This document shows, one piece after another, positions 1 through 64,000 of a DNA stretch of 64,000 nucleotides. The DNA is from Symmetrospora coprosmae (lineage: Eukaryota; Basidiomycota; Cystobasidiomycetes; Symmetrosporaceae). Each line of letters begins with the position of its first letter. The stretch's first letter is position 1. Position numbers and translations under genes: made by a program. The notes below the pieces were generated by a model. That model was not told the DNA's origin. It saw only the letters and a program-made list of their open reading frames with translations, and did no database searches. The stretch covers positions 496,001 to 560,000 of the forward strand of contig VUYT01000002.1 in the NCBI GenBank assembly GCA_008802785.1. The letters are read 5' to 3'.

Positions 1-3000
1 CGCGCCTCGAGATCTGCAGCCAAAAGGACAAGAACACGAGTCAGTCCACGCTCATCCGTGCGCAAGATCGTAGGCTCGGTTACAGCCCACCTTGTTCGAG
101 TGGAGCAGCAGCGCGGGCGTCGTGGTGGTTCTGATCGGAGGAGGACAAGCGAACTCGATCAGTAGGGCTCTCTTGTACATCCCGAGCGTGCATCACACGC
201 ACCCCTCCTCGATGTAGCCGAGAATCTTGATGCGGGACTGGCCAATGCCAGAGCCCCGATTGAAAAGAAGGCTCGCGACGGCGGAGGGGTAGCCGTGGAA
301 GGCAAAGATGCTGCAGTCGCCGCCAATGTCAGCGTCGGAGCCGTGCACCGAGGAATCAGAGGTTTAGAAAGCCTACACAGGCTTGTCCTTGGTGAAGATG
401 CCATCAAAGGCGGGGCCGTCCAAGGCGTGCGGGTGCGAGCCGGGAGGAGCGAGGACGAGGAGATCGACGACATTGACGACTCGGATGCGGAGATTGGGCG
501 CATCCTTCTTGAGCAGCTTGACGGCGTGCAACGCCTCCTGAGTTACCTCGACACCGGAGCTGCAGATGACCACGTCCGGGTCCACGCCGTCAAACGTCGA
601 GTACTGCTTCCAGACCGAGACACCGGCGAGACAGTGCTTCTCGGCATCGTCGGGGCTGAGCCAGTTGGTTCCCGGCGACTTGGACCCGACAATCAGGTTG
701 ACGTAGCCGGTCGAGCGGAGGCAGTGCGCCATGCACGAGACGGCCGTGTTGGCGTCGGGCGGGAGGTACACCCTGACCATGTTGTGGGGCAGGTTGAGCA
801 GGCTGTTGATCAGACCGGGCGCCTGATGCGAGTAGCCATTGTGCTCCTGTCGCCACAATGTAGACGTCTCGACATAGTTGAGCGAGGCCATGGGCTTCCT
901 CCAATTGGTGTCAGCAAGCGCGACCTTGACGAACTTGGCATACTGCTCGATCATCTGTAGCAGTGCGTTGCTGAGCAGGTCAGCGGGACGGAGCGATACA
1001 CGAGAGGCACAGGACCGGCACGCACGGTCGTGACAATGCCCAGGAAGGCTTCGTACGAAGGGAAGAGACCAGTGCGTCCAGTGAGGGTGTAGCCCTGCAG
1101 GAAGCCCTGCAGGGTGTGCTCAGAGAGCATCTCGATGACACGACCGCCCTTGTTGGCCGTCTCCGGGTCCCACTGCAGATTGCGCGTGGTCTTGTCAAAG
1201 ACGGCATCGAGCTTGTTGGAACGGAGCTCGTCCGGCGAAAAGATGCGGAACGTCTTGGGCTGTTGGTAGCGGATCGCAGGAAGTACGTCAGCTGCTAAAT
1301 ACCCGTACGTGCTGGCTTCAGGAGTGCGATACTCACGTTCCTCTCCACCACGGCAGTGAGGTATTTGCCGACCTGCTTCATGGGCGACTGCTCGTCGTCC
1401 TTCTTGCTCGAGAACTCTCGCCAGTCCGGGCAGTCGAGCTTCTGGTAATTGTCGTAAGCGAGCTTGAGCTGGCCGAGGCGCTTGTTGGAGTCCTTGGGCA
1501 GAATGGCAGTGACCTCGGGTCGAATGACCGAGCTGGTGCTCGAGACATCAAACAGCTCGGCAGGCGAGTAGCTGTCGAGCCAGTCCTGAAGCTGAGCGAA
1601 TTGCTCCGAATCGGTCCTCGCGTCGGGTAGAGGGACCTGGTCTGTTTATTGAGTGTGCGTCAGCCGATGAGACGGGCTTCGGCATGATGGGCCTCGACTC
1701 ACGCGCGCGGAAGCTGTTGACGACGGGCAGGCCGCCGACAAACTTTGGCCCTGTCCAGCCCTTGGGCGTGCGGAGGAAGATCATCGGCCATCTGGGCTTG
1801 GTGATGGGGTTTCCGGACCGCGCGGCCGCCTGAATTCTGCGAATCTCGTCGACCGACCACTTCATCGTGGCGGCGAGGTTGACCTGGAGCTTGTGGTCGA
1901 GCTCGTCTGAAGGATTTGCGCAATCTCCGTAGTCTACGATCGCACACTGGTAGCCGTACCCGGTGAACAGCGCCATGATCTCCTTGTCGTCGGCAGTGCC
2001 CATCAGGGTGCGCTCCGAGATTTTGAAGCCATTGGCGTGCAGGATCGGCAGCACTGCGCCAGACTCGGCGGGGTCGATGAACTTGTGCGAGTGCCAAGCG
2101 GTGGCAGTGGCTGCGAGTACGACAGTGGTGTCAGACCTCTACCACTCTCATCAAACGGACGACGCGAGCACTCACGGCCAGTCTCGCTCTCTCCGTCACC
2201 GATCATCGCGACTGTAATGAGGTCCGGGTTGTCCATGACGGATCCGTACGCGACAGCAAGGGCGTAGCCGAGCTCTCCACCCTCATGGATCTGTCCAGGT
2301 GTTTCTGCATTGATGTGCGACGGGAAGCCGCCAGGGAGCGAGAAGGCCTTGATGAACTTGTCGAGACCTTTCTTGGAGAGGTCGTACTCGGGGTAGAAGC
2401 GCGTCATGCTGCCCTCGAGGTACAGGCCAGACAGAACACCAGGCGCACCGTGGCCTGGACCCCAGACGACCGTCATCTGGGTGTCAAAGTCGCGGATCAG
2501 GCGGTTGACGTGTGCCTGGACCAGACTCAAACCTGGGCAGGTCCCCTATAGCGTGGTAAGGCAATGTCAGGGTTGGCCAAGGTATCTGTATAAGGCTAGT
2601 TAGCCTACCCAGTGGCCGAGCAGACGCCTGTGGAGGCAGGAGATGCAGTCGGGCAGGTCAGCATTCGCCACTGACCTATTTCCCGTCAGTGATGGCACGC
2701 GCACTTCTTGATCATGTCCTGCTTGAGCTCCTTCTTTGCGTCTAGAGGACCCTGTGTGAGGAAGATCATGGCGGCGGCTAACCAGTTGCTGGCTCGCCTG
2801 TGTACCAAGGAAACAGAGTCAGCTTCGTCAAAACGTGTGTGCCTGGAGAAGGCTACGACGAGCCAGCGTGCCCATGCAACAGCGGCACGCACTGGTAGAT
2901 GACGCTGCGTAGGAGACGAGAGGGTATGAATCAGTTTCTGCGTTGGCTGCACAGCTCCCTCGAGCAGGTTGCTGATCCTCACAGGTCATTGATGATCTCC

Positions 3001-3237
3001 TGAGTGGTGTCGGCTGCATAGTCGCTGAGGAGGATCTTGGGCGCGAGGTCCTCGATGATGTTGTCTGGCAGCGAGGACGGACGCGGCTCTGTGACGCCCT
3101 CTGCTTGTCCTGTGGCAGTCGCAGTCATGATACCGGGCGTATGAGGTAAGCTCGCATCCGAGGTCACGGAGGCAGCGGGAGCGGAGCAGGAGCGGAGTCG
3201 CAGCAGGAGGAGGAAGCTCACCCTGCTCTTTCGACAT
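1..3237 (-). CDS. Phosphoketolase (xylulose-5-P/fructose-6-P), 3' end beyond the window
   Basis: Thiamine-diphosphate enzyme that splits xylulose-5-P (or fructose-6-P) with phosphate into acetyl-phosphate and an aldose phosphate. Both family signatures are present: EGGELGY, and GDGESETGP completed across an intron near 2180-2100. The N-terminal domain includes GHWGTCPGL, HVNRLIRDFD and VVWGPGHGAPGV. The C-terminal domain includes WRQEHNGYSHQ, VRVYLPPDANT, FAFHGYPSAV and EEGTTTTP. The start at 3237 is chosen because MSKEQ joins, through an intron ending 'gccacag', to a reading frame that runs on into the catalytic domain. At least nine short introns are needed. The coding sequence runs off the left edge after HSNK, so only the last part of the C-terminal domain is missing. 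The upstream neighbour is transcribed in the same direction. The family assignment is firm; some intron borders between 960 and 1550 are not fully resolved. Confidence 0.93.
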
Positions 3238-3682
3238 GGCGTGTGCAGATGGAGAGTGGGGAGTGTAGTACTTTGTGCAGTGCAAAAGTAGTTAGCTGCG
3301 GTGGTGCAGAGGCAAGAGTGACTGACGGCTTGCTCTCGTATTTCAAGAACCCGGCTGGATGCGCCCTTTCGTCATTCTCGTGCGCGTGGGACAGCAGATC
3401 CCGACACGGACCAGACAGGCACATCCTGACAAACATCCGACTCGCAAAGACGCAGCTCTGGAACAGACATTCGCGAAGGTAGTGGCATCATCTCGCAGCT
3501 CACATCGTATGACACGCCACCATCGTGCGCTCGGACAGGCGAGGGACCCGGCCGCAGATTTACATCTACATACAGGGTGCCGACCGACATACCCAATCTA
3601 CTCATTACTCTCCGTTGGGATCTCTGCCAGCTGCCAGCTTCCAGCGCAGACCCAGTCAAACTTACAATCACGGCCTTTGAGC
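3238..3682. other. Intergenic, probable phosphoketolase promoter
   Basis: About 445 bp between the phosphoketolase start and the 3' end of the F-box-like gene, both on the minus strand. Open frames here have no recognisable domain and no continuity with the neighbours. I see no RNA gene or repeat. Confidence 0.4.
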
Positions 3683-4762
3683 TTATACGCAGTAGAAATG
3701 GCACAAAGGCGAGGTCCAGCAGGCACTCGCCCGCTCCTTCTGCTCGTTCTTGCCCGAGGCTCCCATGTAGATGCCCTGACATCCGTCCCGTCCGGGCCAT
3801 TCCTGGTGTCCGCTGGTACCTGTACCCCAGTACGAGACTGTCTTGAGGTCGGGTAGCCAGGTAGGATCGTGGAGTAGTTCGACGAGTCGATTCGTGGACG
3901 TGCGCACTCGGAGATGGCAGATGGATGGAGGAAGCCGCTCCAGTGTATGGTCATCAATTGAGTGTATGTTGAGGAGGTGCAGCGAAGTCAAAGGCGTCAG
4001 AGCGGCGAGCCAGCTCGTGCCACCGCGGGGGTCGTGCAATGCGATGCAGAGGGCGTGAATGGCTGAGCCCAGATATGCGATGTAGTGCTGACCAGCGCTT
4101 CCCAGGAACCACGCGCCAACGTAGGTAAGCTGTCTTGATCCCTCCGGTCTTCCGAGATATGCTTCCAGCCAGCCTGGCTCGCAAAGCCCAGTGCGCGGAC
4201 GGATCTACTATGGTCAAATGATCGAGGTGCGCGAAGAGCGGTAGAAGCGGATCTCCTGAGATTGGAAGATCAGCGGTGCTGCATTGCATGTTGAGCTCGA
4301 GGGTTGCGAGGTTGGGCATCGCTCGAAGCAGGTTCGACCAGATTGGGTACCTCGTCTCGTCAAAGCCGACTGTCGCGCACCTAATGGCTCCATAACGGGA
4401 GCATGCTCAGGTAGCAGGAGGAGAGGGAGGAAGTGGGCATGGCGAGTGGTTGCTGTATGGTGAGAGGCTCTGACAAAACGGAATAGGAGAGGCGTGACCA
4501 CGTCTCGGAATGTCGTGTTGACGCGCCGCAGCTTGCCCCAGCAGCGGCGACAGTGTCGCGAATCTGTTATGTGCACATCCGTAGGATCGTAGCAGGCGCT
4601 GTTGACAATGGATTCGACGAGCTCGAGGACGTTGAAGACGCGCTGCGCAGCGCTCTGCAGGCCACTGCAAACGGATTGCAATCCGTGCGGGCCAGGCAGG
4701 ATCAGCGCAAGGAGCAGGCGGCGAGCCAAGGAACATTCATATAAGTGCTGACCTGACGGCAT
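3683..4762 (-). CDS. F-box/LRR-like protein, hypothetical
   Basis: Unnamed protein with the usual look of fungal F-box/LRR proteins. An N-terminal segment (VFNVLELVESIV, then LRRVNTTFRDVVTPLLF, about 4650-4470) resembles an F-box helix bundle. Leucine-rich stretches follow: MPNLATLELNMQ, LFAHLDHLTI, then LTSLHLLNIHSID and LKTVSYWGTG. Frame changes near 4420 and 4200-4140 are best explained by two short introns; the second can run from 'gtagat' to 'aagacag' and joins HLTI to LTYVGAWFLG. If it is an F-box protein it would bind Skp1 in an SCF ubiquitin ligase, with the repeats selecting substrate; that is inference. The start at 4762 is uncertain, because the first 30 codons look less coding-like. 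No close family is recognised. Confidence 0.5.
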
Positions 4763-5171
4763 GTTGATCAGTCGCCATCGTGCTGTCGCCGCTTGCTGTC
4801 CATCTGTGGTTGCAACTCGAAGCAGTCAAGACGCGAAGGGGCGAGCACGACCGCTCATCTCTGGTCAACTCTCCTGCGACAGGCGAATGCACTGACATGG
4901 CATAGCATGCATGGGGCAGGCCTGCATGGATGCAGGCACTTACGAATGGCAGACGTCGTCTCCACGATTCTCGCCAGACCAAACCAGTGTGCTGCTTGAA
5001 CCCTGCTGACAGGTGCCGCCATGCCGACCCGAGCTCGCCATAATCGCACAAAGGGCAGTCATCCTCGCACGAGACTAACAGCTGATGAGCGAGGCCTACC
5101 TCTATCTGTATGTTACACTCACTCTTCTTCACTGAGTGTGCGTCCAGTCCAGGTCCATCTACACCTCGATC
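4763..5171. promoter_or_regulatory. Divergent intergenic region
   Basis: About 410 bp between a minus-strand and a plus-strand gene start, so it should hold both promoters. A perfect 8-bp inverted repeat with a 2-bp loop (gcctgcat-gg-atgcaggc) lies at 4920-4937 and may be chance. No gene is seen. Confidence 0.35.
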
Positions 5172-6111
5172 ATGGCCACGCTCGCCGTCCTCCCATCCAG
5201 TCCGCTCAAGACCGCTGCCGAACAGCAGCAGCTGGAGCAATTCACCAGCCAGACCCTCGCAACACGCTATGTCATCCCACCGCTCCTCTCTCGCCTACCA
5301 GCAGCGCTCGTCGCCTCGCCAGGCCAGCATCCAACGCCCGTCCCCATCTCGGCACTCGAGCAGGCGAACCGCGTCGGCCACACCGAATCTCGCCTGCCGG
5401 ACATTGACACAGCCAGCTTGGCACTACACTACGCGCTGCATAGCTTCAGGGTCATGGACACCGAGCGGTATGCTGCTATGCCCTACAAGGACGCCTTCAA
5501 CTGGGACGAGCTCCACCTTCCGCAGGAGCTTGAAAGGGAATGGTGAGTGAGAGCGGGTACCGACTGCTTGTTGTCGCCAATCTAGTCGTCGTGCTGAAGT
5601 GCTGCTGCACTTTCACAATCCACGCACAGGTACATCGTTGCGTTTCGCAGCGCCCGGCGGAAGGACGCGCCTATCGAAGCCACCGAGTCACTTTACCAAG
5701 CCGACCGCGATGCACACGAGGAGGCTGTCACTGCCGGCGGCCTTCTGATGTACTGGTGCGTAGACAGACCCTTAATCTCGGCTGCGTTCGCTGACATGGG
5801 CCCCATGCACTCCCGTCCCAGGTACGGAGCCCCGAATGCAGCAGGCGAGAATCTGGCAACTTGCATCTGGCAGAGCCGCCAGCACGCCATGTGGGCGAAC
5901 CGTAATCCAAAGCACGCCATTGCGGCTCGACTCGCAGCAGTCAGTCTTAGCCTGTCTCAGGATGTGTGTACCCTTGGCACTAACGCCTTCGCTACCTTCA
6001 CTGCAGGTCACGTACGAGACGTACGCTCTCGAGCGGTACATCCTGCGCAAGGTGAAGGGCGAGACGCACATCACCGTTGAGGAATGGCATGGCGGAGATG
6101 TGGGCTTCTGA
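5172..6111 (+). CDS. UPF0643-like conserved fungal protein
   Basis: Four exons fit exactly: 5172-5542, 5630-5755, 5822-5939 and 6007-6111, all with GT-AG introns, giving 239 residues. The start is the first ATG of the open exon (MATLAVLPSS). Recognisable segments are HSFRVMDTERYAAM, WYIVAFRSARRK, WYGAPNAAGENLATCIWQSR and YETYALERYILRKVKGE. The pattern of a tryptophan-containing CIWxSR block followed by a YxLERY block near the C terminus matches my recollection of the fungal UPF0643 family, for which I know no biochemical function. No signal peptide or membrane segment is visible. The gene is convergent with arrestin-like gene A, with only 78 bp between the stops, so the 3' UTRs probably overlap. 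Confidence 0.8.
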
Positions 6112-6189
6112 TGTGTTGTATAGGGGCCTGGCCGCCCCCCTTTGCTGGCATTCTCCGCAACCTCTGTAGCATAGCAACAGCTCTCGTCT

Positions 6190-7859
6190 CTACCGCATGA
6201 GTTCGTCAATGACATCCTGCCCCTGTCTCTCCTCTTCCTGTGCACTGCCTCCTGGCTGATCCGCTGCCAGCTCCTGCTCCCATTTCGTGAGGGGCTGCTG
6301 CCCTGGCACGAAGGTCTCGACCCTGCCTTCCCCGCTTCCACCCAGAAAGTCACCAGAGTCCTTGAGGTCATTCATCCCGTAGACTTTCTCGAGCTCGTGC
6401 TCGCTTACGTATTCCGAGACCATACAGAGACACCCTGGCTTGCTTTTCTCTTGCGGTAGACTGGCTCGCAGGTAATCCGGTAAACCCAGATTCTCCAAGG
6501 TACAGTCGCACTGTTGCCGCGAGAACGGCGACATATGGCGTGTTGGTGATCGACGTAGCGGTCAGCTTGCTAGCCACCTGTGCAACACTGTGAGACAGGT
6601 CTACTGACAGATGAGATGTGCACGTCGTACTTGATTCGCAGCGCCCTTATCTCCCTGGCTTTGACATCCGCACTCGACCGGTATGAGAGTTCGAGAGCCA
6701 AGCTATGCGAAACGCGCACGCCTGTTTCGGACCATGCAGACGTGCTCTGTCTGATAGTGTTGTCGTTGGGTAACCGCATGTTGCGCGTGAGCTGGAAGGC
6801 TTCGCCCTTTCTGAGATGCGTGGGAACGCTCTCTGCTGGTGCGATTCGGTCGGCTGACGTTGAAGGACCGAAGGTACGTGCTAAGCCCTGTCGCTCTTGG
6901 GCAAGGGTCCATATTTTGATGGAGAAGGGCGGACGTTCTTCAACAGGCGCATCGGCTTGCGCGAGGTTGCGCAGTTGAACGTTTTGAACAAGGATGACTG
7001 CAACGTCGACGATCTCGCAGTCCTCTGCCATTTCCGGCAGGGCAAGTGAGAGGCGTAGGAACCCGTAGATGAGGAGGAATCGGGTGAAGAACTGTGCCCG
7101 CAGCGGACCCAGCTCTGGGTGTAGCAGCTCCTCAACTCGGTTGAAGCCCTGTGCGATTCCCCATTCGCCTCTGTTCGTGATCGCCTGCAGGTACACTTCC
7201 GTCTCCTCAACAAGAGCGCTGCCGAAAAGTCCACAGCCATGCGCGGTGACGCGGATCTTGTGCTTCGTCCGGGCGCGCACGTTGCCACCGTGGGGAGCGT
7301 TCCCTTCCTTGCGGACGTCCGCCTGGAATTCACCGAGCCGTTCGACTGGCCTGGACAGTCACGAGGTCAGTGGACTCCAGCTTGCGTTCGGACAGCAAGA
7401 GACCCGCGGTGGCTTGGCTCACGCTGTGTTGGCGGGAGCGATGAAGCTCCAGGCGAACGTGTGCTGCCCTTTGCTCAGTGTGCTGGAGTCCTCGCATGGG
7501 TTGATGGTCAATTTGCGCTGGATCGTAGGGTATGCCACGTACTTGCCGTGGACTGTCATGGTTTGTGTGCCGATCTATGGCTCCGGAGGAGGTGCAGATG
7601 GAATCAGGGGAGCAGAGGAGACTCAGAACGGATGCCGCGAAGTCTGAGATGGGCGCCCGTCGGAAGCGCGGCAGAGAGAAGGCCAGCGTACGAATTCGAC
7701 ATCGATGCGCTTGACCTGCTTCGCAGCAGCAAGGGTGAGTGTCACATTGCCGTCAATGACCGTGTCGTCGGCAGGCCCCGAAGCCGGGTCAGTCGGCTTG
7801 AGGAACCAAAGAACATATCGCGGCTTGATCTGGAGGGAGGTGCTCGAAGAGCCGACCAT
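6190..7859 (-). CDS. Arrestin-like protein, copy A
   Basis: Arrestin-fold protein of 460 residues from four exons (7859-7692, 7574-7423, 7350-6609, 6510-6190), all in frame. The N-terminal arrestin domain holds DTVIDGNVTLTL and KQVKRIDVEF, then FAWSFIAPAN and the HGGNVRARTKHKIRV strand. The C-terminal domain has LGPLRAQFFTRFLL and CEIVDVAVILVQ. After the last intron comes the module shared by all four copies: CDC, LPDY, CLC, YGMND, TKWE, ending DELMR. Alpha-arrestins are adaptors that bring Rsp5/NEDD4-type ubiquitin ligases to membrane proteins; the LPxY motif is a plausible ligase-binding site. That role is inferred from the family. It is closest to copy C in exon structure and tail. Confidence 0.85.
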
Positions 7860-8166
7860 ACGGGCGCAAGCGCGAGGGGGAGATGGATAGGCAGAGCTAC
7901 GAAGTTGAATGGACGGGAGTCACTGAGTGACTCGGAGAAAGCGGAGGAGGATCATCGGCACGTGCTGTACTGTGCGCACCCCACCGTGACCCTCCGAGAT
8001 GGACTCCTGGATCCTCCGGCGATATCATTGTTCACAACGGGGCTCGTGTTTACATTGCAGGCGAATGAGAAGCTGCTACCTGATGTATAACGACATAGCT
8101 GACCAACCTGCGACGCCGCCTTGGGCAGGCTCGGATCTTCTCTGATGCTACGAATGCCTCCTGATA
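7860..8166. promoter_or_regulatory. Spacer between arrestin-like genes A and B
   Basis: 307 bp between the start of copy A and the stop of copy B, both minus strand. It would hold the terminator of B and the promoter of A. I see no coding exon, although an unrelated frame stays open across part of it. Confidence 0.35.
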
Positions 8167-9793
8167 CTATCGCATCAGCTCCGAAATGACGTCCCGCCCG
8201 CCTCCACTCTCTCCCTTCGTGGCTTCTGCCAGTTTCTGTGCTTGCGCTTCCTCTTCCTCCCATTTGGTCCGCCTCTCTATTCCTGGCGCCCCCGCATCCC
8301 CGCCTTCATCCTCCTTGTAGTCGCTCAAGCCGTAGATGGCGTTGATGAGGGGATCCTTGTGTGTCCTAGAGCACAAGCAGTCGCGCGGGTACGTCACCTT
8401 CCACTTTCTTGCGTAGGATGAGCTTGCCGAGCCGCTCGCCACCGGCCCGCCTTTGCCCTTCGCGTCCGATACCTCATTGCTCGGGTCTCCCTCTTCGTAA
8501 TCTGGTAGCTGTGCATTCTCGATACCGCAATCGCAGCTCGATATTTTCGCTGGAAAGGCGATCCTGAGCTCCTTTGTCTCGCCCTCCTTAACGCCGTTTC
8601 CGCTCTGACTCCATAGCGCTGTATACCGCACATGCACCGCCAAAGTGTGCGACATACGGATGCCAGTATTGGTGAAGTCGTGAGTGGAAGGTCGGATGTA
8701 GTTGTCATTTAGCAGCCGGACAACCCTGACGAGCTTGAAGTCCTCGCCCTTCTGTAGCTCCACGGGACCCTGCTTGCCGCCGCCACTGCTACTGCTGCCG
8801 TTGGCCTTTCCCTTGCCTTTCACATCGACCTCTTCATTTCGTAGACGCCATAGTGGTACAGACCATGGCCGGCACTCCTCCTTTACCGAAGGCTGTTCCG
8901 GGTGCTGCAGACTCGCGCGCTGTGTCAGGACGACGCTGACGTCGTCGATGCGACACATTTCCGGCACCGCAGACAGTGTGAGGGAGAGGCGGAGAAATCC
9001 ATGAATGAGAAGATAGCGCGTGTAGAGGTGAGCGCGAAGCGGACCAAGCGATGGATGGAGGATCTCTTCGAGCTGGTTGAAACCGGTGGCGGGACCGTAC
9101 GGATTTGCATTCGCCTGCAGGCTGAGGAGCTCCTCCGCGACGAGATCTCCACCGAACATTGAGAGTCCGTAAGCAGTTGCCCGGATCCGATGCCGGCATT
9201 CGCCCAGACCAACGCCTCCATGAGGAGCAATCAGATCTTTGTCTGCTTCAGTGCGCTGCGTTATGCTGGGGCCGGCGATACCAAATCGTTCGTAGGGCTG
9301 AAGGCTGAGCGCATCAGCTATGGCATAGAGCACATAGGCTATTAAGCAGCGCACGTACAGCGGTGTTGGCCGGCGCCACGAACACATAGCTGCCAGCACG
9401 CCGAATTCTTCGAACGGGTTCAGGGTGACTTTGCGGTGAAGAGTCGTGTGCTTGATCCACTCTCCTCGGATGCTCATGCGCTGTAGGCCAATCTGCGCGG
9501 TTTGCGAGAGCTGCATGAGTGCGAGCGACTCCGGCCAAAAGTCCCGGAAGACGCACCAACTCGACGTCTATCTGCTTGACCTTCTTCGCGCTTGGCAGCT
9601 GAAGTACAATCTCTCCCTCCACAATCGTGTCCTGATGGCATGCAATCGCAAGCATTAGCTGTCTTGTGGAGTCATGACACATATACGCCTCGAGCGTGCT
9701 GACCCTGCTCGGGCCTTCCCTCGGATCGGACGGATAGAGCCAGTACAGCTCATGGCGGTTGTCGATGCTGAGCGAGGGACTGAAGACGACCAT
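8167..9793 (-). CDS. Arrestin-like protein, copy B (diverged exon 3, last intron lost)
   Basis: Arrestin-like protein of 478 residues from exons 9793-9704, 9631-9557, 9492-9359 and 9304-8167. N-terminal landmarks are DTIVEGEIVLQL and KKVKQIDVEL. The C-terminal domain has LGPLRAHLYTRYLLIHG and CRIDDVSVVLTQ. The shared tail is present as SSCDC, LPDY, CLC, YGLSD and TKWEEEE, ending SELMR. Two oddities: the exon ending at 9359 is 134 nt against 152 nt in A, C and D and its last codons are out of frame with the homologues; and the intron before CDC found in the other copies is cleanly absent. The penultimate intron is 54 bp with no stop in frame, so retaining it would also give an open protein. 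The intron at 9703-9632 is shared with copy D only. Confidence 0.85.
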
Positions 9794-9975
9794 ACTCGCA
9801 GCTGCAGAAGTCCGTTCGTAGAGGTGCCGTAATCAGGACGTCAAGACGCAAGGGACCGGATGTCACCCGTGCCGGATCTCCCCTCCTCAGGGCGCTCTCT
9901 GCCACTTCCCTTCACTCCGAAACAAGACATTAAGCTTACAGATCTGGACGCGCGCCCAGTCCTTCGTCGCTCGCG
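9794..9975. promoter_or_regulatory. Bidirectional promoter between arrestin-like genes B and C
   Basis: 182 bp separate two divergently transcribed paralogues, so both promoters must lie here or overlap the genes. I see no clear TATA box. A shared control region is an inference from spacing. Confidence 0.45.
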
Positions 9976-11540
9976 ATGGGCATCCTGTCCGGCGCATCCG
10001 TAACGATCTCGCCGCGCTATCAGCTCTTCTTCCTAAGACCTCAAGATTCTGGTCTGGGACCGTCCGAGGATACTGTCGTCGATGGCGAGTTGACCCTCAC
10101 TCTTCAAAGCGCGAAGCAGGTTAAGCGGATTGACGTCGAATTGGTGCGCGAGAAGTCTGCTCGCGAGCCTGATCTACATACGAACAACCGCGGCGAGTTG
10201 ACAGAGTCTCGGCTGCTCCCGACCGCAAACGTACAGATAGGACTACAATCTATGACTATCCATGGCAAGTATGTCTCGTATCCTACCTTGCAACACAAGA
10301 TTACCATCGATCTGCTGGACGGGACGGGCACTTTGGATGCTGGTACGCACGCATTCTCCTGGTCTTTCGTAGTACAGGCCACAACAGCGTAAGACACTGC
10401 GCGAAGCGATGCTCCCTGAATGGCGTCAGTCGTTACGATTAAACACCTCTGCTTGTTCCAGACCGCATGACCGCCTTGGAGAATTTGAAGCCGAAGTACC
10501 GCGCATCCCCAGAGATGTCCCTGTTCCGCATGGAGGCTATGTCCGGGCAAAGACGAAGCACAAGGTCCGCGTGACGGCGCCTGGGTGCGGCAACTTCGGC
10601 AGCGATCTCGTTCAAGAGACAGCATTGTGCCTGCAAGCCATCGGGGAGTGGTCACAAGGCTTCAGCCGGGTCGAGGAGCTCCAGCACCCTGTACTGGGCC
10701 CGCTACGAGTGCATCTCTTCACACGGTACCTCCTAGTGGCAGGCTTTTTGAAGCTCACGCTCAACGTGCCTGAGATTGAAGAAGATTGCGAGATCGTCGA
10801 CGTGACCGTCACTGTGGTCCAGCAGGTGCAATTGAGAAATCTCTCCCGGCCGGACATACCGGAAGAGGTGTGCAAGCCGCATGCTTACCAGCTGTGGAGC
10901 CTGGAGGCAGAAAGGATGGCCTCAAAGGAGCCTCGTGCGCCTGGCGGGGAAGGAGATCTGCCGTCTACCCTTCGTAAAGGAGAGGCCTTCCAGCTTGCTC
11001 GGATCTTGCGACTCCCAAGCGACAACGTGATCCGTCAATCGACTCCAATCCACTCGAAAACGGGCATTCGTGTATCGCACACTGTGGCTGCCGCTCTACA
11101 ATACAGGCGCCTCAGCATGCCCGCCGAGACGAAGGAGCTGCGCATCAGATTCGACTGCGCCATTTGTTCGGTGAGCAGATGCATCGCGGCTCGGAGGAGA
11201 CAGGACGCGATCGCGGCTAACACACAAATGCCTTGTCATGAAGTGTGACTGCGTATTCGACAATCTGCAACTACCGGACTACGCACTTGCGCCCCCACCT
11301 AAGGGCAAAGGCAGGGTGGAGTGCCTGTGCGAGCTGTCTGCATTGACCGACAAGGAACGACTGAAATTGTACGGGATGGATGACATGGAGACTGGCGGGC
11401 ATCAGCACGGGACATTTGTGCCTAGACAGCAGCCACCTACGAAGTGGGAGGAGGAGCTGGCGGCGTCTGCGGTTCCAGGAGGTCTGGGCCCGCCTCCTGA
11501 CATTGGAGGACAAGCGGCGATCAACGAGCTCATGCGGTGA
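9976..11540 (+). CDS. Arrestin-like protein, copy C
   Basis: Arrestin-like protein of 441 residues from exons 9976-10143, 10237-10388, 10462-11170 and 11244-11540, all in frame. Landmarks are DTVVDGELTLTL, KQVKRIDVEL, MTIHGKYV, FSWSFVV, HGGYVRAKTKHKVRV, LGPLRVHLFTRYLL and CEIVDVTVTVVQ. The tail after the last intron has CDC, LPDY, CLC, YGMDD, FVPRQQPPTKWEEE and ends NELMR, almost the same as copy A. The first two coding exons have the same lengths as in A (168 and 152 nt). Likely an adaptor for ubiquitination or endocytosis of membrane proteins, by family analogy only. It faces the protease gene tail to tail, 115 bp apart. Confidence 0.86.
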
Positions 11541-11655
11541 TTGATAGGGTTTCATTGGCCTTGACTGCGCTAGTACATACAGATAAACGACTTGCTTTGC
11601 TATTGATACATGATCGAGCAGTCTATATGCACAAGGGCAGTGCTGGTCAGAATAC

Positions 11656-14600
11656 TCAGATCGGCGTCGCCCCGCCCATTGGACCGGACTCGATACCGCC
11701 CGGTAGCGGCGCATCGTGGCCCTTCTCGGCCTGGGGTCCACCAAAGCCTTTGCTCCAGCCGAGATTCCGCTTCTCCTCCTCGGTCTGATCGTTGAACGGC
11801 CGTGGCCCGACAAGCTTCTCCATATCCTCTCGCGTGATGATCTCCTTCTCCAGCAGGAGAAGCGCGACCTTCTCGACCTGTTCCTTCTTCTCCGTCAGGA
11901 GCTGCGTTGTGCGCCTGTGCGCATCCTTGATGATCTTGCTGACCTGCTCGTCGATGAGCTGCGCCGTCCGCTCGCTGAAAGGCTTGGTGAAGCCCTCCTG
12001 GCGGTCCTGGCCGGATCCATACGAGATGGGGCCGAGTTCCGTCATGCCGTAGTTGGCCGTGAGCTCGCTCGCCATCTTTGTAATCTTCTGCAAGTCGTCC
12101 TGTGCGCCCGTCGTGATTCGGCCAAAAAAGATCTCCTCCGAGACACGCCCGCCAAGGGTCATCATCATTCGGTCGATGAGCTGCTCCGTCGTGAAGAGGA
12201 AGCGTTCCTTCGGCACGTACTGCGCGAAGCCGAGCGTTCCGACTCCGCGTGGTACGATAGACACCTTGAGGCTGTGGGAGTGATGCAAATGTGGCCGAGT
12301 CAGCGTTGGTCACAAGCACACATCATAGCCACGACTACTCACAGGGGGTCGGCGTGCTCGAGGAACCACCCGCAGACGGCGTGTCCAGCCTCGTGATAAG
12401 CGACCGTCTTCTTCTCCTCTGGGCTCATGATTCTGCTCTTCCTCTCCAGTCCAGCAATGACACGGTCGATGGCCTGCTCGAAGTGCGCCTCCGTGACATA
12501 GTCGGCGCCCTTCCGTGCCGCAACGAGCGCAGCTTCATTGCACACATTGGCGATGTCGGCACCGCTAAACCCAGGGGTGTGCACGGCGAGCTTGCGGGCC
12601 AGCGCGGCAATCTCAGGTGAAACGTCAACGTCATCTGGGTTCTCCGGCTCGTCCGACGCCTTCTTGCTCTCTTTGCCCGATGTCTTCGAGTCACTAGACA
12701 GCTTGGTGCTGGCGCTCGGGCTGGGCGGGACGGACGTCGTTGGCCGCGCTGCAGGCGGCGGGGTGGGCTCTTCCGCATGACTGGCGCGGACGATGCCGTT
12801 GTCGTTCAGGTCGACAACAATCTCCCCTCCCTTGTGGTCTTTGTCCTTTGTATCTCCCTCAATCTCGACCGCCTTGGCATTCTGCGTCGCGGGCATGGCG
12901 TCCGCCGCAGGTGCGGCGCTGTTGGGGCCCAAGCTGCTGCTCTCGTCATCTTGTGCCTCTGCCGCGCTCTCCCTGTTTGCCTTCTGCGCCTGCTTCAGGC
13001 TGAGAATGAGAGGGCGCAAGTGGACTTTGAATATCTGCCGCCGGCCCCCAACGTCCGGATTGCCAACGGCAATCTGCCGGTCGAACCGTCCCGGCCGCAG
13101 CAGAGCGTTGTCGAGGACGTCGACCCTGTTCGTGCCCGCGAGCACGACGACCTGCTCCTTTGTGCTGAATCCGTCCATCTCGACAAGCAGCTGGTTGAGC
13201 GTGCTCTCACGCTCGTCGTTGCCGCCGAACTGCCCGCCCTTGCCTCGGGACTTGCCGATGGCGTCAATCTCGTCGATGAAGACGATGGCGGGGGCGTTCT
13301 TGCGGGCCTGGGCAAAGAGATCCCGGACACGCGAAGGACCGACACCGACAAACATCTCGACAAACTCGGAGCCGGAGACGGAGAAGAAGGGCACACCCGC
13401 TTCACCCGCCGTCGCCTTGGCTAGCAACGTCTTTCCCGTTCCAGGCGGTCCGGAGATGATAGCACCTCGCGGGATCTTGGCACCCAGTCGCTGGTACTTC
13501 TTTGGCTCTTGCAGGAACTTGACGAACTCCATGATCTCCTCCTTTGCCTCGTCCATGCCTGCGACATCGTGGAACTTGACCTTTATGTCGGTCTCGTGCT
13601 GTGAGCGGTGATGATGTACTGTAGTTAGCTTTTTCTGACGGACGGCGAGCGAGGGCAACATACGTTGAACATCTTTGCCTTGGACTTGCCAACGCCAAAG
13701 ATACCTCCGGGTCCACCACCCATGCCGCCGCCAGCAGCACCTCCGGCTCTCCTGCTGAGATAATAGAGGAGACCGACGATGAGCAGAGTGGGAGCAAAGC
13801 TGACGAGCGTGTTGGAGATGCTCGTCTCGTCCTTGTAGGCGACAGGCACGCGCTCGGCGCTCGGGATGGAGAGCTCGTTCTGGGCATCGTCGAGCTTGCG
13901 CTCGAACGCCTCGACGCTGCCGATGCTGAAGTAATAGCTCGAGCGTCCGTCTGCTGCAGGCGACTGGGGGTAGAGGACGCCCGTCGCGTTGCTGTGAAGG
14001 TGGACGCGAACCTTGCTCCGGTTGACGACGACGAGCTTGTCGACGAGGCCTTTGTCGAGGAAGGCGGTGCGGAACTCTTGCCAGGTGATCTCGCGTGCAG
14101 ACGAGTCCCCGCCGGAGAAGAGGTGGAAGAGGAGGAGTGCGCCGAGGGGGACGAGGTAAGGACCCAAGCCCTGCGGCCCGCTGGGGAAGCCATTGCCGTC
14201 ACCTCCACTGCCGCCGCTGCCGCCCGTCTTGCTCTTGTTCAGCTTGGACGTCTCGGCGTCCTTGCCTCCTTCGCTCGTATCTGCTCCTCCCAGTCCAAAT
14301 GGAAAGGCGTCCTTCCCTAGCTTCTGCGGCCCCCCACTGCCAGACTTCTTTGCTGCGTTCTGGCCAGTCTTGCCCAGCTGGCCGCCAAAGAAGCCCTCGA
14401 GGCCAGGGAAGGGCGAAGACGAAGCAGGCTTGTCGTTGCTACTGTCCTCTTTCTTCTGTGGCTGCGATGCCTGCTTGTCGGTCTCGACGCCCTCCCTGGC
14501 GCGATCCGACTCTGTGGCCTTGTCAGAGTGAGTGGCGTACCCACGACGGCGCGGCGACAACAAGGACAAGGACGATGGCAGAGCAGCGGAGGTGGACGCT

Positions 14601-14776
14601 GTCGACGTCGATAGTGTGCGCCTGTTGCTGTTGCTCAGCGCCGGCGATTGCGACTGCGCGATCCTGCTCGACGACGACGACGACGACGATGATGATGCGC
14701 CCGCCGGGACGACCCAGCCGAGGCGATGGGGCCTAGCGAGCTGGCTCCTCTGCGAGAGGATGACGGCTCTGCGCAT
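11656..14776 (-). CDS. Mitochondrial m-AAA protease subunit (Afg3/Yta12 type)
   Basis: ATP-dependent zinc protease of the inner mitochondrial membrane, acting in protein quality control and processing on the matrix side. Three exons (14776-13664, 13598-12343, 12271-11656) give 994 residues. The N terminus is Ser/Arg-rich, fitting a mitochondrial presequence. Membrane segments lie near [16 protein letters not shown] and [17 protein letters not shown]. The AAA domain has [11 protein letters not shown], Walker A GPPGTGKT (about 421-428), Walker B IVFIDEID and the arginine-finger region LLRPGRFDR. The M41 protease motif HEAGH is near 773-777. About 125 low-complexity residues (about 570-694) are inserted between FKVHLRPL and the [12 protein letters not shown] helix. 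The start at 14776 is the first ATG giving a presequence; the frame is open upstream. Confidence 0.95.
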
Positions 14777-15032
14777 GGCAGCGATGTGCGGGATGTGCTG
14801 TATGTGTGTATGTACGATATAGTCTCGATGTGAATCCGGACACTGTTGGAGAAGAGAAGAGCGAGGGTGACGCTGACTTGCGTGTGCCCGGGCCGATGCG
14901 GGCGGGCAGAGGGTGGCAAAGAGGAGCATGCACACACAATCATTCGATTATGTTCATTGCAGCTTGGAACGGATCCCCGCTCCAGTCAAATCCGCTATCT
15001 ATACTGTATACAGGTAGCTGCCACCTCCTGAT
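14777..15032. other. Short intergenic region
   Basis: 256 bp upstream of the protease gene and downstream of the NDUFA4-like gene, both minus strand. It should contain the protease promoter. Nothing else is seen. Confidence 0.35.
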
Positions 15033-15821
15033 CTACTTGACCGGCATCGGCTTAAAGTCGGGCGCCTTCTGAACGCCATGGCCATCTGGGTGCTCGGGCA
15101 GCCGGCGGATCTGTGTGCGCAGTACGTGCGAGATGCGCAATACATCAGCAGTCAGCTATCGGTATCGTAGCTGCGACTCGACACGCTGCCAGCGGCAAGT
15201 AACTCACGTCGTTGTCCCCAAAGACTGGCAGAAGTGACCACGTCAGCTGGGCTTCGTGCGGGGCTAGAATCGCCCCAACGCCAGACTCACAGTGTCCTCC
15301 GAGCGTGTACAGAGCAGCGCTGACGGCCTGTGGTGCAAGGTGATGTGTCAGACGGGCGAGCTCCTGACGCTGTTCTCTACACTCTTGAGGGGTCCAGACA
15401 GAGGAAAGCAGCGCACCAGTGTGACAATGCCGTACAGAGGCAGCAGCTCTGGCTGCAGGTAGTTTCGCTTCTGCAGGATGAGCGTCATACCAAGGACGGT
15501 GTCAGTCTGCTTGCAATGCCTCTGGTCACCCGGGTAGGCCCTGCCTAACCTGTCCGCCCTATCGTGGATTCAGGTCCAGCATGATGCCATCAGGAACAGT
15601 CAGCAACCTGGACAAGACGCAAGAAGCTAACTTGAAGGAAACGACACTGCGCCCGCACTCACTTTGCCCTCCGGAGGCGTCTCTTCTTGTGCTCGAGATG
15701 TAGCGTGCAGCGCTCTTGCTCCAGCTGTCGTCGACCGCAGAGGGATCTGCATGGCGGCCGTGCGGGGCGCTGCTGGTGCTGCTGACGACCGCGTCAGGCT
15801 GCGCGTAGTGGGGCGAAGCAT
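15033..15821 (-). CDS. Small mitochondrial inner-membrane protein, NDUFA4/B12D-like
   Basis: Five exons (15821-15663, 15470-15417, 15327-15291, 15224-15208, 15110-15033) join in frame to 114 residues. The N terminus is rich in Arg, Ser, Thr and Ala with no acidic residue in the first 40 (MLRPTTRSLTR), typical of a mitochondrial presequence. It is followed by PELLPLYGIV and VSAALYTLGGHFFGDND, a single membrane segment. This order resembles the NDUFA4 (MLRQ)/B12D family, small subunits tied to complex I or cytochrome oxidase, but the match is weak and from memory. Two exons are very short (37 and 17 nt), which makes the gene easy to miss. An alternative reading is an unrelated one-TM mitochondrial protein. 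Confidence 0.62.
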
Positions 15822-16281
15822 GGTATTCGGAGATGAGGGGATGTCAGTTCAGGTGAGCGTACTGTAGGCGTGCGCTGTGGTTGCTGGCGTTGGCAGGGCA
15901 AAGGGGAGCGCAGCCAGGCAAGCTCTGTCAGGTACGTCACGGCCGGAGCGGCTTTTCGAGGGGGAAGAGCATAGCAGGCAACGAACAGGTTGGTAATGAA
16001 CACCAGAGGACTTCGCGCGCGTGTATTACTATTACACAGAGACCTCAGAGCTAGGTACCAGAGCCATGCCAAACAGCGAAACGAAGGAGAGACAGACTGA
16101 TCTACTAGGTAGCGAGATCTGGCCAAGATTGTGCCCAGATACACCGAGGAAAACGAAAGCTGGCGATGATGGGGAAACCCCCCACAGCTGGAACGAGCGT
16201 ACTGTCCTGAGATCGGAGCGGAAGTGGGTGCAGTGACGAGCGCAGCCTGAAATTATTGGTAATGCGAAGGCGGATGGGGGA
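15822..16281. other. Intergenic region
   Basis: 460 bp between the NDUFA4-like start and the end of the kinase gene, both minus strand. It probably contains the promoter of the former and the 3' UTR of the latter. Open frames on the plus strand have no recognisable domain. Confidence 0.35.
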
Positions 16282-19200
16282 TCATCCCGAATGCGAAGGC
16301 GGCCGCTGCTGCAGCTGATGCCGATACATTTCCTGCGTGAACGGCAGGCCCTGTGTCGCTTGAGCCTGAGCCTGACCCTGTCCGTGCCCGACGAACCCGC
16401 TGTTGCCGCTGAGCGTAGAGTTGTTTGAATGCGTCGAATGGCTCGTTCGCGGCGTGTTGGCGTTGGCGAAGTTGAACTCCTTGGGCGGCTGGTCAAACGA
16501 CTGGATCGGCGGAAGGACAATGGCGTGCGCCTGATGCGGTGGCTGCTGGTACAGCGGGGAACGGCGGCCTTCGCCCGGCACCCCCGTGGGCGAGACCGAG
16601 CTCGGGCGGCCATCTACAGGCTGCTCGGCGGCAGTGAGGCCCTGGAACCGGCCGACGAGGCCATGCTCGAGCGAGGAAGCATTGCTCCCGCCCGTGCCGA
16701 GGTCGCGTCTGGCGTACTGCCCATGGTGCCCGCTGTGCTGGCTCCCGACAGACAGGTGGCTCTGCCCCCCAAAGCTCGAGACGGACGGCGTGCGCCGCAC
16801 GGGCGGGAGGAGCTGGTTCGCGCCACGCGACTGGCGCGACGGCCCCGGGTCGCTGTCCATCGTGTGTGTCGTGCTCACCGTCGAGCCCGTGGCGTGCGAC
16901 GAGATGCTGAACCGGCGCTCCGAGCGCGTCTCGTTGCTCGACATCGAGTGCACATCGTCGTCGTCGTCCCGCCGCCGCGCCTTGTACCGCACATCGGGCG
17001 AGTACTGCTGTCCGTGGCCATGCCCGTGCGCGTTGTAGATGGCCTGCTCCCGCTCGCGCTGCAGCTGCGCCTGCTGCTGCGCCGCCTGCAGGCGCACCCG
17101 TCCGTCCTCGGCAATCTGCGGCAGCTTGGCCGACTGCTGCTGCTTGCGCGCTTCAAGGATGGCGCGCTCGCGTGCTGCCAGCTTCTCCTTCTCGAGCGCC
17201 GCGGCCTGCGCCGGAATGGCTGATTTGACGGGGATCTGATGCTGCCCAAAGTTGTGCAGCGGATCTGCTGCTTGCGCCAGGGCGTTGCGCTTCTGCATGA
17301 CTGCACGCGCCCGGTCTCGGGCCGCCTTCTGCGCGGCGTCGCGCTTGATCTTTTCTGCCTCCTTCGCGATGCGCTCGGCCTCCTTCTTGGCCTTCTTGGG
17401 GTCGAGCGGAAGTGCCGGTTGCGGCGGAGCGAGATCATGCACGCTGCGTTCCGATGGTGTCCGCTTGAGCGATGTCCCAGAGGACGGCATGGACGAGTGG
17501 ATCGATGCAGAAGATGAAGCAGGGTAGCCTGGCGGGTGAATGAGGGGTTGCTGCTGCGGGTGATTGTGCGGCGGCTGCTGGCTCGACGACGAGTTCGAGA
17601 ACACAGATGCCATCCACCCTCTCCCGCTCTTGCCATCCTTGGGCTTGCTCCCCCCGCTTACCTTGAGCGACTCTTGCGAATCGCTCTTCGGGAAGTGCTG
17701 GCTGGGTATAGGCGGGACGGGCGGTCGACTGCAGGCAGCCTGATTCTGGCTGCGCTGCAGCGCTTCCCGCTCAAAGTCGACCGTGAAATTATCGCTGTCA
17801 TGCCTGGCACCCGAGCGACGCAAATTGGAGACTGCAGGGTTGGGCAACGAGTGCGTCGAGTGTGCATATGAGGAGGGCTGGTGGAATTTGGGCGATGGAG
17901 GCGCCTCTCCGTAGCTTGCCGGGAAGGAAAGGATGGATGCAGCTCGGGTGGGCGCAATGCCCTCAAAGATAGACCCGTCGTAGAACGTGGACGCCCCACC
18001 CGCAGAGCCCCGCCGGCCGGAGCCGTTCGAGTAGCCCGAGTATATGGAAGGGTTGTAGTATGAGCTCGACTGCGTCGACGCTGCGTACCCGTTCGCACCC
18101 TGCCGCATCGGGTTTGGCTGGGGCAGGTGATGCTGGTTCGGTAACGGCAGCGGTAAGCCTTGCTGCGCTTCTCCTGGACCCTGTCCAAACGAGTAGATGG
18201 AGCTGGGCACGGGGCTCGGGTTGTCCCTCGAGCGTTCCGCCAGTGTCGACTGGCCTTCGTCTGCACCGTCCATGTTGACGTCGCCGATGACCGATTCTGG
18301 GTAGCCAACACCCGGCGACGACATCTGCGAGCCGGCAAGATTGACATGCATTCCGCCGAGTCCGACAGAGTCGTTCGAGACGAGCGAGTTGGCAATGCTC
18401 GCGTGGCGGTCGCGGCTCTGCGAAGAAGCCGAGTAGTAGTCCTGCTGCGTAGAGTACCCAGAATTTGAAGTCGAGGGGGGCGGCAAACCGGGAAGACCGT
18501 TCGGATACGAAGGTTGCGCATGAGATGGCTGATTCGGGTCGAAAACGGCCTTGTGTGACGACGACTGCTGCGAGTGCGAGGAAGGGACTGTCCGCGGTGA
18601 GGGCATTGCCGAAGGCGCTGGGTGGACATACGCCGCAGCTGCAGCTGCAGATGACGACCCAGCGCCGATGGAGTGATTCGGAGACGCCAAAGCAGCACTC
18701 TTTGCAGCCGCAGCTTGTGCGTGCCGGATGTGATTCGGCAGACTCTGGATGGGCGTAGCGCGCAATTGCGTAGCGACCTGGCTGAAGTAGCTATGCTCGA
18801 GGCACTGTTGCGTCGTAAGACGCGCCTTTGGATCATAGCGCATGAGGTCCTGCATCATCTCCACGAGCTGGACGGGGACCAGGTTGGGATCAAAGAGGGA
18901 GCTAAAGCTGGCTGGCGGGATCTTTGGGAACTGGAAACCAACGCTGCGCGCCATCTTGATGCCACGCTCCCACCCGCCGCCGCCTCGGAGGCGACCGCGC
19001 TCGTCGTGCCCATACTCTGGGCTCGGGTCGCCCATGAGCTCGCAGATGCGGTACACCTGGTCGACCTCGCTCTGCCCTGGGAAGAGCGGCTTGAGGTTGA
19101 CCATCTCTGCGAGGATGGTGCCGACGGCCCACATGTCGACCGGGTTCGAGTAGTCCCGGCTGCGCAGAAGCACCTCGGGCGCGCGGTACCACCGCGTCGA

Positions 19201-20567
19201 GACATACTCGGTGTACGGTGGGCGGCTGCGCGTCTCGCGCGCCAGGCCAAAGTCGGCAATCTTGACAATGGCCACGACGTCCTTCTCTGGCGGCTTGTTG
19301 GTGTATACTGGGTTGCCTGCGTTATGCGGAGCCACAAAGGGCGGGTAATCGGCCAGGCCTGTCGTCGTGATGAGCAAATTCTCCGGCTTCATATCGCGGT
19401 GAAAGTATCCAGACTGGTGGATGTGGTGCAGCCCAGCCAGCATCTGATGTAGCAGGTGCGCGACCAGGCCCGCTGCCAGTGGCCGCCCTTTGCGTGATTT
19501 TGTAAGCTGGTATAGATTGCCCTCCATGCATTCGAAGACAAAGTATAGCTCCTTGGTGGTTGGCAAGATGAAGGCGTCGTAGAGGGGAATGATGTTGGCA
19601 TGCAGAGGTATTGAGCGAAGGGACTGCAGCACCGATTCTAGCGTCAGCACGGGACGGACCGAGAGGAGCCAGTAAGCGATTGCCTCACCTTGAGTTCCTT
19701 CAAACGCATGCACTCTTCCCACCCCCCTTCGAATGCCTTCTTCATGCGTTTGAGCGCGACGAGACGCTTGCCTTTATATTCCGGTCGAGACGATGGTCCC
19801 GGTGGTCCTGTCCCTTTCGGTAGGCTGTGCGGGTTGAAAGCATTGCGCAATATCAGCCGAGATCGCTCTCACTGTGCGAGCAGCGGCCCATGCATACGAC
19901 ACGCAGAGTGAGCCTCGTCAACTCACGCTAGAGGAGAGTGCCAGTCTGCGAGCCATACTGTGCCGAAGCTCCCGTCTCCGACCTCCTTGAGGACGGTGTA
20001 CGACCTTGTGCCCACCGCGGGAACAGGCGCCGGAGGAGGAGGTCCATGGTCGTATACGACGTCGCCGCTGCGTATAAAGCTGCCCGACCCTGTGCTCGAC
20101 GCCGCTGCCGACGTGCTGGAGCTGGCGGTGGCGGGTGAGCTCGACGAGGACGACGAGCCATGCTGATTGTAGTGCGATGCGCCAGAGGCGGACGAGGACG
20201 ACGTCGATGCGTGCCCGTTGACGCCGCTCTGTGCTGAGCTTGCGTGCGAGTGCGCATGTGTACTCGCTCCATTCGCGTGCGAGGCGAGCGAGGCTGGCGA
20301 AGGCGCCTGGTGTTTCTCGAGCGAGAGGCTCCGGGCGTGCTTGAGGAATAGATTCGGGAGTGCAGACGCCATGCTGTTGGTGTTGCTGTGGCTATTGCTA
20401 TGGCTGGCGCTGTTGCTGCTCCCGCTGAGTTGGCTCGCTCCGTGCGAGCTCGAGCCACTGGTACTGCTGTGGCCCTGCTGCGACGAGTGGTATGACTGAC
20501 GATAGCTGACGGTCGGGTTGCCCAGGTTGTGGGTGTGTGCAGGCTGAGCAGTCAGAGTCAGGCTCAT
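16282..20567 (-). CDS. crk1: Crk1/Ime2-like (RCK family) protein kinase
   Basis: Serine/threonine kinase of the Ime2/MAK/ICK (RCK) family; the Ustilago maydis relative Crk1 acts in morphogenesis and mating. Three exons (20567-19927, 19824-19689, 19623-16282) give 1372 residues. The kinase domain starts after a Ser/His-rich leader of about 190 residues: glycine loop EVGDGSFGTVWLA, VALKRMKK lysine, HRDMKPEN, DFGLARE and the dual-phosphorylation loop PPYTEYVSTRWYRAPE. A TEY loop is characteristic of this family. More than 800 residues after the kinase domain are Ser/Pro/Gln-rich, with a charged coiled stretch (KKAKKEAERIAKEAEKIKRD). TEY phosphorylation by an upstream kinase is expected from the family. 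The gene name rests on resemblance to Crk1, not on an alignment. Confidence 0.93.
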
Positions 20568-22752
20568 CGGGCGTCCTTCCGGAGCGGATCACTGGGCAAG
20601 CCTTGCTCTCGTGCTTCTGCTCCCGTCCCCTCTTGCTGCACACCGCGACTGCCCTCCGCCCCGATGACTCTGTAGCTGGCGCCTCAGCCCGCGTGACTGT
20701 GCCAGGCCTGCTCTCCTCTCCTCTCCTCTCCTCTCCTCTGGCACCCAGCGGTCCTGCTCGGATCGCTTCTCGGAGCGCTCCTCGAGTCTCGTCAGAAAAG
20801 GGGCGAGTTCCCCCTCTTCGCGACCCGTGTTCTTTCCTGGGCCTGTCAACCTCAACGTTCCGACAACGCAGCCGGAGTGCCTGGCCTCGTCCGCGGCGAT
20901 TCGCAATGTGATTGCGACTGCAGCCAAAGCAGGCGACGTGACAGCTGTCCGCCCCCAGAGAGACGGTCCGACGGTCGTTCGACGGAGATCTCGGAGGCTT
21001 TGGGGGGTGGGGGTGAGCCGGGGGCTGCCGCGTTTCTGAAGGCTAGCCCCTCTGACGCTGCGGATACACCGGGAGCTGGCTGTTCGCCTGTGAACAGGCC
21101 GGTATTGCCTTTTGAGGCTTCGACTGGACGCGTTACGTGGCTTCTACTGCTCTACGAACTAGCGAGTTCCGAACGAAGTGGCGGCCTCTGGTTAAGCCCG
21201 AGCCGGGGAGACGCGCGCTGGAGCGGAAGGATGGCGGATGGGACGGAGCCAGGCGATCAGAGGATGGACGGAGGAGTGTCCAACCAACTCCTGCCTGTGT
21301 CTGATTCTGTCGATGTGCTGCTGCCTTGTTGTCGTTGCTCGCTGGCGAGAAGAGGGTGCAGAGCGCGCTACCGAGAGTAGCGTAGACCCGATCAGGACTT
21401 TGACTGGTTCGAGCGTGCGCGTGTCGGTTTCGTCGCTGTCGAGCAACAGACAGCACAGCTCAGAGACGCTGGCAAGCTGGGTATGCTCCCTTTCCCTCCT
21501 CTCGGTCTGTGCCTTTGACACTCCTGCTCCTCGCTCCTTGCTTTGAAACGCTGTTCAAGATCTGCTGCGGTTCTTTGAGGTCTGCCGCCAAAAGGGCTGG
21601 CCTGGCTGGCTGCTGTGCTGAATGCCCGCGGCGGCGGCTGCGGCTGCTGGACTGACTGGAGGGAGCTGATTGTGGACGAGAACTACTGGCACGATGGACA
21701 TGCACCGCAATAGCGCAACAACGTCTGCCACTCTCGAACAGTTCTGGAGCTGAGCAGAGATGGGAGATGGGCCTGCAGCTCCCTCTGCGTCGCATCTGTT
21801 CTACCGTACTCGAGCAGGGCTTAGCGTGATCCTGTGCGCCACGCTAGTGGATGCGCGGATCAATGGCCCTGCATCGGGCGGGCGCTGCCGGGGTGCACCA
21901 TGAGTGTAGCAACATTACAACGGCAGCCTGTCTACGTGTACGGTGGCCATATGGGTTTGGTGTACATGGCGGCGCTGCTATGGCGGCGGCTGCTGCTGCT
22001 GGTGATGCCCGCGCATGCTTGCAGCCACGTGCCGCTGACTCAGAGGCCCGCAAGCACAGATGAGAGAGCCTGAGCTGCAGCTCAAGCAGTCATCAATACA
22101 GTACAGGACTGTAAAGTGCTCTCCATCCGGCCAATGCTACACGACAGACCGCTAGCAGGTCGGTAAGTGGCTATGGTGGTTGCGACGACCGAGCTCGAGC
22201 TGACGGACCAACGAGACCGCGCCCAATGCAGACCCCCGAGGGAGCATTCAGTTGGTCGAGCAGCCACAATCTCCCCATCGCCTGCAAACCATGCTGGATC
22301 TGCTCCTGTGCCCTCTTTGCCCGAGCTACCTTTCTGCGTGTCCCCCCTTGCCTTGCCTTGTCCGCTGCAGTGAGTCCCTTGCTCGCTCGCTCCGACTCCC
22401 ATCCTCGGCCATCCCTCTACGCCTTGGCTGCACCATCTGGCTCCTCTGTGCAGCCACCATCCCCTCTATAATAGCAGAGCTGCTCGCGCTCCTATCATAC
22501 TCGGCCTTTGTTGACATTACAGTACAGAACAAGAGCTGCTCGGGGTCCGGGAGTGAGAAGTGGCCGGCCGGTGCGAGCGTGCCTCTGCCTGTGCCTGTGG
22601 TGGCGTCGCTCGGTCACGACTCCCTCATCCATTTTGGGCGGCGAGGAGGCCTGCTGGGGCTGGAGGCGCCTGGCTGGCTGGCATCTCCCTCAGTATCGCT
22701 CGCTTCGCTGCGACTCGTCAACATCCAATCCATAGCAGCAGTAGAAGGAGCC
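20568..22752. promoter_or_regulatory. 2.2-kb divergent spacer between kinase and elongase genes
   Basis: The longest gene-free stretch of the window, between two divergent starts. It carries pyrimidine-rich tracts, including a pentanucleotide microsatellite (listed separately). Several frames stay open because of the GC content, but none has a recognisable domain. One of them, from 22252, runs in frame into the elongase start. Long 5' leaders and regulatory sequence for both genes are the likely content; this is inferred from position. Confidence 0.4.
20711..20739. repeat. (CTCTC)n microsatellite
   Basis: The unit CTCTC repeats almost six times without interruption, about 145 bp upstream of the kinase start codon. 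On the kinase sense strand it reads as a GAGAG purine tract. It may be part of the promoter or 5' UTR. Confidence 0.85.
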
Positions 22753-24713
22753 ATGCAGGCCATACGCGACATGTTCCAGTCGTACTCGACCTCGGGCGCG
22801 CTCAGCGCCTCGAGTTACAGGGACGGCCCGCTCGACCTCCACGCTCACATTGCGCGTGGCATTGCCCAGCTTCCCAAAGCGTACCAGCCGCCGGTGGAGT
22901 GGTACAGATGGTCTGCAGGGCAGAGCCCGCTGAGCACGAGTGAGTTTACTAGTAGCCGCTGCTGCTGCTGCTGCAGCAACTACGGGGCGGAAGATGGGAG
23001 GTGCTGCTGCTTCTTCTAGTCAGTCGTCGCGTGAGGCGCGAGCGCGAGCGCGCAGGGCAGGAGGAGCAGACGCAGGCAGACGGGGAGAATTTCCTCCTGC
23101 AGAGGGAAAAAGGGCACGCTGCATCGATGAGGGAGGCAGCAGCGAGCATCGCAAGGCAAGCAGGAGCTGCGCATGCTGTGCAGGTGCCCGAATTGTCGAC
23201 GTCGCGTGTGCTGGCCGGCCTGTAGACGCTGGCATAGTCGCCAGTCGGTCGCACAAGGAAGGGAAGGCCCGAGGAGCACAACAAGCGCGTCCGTCCTGCG
23301 CGAGCTTGGGGGATATGGACAGCAAGGAGGGATCAGCAACAGCAGCAGGAGCATCAGCAGTCTCCGCCCCCGCCTCAAGACCCGCGCAATGGCTCGACAG
23401 TCGCTGATCGCTCCGTCAACTCCGCCCCCATGCAGCCTCGTCCGTCGCCCTCGCCGTCGTCCTCTACCTATCCACCGTATTTGGCGGCAGGGAGCTCATG
23501 AAGGGCAGGAAGCCATACAGTGGGTGCTGATGTCGGGCCTGGGGGTATTCCTGTCCAGCCTGCTGATGCCGAATCCACCCAACCGCAGAGCTCGCGACCC
23601 TCTTCCAGATCCACAACCTCCTGCTCTCGAGCGGATCTGCGCTCCTGCTAGTCCTCATGCTTTTGGAGGTGGGGGGAACACGTTGTTCCTCGACGTGGAC
23701 TTCGACCCGCTGAACGCGTCTCTCCACCGCCCGTAGATTGTCCCCGTCGTTTGGAAGCACGGCTTCTTCTACGCCATCTGCAACAACAAGAGCTGGACAC
23801 CCCGCCTCGAGACGTACTACATCATCAACTACCTCTTCAAGTACTGGGAGCTAGCAGACACAATGTTTCTCGTCGTGAAAAAGAAGCCGCTCGGTGGGTT
23901 GAGCGAGGACTACGTAGCGCGGGCGAGCAGTCCAGGCCGCAAGTTCGGTGGGATCTGCTCGCCCATCGCTTCTGCGGCCCATAGAGACCGTGCGTGGGAG
24001 CGAGGCTGATGTTTTAACCTTGTGCGCACAGCCTTCCTCCACGTCTACCACCACTCAGCAACGGCCGTCCTGTGCTACACGCAGCTCAACGGCGGCACGT
24101 CCATCTCGTGGACGGTGATCACGCTCAACCTCTTCGTCCACGTCATCATGTACTACTACTACTGGGCGACCGCAGCAGGCTACAAGATCTGGTGGAAAAA
24201 GTACGTCACAGTCATGCAGATCACCCAGTTTATCCTCGACCTCGGCCTCGTCTACTTTGGCAGTAGGTCGCCCCGCTTCTTTGTGCTACAATTCCGGGCC
24301 TCAAGCACTGGCTGATCTGATGACGCTGATCACCACACGCAGCCTACTCGCACTTTGCCTACTCGCGCGGATGGAAGCCGTGCGTAGGCGACTGCGCCGG
24401 TTCCGAGTTTGCCGCGCTGCAAGGGTGCGCCATCCTCTCGTCGTACCTCGTCCTCTTCATCATGTTCTACCGCAAGACGTACAAGAAGGCCGGCGACAAG
24501 CTCGCTGCGGGCGGCAAGCTCCGCAACGGCAACGGCGCAGCGGCGGGCGGACGCGCACGGAGCGGGTCCATCGCGCAGGCACAGGACGCGGCAGACAGCA
24601 TCACGGACGCTACTTGCGGACCGGCAGGAGTCGACCTCGCCACGGAGGGCGGAAGTGGGGCCAGCACGCCCATCCCGGTCAAGGCTAGGGCGAATGGCAA
24701 GGCCCGCAAGTAA
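22753..24713 (+). CDS. Fatty-acid elongase (ELO family)
   Basis: Membrane condensing enzyme of the ER that extends fatty acyl-CoA with malonyl-CoA. Six exons (22753-22939, 23436-23519, 23589-23668, 23737-23893, 24032-24262, 24343-24713) give 369 residues in frame. The histidine box FLHVYHH is intact. Other ELO landmarks are [28 protein letters not shown] and the [12 protein letters not shown] helix. Several hydrophobic helices are visible, and the tail is rich in Lys, Gly and Ala, ending NGKARK, a possible ER-retention type signal. The first intron is about 496 bp, far longer than the others. The frame is open upstream of the chosen ATG to 22252; 22753 is preferred because elongases have short N termini. 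Substrate chain length cannot be told from sequence. Confidence 0.92.
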
Positions 24714-25702
24714 GCGGCGCTCGCTACATAGAGCGAGGATTGGCGAAGCGGGACATCAGCAAAAGCTGGCGTGTGGACTGCCGACGGCCTTCACTACTCA
24801 TTAGGCGCAGTGTCACACCTGGTGCCGCACGCTCGATTTTCGCTTCGCCGATATATGATTCATAGTCTCATCTTCGACTACAATCTCTCCGACATTCCCA
24901 TTACACGCTGCACACTTCCGCTCTTCAAAAAAACGTCGATAGCGGACCTCCCCCTCTCATCGCGGGTCTAATATCGCTAGCATACCCCACCTCTTTTCGC
25001 TTTTTTTCGGCATTCGCTCGTCGTTGCTGATACCGTTGGGATGTACTGGAGGTGAAGAGGAAACCTCGTAGTTGGTCATTGATTAATCTGCAAGCAAGCC
25101 TCTTCTTACTCGCAAAGGCCTCCTCGCATTGCTTACCGCTTCTCCCGGACGGGTAGATACAAAATCCTCGAGCCGACGTTGACAGGCCGCTAAGCTGCTA
25201 CTCACAACCTGCTGCTCATCTTGCGGGAAGCGCCGTCCGTGCGGGGGCATAGAGCCGGGCGACAAGATGGCTCCGTACGTAACGACGCGCTCGAAGCGCA
25301 GACGTCATCTCCGGCGCCAAGTCTGCTGAAAGGGATCTACGTCGCTGACCGCCGCGCCGCGTACCACAAGAAACGCAAATAGCAAGACTGACGTCTGCAG
25401 CCGTGTGCGACAACTTGCATAGCTTACAGCGGAGGCAGCCACAAAAATCGAGTCGGGAGGCGGCACGATCCATGCAGCAACGAGGCTTGACTCTGCAAGG
25501 CTCTGGCGAGGTCACAGAGAGAGCCCTCCTCTTCCTCCCGTCCTTCACACATACACAGCCCGATCCTAAACCTCTCTGCCGCTTCCTTTCGACCAGTCAT
25601 CAGCTAGATCTCCAGACACCAGCCCGCACATCACCTAAAGCAATCAGGACCTCCTCTCGTCGCGCTCCGTGCTGAAGAACCGATCGCACGCGAGCGTCCG
25701 CC
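24714..25702. other. Intergenic region
   Basis: About 990 bp between two plus-strand genes. It holds the elongase 3' UTR and the promoter of the next gene. It is more AT-rich near 24870-25080, with a T-run (gctttttttcgg) near 25000. No exon or RNA gene is seen. Confidence 0.4.
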
Positions 25703-26209
25703 ATGAGCAGCCGAAATCCTCCGCTGACCTACGGTAGCAGGCAAAGTCCGGCTCAAGATCCCTACAGGCGCCGAAGGAGCCTCGACAACAGGGGCGGAAA
25801 TGTGCACCAGGCTCAACAACAGTCGGCATCGGTTCGGCACGCTTCGCATGGCGACACCCGTCGGAAGAGGTTTGACGACGGACGCCCCGAGGCCCAAGAT
25901 CCTCACGGACATGAAGGCAGAGATCGGCGACCCGCCCGCAGTCCCGCCCCGGATCCGCAAAGAGAACGCGAGCGCGAGCGGCGCCACTGCGCGCAACGAC
26001 GGACTGGCGCACGCAACGACAACACACCCGGATTTCGCGAGACCATGCGGAACGGCATGGGCTTCCTCGCGGCAGTTGGAGTTGCTACGGCTGGCTTGCT
26101 CACCTGGGACAGATTCAAGAATAAGCACAAGGAGAGGAATCAGGAACCGAGGCGCAGCGAGCGCCGAGATCGTAGCAGTGGTGGACACAGGGATGGACTC
26201 CTTCGCTAG
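25703..26209 (+). CDS. Small single-membrane-span protein, hypothetical
   Basis: Uninterrupted frame of 168 residues. The first 110 are hydrophilic and rich in Arg, Gln, His and Asp (for example RERERERRH). A hydrophobic segment follows (NGMGFLAAVGVATAGLLTW), then a strongly charged tail (DRFKNKHKERNQE, RRSERRDRSS). The order polar, one TM, basic tail suggests a membrane-anchored protein. No family is recognised. Two overlapping frames on other strands or phases are also open here, so coding status rests on the plausible membrane segment and on the ATG lying about 20 bp after a stretch that resembles a 5' leader. Confidence 0.5.
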   Translation: MSSRNPPLTYGSRQSPAQDPYRRRRSLDNRGGNVHQAQQQSASVRHASHGDTRRKRFDDGRPEAQDPHGHEGRDRRPARSPAPDPQRERERERRHCAQRRTGARNDNTPGFRETMRNGMGFLAAVGVATAGLLTWDRFKNKHKERNQEPRRSERRDRSSGGHRDGLLR

Positions 26210-26501
26210 CTCCTAAACGCGGTGTTCTCCTGTGATTTTGCTGCACGACCTGGCTTTGTTCTGCATAGAGTATATATGCAGGGTACATGCCGATAATTGT
26301 AGGGGATCGTTGCCTCCCTTTGCACGCTGCGCGATGGTACAAAGGGATAATCGAGCGGTCAGGCGCCTGGCCGTCAGCGTGAAGCCTGAGCTGCAGGCGG
26401 TCATGCCCTGCTCTAGCATCTAAACACAAGTCTGAAACCGATCTGCATGAGTTTCAGCCGCTGTGCCTCCACCCATTCAACTATCCACAACACATCCCGA
26501 T
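26210..26501. other. Short intergenic region
   Basis: About 290 bp between the small membrane-protein gene and the secreted-protein gene, with an AT-rich patch (agtatatatgcag) at 26269-26281. No coding sequence is seen. Confidence 0.3.
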
Positions 26502-27005
26502 ATGCCCGATGTTCCATCCATCAGCCGGGCTGCGCTTGTTGGGGGCCTCTCGACCCTGCTCCTCGGACAGGCTACGCTTGGCAATCCCGTCATTCAGCGT
26601 GACGATATCGTATTCGCACCCGGGCACTCGTGTACGGCGGAGATGGATGGCAAGTGGTGCGTACCATTCCTTCGGCTCCGCTTGGTCGCGGTTTGCAACT
26701 GAGCTGAAGTAAGTCGCTCTCGTCTGCCACTCAACAGGGCCTGCGGTTCGAGGACGGTAGCCTTTCAGTGCGATGGCATTGCCGGTGTTTGGACTATGCC
26801 ACCTGGACATGACTGCAGAGTGAGTCTGCCTTAAGCCGCGCCTGGCTTCAGCGCTCGCGCCGGGCTGACGCACGCGATGTCCTGCATGTAGACCGAAAGT
26901 CAAGGACAACTTCCGTGCTGCTTCGCTGAAGATGACGGCCTGAATGCATCCTGCGAGGCCAGACAAGGGGACGGTCAATGCCGGGAGTCCACGCCGTTCG
27001 GATAG
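26502..27005 (+). CDS. Small secreted cysteine-rich protein, hypothetical
   Basis: Three exons (26502-26656, 26738-26819, 26892-27005) with GT-AG introns join in frame to 116 residues. The first 30 residues form a signal peptide (ALVGGLSTLLLGQATLG core). The mature part is short and has eight cysteines: HSC, KWACGS, FQCDG, HDCR, LPCC, ASCEA and GQCRE, a number that suits four disulfide bonds. No enzyme motif is visible. Small secreted Cys-rich proteins in plant-associated fungi are often effectors, but others act in cell walls or defence; the family is not recognised here. An upstream GTG would extend the frame by 13 codons, but the ATG gives the better signal peptide. The third-exon acceptor (gcatgtag) decides the C terminus. 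Confidence 0.6.
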
Positions 27006-27223
27006 AGTCAGTCGCAGAGACGGTATGTCCGCGGTGCCTCCTGAAATATGTTATGCAGATGTACCAGAGTCTCCTCGTAGCCACATGTGCATACCGTGGT
27101 GTTTCTTGCTGCATCGGGATCGCGCCGAGATCCGCCGCGAGACTTCTTCGCATCCGGTCAACCGACACACAACCCCATAGCATTGTCGAGCGCTTCCGAA
27201 ACGCTCTGCGCTCGTTGTACACG

Positions 27224-27977
27224 ATGCAGGCTCATCCTCTGATCCCCCCACATATTGCGCCGGGATGCTGGCCGGAAGCGACCGCCGAAGACAAGAAGAA
27301 TGCTCTCGCGAACCTCAAACAGCAGCGAATGATGCAGAGCGGTATGGAGAGTGTCGTAGTGAAAGGCGCCATCTCAGCTGGAGCGGGTACGTGCCTCATT
27401 CGCGCTTCCCGCTTCAGCGATGCTTTCGCAGATTTCGACGGGTCGGGTTGAGGCTGACCATGTCCGTGCCGGAATTGCGTCGACTCTACCAATCTCATCT
27501 GGGGGTTGCGACGACAAGGCTTCGCTTTCGGGCTGGTCCTCAGTCTATTCTCCTTCGGTATGGCGTATGATACACCCTTTGGCACTTCCTTGGACGGCAA
27601 GAAGGTACACTGGAAGACCATCATGAAAAACGGGATGAAGTCGGCCGTCTCGCAAGGCCGCTCCTTTGCCTACATTGGCGCATCGTATGCGGTGGCGGAG
27701 GGCATCATCGAAAGCGTACATCCTTCCCTATCTCACTGGTCGCCGTGCGGCTCACTTGCTGACGGCCTCAATTGTATTCCGGCAGTACCGAGGCAAGCAC
27801 GACATGCAGTCAGCCGTCGGAGGTGGCTTCGTCGCAGGCGCTTTCCTGGCGCGGAGGAACGGCAGCAAGGCCATGCTGTTAGGAGGAGCCGGATTCGCCG
27901 GCTTCTCCTGGGCCATCGAGCACTTCTGGATACAAAAGCCGCCTGCGGACGATGATAACGGGTTCTTCGTTTGCTAG
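27224..27977 (+). CDS. TIM22: Mitochondrial import translocase subunit Tim22
   Basis: Core of the carrier translocase that inserts metabolite carriers into the inner mitochondrial membrane. Exons 27224-27386, 27519-27715 and 27786-27977 give 183 residues. Family landmarks are MQSGMESVVVKGAISAGAG, GFAFGLVLSLFSFGMAYD, the GRSFAYIGASYAVAEGIIE block and the glycine-rich last part AVGGGFVAGAFLARR, GGAGFAGFSWAIE. Four hydrophobic helices are expected and visible. No presequence, as usual for this family. The start is the first ATG before the conserved region. Confidence 0.92.
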
Positions 27978-28387
27978 CGCCGGAGGACTTGCACAGCGAT
28001 CGCTTAGGCTGCACCAGATATATATGCCGTAGTCCGCTTATGTCTGTTGTCTCCATTATGCACTCTCGCTCGTAACATCCCTCTGAAGTGCGCCCTAACT
28101 GCGAACACGTCTGCCGATTCTGTGAGCCGGAAGACTTGTTGTAACCGGGCATGCTTGTCAGCAAGGAGTCCTTGAGCCTTCATGAGCACGGGCATGCCTC
28201 GGAACGTGCTTGTCTGCACTTGATCAGGGTCAGTACAAGCGAGAACAGATCAGTGTCAAGCTCCCAAGCGATCACAGCACACATCCTATTGCTACGAATC
28301 ATCTCACGCTCCTCAACCGCAACCTAGCCTGGTATATACAGTCATGATAAGTGCCTTCGAATCTCCCCAGTTGATCACCTCACTAGC
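27978..28387. other. Convergent intergenic region
   Basis: 410 bp between the stops of TIM22 (+) and the polyol dehydrogenase (-). It should contain both 3' UTRs and terminators. Nothing else is recognised. Confidence 0.35.
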
Positions 28388-30574
28388 CTATTCCTGCGGG
28401 CTCGAGATGATGCACTTGATCGCTGGATGGGACAGCAGATGCACGTCAGCAAGTCGACGGCAGGATGAAGCGATTCAGAGGAAAGACCTACGCGGCTTGC
28501 CATCGTACCCCTTCTGGTCGACCATGGCCTGGAACGCCTCCTTCGCCTGCTTGAACTCGTAGCGGTGCGTGATGAGCGGCTTGAGCGCGATTTTGCCCTG
28601 CGCCACAAGATCAATAGCGAGCTTGTAGACGCCCGCACCGTATCGGAAGGAGCCTAGATGACGAATCGTCCAGGTCAGCAGCACTCGGCAGACCATACCT
28701 GAAGCGCAGCTGCCTACCTTTGAGCGTGACCATCTTTGTCAGGAGCGCCGTGATGCTACAAGACGAGAGACGAACGATACCAGTCAGCAATACGCGGGAT
28801 ACGCGCACAAAGGAAGGAAAGCAGGACTCACGGGATTGGGACGTATTCAGAGCCCATTCCAACCTGCACAAACGTTCCCGCGTCCTTGACGAGGTAAATT
28901 CCGGTGCTGATGCAGACCTCTGCCCCCGTGCAGTCGATGACGACGTCGATGGCCTCCGTGCCCTGGTCCAAGTCGAGGCCAAGCGATTCTGCCATCTCGC
29001 GCGACTGGCGGCGCGCGTACGCCATCTTGCTCTCGTCCTTCTGCGGCGCGGTCGACTTCCAAATGTCCGTAGCGGCGTATGTCTTGGCGAACGCGAGCCG
29101 GTCGTCCTGGATATCAACGGCAATGATGCGGCGCGAGCCGAGTGCCTTGGCCACTGTTCTCACGACAATAGCATACGCTATCCGTCAGCATGCTCCCAAA
29201 TGCTGGGCGTCCATGCGAAGGTTTGCCCACCAGCCATGCATGCGAGTCCAACAGGTCCGGCTCCGAAGATGGCAATGTTCTGGTTTGAATGGAGATCGGC
29301 GACCTTTGCCACAGCCTGTGTAATGCATAGATGTCGGCCGATGTCTGGCGCGATGGAGTCCGGAGAAGCCCGGGAAAGCCAAACGCACCTGAACTCCCAC
29401 AGACAGCGGCTCAAAGATGCATCCTTCCTCAAGGGAAATGTTCTGATCCCGCCGCGGAGTAGCTGTTAGTTAAGAGCGCAAGGTCAAGTATATATAAGTC
29501 GTTTCACTCACGTCCGGCAACTTGTAGCACAGGTCAGAAGCGAGCTTGTACTTTTCGGACCGTGTAGGTCTCGTTTCAGCTCATAGAACTGAGTAAAGGC
29601 GCTCAAAAAATGCCGGACAGCTCACGTAGCCCTGCAGTGTCCCATCGAAGGGAGGCGTCCTGTGAGATCAACGGTATCAGCCGGAACTCTGGCGTCATGT
29701 CACGTCTCGGCCAATCTCGACATGGAGAGTCGACACCCACGCAGCGAAAGCCATCTCCTTGCAAAGCTCGTACTTGCCGTGCTTGCAGATCTCGCATGAC
29801 CTGCACATCTCTCCTGGCTCGAGGCAGACGCGGTCGCCCTTCTTCAGATTCTTGACGTTGGATCCGACGGCGGCGACGCTGGGTCGGAGGAATCAGATGG
29901 AATTGAGCACCAAAGAGCAGCAAGAGGGAGATGTAGAGGGCGCCCGCCTACATTCCGGCAGTCTCGTGGCCGAGGATCATGGGCCTGCGGGAGATGGTGG
30001 CGTTGGGACCGTGCGTCAGCATCGCAAGTGTCATTGAAACTGGCTGCGGCGCAAGTGACAGATGAGCTCGGGAAAGACGCACTCGTTGACGACAAAGTCG
30101 GCAATCCTGCCGTGCTTGAGGTAGTGAACATCGGACCCGCTGTTGTGTTGCGAAGGTGGGGAAAGGATCGTCAGGCCCATGCGCTTTCTGATCGAGACGA
30201 CAAGCAGCAGGAGCAGCAGCAGCAGCAGCGCACCAGATGCCGGTGGCCTTCGGGGCAATGTAGACCCTGTGCCGTCAAGCCGGTTCCGCGGTCAGCCTTG
30301 CGGAGCGCCTGGCGGCGCCTGACGCGTCTGACATGATGCACGCACTCGTCCGGTCCGAGCTTTGAGAAGTCCGGCATAGGTCGCTCCTCGAAGACGACAT
30401 CGTTGATGCCTCGCAGGACGAAAGCAGCTGTTCATGGAAGAGATGGAGAGGAGGGCGATGGTGCTCTGTCAGACGACCGCGCACGGGCAGAAAGGTCGCA
30501 AGCGGACCGGAGGCTTCAGACACACGGTTCGTCTTTGGGAAGTGAGTGGTCTCGGTGACGACGTTGTGGCTCAT
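28388..30574 (-). CDS. Zinc-dependent polyol dehydrogenase (xylitol/sorbitol/arabitol type)
   Basis: Medium-chain dehydrogenase/reductase oxidising a polyol to a ketose with NAD+. At least ten short introns are needed. The coding path starts MSHNVVTETTHFPKTN and goes on through FVLRGINDVVFEERPMP, the catalytic zinc segment GICGSDVHYLKHGRI and GHETAG, the structural zinc lobe (MCRSCEICKHGKYELC, four cysteines), FEPLSVGVQ and the Rossmann GAGPVG. The acidic residue in IIAVDIQDDR after the Rossmann fold points to NAD+ over NADP+. The C terminus is IKCIISSPQE. The sequence fits fungal xylitol dehydrogenase and its L-arabitol and sorbitol relatives about equally; substrate is not decided. Divergent from YOP1. 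Confidence 0.9.
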
Positions 30575-31466
30575 TTTGGGTAATGTGTTCAAGGTATATT
30601 CTTTGTGTGGGCTTCTGTGTAGTAGCAAATGACAGGTGGTACAGGAGAAGAGAGCTGCTGCTTTCTGGGCTGTCGCTCTCAGGAGAGTCGCCGGCTTCGG
30701 CGCTTTCTACGCGGACACCGTGTCCGCGTCCGTCGCCCTATTCCGCCGGCGGAGCATTTAATTTCAGGGCCGTCCTCCGGATCCCATCGCTTGCGCGAGC
30801 ACGGCGCGACGGGGAGCGGGTATACTGGGCGCTGCTCGTGCACGGAGCATATGCATATGAGCATCGCTTCTTTGCAACTGACCTTCCACACTGCGGAAAT
30901 GCGAGAAAGCGCGAACTGTTGCTCAAAGTCCGTCTCCGCATGCGGGACAGGCGGGCTGCAGGCTGTCCCGACGCACAGGCGGAGCTGATGCGTGGAGATG
31001 GCTGTCAAGGCTGCAGGTAGAGAGGGATCCCGGATAGCTGAAGCCTGCTCTCAGCTCCTTGTAGAGTGCAGCTTGTCAAGTGCTGCTGCTGCTGCTGCCG
31101 TGTTCTGCAGGCAGGGATCGTCGGTCAAGGCCACGCGACGAGCTCGAGGTCCTCCCGTCATGATCAGCTCTGTACGATACATGTCGAGCATTGATTCGAA
31201 TGAGGCACAGGCGGTGTAGCACACCCCCTCCTGCTCCTTGCACAAGCATGTAGTAGTTGCAGTCGTCCTCACGGTTGACCGCCGAAAGCGCTCCCATATG
31301 GTCGTCATCATCGTCAGCCAGCTGGCCGGTGCGGTGCGGCCCCTCTGCCCTTCCTCCCGCCCTGCCTGCCCCTGTCGCCCTGCCCCTGTCCCTCAACGTC
31401 CCGCCAATCCGTTAATCCCAGGCTACCTCGACATCCACAACCAACCAACAGCAAGCAAACGCAACC
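30575..31466. promoter_or_regulatory. Divergent promoter region, polyol dehydrogenase and YOP1
   Basis: About 890 bp between two divergent starts, with a short GCT/CAG tract near 31080-31098. No exon is recognised. It must contain both promoters. Confidence 0.4.
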
Positions 31467-32362
31467 ATGTCGGCCCAGGACAAATTCAGATACTACATCT
31501 CTCAGATTGACAAGGAGGTGCGCCCGCTTCTTTGGCCTCGTCCGCGTACGGGCGCACCTGCAGAGGCTGAAGTTTTCCCATCGCTGTCGCTGTCCGCCCC
31601 GTCATCCACCCACCCCCATTGTGCACGTCATCGACTGTCCACCGCCGCGCAGCTGTCCAAGTACCCGACGCTCAACAACATCGAGGCACGCACCAACGTG
31701 CCAAAGGCATACGGCGTCCTCGGCTTCACCACCGTCTTTGCCTCGCTCGTCTTCTTCAACGTCGCCGCAGGCTTCCTCTCGACCCTGCTCGGTTGGGCCC
31801 TCCCCGCCTACTTTTCGCTAAAGGCACTCGAGACGCCGTCCCACGGCGATGACACCCAGTGGCTCACCTACTGGGTCGTCTTTGGCGCCTTCCAGATCGT
31901 AGAGTACTTTGCTGGCGCTATCCTGTACTGGTGAGTTGAGGGCGAGGGCGAGGCGAGGAGGGGGCAGCCAGAACTGCGAGAGCAGGACCGGCAGGACCCG
32001 AAGCTGGAGCTGGAGCGCTCTCGTTGGGCGTCAACCCAAGAGTCGCCGGGAGCTGACACACACGCTGTGAACGCACTCCCCGCAGGTTCCCCCTCTACTA
32101 CACGTTCAAGTGCGCATTCACCGTCTGGCTCATGCTCCCTTCGACCCGGGTGAGTGCTCGCCAATTCAGGCTGTTGATGCCATCGAGCACATCGGAGTAC
32201 AGCAACTGATTCCTCCCTTCCTCTTCGATATGTCCACAGGGTGCCGAGATCATCTACCAGCGGGCCCTGCGACCAGCACTCCACAACAACTCGTACAAGC
32301 CCTCGACCACCACGTCGGCGGCCACTGCCGACCCCACCTCGACCGCCACGACGTCCACCTAA
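31467..32362 (+). CDS. YOP1: YOP1 (REEP/DP1/TB2 family) ER-shaping protein
   Basis: Reticulon-like membrane-curvature protein of tubular ER. Exons 31467-31517, 31653-31930, 32086-32149 and 32240-32362 give 171 residues in frame. The TB2/DP1/HVA22 domain includes VPKAYGVLGF, LGWALPAYFSLKALE, DTQWLTYWVVFGAFQIVEYF and YYTFKCAFTVWLMLP. The N terminus (DKFRYYISQIDKE) and the YPTLNNIE block match the family. The tail is Thr/Ser-rich. The start is the ATG that begins the first conserved block. Confidence 0.94.
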
Positions 32363-32948
32363 AGCATTCGAGGAGTTCGACCGGGATTCCGCGAGTACAT
32401 CTAGCGCTACCCTCTTCCATGATAGTCCCAATCCCAGCCAGTGTCACGTTGACTTCCTAGTGTCTTGTTGACGACGCAACACGAAAAAGAACGATCAGAG
32501 CCTTTCGTCCTCGTAGTACCAGCGAACGATAGACCGAGTCTGGAATAGCCCATATAAACGATCTGCAATGCCTTGACATGTTGCTCCGCGGGGTTTTGCA
32601 CCTTGTGTCGCGCCGCCTGAGGCATCTCCAGCTTTGCTGCTGCACAAGGCAACGGCTGGTGTGTCAACCTACCCCACCCCCGAGGAGACGGAGGCGGAGA
32701 AAGGCACATGGAACACGAAGGTCCTGTGACTGTGCAGAATTCGACCAGTGTGTATTCCTGGCGTTGGCAGATGGAGGGCTGCTATGCCTGTTCAGCAGAA
32801 AGCGGGTTGCCCTGCTTTATCGCTTCCTCTTCTCCCTCTTCCCGACTCTTCCCGCAGACGCCTCGCATCTGACAGATGTACCTGATTTCGAGCGTCGAGC
32901 CAATACAGGCGCCATAGCAGCAAAGAACAACGGGAGAGAGGGGCCACG
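32363..32948. other. Intergenic region
   Basis: 586 bp between YOP1 and arrestin-like copy D, both plus strand. Contains the YOP1 3' UTR and the copy D promoter. No gene or repeat is recognised. Confidence 0.35.
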
Positions 32949-34741
32949 ATGCTCGGTCTGGCGAGCATCCGCATACAGTGCCTCAACACGCTCTGGTTCC
33001 TCCGTCCGAGCGACCCAGATGCGGGACCAACGCTGGTGCGTGCTCGAGTCAGCACGCGTCCGAAGAGCTCCGCCATTGCATACTGGCAGTATGCGGTTGG
33101 GCAGCAGCAGCGCGCGGGCTGAATTCCATCGCTTTCCTGAATCTCACAACCGCCCGCACAGGACACTGTCATCTCCGGCGAGGTTATCCTGACCCTTCCG
33201 AGCGCCAAGAAAGTCAAGAAGATCGATGTCGAGCTGGTGCGCTAGGATATCCGCCCCTCCGAGCTCTCTCGTCACTGTCGCCTGCGTCCATGCGCTTATG
33301 CCGTACGGCTTCCTCACGCAGGTCGGCAAGCAGTCCATGACGATCCGGGAGGCGTTCGAAAAGTACGAGGTACTCCACCGGAGCCTGACCATAAACCCGT
33401 TTGAGGAGTTCGGAACGCTGCAGGCGGGCGAGCATCGCTTCGCATGGAGTTTCGTCGTGCCTGCCAACTCTGCGTGCGCCTCGCAACCTCTTGACAATCT
33501 CGCAAAGGCGCCGACAACGAGACCGAAAGCTGACGTGATGCGCGCCACGCAGACCCCACGAGCGCCTGGGCGTCTTTCGCAAAGAGACGGGCGAGATTCC
33601 CAACATCCATCTCCCCGCACACGGTGGGATTCCCGTCGCAAAGACCGTGTATAAGCTGCGGGCTGTGGCGCATGGATGCGGGGCCTTTGGCAAGGATATT
33701 GAGGCGAGCGAGATTGTTGGCTTGGTCAACAATTCATCTCCACCGGGGCAGGCAGCGCGCGACTACAACACGGCGCACGAAGACTCGCACCACACCCTGG
33801 GCCCTATACGGGTCCATCTGTACTCGCGGTACTTCCTGATCAGCGGCCTCATGCGTCTCGCCGTGAGCGTACCTGCCCCAACGCGCGCGTGCCAGATCGA
33901 GGACGTCAAGCTCGCCATTATCCAGCACGTCAGCCTGCAGAGCCTCCAGAACCCGGAGCGCAAGGAGGAGCACAAGCCCCTTGATCTCGTGCTGTGGAGC
34001 TCGCGCAGGCAGCAAGAACAGGAGCACGAGCGCGACCGCACCAGCGAGCCATACAGTCCCACCATCCTCCGCGCAGGACAGCCATTCAACCTCGTCAAGC
34101 AGATCAGGCTCGCGAACGACAACTTTCTCCGCCAGTCGACAAACCCTCACTCCATCACGGGAATCAGGGTCTCGCACTCGCTCGAAGTCACACTGTGGTA
34201 CGCTGCCCTCGAGGACGAGAACGGGCGAAAGATCGACCATCCGAGGACAAAAGTCATGGAGTACAGGTTCGCAGCGCGAATAGCATCTGTGGGTGGTCTC
34301 GCTGCTTTTGCATTCCCCTGCCTTCGGGCGGTAACGGCCATGAGTCCGATGATGTCAACTGATGACCCTGACACGCGATGACTGGGGTAAAAGTGTGACT
34401 GTAGCAAAGAGAATCTGGAGCTACCAGGGTACTCGAAGACAGACCCGGCGCTCAATGGCGCATCCGCCGCTCACGAAGTCTGGCGCGTCAAGAACCCGCG
34501 CGACTGCATCTGCTCTCGCTTGGAGAAGGATCACCTCGAGGACGTGTATGGCGTGGACGATGCGACCTGGAATGAGCAGTCGCGCTGCGGCAGTCCCGTG
34601 TGGAACGAACGCACCAACAAGTGGGAGCCGCCTCAGGTGCCCGGCGGCCCACCGCCTGCCCCGACGCGGCCGACCCGGCAGGCCTCGCGCATGAGCGAGC
34701 AGCACGTAGAGGGGAGCTTGGGATTCATGGCGTATGGCTAG
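32949..34741 (+). CDS. Arrestin-like protein, copy D
   Basis: Fourth arrestin-like paralogue, 465 residues, from exons 32949-33035, 33162-33236, 33322-33473, 33553-34288 and 34394-34741. Landmarks are DTVISGEVILTL, KKVKKIDVEL, HRFAWSFVVPANS, LGPIRVHLYSRYFLISG and CQIEDVKLAIIQ. The tail after the last intron has SCDC, LPGY, CIC, YGVDD and TNKWEPPQVPG, so the Cys module is kept. The C terminus differs from A-C: it is proline-rich and ends FMAYG, not ELMR. The extra intron inside the first domain is shared with copy B, and the exon lengths 75 and 152 nt recur. It lies about 21 kb from the A-C cluster. The adaptor role is inferred from the family. Confidence 0.85.
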
Positions 34742-34937
34742 AAGTCACACTGCTGTGTACCACCTGTATCATAGAGAACATTCAGATCGAATCGTCTTAC
34801 GTTGCAATGCAAAAGGCTCAGGCTACGGCCATCCTCCGAGAGCTGCGTCAACGGATGTTGGCTCTCTCCGCACGACTGGCAAAACGCAAGGAACCGCCGA
34901 GGTGCTATTGGTATTGCACAGTAGCTCGATAGCCAGG
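34742..34937. other. Short intergenic region
   Basis: 196 bp between two plus-strand genes; presumed 3' UTR and promoter. Nothing else seen. Confidence 0.3.
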
Positions 34938-35785
34938 ATGAACCCTCTCACCCTCACTTCAACGCTCGACCTTTCGAGCCTGCTTTTCCTCCAGAGCGTT
35001 CTCGGTACCGTCACGGCCGTATCGCCCAGGTCACCTTCATACAATCTGCCCATTGCGCTTTTTGGGCTTTATGTGCGTTCAAATGCTTCGGGCCCTCGCT
35101 TTGCTTGACCTCTCCCTGACTGCGATAGCCTCTGTGTCCGTAGGCTGTAGAGAAGACATCCCACGAAGGCCTACGCCAGTTCGGAGCGCTTCACGGTCTA
35201 TCCCTTCTCCTGGATGTCTTCGTAAGTGTCGGCCTCGTTACAGTATGCAACGTCTCATCGTACGCGCAAGCTGAGACTCCCGCAGTGGTTATTGAGCGGA
35301 TCAAGGGAGACGGGTGGTCTAACGACCTTCTTGCTTCTTATCAACATGTTCGCAAAGGTGAGCCACCGTAAAAGCGACATGACTAACATGAGGCTGAGAC
35401 AGAGCGGCACCCGCATGAAGCCCGTCACGCTCCTGGCGGTCTCGAGCAATCTCAAACAGCAAGGGCTGCCAACAGTCGGGCCTATCGGGGTAGGCGCGGG
35501 AGGTTACGGTCAAGTCTCGCACCAGGGAGGATCCACAGGTGAGTTGCCTTCATCACGCCTTGCCTCGAGGATGTTGGACCGGCCTTATGACTCTGACCTC
35601 TGCTTGGCCACACAGTCTGGTCAGCAGACGAGACACCCGCAATCCAGGGCTCGTCCCCGTACCACTCGGTCGACGACAATGAAGACGAGGAGGAAGACAT
35701 CGGCAGGGCGAGCAACGGCAAAGCAACCCTTGGACATATCAAGAAGGATAGCCAGTCGGACGGGGGATACCACACTCTCGGCTGA
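34938..35785 (+). CDS. Small multispan membrane protein, possibly AGTRAP-like
   Basis: Starts MNPLTLTSTLDLSS and runs through about five exons with plausible GT-AG borders: first exon to FGLY (about 35072), then AVEKTSHEGLRQFGALHG with LLLDVF, then GGLTTFLLLINMFAK, then MKPVTLLAVSSNLKQQG, and a last acidic exon (DDNEDEEEDIG) ending HTLG at 35785. Three or four hydrophobic segments are visible. The order (LQSVLG, then EKTSHEGLRQF, then LLLDVF) loosely recalls the AGTRAP family, whose animal member regulates a receptor; this match is weak. The tail is hydrophilic and probably cytosolic. Exon borders near 35225-35290 have several possible acceptors. Convergent with the next gene, 75 bp apart. 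Confidence 0.5.
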
Positions 35786-35860
35786 TCGGGCAGTCCGGAG
35801 GTGGACGAAGTAGACGCGATATGTAGACTGCTTTTGCGACAACTAGACTGAGGAAGGGCT

Positions 35861-38327
35861 CTATACATTCTTGCGCGTATGCGACACGCTTGGAACGCCT
35901 ACCCATGACCCGACCAAGATCCTCATCACCGACCTGCAGCATGACAGCGTAATGTCAGCTTTCGCCCGAGCAGGCGTTGACACAACAGACTAGAGCACTA
36001 CGCACCGGACGATGCCTCGGATGTACTGCGGTTCGTGCACTGACGAGGTGACAAGGACCGCTGTGGCCACGGAGAAGACCAGCCTAGAGGCGACGCGCGA
36101 GCGTCAGATACGAGAATAGGGTCGCTGGAAAACGCCTTCAAACTCACCTCTCTAGCATGGCAGTCACTTGATCACCTTCGAGCAGAAAGGAGGGCAGAAG
36201 CTCGTCCAAGATGGCATATCTTTCGTCGGACAAGAGAGGTCACAGATTGCACGTGCTCGCGTGTACAGACAACCCACTCACAATGCTCTAGGCGCGACAA
36301 AGAGCGCCATCTCGCCTCTTCTGCGCTTATTCTCGATCAGAACAGACTGACAGCATGCGTGATAGTCAGCGAATGCGGGCTGAAGATAGAACAGCCTGTA
36401 ACGATACTCAGCAACTCACGAAGCCGCACAGGAAGCTTCCGAGCAGCATGGCGCCGCCCCCATCCCCTTCACGCATGCACCGAGTCAGTTGTCTCATGCA
36501 CGCCCTCGGACTTGTACTCGATTGAACCCACAAAACTGCTGATTCGGGTATACCTTCGGCCCGATACGCGTTCGTCCATAGCATATGCCACCCCAGACAC
36601 CCGCGACAAAGGTTGCGAGGAAGGCAGATGACCTGCCAGCGCCGAGTAGAGCGCGTCCGAGTGACGAAACAGGGTTTTTCCTAAGTTTGCTGAGAGAGAA
36701 GAGGATAAGAGGGAGGAAGTGGACCTAGCAAGACACCAGGTGTCGCGATGCTTCAGCGAGCGAATGCTACCGAGCATCAGGCGGCCATGAACGGTGCTGC
36801 AGCACTCACGGGTAGGTAGAGACCCATGCTCTGCTGCCAGGCCGTACACCACCTTCGCAACAGGTTGACTTCGCAGCTCGTGCTGTTGCCCAGATGGTCA
36901 TGCGCGACTTGACAAGGGAAGGCTGTGATCTGGCGGTCAAGATCGCATGTCAGGTGCAGTGAGTCAGTGCGCGCTATGGCAAACAGGGGAGCAGCAGGCG
37001 CGCAGGTGTCATACCCGGTCTGGCATGCCAAGCTCCTCCGCAACCCCCAGCGCTTTACACAGAGATGGTCCTACCCTGGCCGCTTCGGCATTGGTCGGGA
37101 CTTGACCGTATGTCCAAGTCCCCTGCCGCGCATGGCGCAGGAGAACGAGTAGGCGCCCGTCAATTCTTGCCATCGAGTGTATCCATCTGATGTAGAGATC
37201 GGTATCAGATACTTGGCGGCTTCGTAAGTATGGTAACGGATAGCGATGAGAGCTGGACAAACCTGTCGTAGCTCGGTGGCAGCAACCATGGCTTGTAGAA
37301 CCATGCGTACATGAGTCTCCAGGCTCCTGCGATGAACAGCATGACGTCCCCCTTGTCTGCCAGGAATGCAAAGAGGCCATAGCGAGCCAGTCCAGCCTTG
37401 GTGTATACGCTGCGGATCAACGTGTCTAGGGCGCGCACGAGGAGGAAGAGGGTGAAGTCCAAAGTTCCGCTCTCGTATCTCCGTCTCGGCAGAGCGCCTC
37501 CGATGTAGGATGTACTTGTAGCTCGAGACGCGTCCCCCAGGGACTCATCGCCGACTGCGACGAGTGGGAGTTTCGAGGCGGCCGTCCGTCCGCCTCGCCC
37601 AGCTTTTGAAGATGATTGCAGGCCGAATGCCATGAAGGCGACGAAGGCGGTCGAAACGAATGTCGAAAGGTATTCTACGCGTCGACGATCTGTAGCGACC
37701 AGCGCTGAGGAAGGCGGCGTCTGCTTCGAGGCGCGCCACCGCTTCAATCGCAGCAGGCCACGGTAGAGGACGCGCCGGAGCAGCTCGTCGAGCCATACCG
37801 AACCGCCGAGCGTGACACCGAAGAAGAGGGCCAGTCCGGATCTCCCGCCCGCGTCCTTGAGCGTCTTGTACGCTTTGAGGCGGAAGGCAGCCAGGACGGT
37901 GCGTAGGTCCCCGTGTTTGGCGTTGCGGCGAAGCGCGAGGACGGCGACGATGACCAAGCGCAGGAGAGCAGGGAGCGTCTCGCCAGCATAGCCGAAGAGG
38001 TAGGATCGGACGAAGATAGCAGTTGACGGGTGCGCTGGCTCTGAAGGTCCCCAATCCCGCCGGACGCGGTACAGAGGCGGTACCACCGGCTGGCAGGAGC
38101 CTGAGCCGTCCAGCGTCATGGTGTTTTGGTTGTAGCAGCACAACACAGGCTAAGCGTGGTGCGGACAGTCGCGCTATGTCAAGAGTGTCATACCGAGGAT
38201 GTCCGACTTCTGTCAAGGGCCAAAGCGCCTGATCGTGGGAGGCAGCGCGACCCAGAGATGAGCGTGATATCGAGGCGGCACTGACAGCATATGTGAGAGC
38301 CTGAGGACTGGTCGTAATCGCTTCCAT
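35861..38327 (-). CDS. TMEM135-like multispan membrane protein
   Basis: Large hydrophobic protein starting MEAITTSPQALTYA at 38327, with a main exon from about 38100 to 37270 and at least five short downstream exons. Recognisable blocks are AWFYKPWLLPPSYDR, MARIDGRLLVLLRHARQGTWTYG, PCQVAHDHLG, CEVNLLRRW, MGLYLPV, ATFVAGVWGG, and the end VTSSVHEPQYIRGIVR. The combination of an FYKPWLLPxSY block, an LRxxRxGxWxYG block and PCxxxH with CEVNLLRRW fits fungal homologues of TMEM135, linked in animals to peroxisomes and mitochondria. Function in fungi is not known to me. The stop at 35861 follows a basic tail (HTRKNV). Confidence 0.68.
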
Positions 38328-38505
38328 TCATGCACAACTGGCTTTTCCGTCTACTGCATGCAACAAACCCCTACGTGCGCGTGCTACCGACCCAATACTA
38401 CTGCAGAGCCAAAACGGACACGGATGGCATGGAATGGAACAGGGGGTATCGAGAGAACTTCCTATGGACGGGAGAAACGAGCATGCAGCTTGGCGTGAGC
38501 AGTCA

Positions 38506-41500
38506 TCAGTGCTGGACGGCAGAGTTGGGTGAAATGGCGTCCAGAAAGAGGCGTCGGAGCTTCTTGGTCTGCGACGAACCGCCCTGGCTCTTTGTCCGCG
38601 ACTGGCGGGGTTTGTACGAGTACGAAAGGTCATAGAGGGCCTGCAGAATTGCACACTACCGTGCGTCAGCAGCTTGTCTACGGCAGCATCACTGGCGCGA
38701 CAAGCGATCAGGTTCACGCACGTCATCATCGTTGAGCGAGAAGAGCGGAAGCCGGGTGATGAGGCGGGACAGATCCACATTGTTGGGGTAGTGCGGTGCC
38801 AAGCGCGAGCAGTCAATGACGATCGCACAATGCTTGCCGATGGCCTTCATTTTATTCCAGTTGACGAGGCCATCGCGCATGTCTGACTTGCCATCGTTCA
38901 GGCGCGTCACATCCTGCAAGTGGATGCCTCTGAGTAGATAAAAGTCAGCTTCGCCAATGATAAAGCCGCAATCGCACAACTCACAGATATGGGATCATCT
39001 CTGGTCGAGCATTGACAATGGCCAGCCGGTACGCGGCGAAGGAGCGACTGCTTGCCATGAGCCGGTTCATGCTCTTGAACCGCTTCATGAGGTCCGGTGG
39101 GATGAATTCGTTCATCTCGTCCAACCGGTGGATGGGCTGGCAGTTGAGGCCGAGCAGGACGGCCACTACCATCAAGAAAGATGCGAATTAGCTCAGGTCT
39201 GTATTGTACCGGAAGCCCCGGCTAGACCTACTCAGACAGTCGTAGTTGTCGAGCTCTCGCAGCTTGACGCTCAGTCGAATAAGGTGTTCGATGAGGCGTA
39301 CACGCGTGCGCTGCTTATTCTGCACCATGACGAGCGAGGCCGTCCTGATAGCCGAAGAACATCGTCAGAGCTCGTGGCACAGGCAGTCCCTGTTCTGATC
39401 GTCTGTACTCACCAATCGGCAAGCATGTTGCCGAAACCGATCGCTTTCGAAACCGGGTTGGTCTCGTTGCGGATGGGAGGGGCACCCGGGTTCTTCGGGT
39501 CGCGTGGTGCCATGACGTAGCGCAACAGGTCTCGCGGCTGTACGCAGGCGAATACATTGCTGAGCATATGAACGGACTGCCTGGCCATGTCCACATTCTC
39601 AGACTGCTCACCGTCATTCGCGAGAAGATGTCCCAGGCGAGCTTGGTGATCTGTGTTGCCAGGCGCTCGATGGGCGTCTCGAGGACAAGGTTGGACGCCT
39701 CGAGCAGCACAGCGTGCCTTCTCGTCGACTCGCGGCTCGCCAGCGACGGAACGGATCGGTAGCTGGCGGATCCGACATCAGAAGAGGCGTTGGTGCCCGC
39801 ATCCGAGTAGCTCCTCCCGCGATTGACAAGCGAAGTGGCTGACTTGCTCGCGCCCGATATGTCTGAGGGACTCTGGCTGTGTTGACCGTTCGATAGAGTC
39901 GGCGTAAGCGGCGTGCCGGTCGTGCTAGATGCATGTGGCCCTGCTCCAGCTTGGGGCGAGAAGGAGCCATTGGTATTGCTGCTGCTGCTGTAACTCGAAT
40001 CCAGCGACGGGACCAAGCTAGGCCGGCGCTCAGGGGGCATCGGCTGCAGGTGGCCAGCATTGCCGCTCCCCTTGGTCTGTGCTGTAGGCTCCAGTCGATC
40101 TGGCAGCGCCCATGCCGACTCTTGGTCATGGTACCGAGGCAGACTCTTCACAAGGTGGACTAGCTCCATGCCATACTGATGAACCCAGGTAGAGGCGAAC
40201 AGCTGATCGACAAACGATTCGAGGAGATGTAGAGTAGCTGGGCTGCTGAAGTCTCCGGGATGGTGCTCTACCCAGCGCGTGAGGGTGTTGCACAGCCTGC
40301 AGGGAGAATGCGTGTTCAGCCCAAGCAGCCAGCCAGATGCAGGGATCAAGGCAGCTGACTTCATCTGCGCGAATCGACTCAACAGGGGGTCGCTCGTGAT
40401 GTGGCCGGCAGTAGATGTAAAGCGATCGACAAGCGCAGATAGTACGCTATAACATGTTCGTATTAGCGAAGATCTCCTTCGCTGCAGCCGCTGCGCCAAA
40501 CTCACTCGAACGGACGAGCGAATCTCCGATAGACGATAAGGAAGATGCTCAAGTGTTGGTCATCTGTCGTTGTTGCACGCCATCGCATTAGCAGCGACCG
40601 GCATAGGAACCTGCGACCGAATCCAGTTACGCACCATTGCCCGTCACGGCAGCAAAGAGAAACTTCTGAATGAGCGCGTCTCTGCTTAAATAGATATCGA
40701 GCTGGCTGAACTTTGGTGGAGGGCCAGAAAGGCTTCCACTGCTTGCAATCGAGGGCGAGTTGAGACTGTCGTCCGTGTGCGTGTGAGAGGTAGGCGAGAA
40801 GGAGGCAATAGCCGCCGAAGGAAGCGGAGCAGCTGGTGCCGAGACTGCCAGCTGCAGTGGCTGCTGCTCGCCCGACAACTCGCTCGCGTCTGCTGGAGGG
40901 ATCAAGAGGACAGACGACTTTTTCATCGCAAGCGCAGCGGGTTTGTCGGATTTGGGCAGGCGTTTCGTCCGTGAAGGCGATCTGCTGCTGTCTTGCGCGG
41001 CGGCTGCATCCTCCGCGAGCAATGGTTCGACGCCGAGTCGTCAGCTCCAGCCAAGCAACACTAGTAGTCGTCATACACATACCTCTTGAATCGAGAACCT
41101 TCCTCAAGATCCATTGCAAGCTGTTCTTCGCCTTGCGGTTCGGGTCGTCCATTCCTCCGTCGAGATGAACGAGCCCGGCACCATGTATGTTGCAGATCTC
41201 GGCTGCTTTGTCACCCTGCCCTTGCTGCTGTGCGGATGGCTTGTCGTCCGGGCCGCAGTGCGTGGCGAGGGCAATGAGGTGAACCCCACCGCGTGTCCAG
41301 AATCCTTCTGCGAGGGCCGAGAAGGCGAACGACCATCAGCACTGGTAGTCAACGTGGGGAGCAAGGCTGCCAGTGGTAAACGCACGCAATAGCATGGTTA
41401 GGTCTTCCAGAGCACGCGGATCGCCCTGCTTGTAGCTGCATACAAGAGCGGGTTGGCAAAGAGCCCGCAAGTGATCAGCCGCCAGAACCGCTGCCGTGGT

Positions 41501-44391
41501 CCGACAGCGAGGGAAGACGACGCACCAGATCATTGCACCATCGAGCTTGGGCAGGTATTTAGGCCAGAGCAAACCTTCACTGGTATTCTTCAGAATGTCC
41601 ATGTCCGCCTCGAGGATTTCGATGGTTCGATCGATGCCGCATACGCTGAAATTGCCGACGTAGGAGACGACTACCGGCATCACAGTCGCAGGCTAGAGCC
41701 TCAGCCGTGTCCCAGCTCATATACTCAACAAATCGTAAGAACGTACCGCGATTGCCGCTCTCGTCCTCGTACAGCACGCCAGACTTGTCACGCGCCTGCT
41801 TGAGGTTCCGCTCTATAATGGTCGATTTGCCAACTTGCTTTGGCCCAATCACGGCAATGACAAAATCGGCAATCGACTTCCTCGGCGCCTACGCATATGA
41901 GACAGATTCATCAGCTTGCTCCCAAACACGAGAGGGCAGCACGGGCGCATGAGGCAGTCACGCACCGCAAGCTCTTTGAGCAGGTTGCCGGATGAGCCAC
42001 TGCGCGCTCGAACATATCCACCATATGGTGCCGTCCGCTCGCCAGCTTGCTCTGCACTAGGATCGCTCGCTCCATGCGTATTGGGTGCTGTGGGTGCAGA
42101 CGACGGGGTCTCCGCAGAGACGGGTGGGCGTAGCGCAGACTCCGATATGCTCCGCGGCCGCGTTGTGTGTATCGAATCAGATGGCGAGAGCGGACCAACT
42201 GGCGAAAGGGGCGTGAGGGGCTGCCGGGCAGCTCGCGCCGTAGCAGGAGACACGTCACTGTCATCACCTGCAGGCGAGTGGGCAGAAGATCCCGGAGTGC
42301 TGACTCTGCTCGGCTTGCGCGCCCGCGACTGATCGCTGCTCGGCCGCGCAAAGGCCGTGCTGCCTCTGCGCCGGACGGTACCTTTGCGCTCCATGCTACG
42401 GGCTGACGCAGCGGGAGGGGGAGTATCCCGGTCCTCAACGAGTGCAAGATCCGCAGAGTCGACGTAGCTGAGCTGACTGACTACCTCGCTCGTCTCGTCC
42501 CCTTCTCCGTCCATCTCGTCCTCTTCGTCCTCCAGGTCGTCTTCGAGCTCGTCCTCGGAGGACACGAACCCCTCTTCGCCATCATCGCCCGCATTCCGGT
42601 GCGGCAGTCCACCGCGTGGCCCGAGCTCTGCATCCGCACGAAGCGCCGGCATGGGCGTTGTGCGTCCCCGGACCGTGCTCTCCGAGTTCAGATTGACCAT
42701 GGACGGTTTGCTGCTCGGCGTCCCCTGCCTCTGCGCTGTACCTGTACCGGTGCCCGCGCCGGCAACTTCGCTCCGGCGCGTCCGATGGCCCCGGAGATCC
42801 TTGACAAACGTCTCGCGCTCAAAAAGCGGCGAAAAGTCCGTCGTAGGCGAGTCGTATGGCTCGGCCCCGTCGCCTTCGCCTTCGTCGTTGACGATGTCGA
42901 GATTGGCGGGCCGCACGCCGGATGCAGCGTACAGGTCCGCATTTGCATTGACGCTTGCGGTTGCAGATGACTCCGAAGCGAACGTGCTCATTGGCCGCTG
43001 ACCAGTCGAGAGCGAGAGGGAGCGGAGCGGGCCGAAGCGGGACCCGCCCGTGACTGGTACCGTGCTGGATCCGCTAGCGTTCAGTAAGGTGCCTGCGCCT
43101 GTACCGGTACCGAGCATGTCGGGCCCGCTCCGGCTCCGTGCCATGCCAGAGGACATCTGCGCGTCCGAATGCAGAGGCGCAAGCAGCGAGGCTGAAGACG
43201 CCGACGGGCGGACGTCGACTGACTGACGCGGGTACACCGACAGGCTGTGCCGCGGATGGTCCGCCGAGCGCCGGCCGACTGCAACGCCGGCTGACATGCT
43301 GTCCACGCCCAGATTCGCGGAAGCCGCGGTAGACGCGCTTCCTTGACTGCTGGTATGCTCCCGCTCTTTGCCTTTGTTCTGGCCGTACTGGCTGGATCCG
43401 GATCCCCCGAGCTTGTGCGCGAGAGACTTCCAGAGACTCTTGATCTCGGACAGCTGACCGTCCTTCTCGATGTGTGCGCCCTCCTTTGCACTGTCTGCAG
43501 ACGCTGCAGTGCGCCCAGACCCGCCGCTTCCCTCATCGTTGCGATGCCCGCCGAGCCCGCTGCCGAACCCAGCCATTCCTGCGTTGCTCCTGACACGCTT
43601 CCGCAGAGACTCGGCGCTCGAAGCCTTCCGCAGGCCCTTTCCTACTGCAGGAGAGCCGCTGGGCGCGACTTGCAGGCCTATGGCAGGCGTGACGGGCGTG
43701 GTACTCGGCGTCCCCGTGTCTGCCGCGATGACACCGGTACCTTGGTGTGAAGACGACTTGTTGCTTGCCTTGGTACTCTGTTGGGAGGCCCATGGACCGT
43801 CAACGCCCTTGAGCGAGAAGGGGCTGTACGGTGCGCTATGTCGTGACGCCATCCGGGTCAGTATATCTGGTGCGTACGAATGCGCCTGTTCGAGCGGCAG
43901 GCAGACGGGCGGTGGACGCACATATTTGGCAACTGGTTCGAGCTGCTGTGGGACGGCGCATGCAGTGCTCCAGGCGACTTTGCGGGTGTTGTCGCTGGCG
44001 CCGACGTTGCAGCCTCGTTTGGATCCCGAGCCAACGCAGCCAACAGCTCGTCCGGCAGCGCGGGCGGTGGCTGCGCAATGTCAGCAGCTGCACCTGCGCG
44101 TGATGTTGAGCCACCACCAGGGTAGGCGCTTTTGCTGCCGTTGTCCGCGTCCGGGCGTCTTCCCTGCGCACCCGCCGCGGCTCGCATTCGCGAGTCGATG
44201 CGGTCGGGGTTAACATTGAGCTGCTGTGAGCGGTCCTTGCTCATGCTCGAGCGGACGAACGGGTTGGAGAAGTCGTCCTCTTCATCGTGCAAGATAGCAT
44301 TGTGATCATCTGGGATGTAGACGGGCCGCTCCATGACGCGCTCCTCCTTGCGGACCGTGCTGCCGCTGGCGACTGACGGTGGAGGAGCCAT
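38506..44391 (-). CDS. Ras guanine-nucleotide exchange factor with N-terminal Ras-like P-loop domain
   Basis: RasGEF that should load GTP on Ras-type GTPases, in cAMP or MAPK signalling. The largest gene of the window. It begins MAPPPSVASG, then has a Ser/Pro/Gly-rich region of about 650 residues encoded at 43860-41960 with an acidic run. A P-loop domain follows: FVIAVIGPKQVGKSTIIE, VVVSYVGNFSVCGIDR, KLDGAMICYKQGDPRALED, HLIALATHCGPDD and AAEICNIHGAGLVHLDGG. Next come NSLQWILRKVLDSR, the REM domain (HLSIFLIVYRRFARPFE) and the catalytic Cdc25 domain: LLRYVMAPRDPKNP, NKQRTRVRLIEHLIRLS, MNRLMASSRSFAAYRLA, IPYLGIHLQDVTRLNDG. It ends LFLDAISPNSAVQH. About ten introns; the borders near 43900 and 41330-41390 are uncertain. 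Confidence 0.88.
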
Positions 44392-45005
44392 GTCTGGGCT
44401 TGGAAATGGAGCTGCGAGGGTCGCCTGACTGTCGAACTCAGGGCTAGTAATGTGCGACTGGCTGATCTGGTATGATAGCAGCTGCGGTGCCGCTGGGTCG
44501 TCCTCGTCCTCGCGTCGACGATGATGGGCGCGACTGCAGCAGCAAACGCAACCTGCAGATTGCGTGCAGCTACGCTAGACCTCGCCTCTCTCTCTGCTGT
44601 GAATCCTCCCTTCCAGCAATCCAGGCTGCCCTTCCTATTGTGCCCGCTCGCTCCTCGCCTGCCAGCCGCTACCGCTGAAGCGGCTCGAGCGCCGTATCTG
44701 CTGCAAAGCAGCCAGAGTTGGGCTTTCTATCTCCTCTAGTCGACTGCAGGTATGGCTGCGCGATGTCATGGGCTCGCTGCTGCCTGATGCTGCATTGTGC
44801 GGATGAACAGGATGAATGTCGACGCGTAGATGGTCTCCCCCGCGGTTGCGACCGCCAGTGGCAAATTACAGATGCCGGTGTCGCCTGGCTCTCATCACCC
44901 TCTTTCCCCCTCCTGCATCTGCAAATTCGAGCAGGAAGCAGAGCTGTGCTGTGAGGGATACTGCCACTACAGCTAGTGTCCGCCCGCTGCATCTATCTGC
45001 CCATC
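44392..45005. promoter_or_regulatory. Divergent promoter region, RasGEF and D-lactate dehydrogenase
   Basis: 614 bp between divergent starts. No coding exon is recognised; it should hold both promoters and 5' leaders. Confidence 0.4.
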
Positions 45006-47285
45006 ATGGCGGCTGCTTCACCCATCGGCACTGTGCGGGCCGCGACTGCCCCGCTCCGGATCCGCCTCGCTCGGAGAAGCTACAGCACCACATCAGTGCA
45101 CCGTCAAGCACAGCAGCAACAACACCCGCTGGCTCGTCGCCCCACTCTGGGAAAGCAGCAGCAGCAACAGGGGTCGTCGAATGCCGGAGGAGGAGCCCCT
45201 CCCAAGCAAAGCTGGTCAACGGCGACGGCTCTCATGCTCGCGACCCTTACGGGAGCCGCTGTGCGTGCGCTCACTCTTGCTATGGCAGCTTTCCGCTTCC
45301 CTGACACTCACGCTCCTCCGGCAGACCTACCTCGTCGGCGTCCAATCTTCCTCGACCGCCTCTTCGATCTCCGGAGCCCTGGAGACCCGGCGAAAGCCGA
45401 TACCACCTACCCAAGAGGACTTCGACTCTGCGTTCGCAGAGATCAAAAACTTCCTCCCCGCTGAGCAGATCTCGACAAACCGGGAAGATCTCATCACACA
45501 CGGAGCGAGCTCATGGACGTACCACGATCCAAAGGTGCTCCCTGGAGCGGTCCTCTACCCAAGGCATACAGAGGATGTCGTCGGCATCGTCAAGGCCGCA
45601 CACAAGTACTCGATCCCCATCGTGCCTTTCTCTGGCGGAAGTGAGTTCGCCTAAGCCTCGTCTCTTCAGCTGCAGTCGGCTGACCGGCCGTCATCTCCGC
45701 ACCGGGATAACAGCCAGCCTCGAGGGCCACTTTGACGCGCCCGCCTTCCCGCTCAAACAAGGGCACGAGAAGAAAGAGGCCATCCCGCTCGAGGATCTCA
45801 AGACCGGCCCAACGTTTGTCGTCAACTTCAGCGCAAACATGAGCGAGATCCTAGAGGTGCACGAGACGGACATGGACGTCGTCGTGCAGCCTGGAGTGCC
45901 GTACGAGCAGCTCAACGAGGACCTCAAGAGCAAAGGTCTCTTCTTCCCAGTGGATGTGAGTCGAGCCATCCTCGTCTGATGCGATGCGGACCCCGACCCT
46001 GACGCTTCTCCGTTGGTTCAGCCTGGACCGGGGGCAGAGATTGGCGGGATGATTGGGACGGGCTGTTCTGGCACAAACGGTGAGTTCCCTTACGTGCTGC
46101 TGCCGCTTAGCCACCTCAGCGCTGTCTTACATCGCCACTCTACTCGCTTCTGCGCTGTACTGCAGCCGTGCGTTACGGCACAATGCGCGAGAACGTCCTC
46201 AGCTTGAAAGTGGTCCTGCCCAACGGCGAAATCATAAAGACGCGGTCCCGGGCACGCAAGTCGTCCGCGGGTCCGGATCTTACAAAGCTATTCGTGGGAA
46301 GCGAAGGCACGTTGGGCCTCGTGGTCGAGGCGACGCTGCGGCTGGCCCCGCTGCTGCCGAATGCCGTGGCCGTGTCGTCGTTCCCGAGCATACAGGCCGC
46401 CGCAGACACGGTCGCCGAGGTCGTGCAGAACGGTATTGCCGTGCAGTGTATCGAGATTCTCGACGACACTATGATGACGGCCATCAACCGCGCAGAGGCT
46501 AAAAACAAGAACGCCCGCCAGTGGCGCGAGGAGCCAAGCCTGTTCTTCAAGTTTGCCGGGTCTGATGAGCAGATCAAGCTCGACATGAAGCGCACCAGTG
46601 CGTGGACCGTTCTTTCGCTGCTCTTTGCCCTGCCCCGTTACGACACGCTGACTGCGCTTCCCCCTTCTCATTCTCATAGGCGATATCGTCAAGCGCAACA
46701 AGGGCGCAAAGCTCATCACCGCGACGACCGAGCAGGAGAAGGAGGACCTCTGGCGCGCGCGGAAGGTCGCACTCTGGTCGGCGCTCGAGTACCACCCGGG
46801 CTCGAGGTGCTGGACGACCGACGTCTGTGTTCCCATCAGCAAGTTCCCGACGCTGGTCGCCGAGACGCAGGCGGACCTCAAGAGCTTGGACATTGTCGCG
46901 CCAATCGTCGGCCACGCGGGAGACGGGGTGGGCGACTCTCATCTCGTATTGCAAGGTCTTGCGCTGCCTTGAAATGCCCGACGCTAACACGCAACCGAAT
47001 GCCCCCGGCCGATCTGGCCCGCAGAACTTCCACGGCCTCCTCCTCTTCCGCAACCCAGAGGAGCTGGAGCGCGTCAAGATCGGCGTGCACCGCATGATTG
47101 AGCGGGCACAGAAGCTCGAAGGGACCTGCACGGGCGAGCACGGTGTAGGACATGGCAAGATGGACTACCTCGTCAACGAGCTTGGGACAGGGACGCTTGA
47201 CCTCTTGCGCATGATCAAGCGCGAAGTGGACCCGTCCAACATCATGAACCCAGGAAAGCTTGTCAGCATCGAGTATGCAGACTAG
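45006..47285 (+). CDS. D-lactate dehydrogenase (cytochrome), mitochondrial
   Basis: FAD-linked enzyme oxidising D-lactate to pyruvate and passing electrons to cytochrome c. The Arg/Ser/Gln-rich N terminus (RIRLARRSYSTTSVHRQ) followed by a hydrophobic stretch fits a mitochondrial inner-membrane presequence. The FAD domain has ITHGASSWTYHDPK, PIVPFSGG joined over an intron to TSLEGHFDAP, PGPGAEIGGMIGTGCSGTN, VRYGTMRENVL and GSEGTLGLVVEATLRL. The C-terminal part has DVCVPISKFPTLV, GHAGDG, NFHGLLLF and EGTCTGEHGVGHGK, ending NPGKLVSIEYAD. About six introns of 60-115 bp. Glycolate or D-2-hydroxyglutarate dehydrogenases are related, but the TSLEGH and GTCTGEHG motifs fit D-lactate dehydrogenase best. 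Confidence 0.93.
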
Positions 47286-47424
47286 TGGCGTGCAGACCGT
47301 CTCTGTCGATCTCAATCTGTATCCGTAGCGAATGGTTCTTTGTACTTCGCAAGCCAGCTCTATGCCCATGAAGCCGGCACTCATCGTCGCATGCTCGTCC
47401 GCCTCTCACCTTTCCGCGAATTCA

Positions 47425-49001
47425 ATGACGCACCAGGCTGGAACGCCGCTCGATCTCGTCGACACAGAGTACTCAGCATGCTCTGTCGCGACGCAACCCT
47501 ACGGCGACCGCTCGCTTATCGCGACAGGTCTCTACCAGATCGTCAAGGATGACTCTGCGGATGGCGCTCAGGATGCCAGCGCTCCAGCGACCAAGCGCCT
47601 CGGGCGCTGCCTACTGTCACGCATAGATGGCAAGGGAAAGCTGTGTGTGTGCAGTCTGTGCTGCATGTCGAGTGTCCTGGACCCCGCTAATGAGGGAGCC
47701 ATCGGGATGCAGCCGAGAGGTGCAGCGGATAGAGACGGCTGCGATCCTGGACATGGCCTGGTGGGTGCGAGCTTGTGCAGGCTCCTGTTTCATCCCTCCG
47801 CTCCCTTTCGTCCCTTTTGACTCGCTGTAGTCGCGGGGCGCCAAAGGTCGAACGAGACCAACTCGTCAACGCTGGCTATCGCAGACTCCGTGGGCCAGAT
47901 CTCGCTTTACGATTACACAGAAGAAGAAGAAGACGGACGAGACGGACAGGTGCGTTGGCAACCTCTTCTGCGTGACCAGGCCTTGGAGCGGGCGTGTGCC
48001 GCTGCCGGTGAATGCAGGACTGAAGTGCGGTGGACCGGCTTTCGTTTGTCCAGCTCGTGCAGCGGCAGACCGTTCAGATCGCAGATCCTTCGCTGCTAGT
48101 GCTCTCGCTAGACTGGGATAACCGACGGTCGAGGTGAGGCGCTCTCTTTCAGTCGACCGACATCGTCTCAGTGAGCGCCTTGGCTGAAGTACCTACTAAC
48201 ACCGCTTTGGCAGGTCGAGCGGCTCTATTGTTGCGTCCATCTCGGATGGCACGATAGCTGTCTTGCGCGGAGAGGCGCAGCTCAAAGTTGAGCAGACCTG
48301 GCACGCTCACGACTATGAGCCGTGGATCGCCGCTTGGGACTACTGGAATCCCCGGAGTGTCTGGACGGGTACGCCGAATGCGAAAGAGACGCTTCGGCCA
48401 GACTGCTGACGAGCGCATGTCCCAACAGGCGGCGACGACTGCAAGCTCAAGCTCTGGGACCTGCGGACGGGCACGACGTTCCCTTCCGCTGTGAAGAAGG
48501 ACTTCTCTGCGGGCGTGACTACGATACAAAGTCATCCTCTCGCCGAGAACATATTTGCAGTTGGCAGGTGCGTGTCGGCATTAGCTGTCTTCCTGGAAGC
48601 TGCTTGTCGACCTTGATCTCCCTGCGCCCTTGCACACCAGCTATGACGCCACTCTGCGCCTGTTCGACCGACGCAACATCAAGCAGCCTCTTGTCGAGCA
48701 CAATGCGGGTGGCGGCATATGGCGCGTCCGTTGGCATCCAAGCAATTCCGACAAGCTCCTCCTGGCGTGCATGCACGACGGCTTCAAGATTATCACCGCA
48801 GAAGACGGCTTTTCGCGCTGTGTGACCACGACACGATTCGATGAGCACGGCAAAGACGCCCTGGCATATGGTGTCGACTGGTGCGGATCTGCTGGAAGCA
48901 AAGGAGTTGGGGCAGGAAGCGCACGTCCACCGGCAGGGGAGACAGTCGCTTCCTGCAGCTTCTACGATCACCAGCTCCGCACCTGGTCTGCGGCGATGTG
49001 A
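47425..49001 (+). CDS. DPH7: Diphthine methylesterase DPH7 (WD40 protein)
   Basis: WD-repeat enzyme that demethylates methylated diphthine on elongation factor 2, allowing the last step of diphthamide synthesis. Motifs in order: PLDLVDTEYSACSV (family start), REVQRIETAAILDMA, LAIADSVGQISLYDY, IVASISDGTIAVLRG, WHAHDYEPWIAAWDYW, GGDDCKLKLWDLR, GVTTIQSHPLAENIFAVG, YDATLRLFDRR, GGGIWRVRWHP and LLACMHDGFKII. The strong block from GGDDC to HDGF is typical of DPH7. About six short introns. The start at 47425 is chosen because the family begins just before DTE; in-frame ATGs at 47332 and 47362 would add up to 31 codons. It follows the D-lactate dehydrogenase gene closely on the same strand. Confidence 0.88.
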
Positions 49002-49017
49002 CCCGAACATCCTGGAG

Positions 49018-52000
49018 TCAATGCTCTTCCTCTTCCTTCCCATATCGTATGGCTTCGTACTCTTCATGCCCGTCCTCGCCCATCCCGTTCATATCCGGCT
49101 CGCCAGGTTCGAGGAGACTGCTCTCGTACTCGCCGTCCAACGGCAGCGCGTCCATCGGCTGGGACCCATCCTGCCCTTCCGCATCGTCATCATCGTTCTC
49201 CTCCACATCCATGTCGAGGACCTCGAGCGTCTTCCCGCCATTGCCGAGAACGCAGCCTACGCGCCGGCCTTGCCGCCCGTTGAGAGCAAACTGGAGCGGC
49301 TCGAACTCGAGAGGGAAGTGGTGTACGCGCGCTGTCGGCAAGGGATCACGCTCCTGTCGCGCATTGGCGTAGCCAGTACTCAGTCGGCCGTAGATATAGA
49401 TAACCGACGAGGAGACCTCGGCACGCACCTGAAACTGCTTGAAGCTGAGCTCATCGGCATCGAGTCTTTCCAGCTCTAGCTGACCGTACTTTATCGTGGC
49501 CAGGCAGTGCCTCGAGCCTGGGGAGACAATGGTAGACTTAGACAAATCCTCTAGATGTGCCGAGGATCTGCTCACTGGCAGAGTAGTGCTGCTTGAACCG
49601 CAGCAGCAAAGCCACCTCTTGATCATCGAAGAACTCAATGTCCAGGATTTGAACGTCGACAAGACTCTGGCTGAGCGTGCTTGGCGCGTCCAGCAGCAGA
49701 GTGAATGGCATACCGTACAATGCGCCATCATTGTCCGAGCGCAGAACCCAAACTGGAGACAAGCATCAGCGCGAAGCACTTTAAGAAGGTTACTGCGCGC
49801 ATGTAGAGCGCAAGACCAGTCAGCTTGGCCCGACTCACAGGCTTCAGGCGAGTCTGGCTCTTCGGCCAGGACGCCAGGCGGTGTCTCGCATGCTATCCAG
49901 TGGCTCGTACCGTCGTCAGGTACGGGAGCGCCGACGACGCGAGATGTGATCTTGGTCGGATCTCGAGCCAGGCCGAGCGCAGCGAGCGAGTCATCCTCCT
50001 CTCGCTCCTCCGGACGCCACGCAACCACAGGCCGGACATCCTTGATGATTGCGCTCTCGCCCACAGAGCGGAAGGAGCGCTCGCACATCGCGGCGAGCCG
50101 CTGACTCAGGGTCGAGAGGTAGTAGGGGATGGGCAGCTCCGTCGCGATGACAGGCGCGAGCAGTGCGGGGTCGATGGCGCTCGCTGAGGCCGACTTCCGG
50201 CGCGTATTGGCGGACGCGGAGGAAGGAGGGGCAGGGGGAAGCAAAGCGGGTGCATCGGTGAACAGGCGTTCCTGCTCCATTTGGAACGGCTTGCGGAACC
50301 CCGCCTCTCCGCCGATAGGGTGAATGCCCACTGGATCAGCAGCCTGGGCCGCTCCGCTGCCCCTGTCGAATGCTTCTTGACCTTCGTCAGCTGACAGCGT
50401 AGCTAGCAGGTCTGCTAAGCCTTGCTCGCCTTCTTCCTTGACGTGCGAAGTTTTCCCCGCCCTCGTCTGCGCCGCTAGCCATGCCTCCATCGCTGGTACG
50501 TATCGCCCGGTATCTTTGGCCCACTCGACCTTGACGAGCGGGTCGATCGGGTTCTGCGGAAGCTTGGTTTTGATGTATGTCATCACGGCAAGCACGTCGT
50601 GCTTGGGTGCGGGCCGGCTGTCGGAATTGGCCTCGAGTCCTGCGATCCGCTCGAGCTCGTACTTGAGCCAGCCTGCAAACGCGCGGAAGCCAATCTCCTC
50701 CTCGAGAGCGAGCGCCTCGAGGTGCGAGGCGCGCTTCATGAGGAGTTTGACCAGAGCAATGCATTCTTCGATCTGGGACAGGTCGAGGTGGAGATGCGCG
50801 AACCTCTTCTGCCTGTGACAGGCCAGAGGTGCGCTACCGATGGATCAGTCGTCGCGTCGGTACGGCCGCGTCACAGACCATGGGATGGCAGGGAGGGGAC
50901 ATGCGCACCACATGGCCCAGCCGCGGAGCTGATTAAGCCAAATCATCAGCCTCTCACAGACTGGCAGGATGCCTTGATAAGCCACGTTGCGGAGCTTGAT
51001 GACAGCCTTGATAGCGAGACCTTCCCATCTTTCGAGGTTCTATGAGCAGCACTCAGATGACGCCCATCCGGTGCGGTCAGCCCCGATCACACTGTGTCGC
51101 GTGGCAGTGGAGAGCGACAACCCACCCGTTCAGTGTTCTTGCCCGCCAGGTAGTCATGCATACTGCTAGTCCCGGGCCGGCCCGTGAGCAGGAGCAGGAG
51201 CAGCTGCAGCTCTGGATACGTCTCGCAATCGTCTTTGAGCCTGTCGAGCCACTTGACTTGCAGCTCGCGCGCCTCTTCCCATGCTTTGCGCGCCTCGTCG
51301 AAAGCCTCGAGGGCGTGTGCGAGCAGACTTTTCATCTGCGTGGCGGCGCGGGCGAGGAGCGTGATCTCGCTCGAGGGGAAGGAGGGGAGCTCGATCGTGC
51401 AACGCAGGACGTGTTGCACGTCGCCAGAGCCGTGGCCTGTTGTCTTGCCATTCGGAGATGATGTGCTGCGCGCACTCAACGCTGCGTGTATGACGGCAGG
51501 GAGCTGTGCGGCTGCTGCAGCTGCCGGTGCAGCGGGTGGGGTCGGGACAGACACGAGAAGGGAGAGCTGCAGTGCATGCCGAGGATACTGGGAAAAAGGT
51601 GTGCGAGGGTGCGAGAGTGTCTGCTGGACGAAGCACGAGATGATGTCTGTGTGCTTGCCGAGTGCGATGCTGCCCAGACTGATGGCCCCGCCGAGGAGTA
51701 AGTGGAGCCGGCCCTTCTCGTCTCCGGCTGTGAGCAGGGTCGGGTTGTCGGCGAGCCGGTTGTGCTCGGCAATGGCTTCTTCGCTGCCATTGATACCTGC
51801 GATAGGGTAGCCCGTCAAGGTGGGATCGTTCTCGCTCTCGTCTCCTGCGGTTGGCTCGTCGTGACCGGGAGATAAGGGTGATGTCCGAGCCAGCGTCGGG
51901 AAAGGCGGAATGGGCAGTGGCACCGCTGGCACGTATGGCTTCTGGAAACCGGGGAGAAACGGGTTGGCAAAAATATTGGTCTTCTTGCTTCAAGATGACG

Positions 52001-52927
52001 AGGAGCCATTGCACAGTATCAGCCTGATTGCCCTCTCAAATGATACCAAGTACCACAACTCACGCCTTGACATTAGCATCATCAGCCTGCTGCACGATAG
52101 CAGGCAGACCAGGCAAAGCGTTGCCGAGCTCTTCGGCCATGATCTTCTCGCGCTTGATTCGCTGTTCAGGCGGGATGCATTCCTGCCAGGAGACGAGGTA
52201 GAGCGAGTTTGGAGATGCTGACAATGACGACGAAGCTGACGAGTCTGAGCTAGCGAGAGGGCTGTTCGAGAGAAGGGTTTTGCCATCGTGCACAGAGTAG
52301 AGGCGCAGATTGGTAGTCGAGGAGGCGAAGGCTAACATCTGTCCTGCAGTTCGAGGATGGATAGCGTGAGTGCCCGTGTCGAGTGTGTTGGTCGATTTTG
52401 CAAGCACATTGCTGATGCAGCATGAATGAAGCAGCGAACGCACCATCTGGCGCCCACAAGACACTCTCGGGCAGCCTCGGCTGGATGTAGATCTGGCGAT
52501 TCGCAGACATGGCTCCGCTCGTCCTCGCTTTTCCGCCCACGGTGCCTTTTCCACCGCGTCGGCGCGAAGATGACGACGCTGCAGCTTTGCCTGACCCGGA
52601 AGTGTCAGTAGCTGGACCTGACAACTGATTTGGTGCGAGAGGAGCCGTCTCCTCGAAAGTCGCGTGCCAGACGCGCGACGACGATGTTGCTGCCGAATCC
52701 GCTGCATTGTTCGAGACCGACGCAGACGCAGATGCAGACAGACGGTAGAGCTGGAGCGATGCCTCTGTCGAGCCAGAGTTTGTGGGCGAGCTCAGCAGGG
52801 AGACGTCCATGGTTGGGCAGCATGACGAGAGGTGGAGGATGATGGGGGCAGGGTCAGCGAGGTGGATGGTGGAGAGGGAAGGGAAGGTGGTGTTCGGAGG
52901 GAAGGGGGAAGGCTCGGTGTTGTCCAT
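49018..52927 (-). CDS. APC4: Anaphase-promoting complex subunit 4
   Basis: Scaffold subunit of the APC/C ubiquitin ligase that drives exit from mitosis. The N terminus starts MDNTEPSPFPPNTT and enters a WD40-like propeller (PESVLWAPDG, then LAFASSTTNLRLYSVHDGK). The long helical domain has NPTLLTAGDEKGRLHLLLGG, YPELQLLLLLLTGRPG, LAGKNTER, KWEGLAIKAVIKLRN, IEECIALVKLLMKRASHLEAL and FRAFAGWLKYELERI. The C terminus returns to strand-rich sequence (LQFALNGRQGRRVGCVLG, KTLEVLDMD) and ends in an acidic tail. At least six introns. The order propeller, helical bundle, strand-rich end and the ALALEEEIGFRAFAGWLKYE block are characteristic of APC4. Convergent with DPH7, 16 bp between stops. Confidence 0.88.
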
Positions 52928-53124
52928 CGCGCTGCCTGTTCTGCGTCAGTTCTTGCCCATAGCAATGATATGATGTAAGCTGGTTGTTGGCAGCGAGAGA
53001 GAGTGCCGAGCGCGCGAGCGCGTTATGCTGTCGGGTAGTGTGGACGGGGGTCAGCTCTGCTCCAACAGGTCGTCGGGCAACGGCAGCGACACTCGGATAG
53101 CAGTCCCATATCATACTCACGACC
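52928..53124. promoter_or_regulatory. Bidirectional promoter, APC4 and CSN7
   Basis: 197 bp between the divergent starts of two genes that both regulate ubiquitin ligases. No motif is identified by eye. Confidence 0.45.
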
Positions 53125-54859
53125 ATGCATGAGGCCGACTTTGCTGCAACTCAGAGGATCACCGATGTAGGGGTTGGGGGGCCATCCTCCTCCAAGCGCA
53201 TCCAGGAACAGCAACCCTCAAGCAGCAGCAGCAATGCCCCATCCAAGCTGGAACCGTTCCTCCTGCTCGCAAAGAGCGCACGCGGAGCAGGGGCAGCTGC
53301 TCTCATTGACCAAGTCACGGCTGCTCCAGGCGTCTACGTCTTTGCGGAGCTGCTCGACACAAAGGCGATGGCGGAGGTGAACCTTGCGCCTCTCGTCACC
53401 TGCGGCCGTCCCAGGTGAACATCCGCACGAACACACGCTCATGTGTGGCCCCTGTCTTCCTGCTCGCAGCTCGCCAATGCCGACGCACCTCTCGCTCAGA
53501 AGTGGCAACTCCTGAACCTATTCGCTTATGGGAATCTGCTGGACTACAGGAGTGAGTCGGCGTGAGGGCGCATGTGGACGTACGCGAATGGACAGCATCA
53601 CTGGGCTCTCGCCCATGCACGCAGATCTCTGTCTGTCCCGGCACGACGGACAGTCTGAAGCGGAGCGCAGCGCGTCAGCCCGACCCCGTTGACGTTGCTT
53701 GCCCGCGCCCGACTCTTGTTGTACCCCTCCCTTGGCAGAGCACGCCGCATCGCTCCCACCCATCAACGACGCGCAGCTCACAAAGCTCAAGATGCTCACT
53801 CTGGTCGATCACGCCAGCCGGACCCGCTCTCTACCTTTCGGTATGCCCCTGCTTTCACCCACTGCTACGCACTACATGCTGTTCCCCTGCACGCCAAGCA
53901 CGGCGCTGATCTATCAATACCCTATCACCTCGCAGCCACTCTCCTGCAAGCGCTAGAGATGCCTTCGATTCGCGCGCTAGAGGACTTGCTCATCGAAGCA
54001 ATCTACGCGGACCTCCTGGTCGGCCGCATCAACCAGCGCGACCAGGTCCTCGAGGTCGACAGCGTGATTGGGCGTGACGTTGCCGTCACCACTGCTTCGA
54101 CCAACGCAAAGTCTTCTGTGCAGAGCATGATGGCTACACTCGCTGGGTGGCACGCGCGTGTGGGAGACACGCTCGCAAACCTCGACTACCAGCTCGAGCT
54201 CATCCGCAAGCAGGAGTGCGTGTCATTCTTCCTCCTGCAATCTTGCTCGCGTTCCCAGCTACCGGTTTTTGTAGTTCTACGGTCTCCGAAAGACAGCGTG
54301 CTGACGCTCAGCCATCTGCTTCCTCCCCTTGGCAATAGGTCCGCAAACGCCCATGCAGCACAGCAGACGAGCGAGCGCATCTCCAAAGCACTCGCAGACA
54401 TTGCGAAAGCTGCTAGCGCCAAGGAAGGCAAGTCGCACCGGGGAACGGCCAACAGCAACAACGCGATCATCGACCTGGAGGCCGAGTACGGCGGGTCCGG
54501 GGCAAGGTTCGATTCCGGAGACGCCATGGAGCTGGACGATGGTGGAAGCAGGAGGAGGTATGTCCACCGGTTCGCCCGCACGTGAAGCCGGTATCATCGC
54601 TTGACTGATCAGCTCCGTCACCCTCCTCCAGTCCGCAGAAAAGCTCGACCAGGAAGCGCACCAGGCCGTAAAGAGTGTCAGTCAGCAAGCCGCAACAAGT
54701 AGAGCAAGAGCAAGCGAGGGTCCGGTCAGAGGATTGCATGCCGCAGTGCTGACCTGGACTCCAGTAGCTGGCTCATTCGGCCTCAATCGCTACTTGGCCA
54801 GGTGCCTACGACCCTGCGCACCCGCCCCCACTGTATCCATAGCGTGTACTTGTGCGTGA
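53125..54859 (+). CDS. CSN7: COP9 signalosome subunit 7 (PCI domain)
   Basis: Subunit of the signalosome that removes Nedd8 from cullins. After a Ser/Gln-rich start ([14 protein letters not shown]) come [42 protein letters not shown] and the PCI core with [50 protein letters not shown] and [12 protein letters not shown]. The last block (VDxxIGRD) is typical of CSN7. A coiled segment follows ([20 protein letters not shown]). Five or six exons with short introns. The exact C terminus is unsure: after [17 protein letters not shown] the frame stays open to a TGA at 54857, but another intron or earlier end is possible. Confidence 0.82.
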
Positions 54860-55104
54860 GCAGGTTGGCAGTACAAGACTGTAGCAGACGGGCGCATACT
54901 ACTAGCATCTGTGGCCTGCCGTGTGGCGCGCCCATCCAGCATCGGCTTTCTGCGGGGTTGCCAGCTATTAGCGCCAAAACGGGCGACTGGCGGACTGACG
55001 CTATCAGGGCCGGCGATATCGCCTTGGAGCCGCCTCTTCTCCTCTTCCTTCCTACAGCTTCCTCCATCTCCCTCCACCCATCTGCAATTCTCCACCTCTT
55101 CATC
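54860..55104. other. Short intergenic region
   Basis: About 245 bp between CSN7 and the gamma-glutamyltranspeptidase gene on the same strand; presumed 3' UTR and promoter. Confidence 0.3.
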
Positions 55105-57429
55105 ATGCTCCCGGGCTCTTCCTCTCTTCTCGTCGCAGGCACGTGCATGCTGGCCATCCTGCGACCTTCCGCCGCAGCTCCAGCACCAGCGCCCCCGCCG
55201 CAGTTCCAGCGATATGGCACGACGCTCCAGACGATGCAGGTCCTGAACACGACGTCCGGCGCACAGCAGGGGAATAACGCAACCGGGTTCAAGGGAGCCG
55301 CTGCCTCGGTGAGCCGGGCTTCCTAGAGTGTCGTCGTCGCGCCCGTTCGCCGCGATGCATACTGTATGGCTTCAACAGTGCACCGGTCTGACCTCTCCGT
55401 ATTCCGATGCAATGCTTTGCAGGAAGTCGCAGAGTGCTCGCAGATCGCGGTCGACGTCCTGAAGCAGGGTGGCAACGCTGCGGACGGCGTCATCGCGGCC
55501 GCCCTGTGTGTCGGCACTATCGCAGCCTGTACGTGTGCCGCAAGCTATCCCGACCCATCGTCACACGTTTCCTGAACACTTTTCCCTCTGCCTGTCAGAC
55601 CATAGCGGCATTGGAGGCGGCGGCTTCCTCATTGTGCGCTTTCAGGACGATAAGGAAAAGGATGGACATGGCTACTCGACCATTGACTTCCGCGAAGTGA
55701 GTGCTGACGCCTTTCAATAGCGGTACACGAGCGCCACTATACTAACGCTTGATGTCGTTCCGCCCTGCCAGACGGCTCCTGCCGCCTCGAATGAAACAAT
55801 GTACAGCGCTCTCGGACCGGATCAAACAGCCTCCACAGTCGGCGGTCTAGCTGTCGGAGTTCCGGGCGAGCTGAGGGCCTGGGAGAAGCTCCACTCTGAA
55901 TATGGCTCGCTGCCCTGGGCTGATCTGTTCCAGCCGGCCATCAACCTCGCCCGGAACGGCTTCAGGGTCAACCCGGATCTGGCGGCCGCCATCGCCGACT
56001 ACAATGTGACGCAGCTCGACCCGCTCTTCGCCGAGACGTACGCGCCAAACGGCACCATCCTCGTCGAGGGCGACACGGCGTATCGGCTCCGCTTCGCCGA
56101 CACGCTCGAGAAGATTTCGCAGACGTCAGCCGACACGTTCTACAGCGGCGAGATCGCCCAAGGAATCGTGAATACTGTGCAGGCGAACGGAGGCATCATG
56201 ACGCTCGACGATCTAGCTGGGTACGAGGCGATCGAGCGCGTTCCGCTCAACATCACCTTCCGCGATCAGCGCATCTTCAGCACCGTTGCGCCCTCCTCCG
56301 GCGCCGTTGTCCTATCGGCACTCAAGATCTTTGAGGCTTTCAACGGCTCGTACGGCGTGCAGGAGGATGACCCGACCAACAACGTCACTACTCAGCGTCT
56401 CATCGAGTCCACGCGCTTCGCGTACGGTCAGCGCACGGATTACGGTGACCCGGCGTTCACAGCAAATGTGAGCCGCCTCGAGCGCGAATACATTACCTTC
56501 CCTGTGGCGCAGACGATCAGGGACAGAATGGTCGATGGCAAGTCATTCGACCTGCAGTACTACGAGCCGGAAGAGTATTTTGCGACCCGCGAAGGCGGGA
56601 CGAGCCACCTGGCCGTAGTGGACGGGCAGGGCAACGCCGTCTCGCTCACTACGACGGTCAATCTGTACTGGGGCGCGCAGATCATGACAGAGCAGGGCAT
56701 TGTCCTAAACAACGAGGTCCGCTTCAGCCTGCCGGAGTTGCGGACTGCGAGCGGTATTGAGCTGACATGTGACTAACCCGCCTAATGCAGATGGACGACT
56801 TCTCCTCACCCGGTCAGACCAATTCCTTCGGCTTTGCTGCTTCGCCTATCAACTACATCGCACCGGGCAAGCGCCCACAATCGTCCATTGCTTCATCTAT
56901 CGCCGAGAATCTCGAGACGGGTAAACTGACCATTGCTACCGGATCGGCCGGCGGTAGTCGCATTATCGTGCGTATGGCGCGGCAATGCACCAGACAGATT
57001 CGACGGAAGACTGACTATATGTGAATCACCCGAACATACCAGACGGCTACACTGCAGGAGCTCTATCATCACATCAACCAGGGCAAGAACGCCTCAGAGG
57101 TGTGTACCGCATACTCACTCAGAGCAGCTGCTTCCCCTCTTGCTGATCTTCCTCATCGCATCGCAATGGTCATTGTTCAGTGCGTCCACTCCCCGCGGTG
57201 GCATGATCAGCTCTCAGGGCCAACCTACCTGGAGCTGCCGGCTCCCGCACTCGGTCTCGCCGGCTTTAGCAATGCGACGGCAGCCTATCTGAACCAGACC
57301 GTCGGCTACGACATCGTCTATCAGGGCGTGTCAGGCAGCACGTCTCACGTCATCGTGCGCGGCGCGGACGGCCTGCTCGAGGCTGCGAGCGACCCACGAA
57401 AGCCAGCCGGGGCCGGAGCAGCGTTCTGA
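55105..57429 (+). CDS. Gamma-glutamyltranspeptidase (glutathione hydrolase), secretory
   Basis: Autoprocessed enzyme that cleaves glutathione and transfers the gamma-glutamyl group. A signal peptide (LLVAGTCMLAILRPSAAAP) leads the protein. Large-subunit blocks are QIAVDVLKQGGNAADGVIAA, HSGIGGGGFLIVRF, STVGGLAVGVPGELRAWE and SGAVVLSALKIFEAF. The conserved self-cleavage and catalytic site is GGTSHLAVVDGQGNAVSLTT, whose Thr after GG would become the N terminus of the small subunit. Then MDDFSSPGQTNSFG, TGSAGGSRII and a C-terminal exon ending PAGAGAAF. Six short introns in plausible places. Location is the vacuole lumen or outside the cell; sequence alone cannot choose. Confidence 0.94.
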
Positions 57430-57664
57430 AGCGGTAGAGCAGTTCGTGCTGAGAGCAACAGATAGCAATCCGATATAGCTCATACGGTGTACAGACATGA
57501 TGTCGCGTACGAAAGCTACACATATGCTACATTGCACTTCCCTTCCTTCCATTGACCTCCTTCCACCGACCTCCATCGACGTTCCAAGCCAAGCAGGCAG
57601 CCTACTTAAATACTCCCTCTGACATCCCAGCTGCTGACCCCCCTCGTGCTCGAGAATCACAGCC
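57430..57664. other. Short convergent intergenic region
   Basis: About 235 bp between two convergent stops; presumed 3' UTRs. Nothing else seen. Confidence 0.3.
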
Positions 57665-59071
57665 TCAAATGCCAAAACTCCGGCCAAACATCCTTCCCCA
57701 GCTCCCCACCTTCTCCTTCTTGCCGCCTACCTTCGCTAGTGTCGCAGAAGCCGCGGGCTCCATGTGGCGATCTGCACTCTTGTATGCCTCAGTGAGGCTA
57801 TCGGCGCTGTTGCGCGGTGCAGACTGTGCACTGGAGACGGGTCGCAGGCTCGCCATTCGGCACGGAGGCGAGCCCGCATGCAATTCAGTATCGGCTGGCG
57901 TGCTCAACGCAGCGGGAATGGCCATTGGCTCGGCGACGAAGCCTGCATCCGAGGTAAGGGACGACGCTGCCGACGAAGCAGGCGACTTGGCGTCGGTAGT
58001 TGCTGAGCGCTCTGAAGCGAACGAGTCCCTTGATGAGGTTTCGTCATCCTCGGCTGCGGGAGCAGAGGATGTTACAGGAGTCGCCTTGGCGGTGGGCCGT
58101 TCTTCCTCCTTGACAGTCCCGAGTGGAGCACTAGCCTCGACACATGGCGGAGGACCGACCTTCCGCTCCGAATTCTGCTCGTCTGCAGCCTCCTCAGCAT
58201 CAAGCTCGGCATGGCTCTCCTGCTCCTTGCGAGCTCGCCTCTTCTTGCACATCTCAAGCTCGTCGACGCCTTCAGGGACGGGCGGGAGCTCATCCACCAA
58301 GTCGGCCAGGCGCTGGCACCATGCAGGCTTTGGCTTCGCCTCCTGGCGCTTCCCGCGCTGGAGGGCGAGCCGCTCGTCCCGCTCGCGTTTCTTTAGCGCT
58401 GCCTGGCTCCACTTCTCCGTGTACTTGTGCGCAGGTGTGCACTCGGCGTATTCGACTGCATCGTAGCAGCGGTCGCAGCACGGGCTGAGCGGCTCCAGAT
58501 CCTCTGGCAGCTCGTCGGGCGCAATCTGCGGGATGACGAGCGGGCGTAGCGCAACGCCTGCCTTGGCTGCCGTGCCCGCGGACGTGCTCGTGCTGGCTGC
58601 CGTGCTTGTAGAGGCGCGGCTCGAGGTGTGAGCCAAAGCGGCACCAGGCGCGACTGGTGTATTCGGGAGCGAGGAAGGGCTGCTCGTAATCCGCGCAAGT
58701 GCGGGGCAGTAGATGGGGTTAAACGTCGACGACGACGAGGCCGTGCTGACAGAGGAAGGCGGGGCACGAGAGTATTCGGGTCGCGAGCTGCTGCTGCTCT
58801 TCAGGCAGCTTCGTAAAGGCGGACCTGAGCCGATGGTCGAGCGTCGCCGGCGCGTGATGGAAGGCAGCTTGACGTTGAAGCGGGACGGGCCGTTCGGGAT
58901 GAAGGAAGGGTCGTCCTCCTTCGGGTTGTACGGGCATTGAATCCCGAAGTGCGACTTGAAATCCGACAGAGCAACGGGCACAGGCAGACTGACATGCCGT
59001 AGTGGCGTGTCGGTCAAGGAAAAGGATGAAGAAACAGGCGGTGCGCGTTTTTTTGGGGCAGGGAGGGCCAA
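57665..59071 (-). CDS. Uncharacterised 468-residue protein with a CxxC cluster
   Basis: Intronless frame of 468 residues starting MALPAPKKRAPPVSSSF. The first 200 residues are Ser/Pro/Arg-rich and contain YNPKEDDPSFIPNGPSRF and RSCLKSSSSSRP. A central cysteine patch (LSPCCDRCYDAVEYAEC) is followed by a charged helix (KWSQAALKKRERDERL) and AWCQRLADLVDELPPV. The rest is acidic and Ser/Ala-rich, ending in a basic KVGSWGRMFGRSFG. The cysteines could bind zinc, but spacing is not that of a named finger. No membrane segment or signal peptide. I do not recognise the family; the single-exon structure and even composition support a real gene. Confidence 0.7.
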   Translation of the reverse strand: MALPAPKKRAPPVSSSFSLTDTPLRHVSLPVPVALSDFKSHFGIQCPYNPKEDDPSFIPNGPSRFNVKLPSITRRRRSTIGSGPPLRSCLKSSSSSRPEYSRAPPSSVSTASSSSTFNPIYCPALARITSSPSSLPNTPVAPGAALAHTSSRASTSTAASTSTSAGTAAKAGVALRPLVIPQIAPDELPEDLEPLSPCCDRCYDAVEYAECTPAHKYTEKWSQAALKKRERDERLALQRGKRQEAKPKPAWCQRLADLVDELPPVPEGVDELEMCKKRRARKEQESHAELDAEEAADEQNSERKVGPPPCVEASAPLGTVKEEERPTAKATPVTSSAPAAEDDETSSRDSFASERSATTDAKSPASSAASSLTSDAGFVAEPMAIPAALSTPADTELHAGSPPCRMASLRPVSSAQSAPRNSADSLTEAYKSADRHMEPAASATLAKVGGKKEKVGSWGRMFGRSFGI

Positions 59072-59670
59072 GGCAAGAGGTCAGGCGGGCTCCTCTTCCG
59101 CAGGGACAAGACCCAGGTGAATGAGGCGGACGCACGAGTAGGTCCGCGAGCACAGACGCGGTCGTCCCTGGTTGGCACCTGGCGAAGGGGCCTGATCGTA
59201 GTCCTGCTCCGGGATGAGGGATGTGTACTCGAAGAAGCGGCACTGCCGTCTCTCCCCGCTGGCAGAGGTGGCGAGTGGCGGCGAGGCGAGCGAAGGCCCT
59301 TCCATATTGTGTTGGCTTTGTGCGGTCCTGATACAGAAGCGCAGTGTGCTGATATACAGTATAGGGCAGAACTGAGTGCAGCAGAAGGGAAGATGTCGCG
59401 CGCAGACAGAACGACGGGCAGGAGCAACTTGCTCGAGGCCCTCGATCACCTCCTGCGACTCCCCCGCATCATTGGCGAGGATGAGCTAACGCAAATCCGG
59501 GGTACGGGGAAAAGGGGGGAACGGAGGAACGGATCAGCTCCGAGGTTGCGGAGGTGGCAAGGGCGGTCTTGTGACGCGGGAGGGAGCCTTTGAGCGGCGG
59601 CACACACGAGCTCGACGAGAAGAGAGGGAGACTGTCCGCGTTAGACGACGCCACAGACTTGCTGACATGT
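59072..59670. other. Intergenic region with a possible small ORF
   Basis: About 600 bp between the 468-residue protein (-) and the SurE-like gene (-). On the minus strand 59305-59081 could encode 74 residues (MEGPSLASPPLATS..., with RRQCRFFEYTSLIPEQDYDQ), and a longer frame on the plus strand overlaps it. Neither shows a family match or clear splice partners, so neither is called as a gene. Confidence 0.3.
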
Positions 59671-60846
59671 CTACAACTTCCACAGGCCTTTCCCGTTCCC
59701 TTCTGTAGTCTCAATTCTGCTCGACGGCTCTGCCCGCGCAAAGCTCGCAGTAATGGGCGTGATGCTTGTAATGGCGTGGTGGATAGCATGCAGGTCTGTT
59801 CCTTCCTCCAGCGTGCCCATGTCCGGGTTGACGAGCGAGCCCATGTCCGGCTTGAAGGCGAACGCCGCGGGGATCTCCGGCGACGGCGCAACCCCTTGCC
59901 AGTCTGCTGCAGACGCCGACTGCACAGGGACAGCAGCTGGTCCAGCTTCCTGGTCTGCCTTATCTGCCTCGGTCGTTGGGCGTGGAGGACCAGATGCTTC
60001 GCTCGGCAGTGGCACAAAGATGCGGCCATATTTGCGTGTCGCAAGTGTCGTCCAGGCCACTCGGGGCGCGGCGGAATCCTGCTCCAGGATCTCCGGCACA
60101 AGCGGGATGTTGACGTTGTATACATCCGCTGCATTGCCGCCTTCAGCAAAGACCGTCTCCCCTAAGTGCGCGGCATTGCGTCAGCCCGGTGCGCCATCCT
60201 CATCCGCAAGATCATCCGGGCACACTCACACATCTTCCGAATTACCGTGCAAGCGATTTCATTAGCCTTGGCCAGGATGCGATCTTCTACAGGACGCTGA
60301 AACACGCCGTACGATAGAGCGATGGCCGGTACGCCCGCCATGGACGCGGTGAGAGCTGCGCCGACCGTCCCGCTACTCAATGCGAAGGCCGAACTCGTAT
60401 TCCGGCCGTAGTTTGGCCCAGACAGGACGAGATCCACCTTGTTGGGGTACAGATTGTGGATCGCAATGTTGCTGCATGTCGAAGGTGTCCCTCCAAGCAG
60501 GATCCAGGGCTCTTCGGGATCTGCGGAGGCGTCGGATTGTGGTGGAGGGGTGTATCGGGAGACGTGGATCGTGTCCTTGATCATGTAGGCTGAGGATATC
60601 CAGGCTGGCAGTTGCGCACGGTGCACGCGTCAGGTCTGTGCTCTCACACATCGACCCATAGGTGCTTGTCTGCAGCGGCTCACACTTCTGCGAGGCGGGG
60701 ACGACGACCTTGACATCTTTCCATCCGAGGTGCCCCCTGAGCGAGCGGACGAACGAAAGAATGAAGGGAGACTCCTTGTCCGAGGGCGGACCATCGTCGT
60801 TCGTCACGACCACTCTGGGGGGAGCTCGACTTGCGGTTTCGCTCAT
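59671..60846 (-). CDS. SurE-like acid phosphatase / nucleotidase
   Basis: Metal-dependent phosphatase of the SurE family acting on nucleoside monophosphates or other phosphate esters. The N terminus has the family start RVVVTNDDGP, in which the two Asp bind the metal, then DVKVVVPASQ. After an intron near 60670-60610 come WILLGGTPSTC, VDLVLSGPNYGRNTSSAF (the SGxNxG block) and SGTVGAALTASMAGVPAIA. A second intron near 60220 leads to GNAADVYNVNIPLVPE. The C-terminal 100 residues are Pro/Ala-rich and end IETTEGNGKGLWKL. Fungal relatives are sometimes fused to a tubulin-tyrosine-ligase domain; none is seen here. The start at 60846 is one of two nearby ATGs (the other at 60870). Confidence 0.88.
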
Positions 60847-61629
60847 TGTGGGATGGATGGGTCTCTGCATGAGAGCCCATGCGACCGCGGCCGCGGCCAC
60901 CGCCGGCTTGGAACGGGTTGACGTAGCCGGAGAGGAAGTAGCTCTTTCTCTCCTGCCTTCCTCACATCTCATTAGACGAAGCGCGGACCGCTGTGGATAG
61001 CAAGTCATGGACATTGACGATGGAATGTCTGAGATGCCATGGAGGAACCAGCCCTGTCGCGAGTCTCGGAGCCGTCATCGGTCGGGTCGGGCAACAGCCT
61101 GGAAAGAACAAGCGCGTGCTGTCCGCCGCCGAGCCTGCCTGAAGACCACGCCGAACGAGGACACGGTTCCTGCATTGTCATGCTCGTGAATGACCTCTTA
61201 ACGCAGCGACTGTGCGTCATGCGCCGTACTCTTGCGGCAGAGACGGCAGAGCTTCCACAAGCCGGACCGGCTTGCGCAAAAAGCACCACCCTGGATCCCA
61301 CTGCATCATGAGAGCATCTGACCAGCGTCATGACAGCACCATCCAGGCCAGCCGGTCTCGGTCGGGATCCGGTCTTGCCCTCCCTTTCTGTCTTGCCTGC
61401 CCTCGCCGAGCTGCGGCGACCTGCACTGCCCTGACGAAGGCATACCAGCCTCTAATCTGCGACAGCGGCCCCGCCTGACCTCGCTCCGTCCTCATCCTGC
61501 CCCGTTATGCTGTCACTTGCTTTCTAGCCACCTTCTCCTTCGACCCATTACCGCCCTCTCGACCAGCCATCCAATACCGATACTCCACTCCACTTAGGAA
61601 ACACGAGGTAGCTCCGCTATCGCCACACC
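60847..61629. promoter_or_regulatory. Divergent intergenic region
   Basis: About 780 bp between the SurE-like gene (-) and the coiled-coil gene (+). It should hold both promoters; open frames here have no recognisable domain. Confidence 0.35.
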
Positions 61630-62497
61630 ATGTTCCGAACGCCAGGCTACTCGCGCTCGCCCCTGCCTTCGCCGCTCTCGAGCGCGCCTGTCTCGCCGAC
61701 CAGCACTATCCGCTCAGTGGACTCTGGCTATGCGCCGACTGTGTCCACCAAGGGCAGTCCGAAACCTCCAAGTCTCGCTTCGCTCCCCATCACATCCGGC
61801 AACGCGCTGCGTAGCCCTATCGCTCTTATCAGCGACATTACCTTGCGTGGCTCGCCCAAAGACGAGTCGAGACGGAGCAGGGCCAGCTCGTGCGGGTCTG
61901 CGTTGTTGACTCCGAGCCACCACCAGTTTCACCATAGGCACCACGTGAGTTGCTGGATGCGCAGTCCATCACACTTGCATCACTGCTGACGGTGGCGCAC
62001 AATCTCCGCTTAACACTGCCCCTTGTACTGCACCATGGCTGGCGACCCCCCTACAGAGGAGCCCTCGCTCGCCTCAGGACGCCAAGACGCTCTTTTCGCA
62101 TGCACGGCAGAGAGCCTCGGCAGACATGGCGAGTGTAACGGAGGAGATCATTTCGCGGCAGTCTGAGATCCTCTCTCGCAAGCATGACATTGCCGTTTGG
62201 CAGGTGGGTACCGTAGAGCCTGTGCGTGCTGGACTACAGACCAGATAGCTGATGGCAACATCTTTGTGTGTGCCAACAATGCAGCGCAAGATCCATGCGG
62301 CAGAAAAGCTCATTGCGAGCATGCAGGAGCAGGTCGATGGACTCGTCCGCGAGGCACGAGAGAAGCAAGACGTCGAGCGTGAGCTTGAAGGACAGTGCAA
62401 TGCCATGATGACGGCCGAGCGGCTCAGCGAGCGCGAATGGGCTGCACTGGGCAGCTGCCTCGACCATCTCGACTTGAGCGGTACCGACAGCCGATGA
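61630..62497 (+). CDS. Coiled-coil protein, hypothetical
   Basis: Three exons (61630-61944, 62057-62203, 62285-62497) join in frame to 224 residues. Residues 1-105 are Ser/Pro/Thr-rich and basic (SPLPSPLSSAPVSPTST) and look disordered. The rest is a helical coiled-coil region: DAKTLFSHARQRASADM, TEEIISRQSEILSRKHD, MQRKIHAAEKLIASMQEQVD and REAREKQDVERELEGQ. Small proteins with a disordered half and a coiled coil occur among tethering, endosomal and kinetochore complexes; none is recognised with confidence here. The exact-multiple-of-three exon lengths and consensus splice sites support the model. Confidence 0.68.
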
Positions 62498-62861
62498 GAG
62501 GACAAGACGCTAACCACGACAAGGCTAGCAAGGCAATCTCCAGGCAAGAAGCGAAGCCTTGGACTCCCTAAAAGCGAGGGGCCGCACCGGTGCCTGACCG
62601 GGCTGCAGCAGAAAAGGTCAGATCTGACCTCGAAGACTTGCCTAGAGTGGCCACACTATCAGCGCGATGTTGTACGTCGTAGAACCAGTTGCTCGTGGTG
62701 ACGCGTCACATTTTTGATTCGTGCGCCGGCGGAGGTCGACTCGGAGCGCTTGTCGACCTCCTTCTCCTCCTGACCGACCCCACCCACACTCGAACCGAAG
62801 AAGACCGTACAGGCGGCCATCACCCGATGACCAGATGACGACCTGAAGAAGCACACGAGCA
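62498..62861. other. Intergenic region
   Basis: 364 bp between two plus-strand genes. Minus-strand frames here are open but show no domain. Presumed 3' UTR and promoter. Confidence 0.3.
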
Positions 62862-64000
62862 ATGCCTTCATCCAGCTCGTTGACGTCGTCGACGGCGCGT
62901 CGGGGGTCCAGGTCGAACGCGGCGGGAATGTCAGGGGCGTCAACCGGGACTCGACGCGCTCCCACCTCCATCTCTGATGCCCTCGGCGTAGAGATCCTCG
63001 AGCAGATCTGTCGTGCAGTCCTCGAGAAGGAAGCGTCATCGACCACGACCGCTCGCCGCAGCAACAGCGAAGCCTCGACCTCATCCCCGTCAGACGGCTC
63101 AGGGCGTCTCCGCCCAGGAACTCCGCCTTCGACCCTGCTCGTCCTCGACTCCCGCTGGCACCTCGCCGCAAGCCGCGTCCTCTACGAGTCGCTCACTCTC
63201 CCGGACGACGATGACTTCCTCCTCCTGGCCGCAGTGGACACCTCCTCGCCCCGGCTCGCAGCAGGAGATGGAGCCCAAACAGAGGCGGAGAGACCGACCT
63301 GCCAACCGGCAGAGACGGATGCGCGATCATCCGCTGTACACAGCAGGACAACACAACAGCTGCGCGCTGTCAACGACAATGATGTCTACGCTGGTAGCGT
63401 ACGAAGCCTCCGGGTCATCCCAGGGAAGACAGCATGGCGGCAGGCCCAGGACGATCTGCCTTACGAGCGATCCGCGAGCACATCTAAAAGCAGCGCAAGC
63501 GAAGAGGAGGTGGGCAGGATATGCCTACCCCCGCTGGCGATGTGTTCATGTGAAGCGTTAAGCTAACGCCGCACTCGATGCCATGGGCCTTCTGCGGACA
63601 TTTGGCAGGACCGCAACATGCTTCCGGCCAAGCTGGCATTCCTGCCACCCATCCCACTGGATGACATTGCCCTCAACATTTTCATCAGGATGCGCCTGAC
63701 GCAGCTACGGCACTTCGAATGGACGGCTGCCCGACCGCCACCCGAGATTGTCGTCGACGCGCTGAATCGCTGCAGCCAGCTCTCGCTCTTTTCAGCCTGG
63801 ACACCCGGTGCAGCATCCGCCGTCACCGAGGACTATCCGGACGCCTCGTTCGTACGCTGGGACGGCCTCTCGCTGCCCCTCCTCCCGCTCGATGCGCTCG
63901 CATCACTCCGCCTGCAGAACCTCTCAGTCGACGGCGTCCGATGCCTCCATGGCATCCTCCCAGCGCTCACAGCGTGCGAGACGCTCGAGCTCGAACACAG
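62862..64000 (+). CDS. F-box/LRR-like protein, cut by the right edge
   Basis: Starts MPSSSSLTSSTARRG and has an F-box-like segment (LGVEILEQICRAVLE, then LLVLDSRWHLAASRVLYESL). An intron at about 63511-63607 (gtgggc to tttggcag) joins EEE to DRNMLPAKLAF. The second exon has IALNIFIRMRLTQLRHFEW and leucine-rich pieces such as LASLRLQNLSVDGVRCLHG and ETLELEH, and runs off the window. The sequence LDSRWHLAASRVLYESLTL resembles the F-box-to-first-repeat linker seen in many basidiomycete F-box proteins. A role in substrate choice for an SCF ligase is inference. It is not obviously a paralogue of the gene at 3683-4762. Confidence 0.68.

Follow-up and report, generated by a model that had tools for sequence, protein, structure and literature searches.

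Arrestin-like proteins of Symmetrospora coprosmae with an LPxY motif set between cysteine pairs: a possible divergent and expanded alpha-arrestin subfamily

The 64,000-nucleotide stretch of Symmetrospora coprosmae DNA analysed here (the window) belongs to a genome of 20.05 Mb in 77 contigs and carries four arrestin-like genes, A to D (Table 1). Gene models were obtained by splicing with GT-AG introns; according to these models, A, C and D encode intact arrestin-like proteins of 441–465 aa, and their limits reproduce exactly the coordinates given in the original prediction of four copies. The spliced model of B stops after 111 aa, as the preceding exon does not join the last ORF in frame. Visual comparison with A, C and D indicates that about 25 nt are absent from B near 9383-9402 (- strand), its N-terminal half being out of frame. 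Damage to the gene, an incorrect model, a different splicing pattern or an assembly error could each account for the state of B. The four genes share an intron at VE[LF]/[IV]G.Q (the slash marks the insertion point), whereas a second one, at A[NT][TS]A/P in A, C and D, lies one base later in B. A, C and D also have an intron immediately 5' of the codons for CDC. A gene encoding an FtsH-type AAA/M41 protease (12339-14947, - strand) adjoins copy C. Comparison of nine larger ORFs of the window with Pfam (matches include the FtsH-type AAA protease, a kinase, ANAPC4 and a gamma-glutamyltranspeptidase) did not reveal any functional link with the arrestin-like genes.

Table 1. Arrestin-like genes and tail modules of the window, other loci of the family and relatives found in protein databases
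Feature	Position	Strand	Description
Gene A	6190-7859	-	exons 7692-7859, 7423-7574, 6609-7350, 6190-6510; 460 aa; spliced model and alignment
Gene B	8167-9793	-	C lobe and tail open in ORF 8170-9297 (376 aa); upstream exon out of frame
Gene C	9976-11540	+	exons 9976-10143, 10237-10388, 10462-11170, 11244-11540; 441 aa; spliced model
Gene D	32949-34741	+	exons 32949-33035, 33162-33236, 33322-33473, 33553-34288, 34394-34741; 465 aa; spliced model
Tail module of A (last exon)	6190-6510	-	CDC 6502-6510, LPDY 6472-6483, CLC 6424-6432, YGM 6373-6381, KWE 6277-6285
Tail module of B	8257-8535	-	CDC 8527-8535, LPDY 8497-8508, CLC 8371-8379, YGL 8326-8334, KWE 8257-8265
Tail module of C (last exon)	11244-11540	+	CDC 11244-11252, LPDY 11271-11282, CLC 11322-11330, YGM 11370-11378, KWE 11442-11450
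Tail module of D (last exon)	34394-34741	+	CDC 34394-34402, LPGY 34421-34432, CIC 34505-34513, YGV 34547-34555, KWE 34619-34627
Members outside the window	C55 (318k; cluster 374-378k), C44, C11, C8, C65 (two), C31 (three)		
P0001			99% identical to D
P0002			50% identical to D; ends before the tail
P0003			94% identical to B (C lobe and tail)
P0004			98 of 134 aligned columns shared with C55_376k; intron read through
P0005			100% identical to C31a
P0006			identical to C31c over its 269 aa

The four tails had been predicted to share, in this order, the motifs CDC, LP[DG]Y, C[LI]C, YG-x-[ND]-D and KWE. All of them were recovered in the four copies, with the exception of the extended YG motif, which is found in three only, B retaining YG within YGLSD. 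The extreme C-terminus I[SND]ELMR is common to A, B and C (6190-6220, 8167-8200 and 11510-11540, respectively) and is not found in D.

The predicted structure of the C half of B matches the C lobes of arrestins and VPS26, the matched fold reaching as far as the first CxC. The tail itself is modelled with low confidence: in B, residues 256 to 347 have pLDDT values below 50, and in C31a, a low-confidence model, the same is true of most of the region separating the cysteine pairs. No folded cysteine site is seen in these two models, both of low confidence in this region. An arrestin C lobe ahead of an ordered Cys/LPxY/Cys module is upheld: the C-lobe fold is predicted and the order of the motifs is kept across the 16 divergent paralogs. 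The Pfam Arrestin_N scores of D, A and C (20.6, 17.3 and 12.6 bits) are all below the cut-off of 24.9, a sibling (C31:124278) being above it with 39 bits, and no match to Arrestin_C exceeds its own cut-off anywhere in the genome. The tail could have been the ordinary end of a Pfam arrestin domain, which would have spoken against the original prediction; no Pfam model covers it above cut-off. More generally, no known Pfam domain was found above cut-off in the tails of the four window proteins and of the 16 family members described below. Cys_rich_CWC (PF14375) was rejected as a candidate (14.8 bits in A for a cut-off of 24; one of 16 members matched, with a best E value of 0.018). No sequence match to PDB was obtained with E values up to 10.

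Searches of the genome with B, one C31 member and one C55 member as queries identified at least 16 members of this family, including the four copies of the window. Outside the window, some members are grouped in twos or threes (C55 374-378k, L012; C65 430-432k, L014; C31 123-128k, L015), which suggests repeated local duplication. The tails of the 16 members were read and aligned together. All of them carry LPxY, and 14 have a full first CxC, the exceptions being C55_376k (CCN) and C31c (CHA). The second pair, C[LMI]C, is found in 14 of the 16; in 10 of these it lies within one exon, and in the other four it requires a phase-0 intron (CL/C) that was placed knowing the motif. It is absent from C65a and C65b. 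The C65 members at 430k and 432k (L014) end shortly past CDERAK[AD]C, so that either their tail is shortened or an exon has gone unrecognised. The joint conservation of LPxY and cysteines expected among homologues is complete for LPxY (16/16) and nearly so for each CxC (14/16), the comparison being confined to a single genome and some closely related sequences.

The other elements of the tail are more variable. YG follows C[LMI]C within 6–20 residues in 13 of the 16 members, and the distance from LPxY to CLC ranges from 13 to 49 residues. KWE, proposed as part of the conserved module, does occur in the four window copies but only in 5/16 members of the whole family (8/16 for the looser [KVDQ]W[EK]). 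Additional cysteines are found as [FY]C[TS]xCLC in three members (C44, C55_374k and C55_376k), and five members have one as the central residue of the first motif (CCC in four and CCN in one). A single [LP]PxY is present in the stretch read for 14 members, the two others having a second one further on. In the alignment, the 16 members show no variation at the H of the IRVSH strand, at the first Cys of each pair or at the L, P and Y of LPxY; for the second pair of C65a and C65b, the aligner used the last Cys of CDERAK[AD]C. Pairwise identity averages 32% across the 51 columns that precede the first Cys, 49% across the 15 that start from it and 19% beyond. When the residues located after LPxY were shuffled within each of the 16 tails (2000 shuffles), a second CxC appeared on average in 0.94 members (at most 5), compared with 14 observed; for KWE the average was 0.09 members (at most 2), compared with 5 observed. 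These figures do not translate into probabilities since the members are related.

Part of the module is also encountered in conventional alpha-arrestins of the same genome. One of them, C22:699k (L051), ends with ILS/CRTRQAHHLPTY, and a 74-nt phase-0 intron lies directly before the Cys, at the same place as in the family (A, C, D and C8); it splices to PIHILS/CRTRQAHHLPTYTTS..., carries a further PPTY and has no CxC in the stretch read. Another, C55:589k (L019), has LPSY 35 residues past ALPIHILSP without any Cys there, and visual inspection of two others (C44:808k and C7:212k) showed no CxC or LPxY immediately past the presumed last strand. Of the four conventional copies inspected, one therefore combines Cys and LPxY where the C lobe ends. 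Because the Cys, the LPxY and the intron of C22:699k occupy the same place as in the family, the first Cys and LPxY appear to be inherited; what looks new is the presence of a second Cys in the first pair, the C[LM]C-YG segment and the large number of copies. The view of the combined Cys-LPxY module as undescribed must accordingly be narrowed, as its first Cys and LPxY already exist in C22:699k, even though no described equivalent of the whole was found in the open-licence papers searched.

Protein searches gave six relatives, five of which are versions of members of this same genome (Table 1). The N-terminal part of P0003, which is unrelated to B, was not found in this genome, an empty result that shows little. 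The only proteins found to carry the module are versions of members encoded by this genome; its absence elsewhere says little, because fungi are poorly represented in the database and the search retrieves only proteins that have exact words in common with the query. No published arrestin with a Cys/LPxY/Cys module was recognised in searches of the open-licence literature.

Elsewhere in the genome, three WW domains are encoded less than 0.4 kb ahead of a HECT domain, on the same strand (C7:86210-88114), a make-up that is the same as in Rsp5. LPxY is stated to be recognised by the WW domains of Rsp5 (PMC2810449), [L/P]PxY motifs mark alpha-arrestins (PMC9105457) and several such motifs are often present per alpha-arrestin (PMC3517545). 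The reading favoured here, with modest confidence, is that A to D and their relatives are a divergent and expanded alpha-arrestin subfamily of ART-type adaptors, in which LPxY would address Rsp5 and the cysteine pairs would hold the tail near the C lobe. Their mode of action could be as follows: the arrestin lobes would bind a membrane cargo and the LPxY located at the end of the C lobe would dock on a WW domain of an Rsp5-type HECT ligase; the docked ligase would then ubiquitinate the cargo, which would be internalised. The cysteine pairs flanking LPxY, together with YG and, in part of the family, the Trp-acidic stretch, would most likely keep the tail close to the C lobe. The sub-cut-off Pfam scores, the lack of PDB match and the mostly single [LP]PxY argue against this reading, as does the dependence of four of the 14 second pairs on introns placed with the motif in view.

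How the cysteines would act can be read in several ways. The leading guess, drawn from the sequence but less likely than not, is a zinc-type Cys4 site. A metal site is favoured by the ordered cysteine pattern and by the CxxCxC variants, and made uncertain by the ligands missing in four members and by the low confidence of the tail models; the first CxC being incomplete in two members and the second absent from two others, a strict four-ligand site is disallowed unless other ligands substitute. A more elaborate version, in which one zinc bound by both CxC pairs would pin the LPxY loop to the C lobe, metal supply or oxidation would gate Rsp5 docking and the 16 or more copies would allow numerous cargoes to be sorted in a metal- or redox-dependent way, appears quite unlikely. 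The cysteines might instead be S-acylation (palmitoylation) or membrane-contact sites beside the C lobe, LPxY still recruiting Rsp5. This would be consistent with a cysteine cluster right at the end of the C lobe, with the additional middle Cys of five members and with the lack of a predicted folded tail. However, a second pair lying 13–49 residues past LPxY and followed by YG represents more order than acylation needs, and the [FY]C[TS]xCLC of three members is a CxxCxC pattern, regarded as more typical of metal ligands. Acylation seems rather unlikely.

The alpha-arrestin TXNIP forms mixed disulfides with thioredoxin. By analogy with this protein, which is tied to thioredoxin, reversible disulfides, or mixed ones with thioredoxin, might expose or hide an LPxY that is flanked by two cysteine pairs. 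Such a redox switch, suggested by the sequence, is decidedly improbable; the reactive cysteines of TXNIP sit elsewhere in the protein. It also seems distinctly unlikely that nothing is new in function, i.e., that an ordinary C-lobe ending with Cys and LPxY was simply kept in a duplicated family, the extra cysteines reflecting lineage drift or packing. The Cys, LPxY and intron of C22:699k, the scarcity of KWE and the variable spacing between LPxY and CLC all point that way, but the first Cys of both pairs is aligned in all members and the second CxC is kept in 14 of them in spite of only 19% identity past the LPxY region.

Among known systems, the family resembles the fungal alpha-arrestins/ARTs whose PY motifs recruit Rsp5 in having an arrestin C lobe followed by LPxY, in a genome that encodes Rsp5-type WW and HECT domains. 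It differs from them by the short length of A, C and D and their scores below the Pfam cut-offs, and by its two CxC pairs, its single [LP]PxY in 14/16 members and its high copy number. TXNIP is likewise an alpha-arrestin with functional cysteines and PY motifs, but its redox cysteines are not known to belong to a CxC/LPxY/CxC tail. LITAF, a protein of endosomal sorting, has zinc-binding Cys-rich regions and a PPxY motif; it is an integral membrane protein and is not known to have an arrestin fold. Among basidiomycetes, Ustilago maydis has four predicted alpha-arrestins, Art3 being needed, like Rsp5, for the same effect (PMC9704768), and Cryptococcus neoformans also has four, Ali1-4, with PxY sites (PMC6867901). 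Copy number sets these two species apart from S. coprosmae, which has at least 16 genes in this family alone.

The four proteins of C. neoformans were found through recognisable arrestin domains (PMC6867901), so that divergent copies could have been missed. With A, C and D falling short of the Pfam cut-off, the counts of four arrestins for U. maydis and C. neoformans may be too low. If the adaptor reading is true, these genes would represent adaptors of ubiquitin ligases from a branch that is easily overlooked by profile searches, and their products would be compact arrestins whose recruitment of the ligase could be gated through cysteines.
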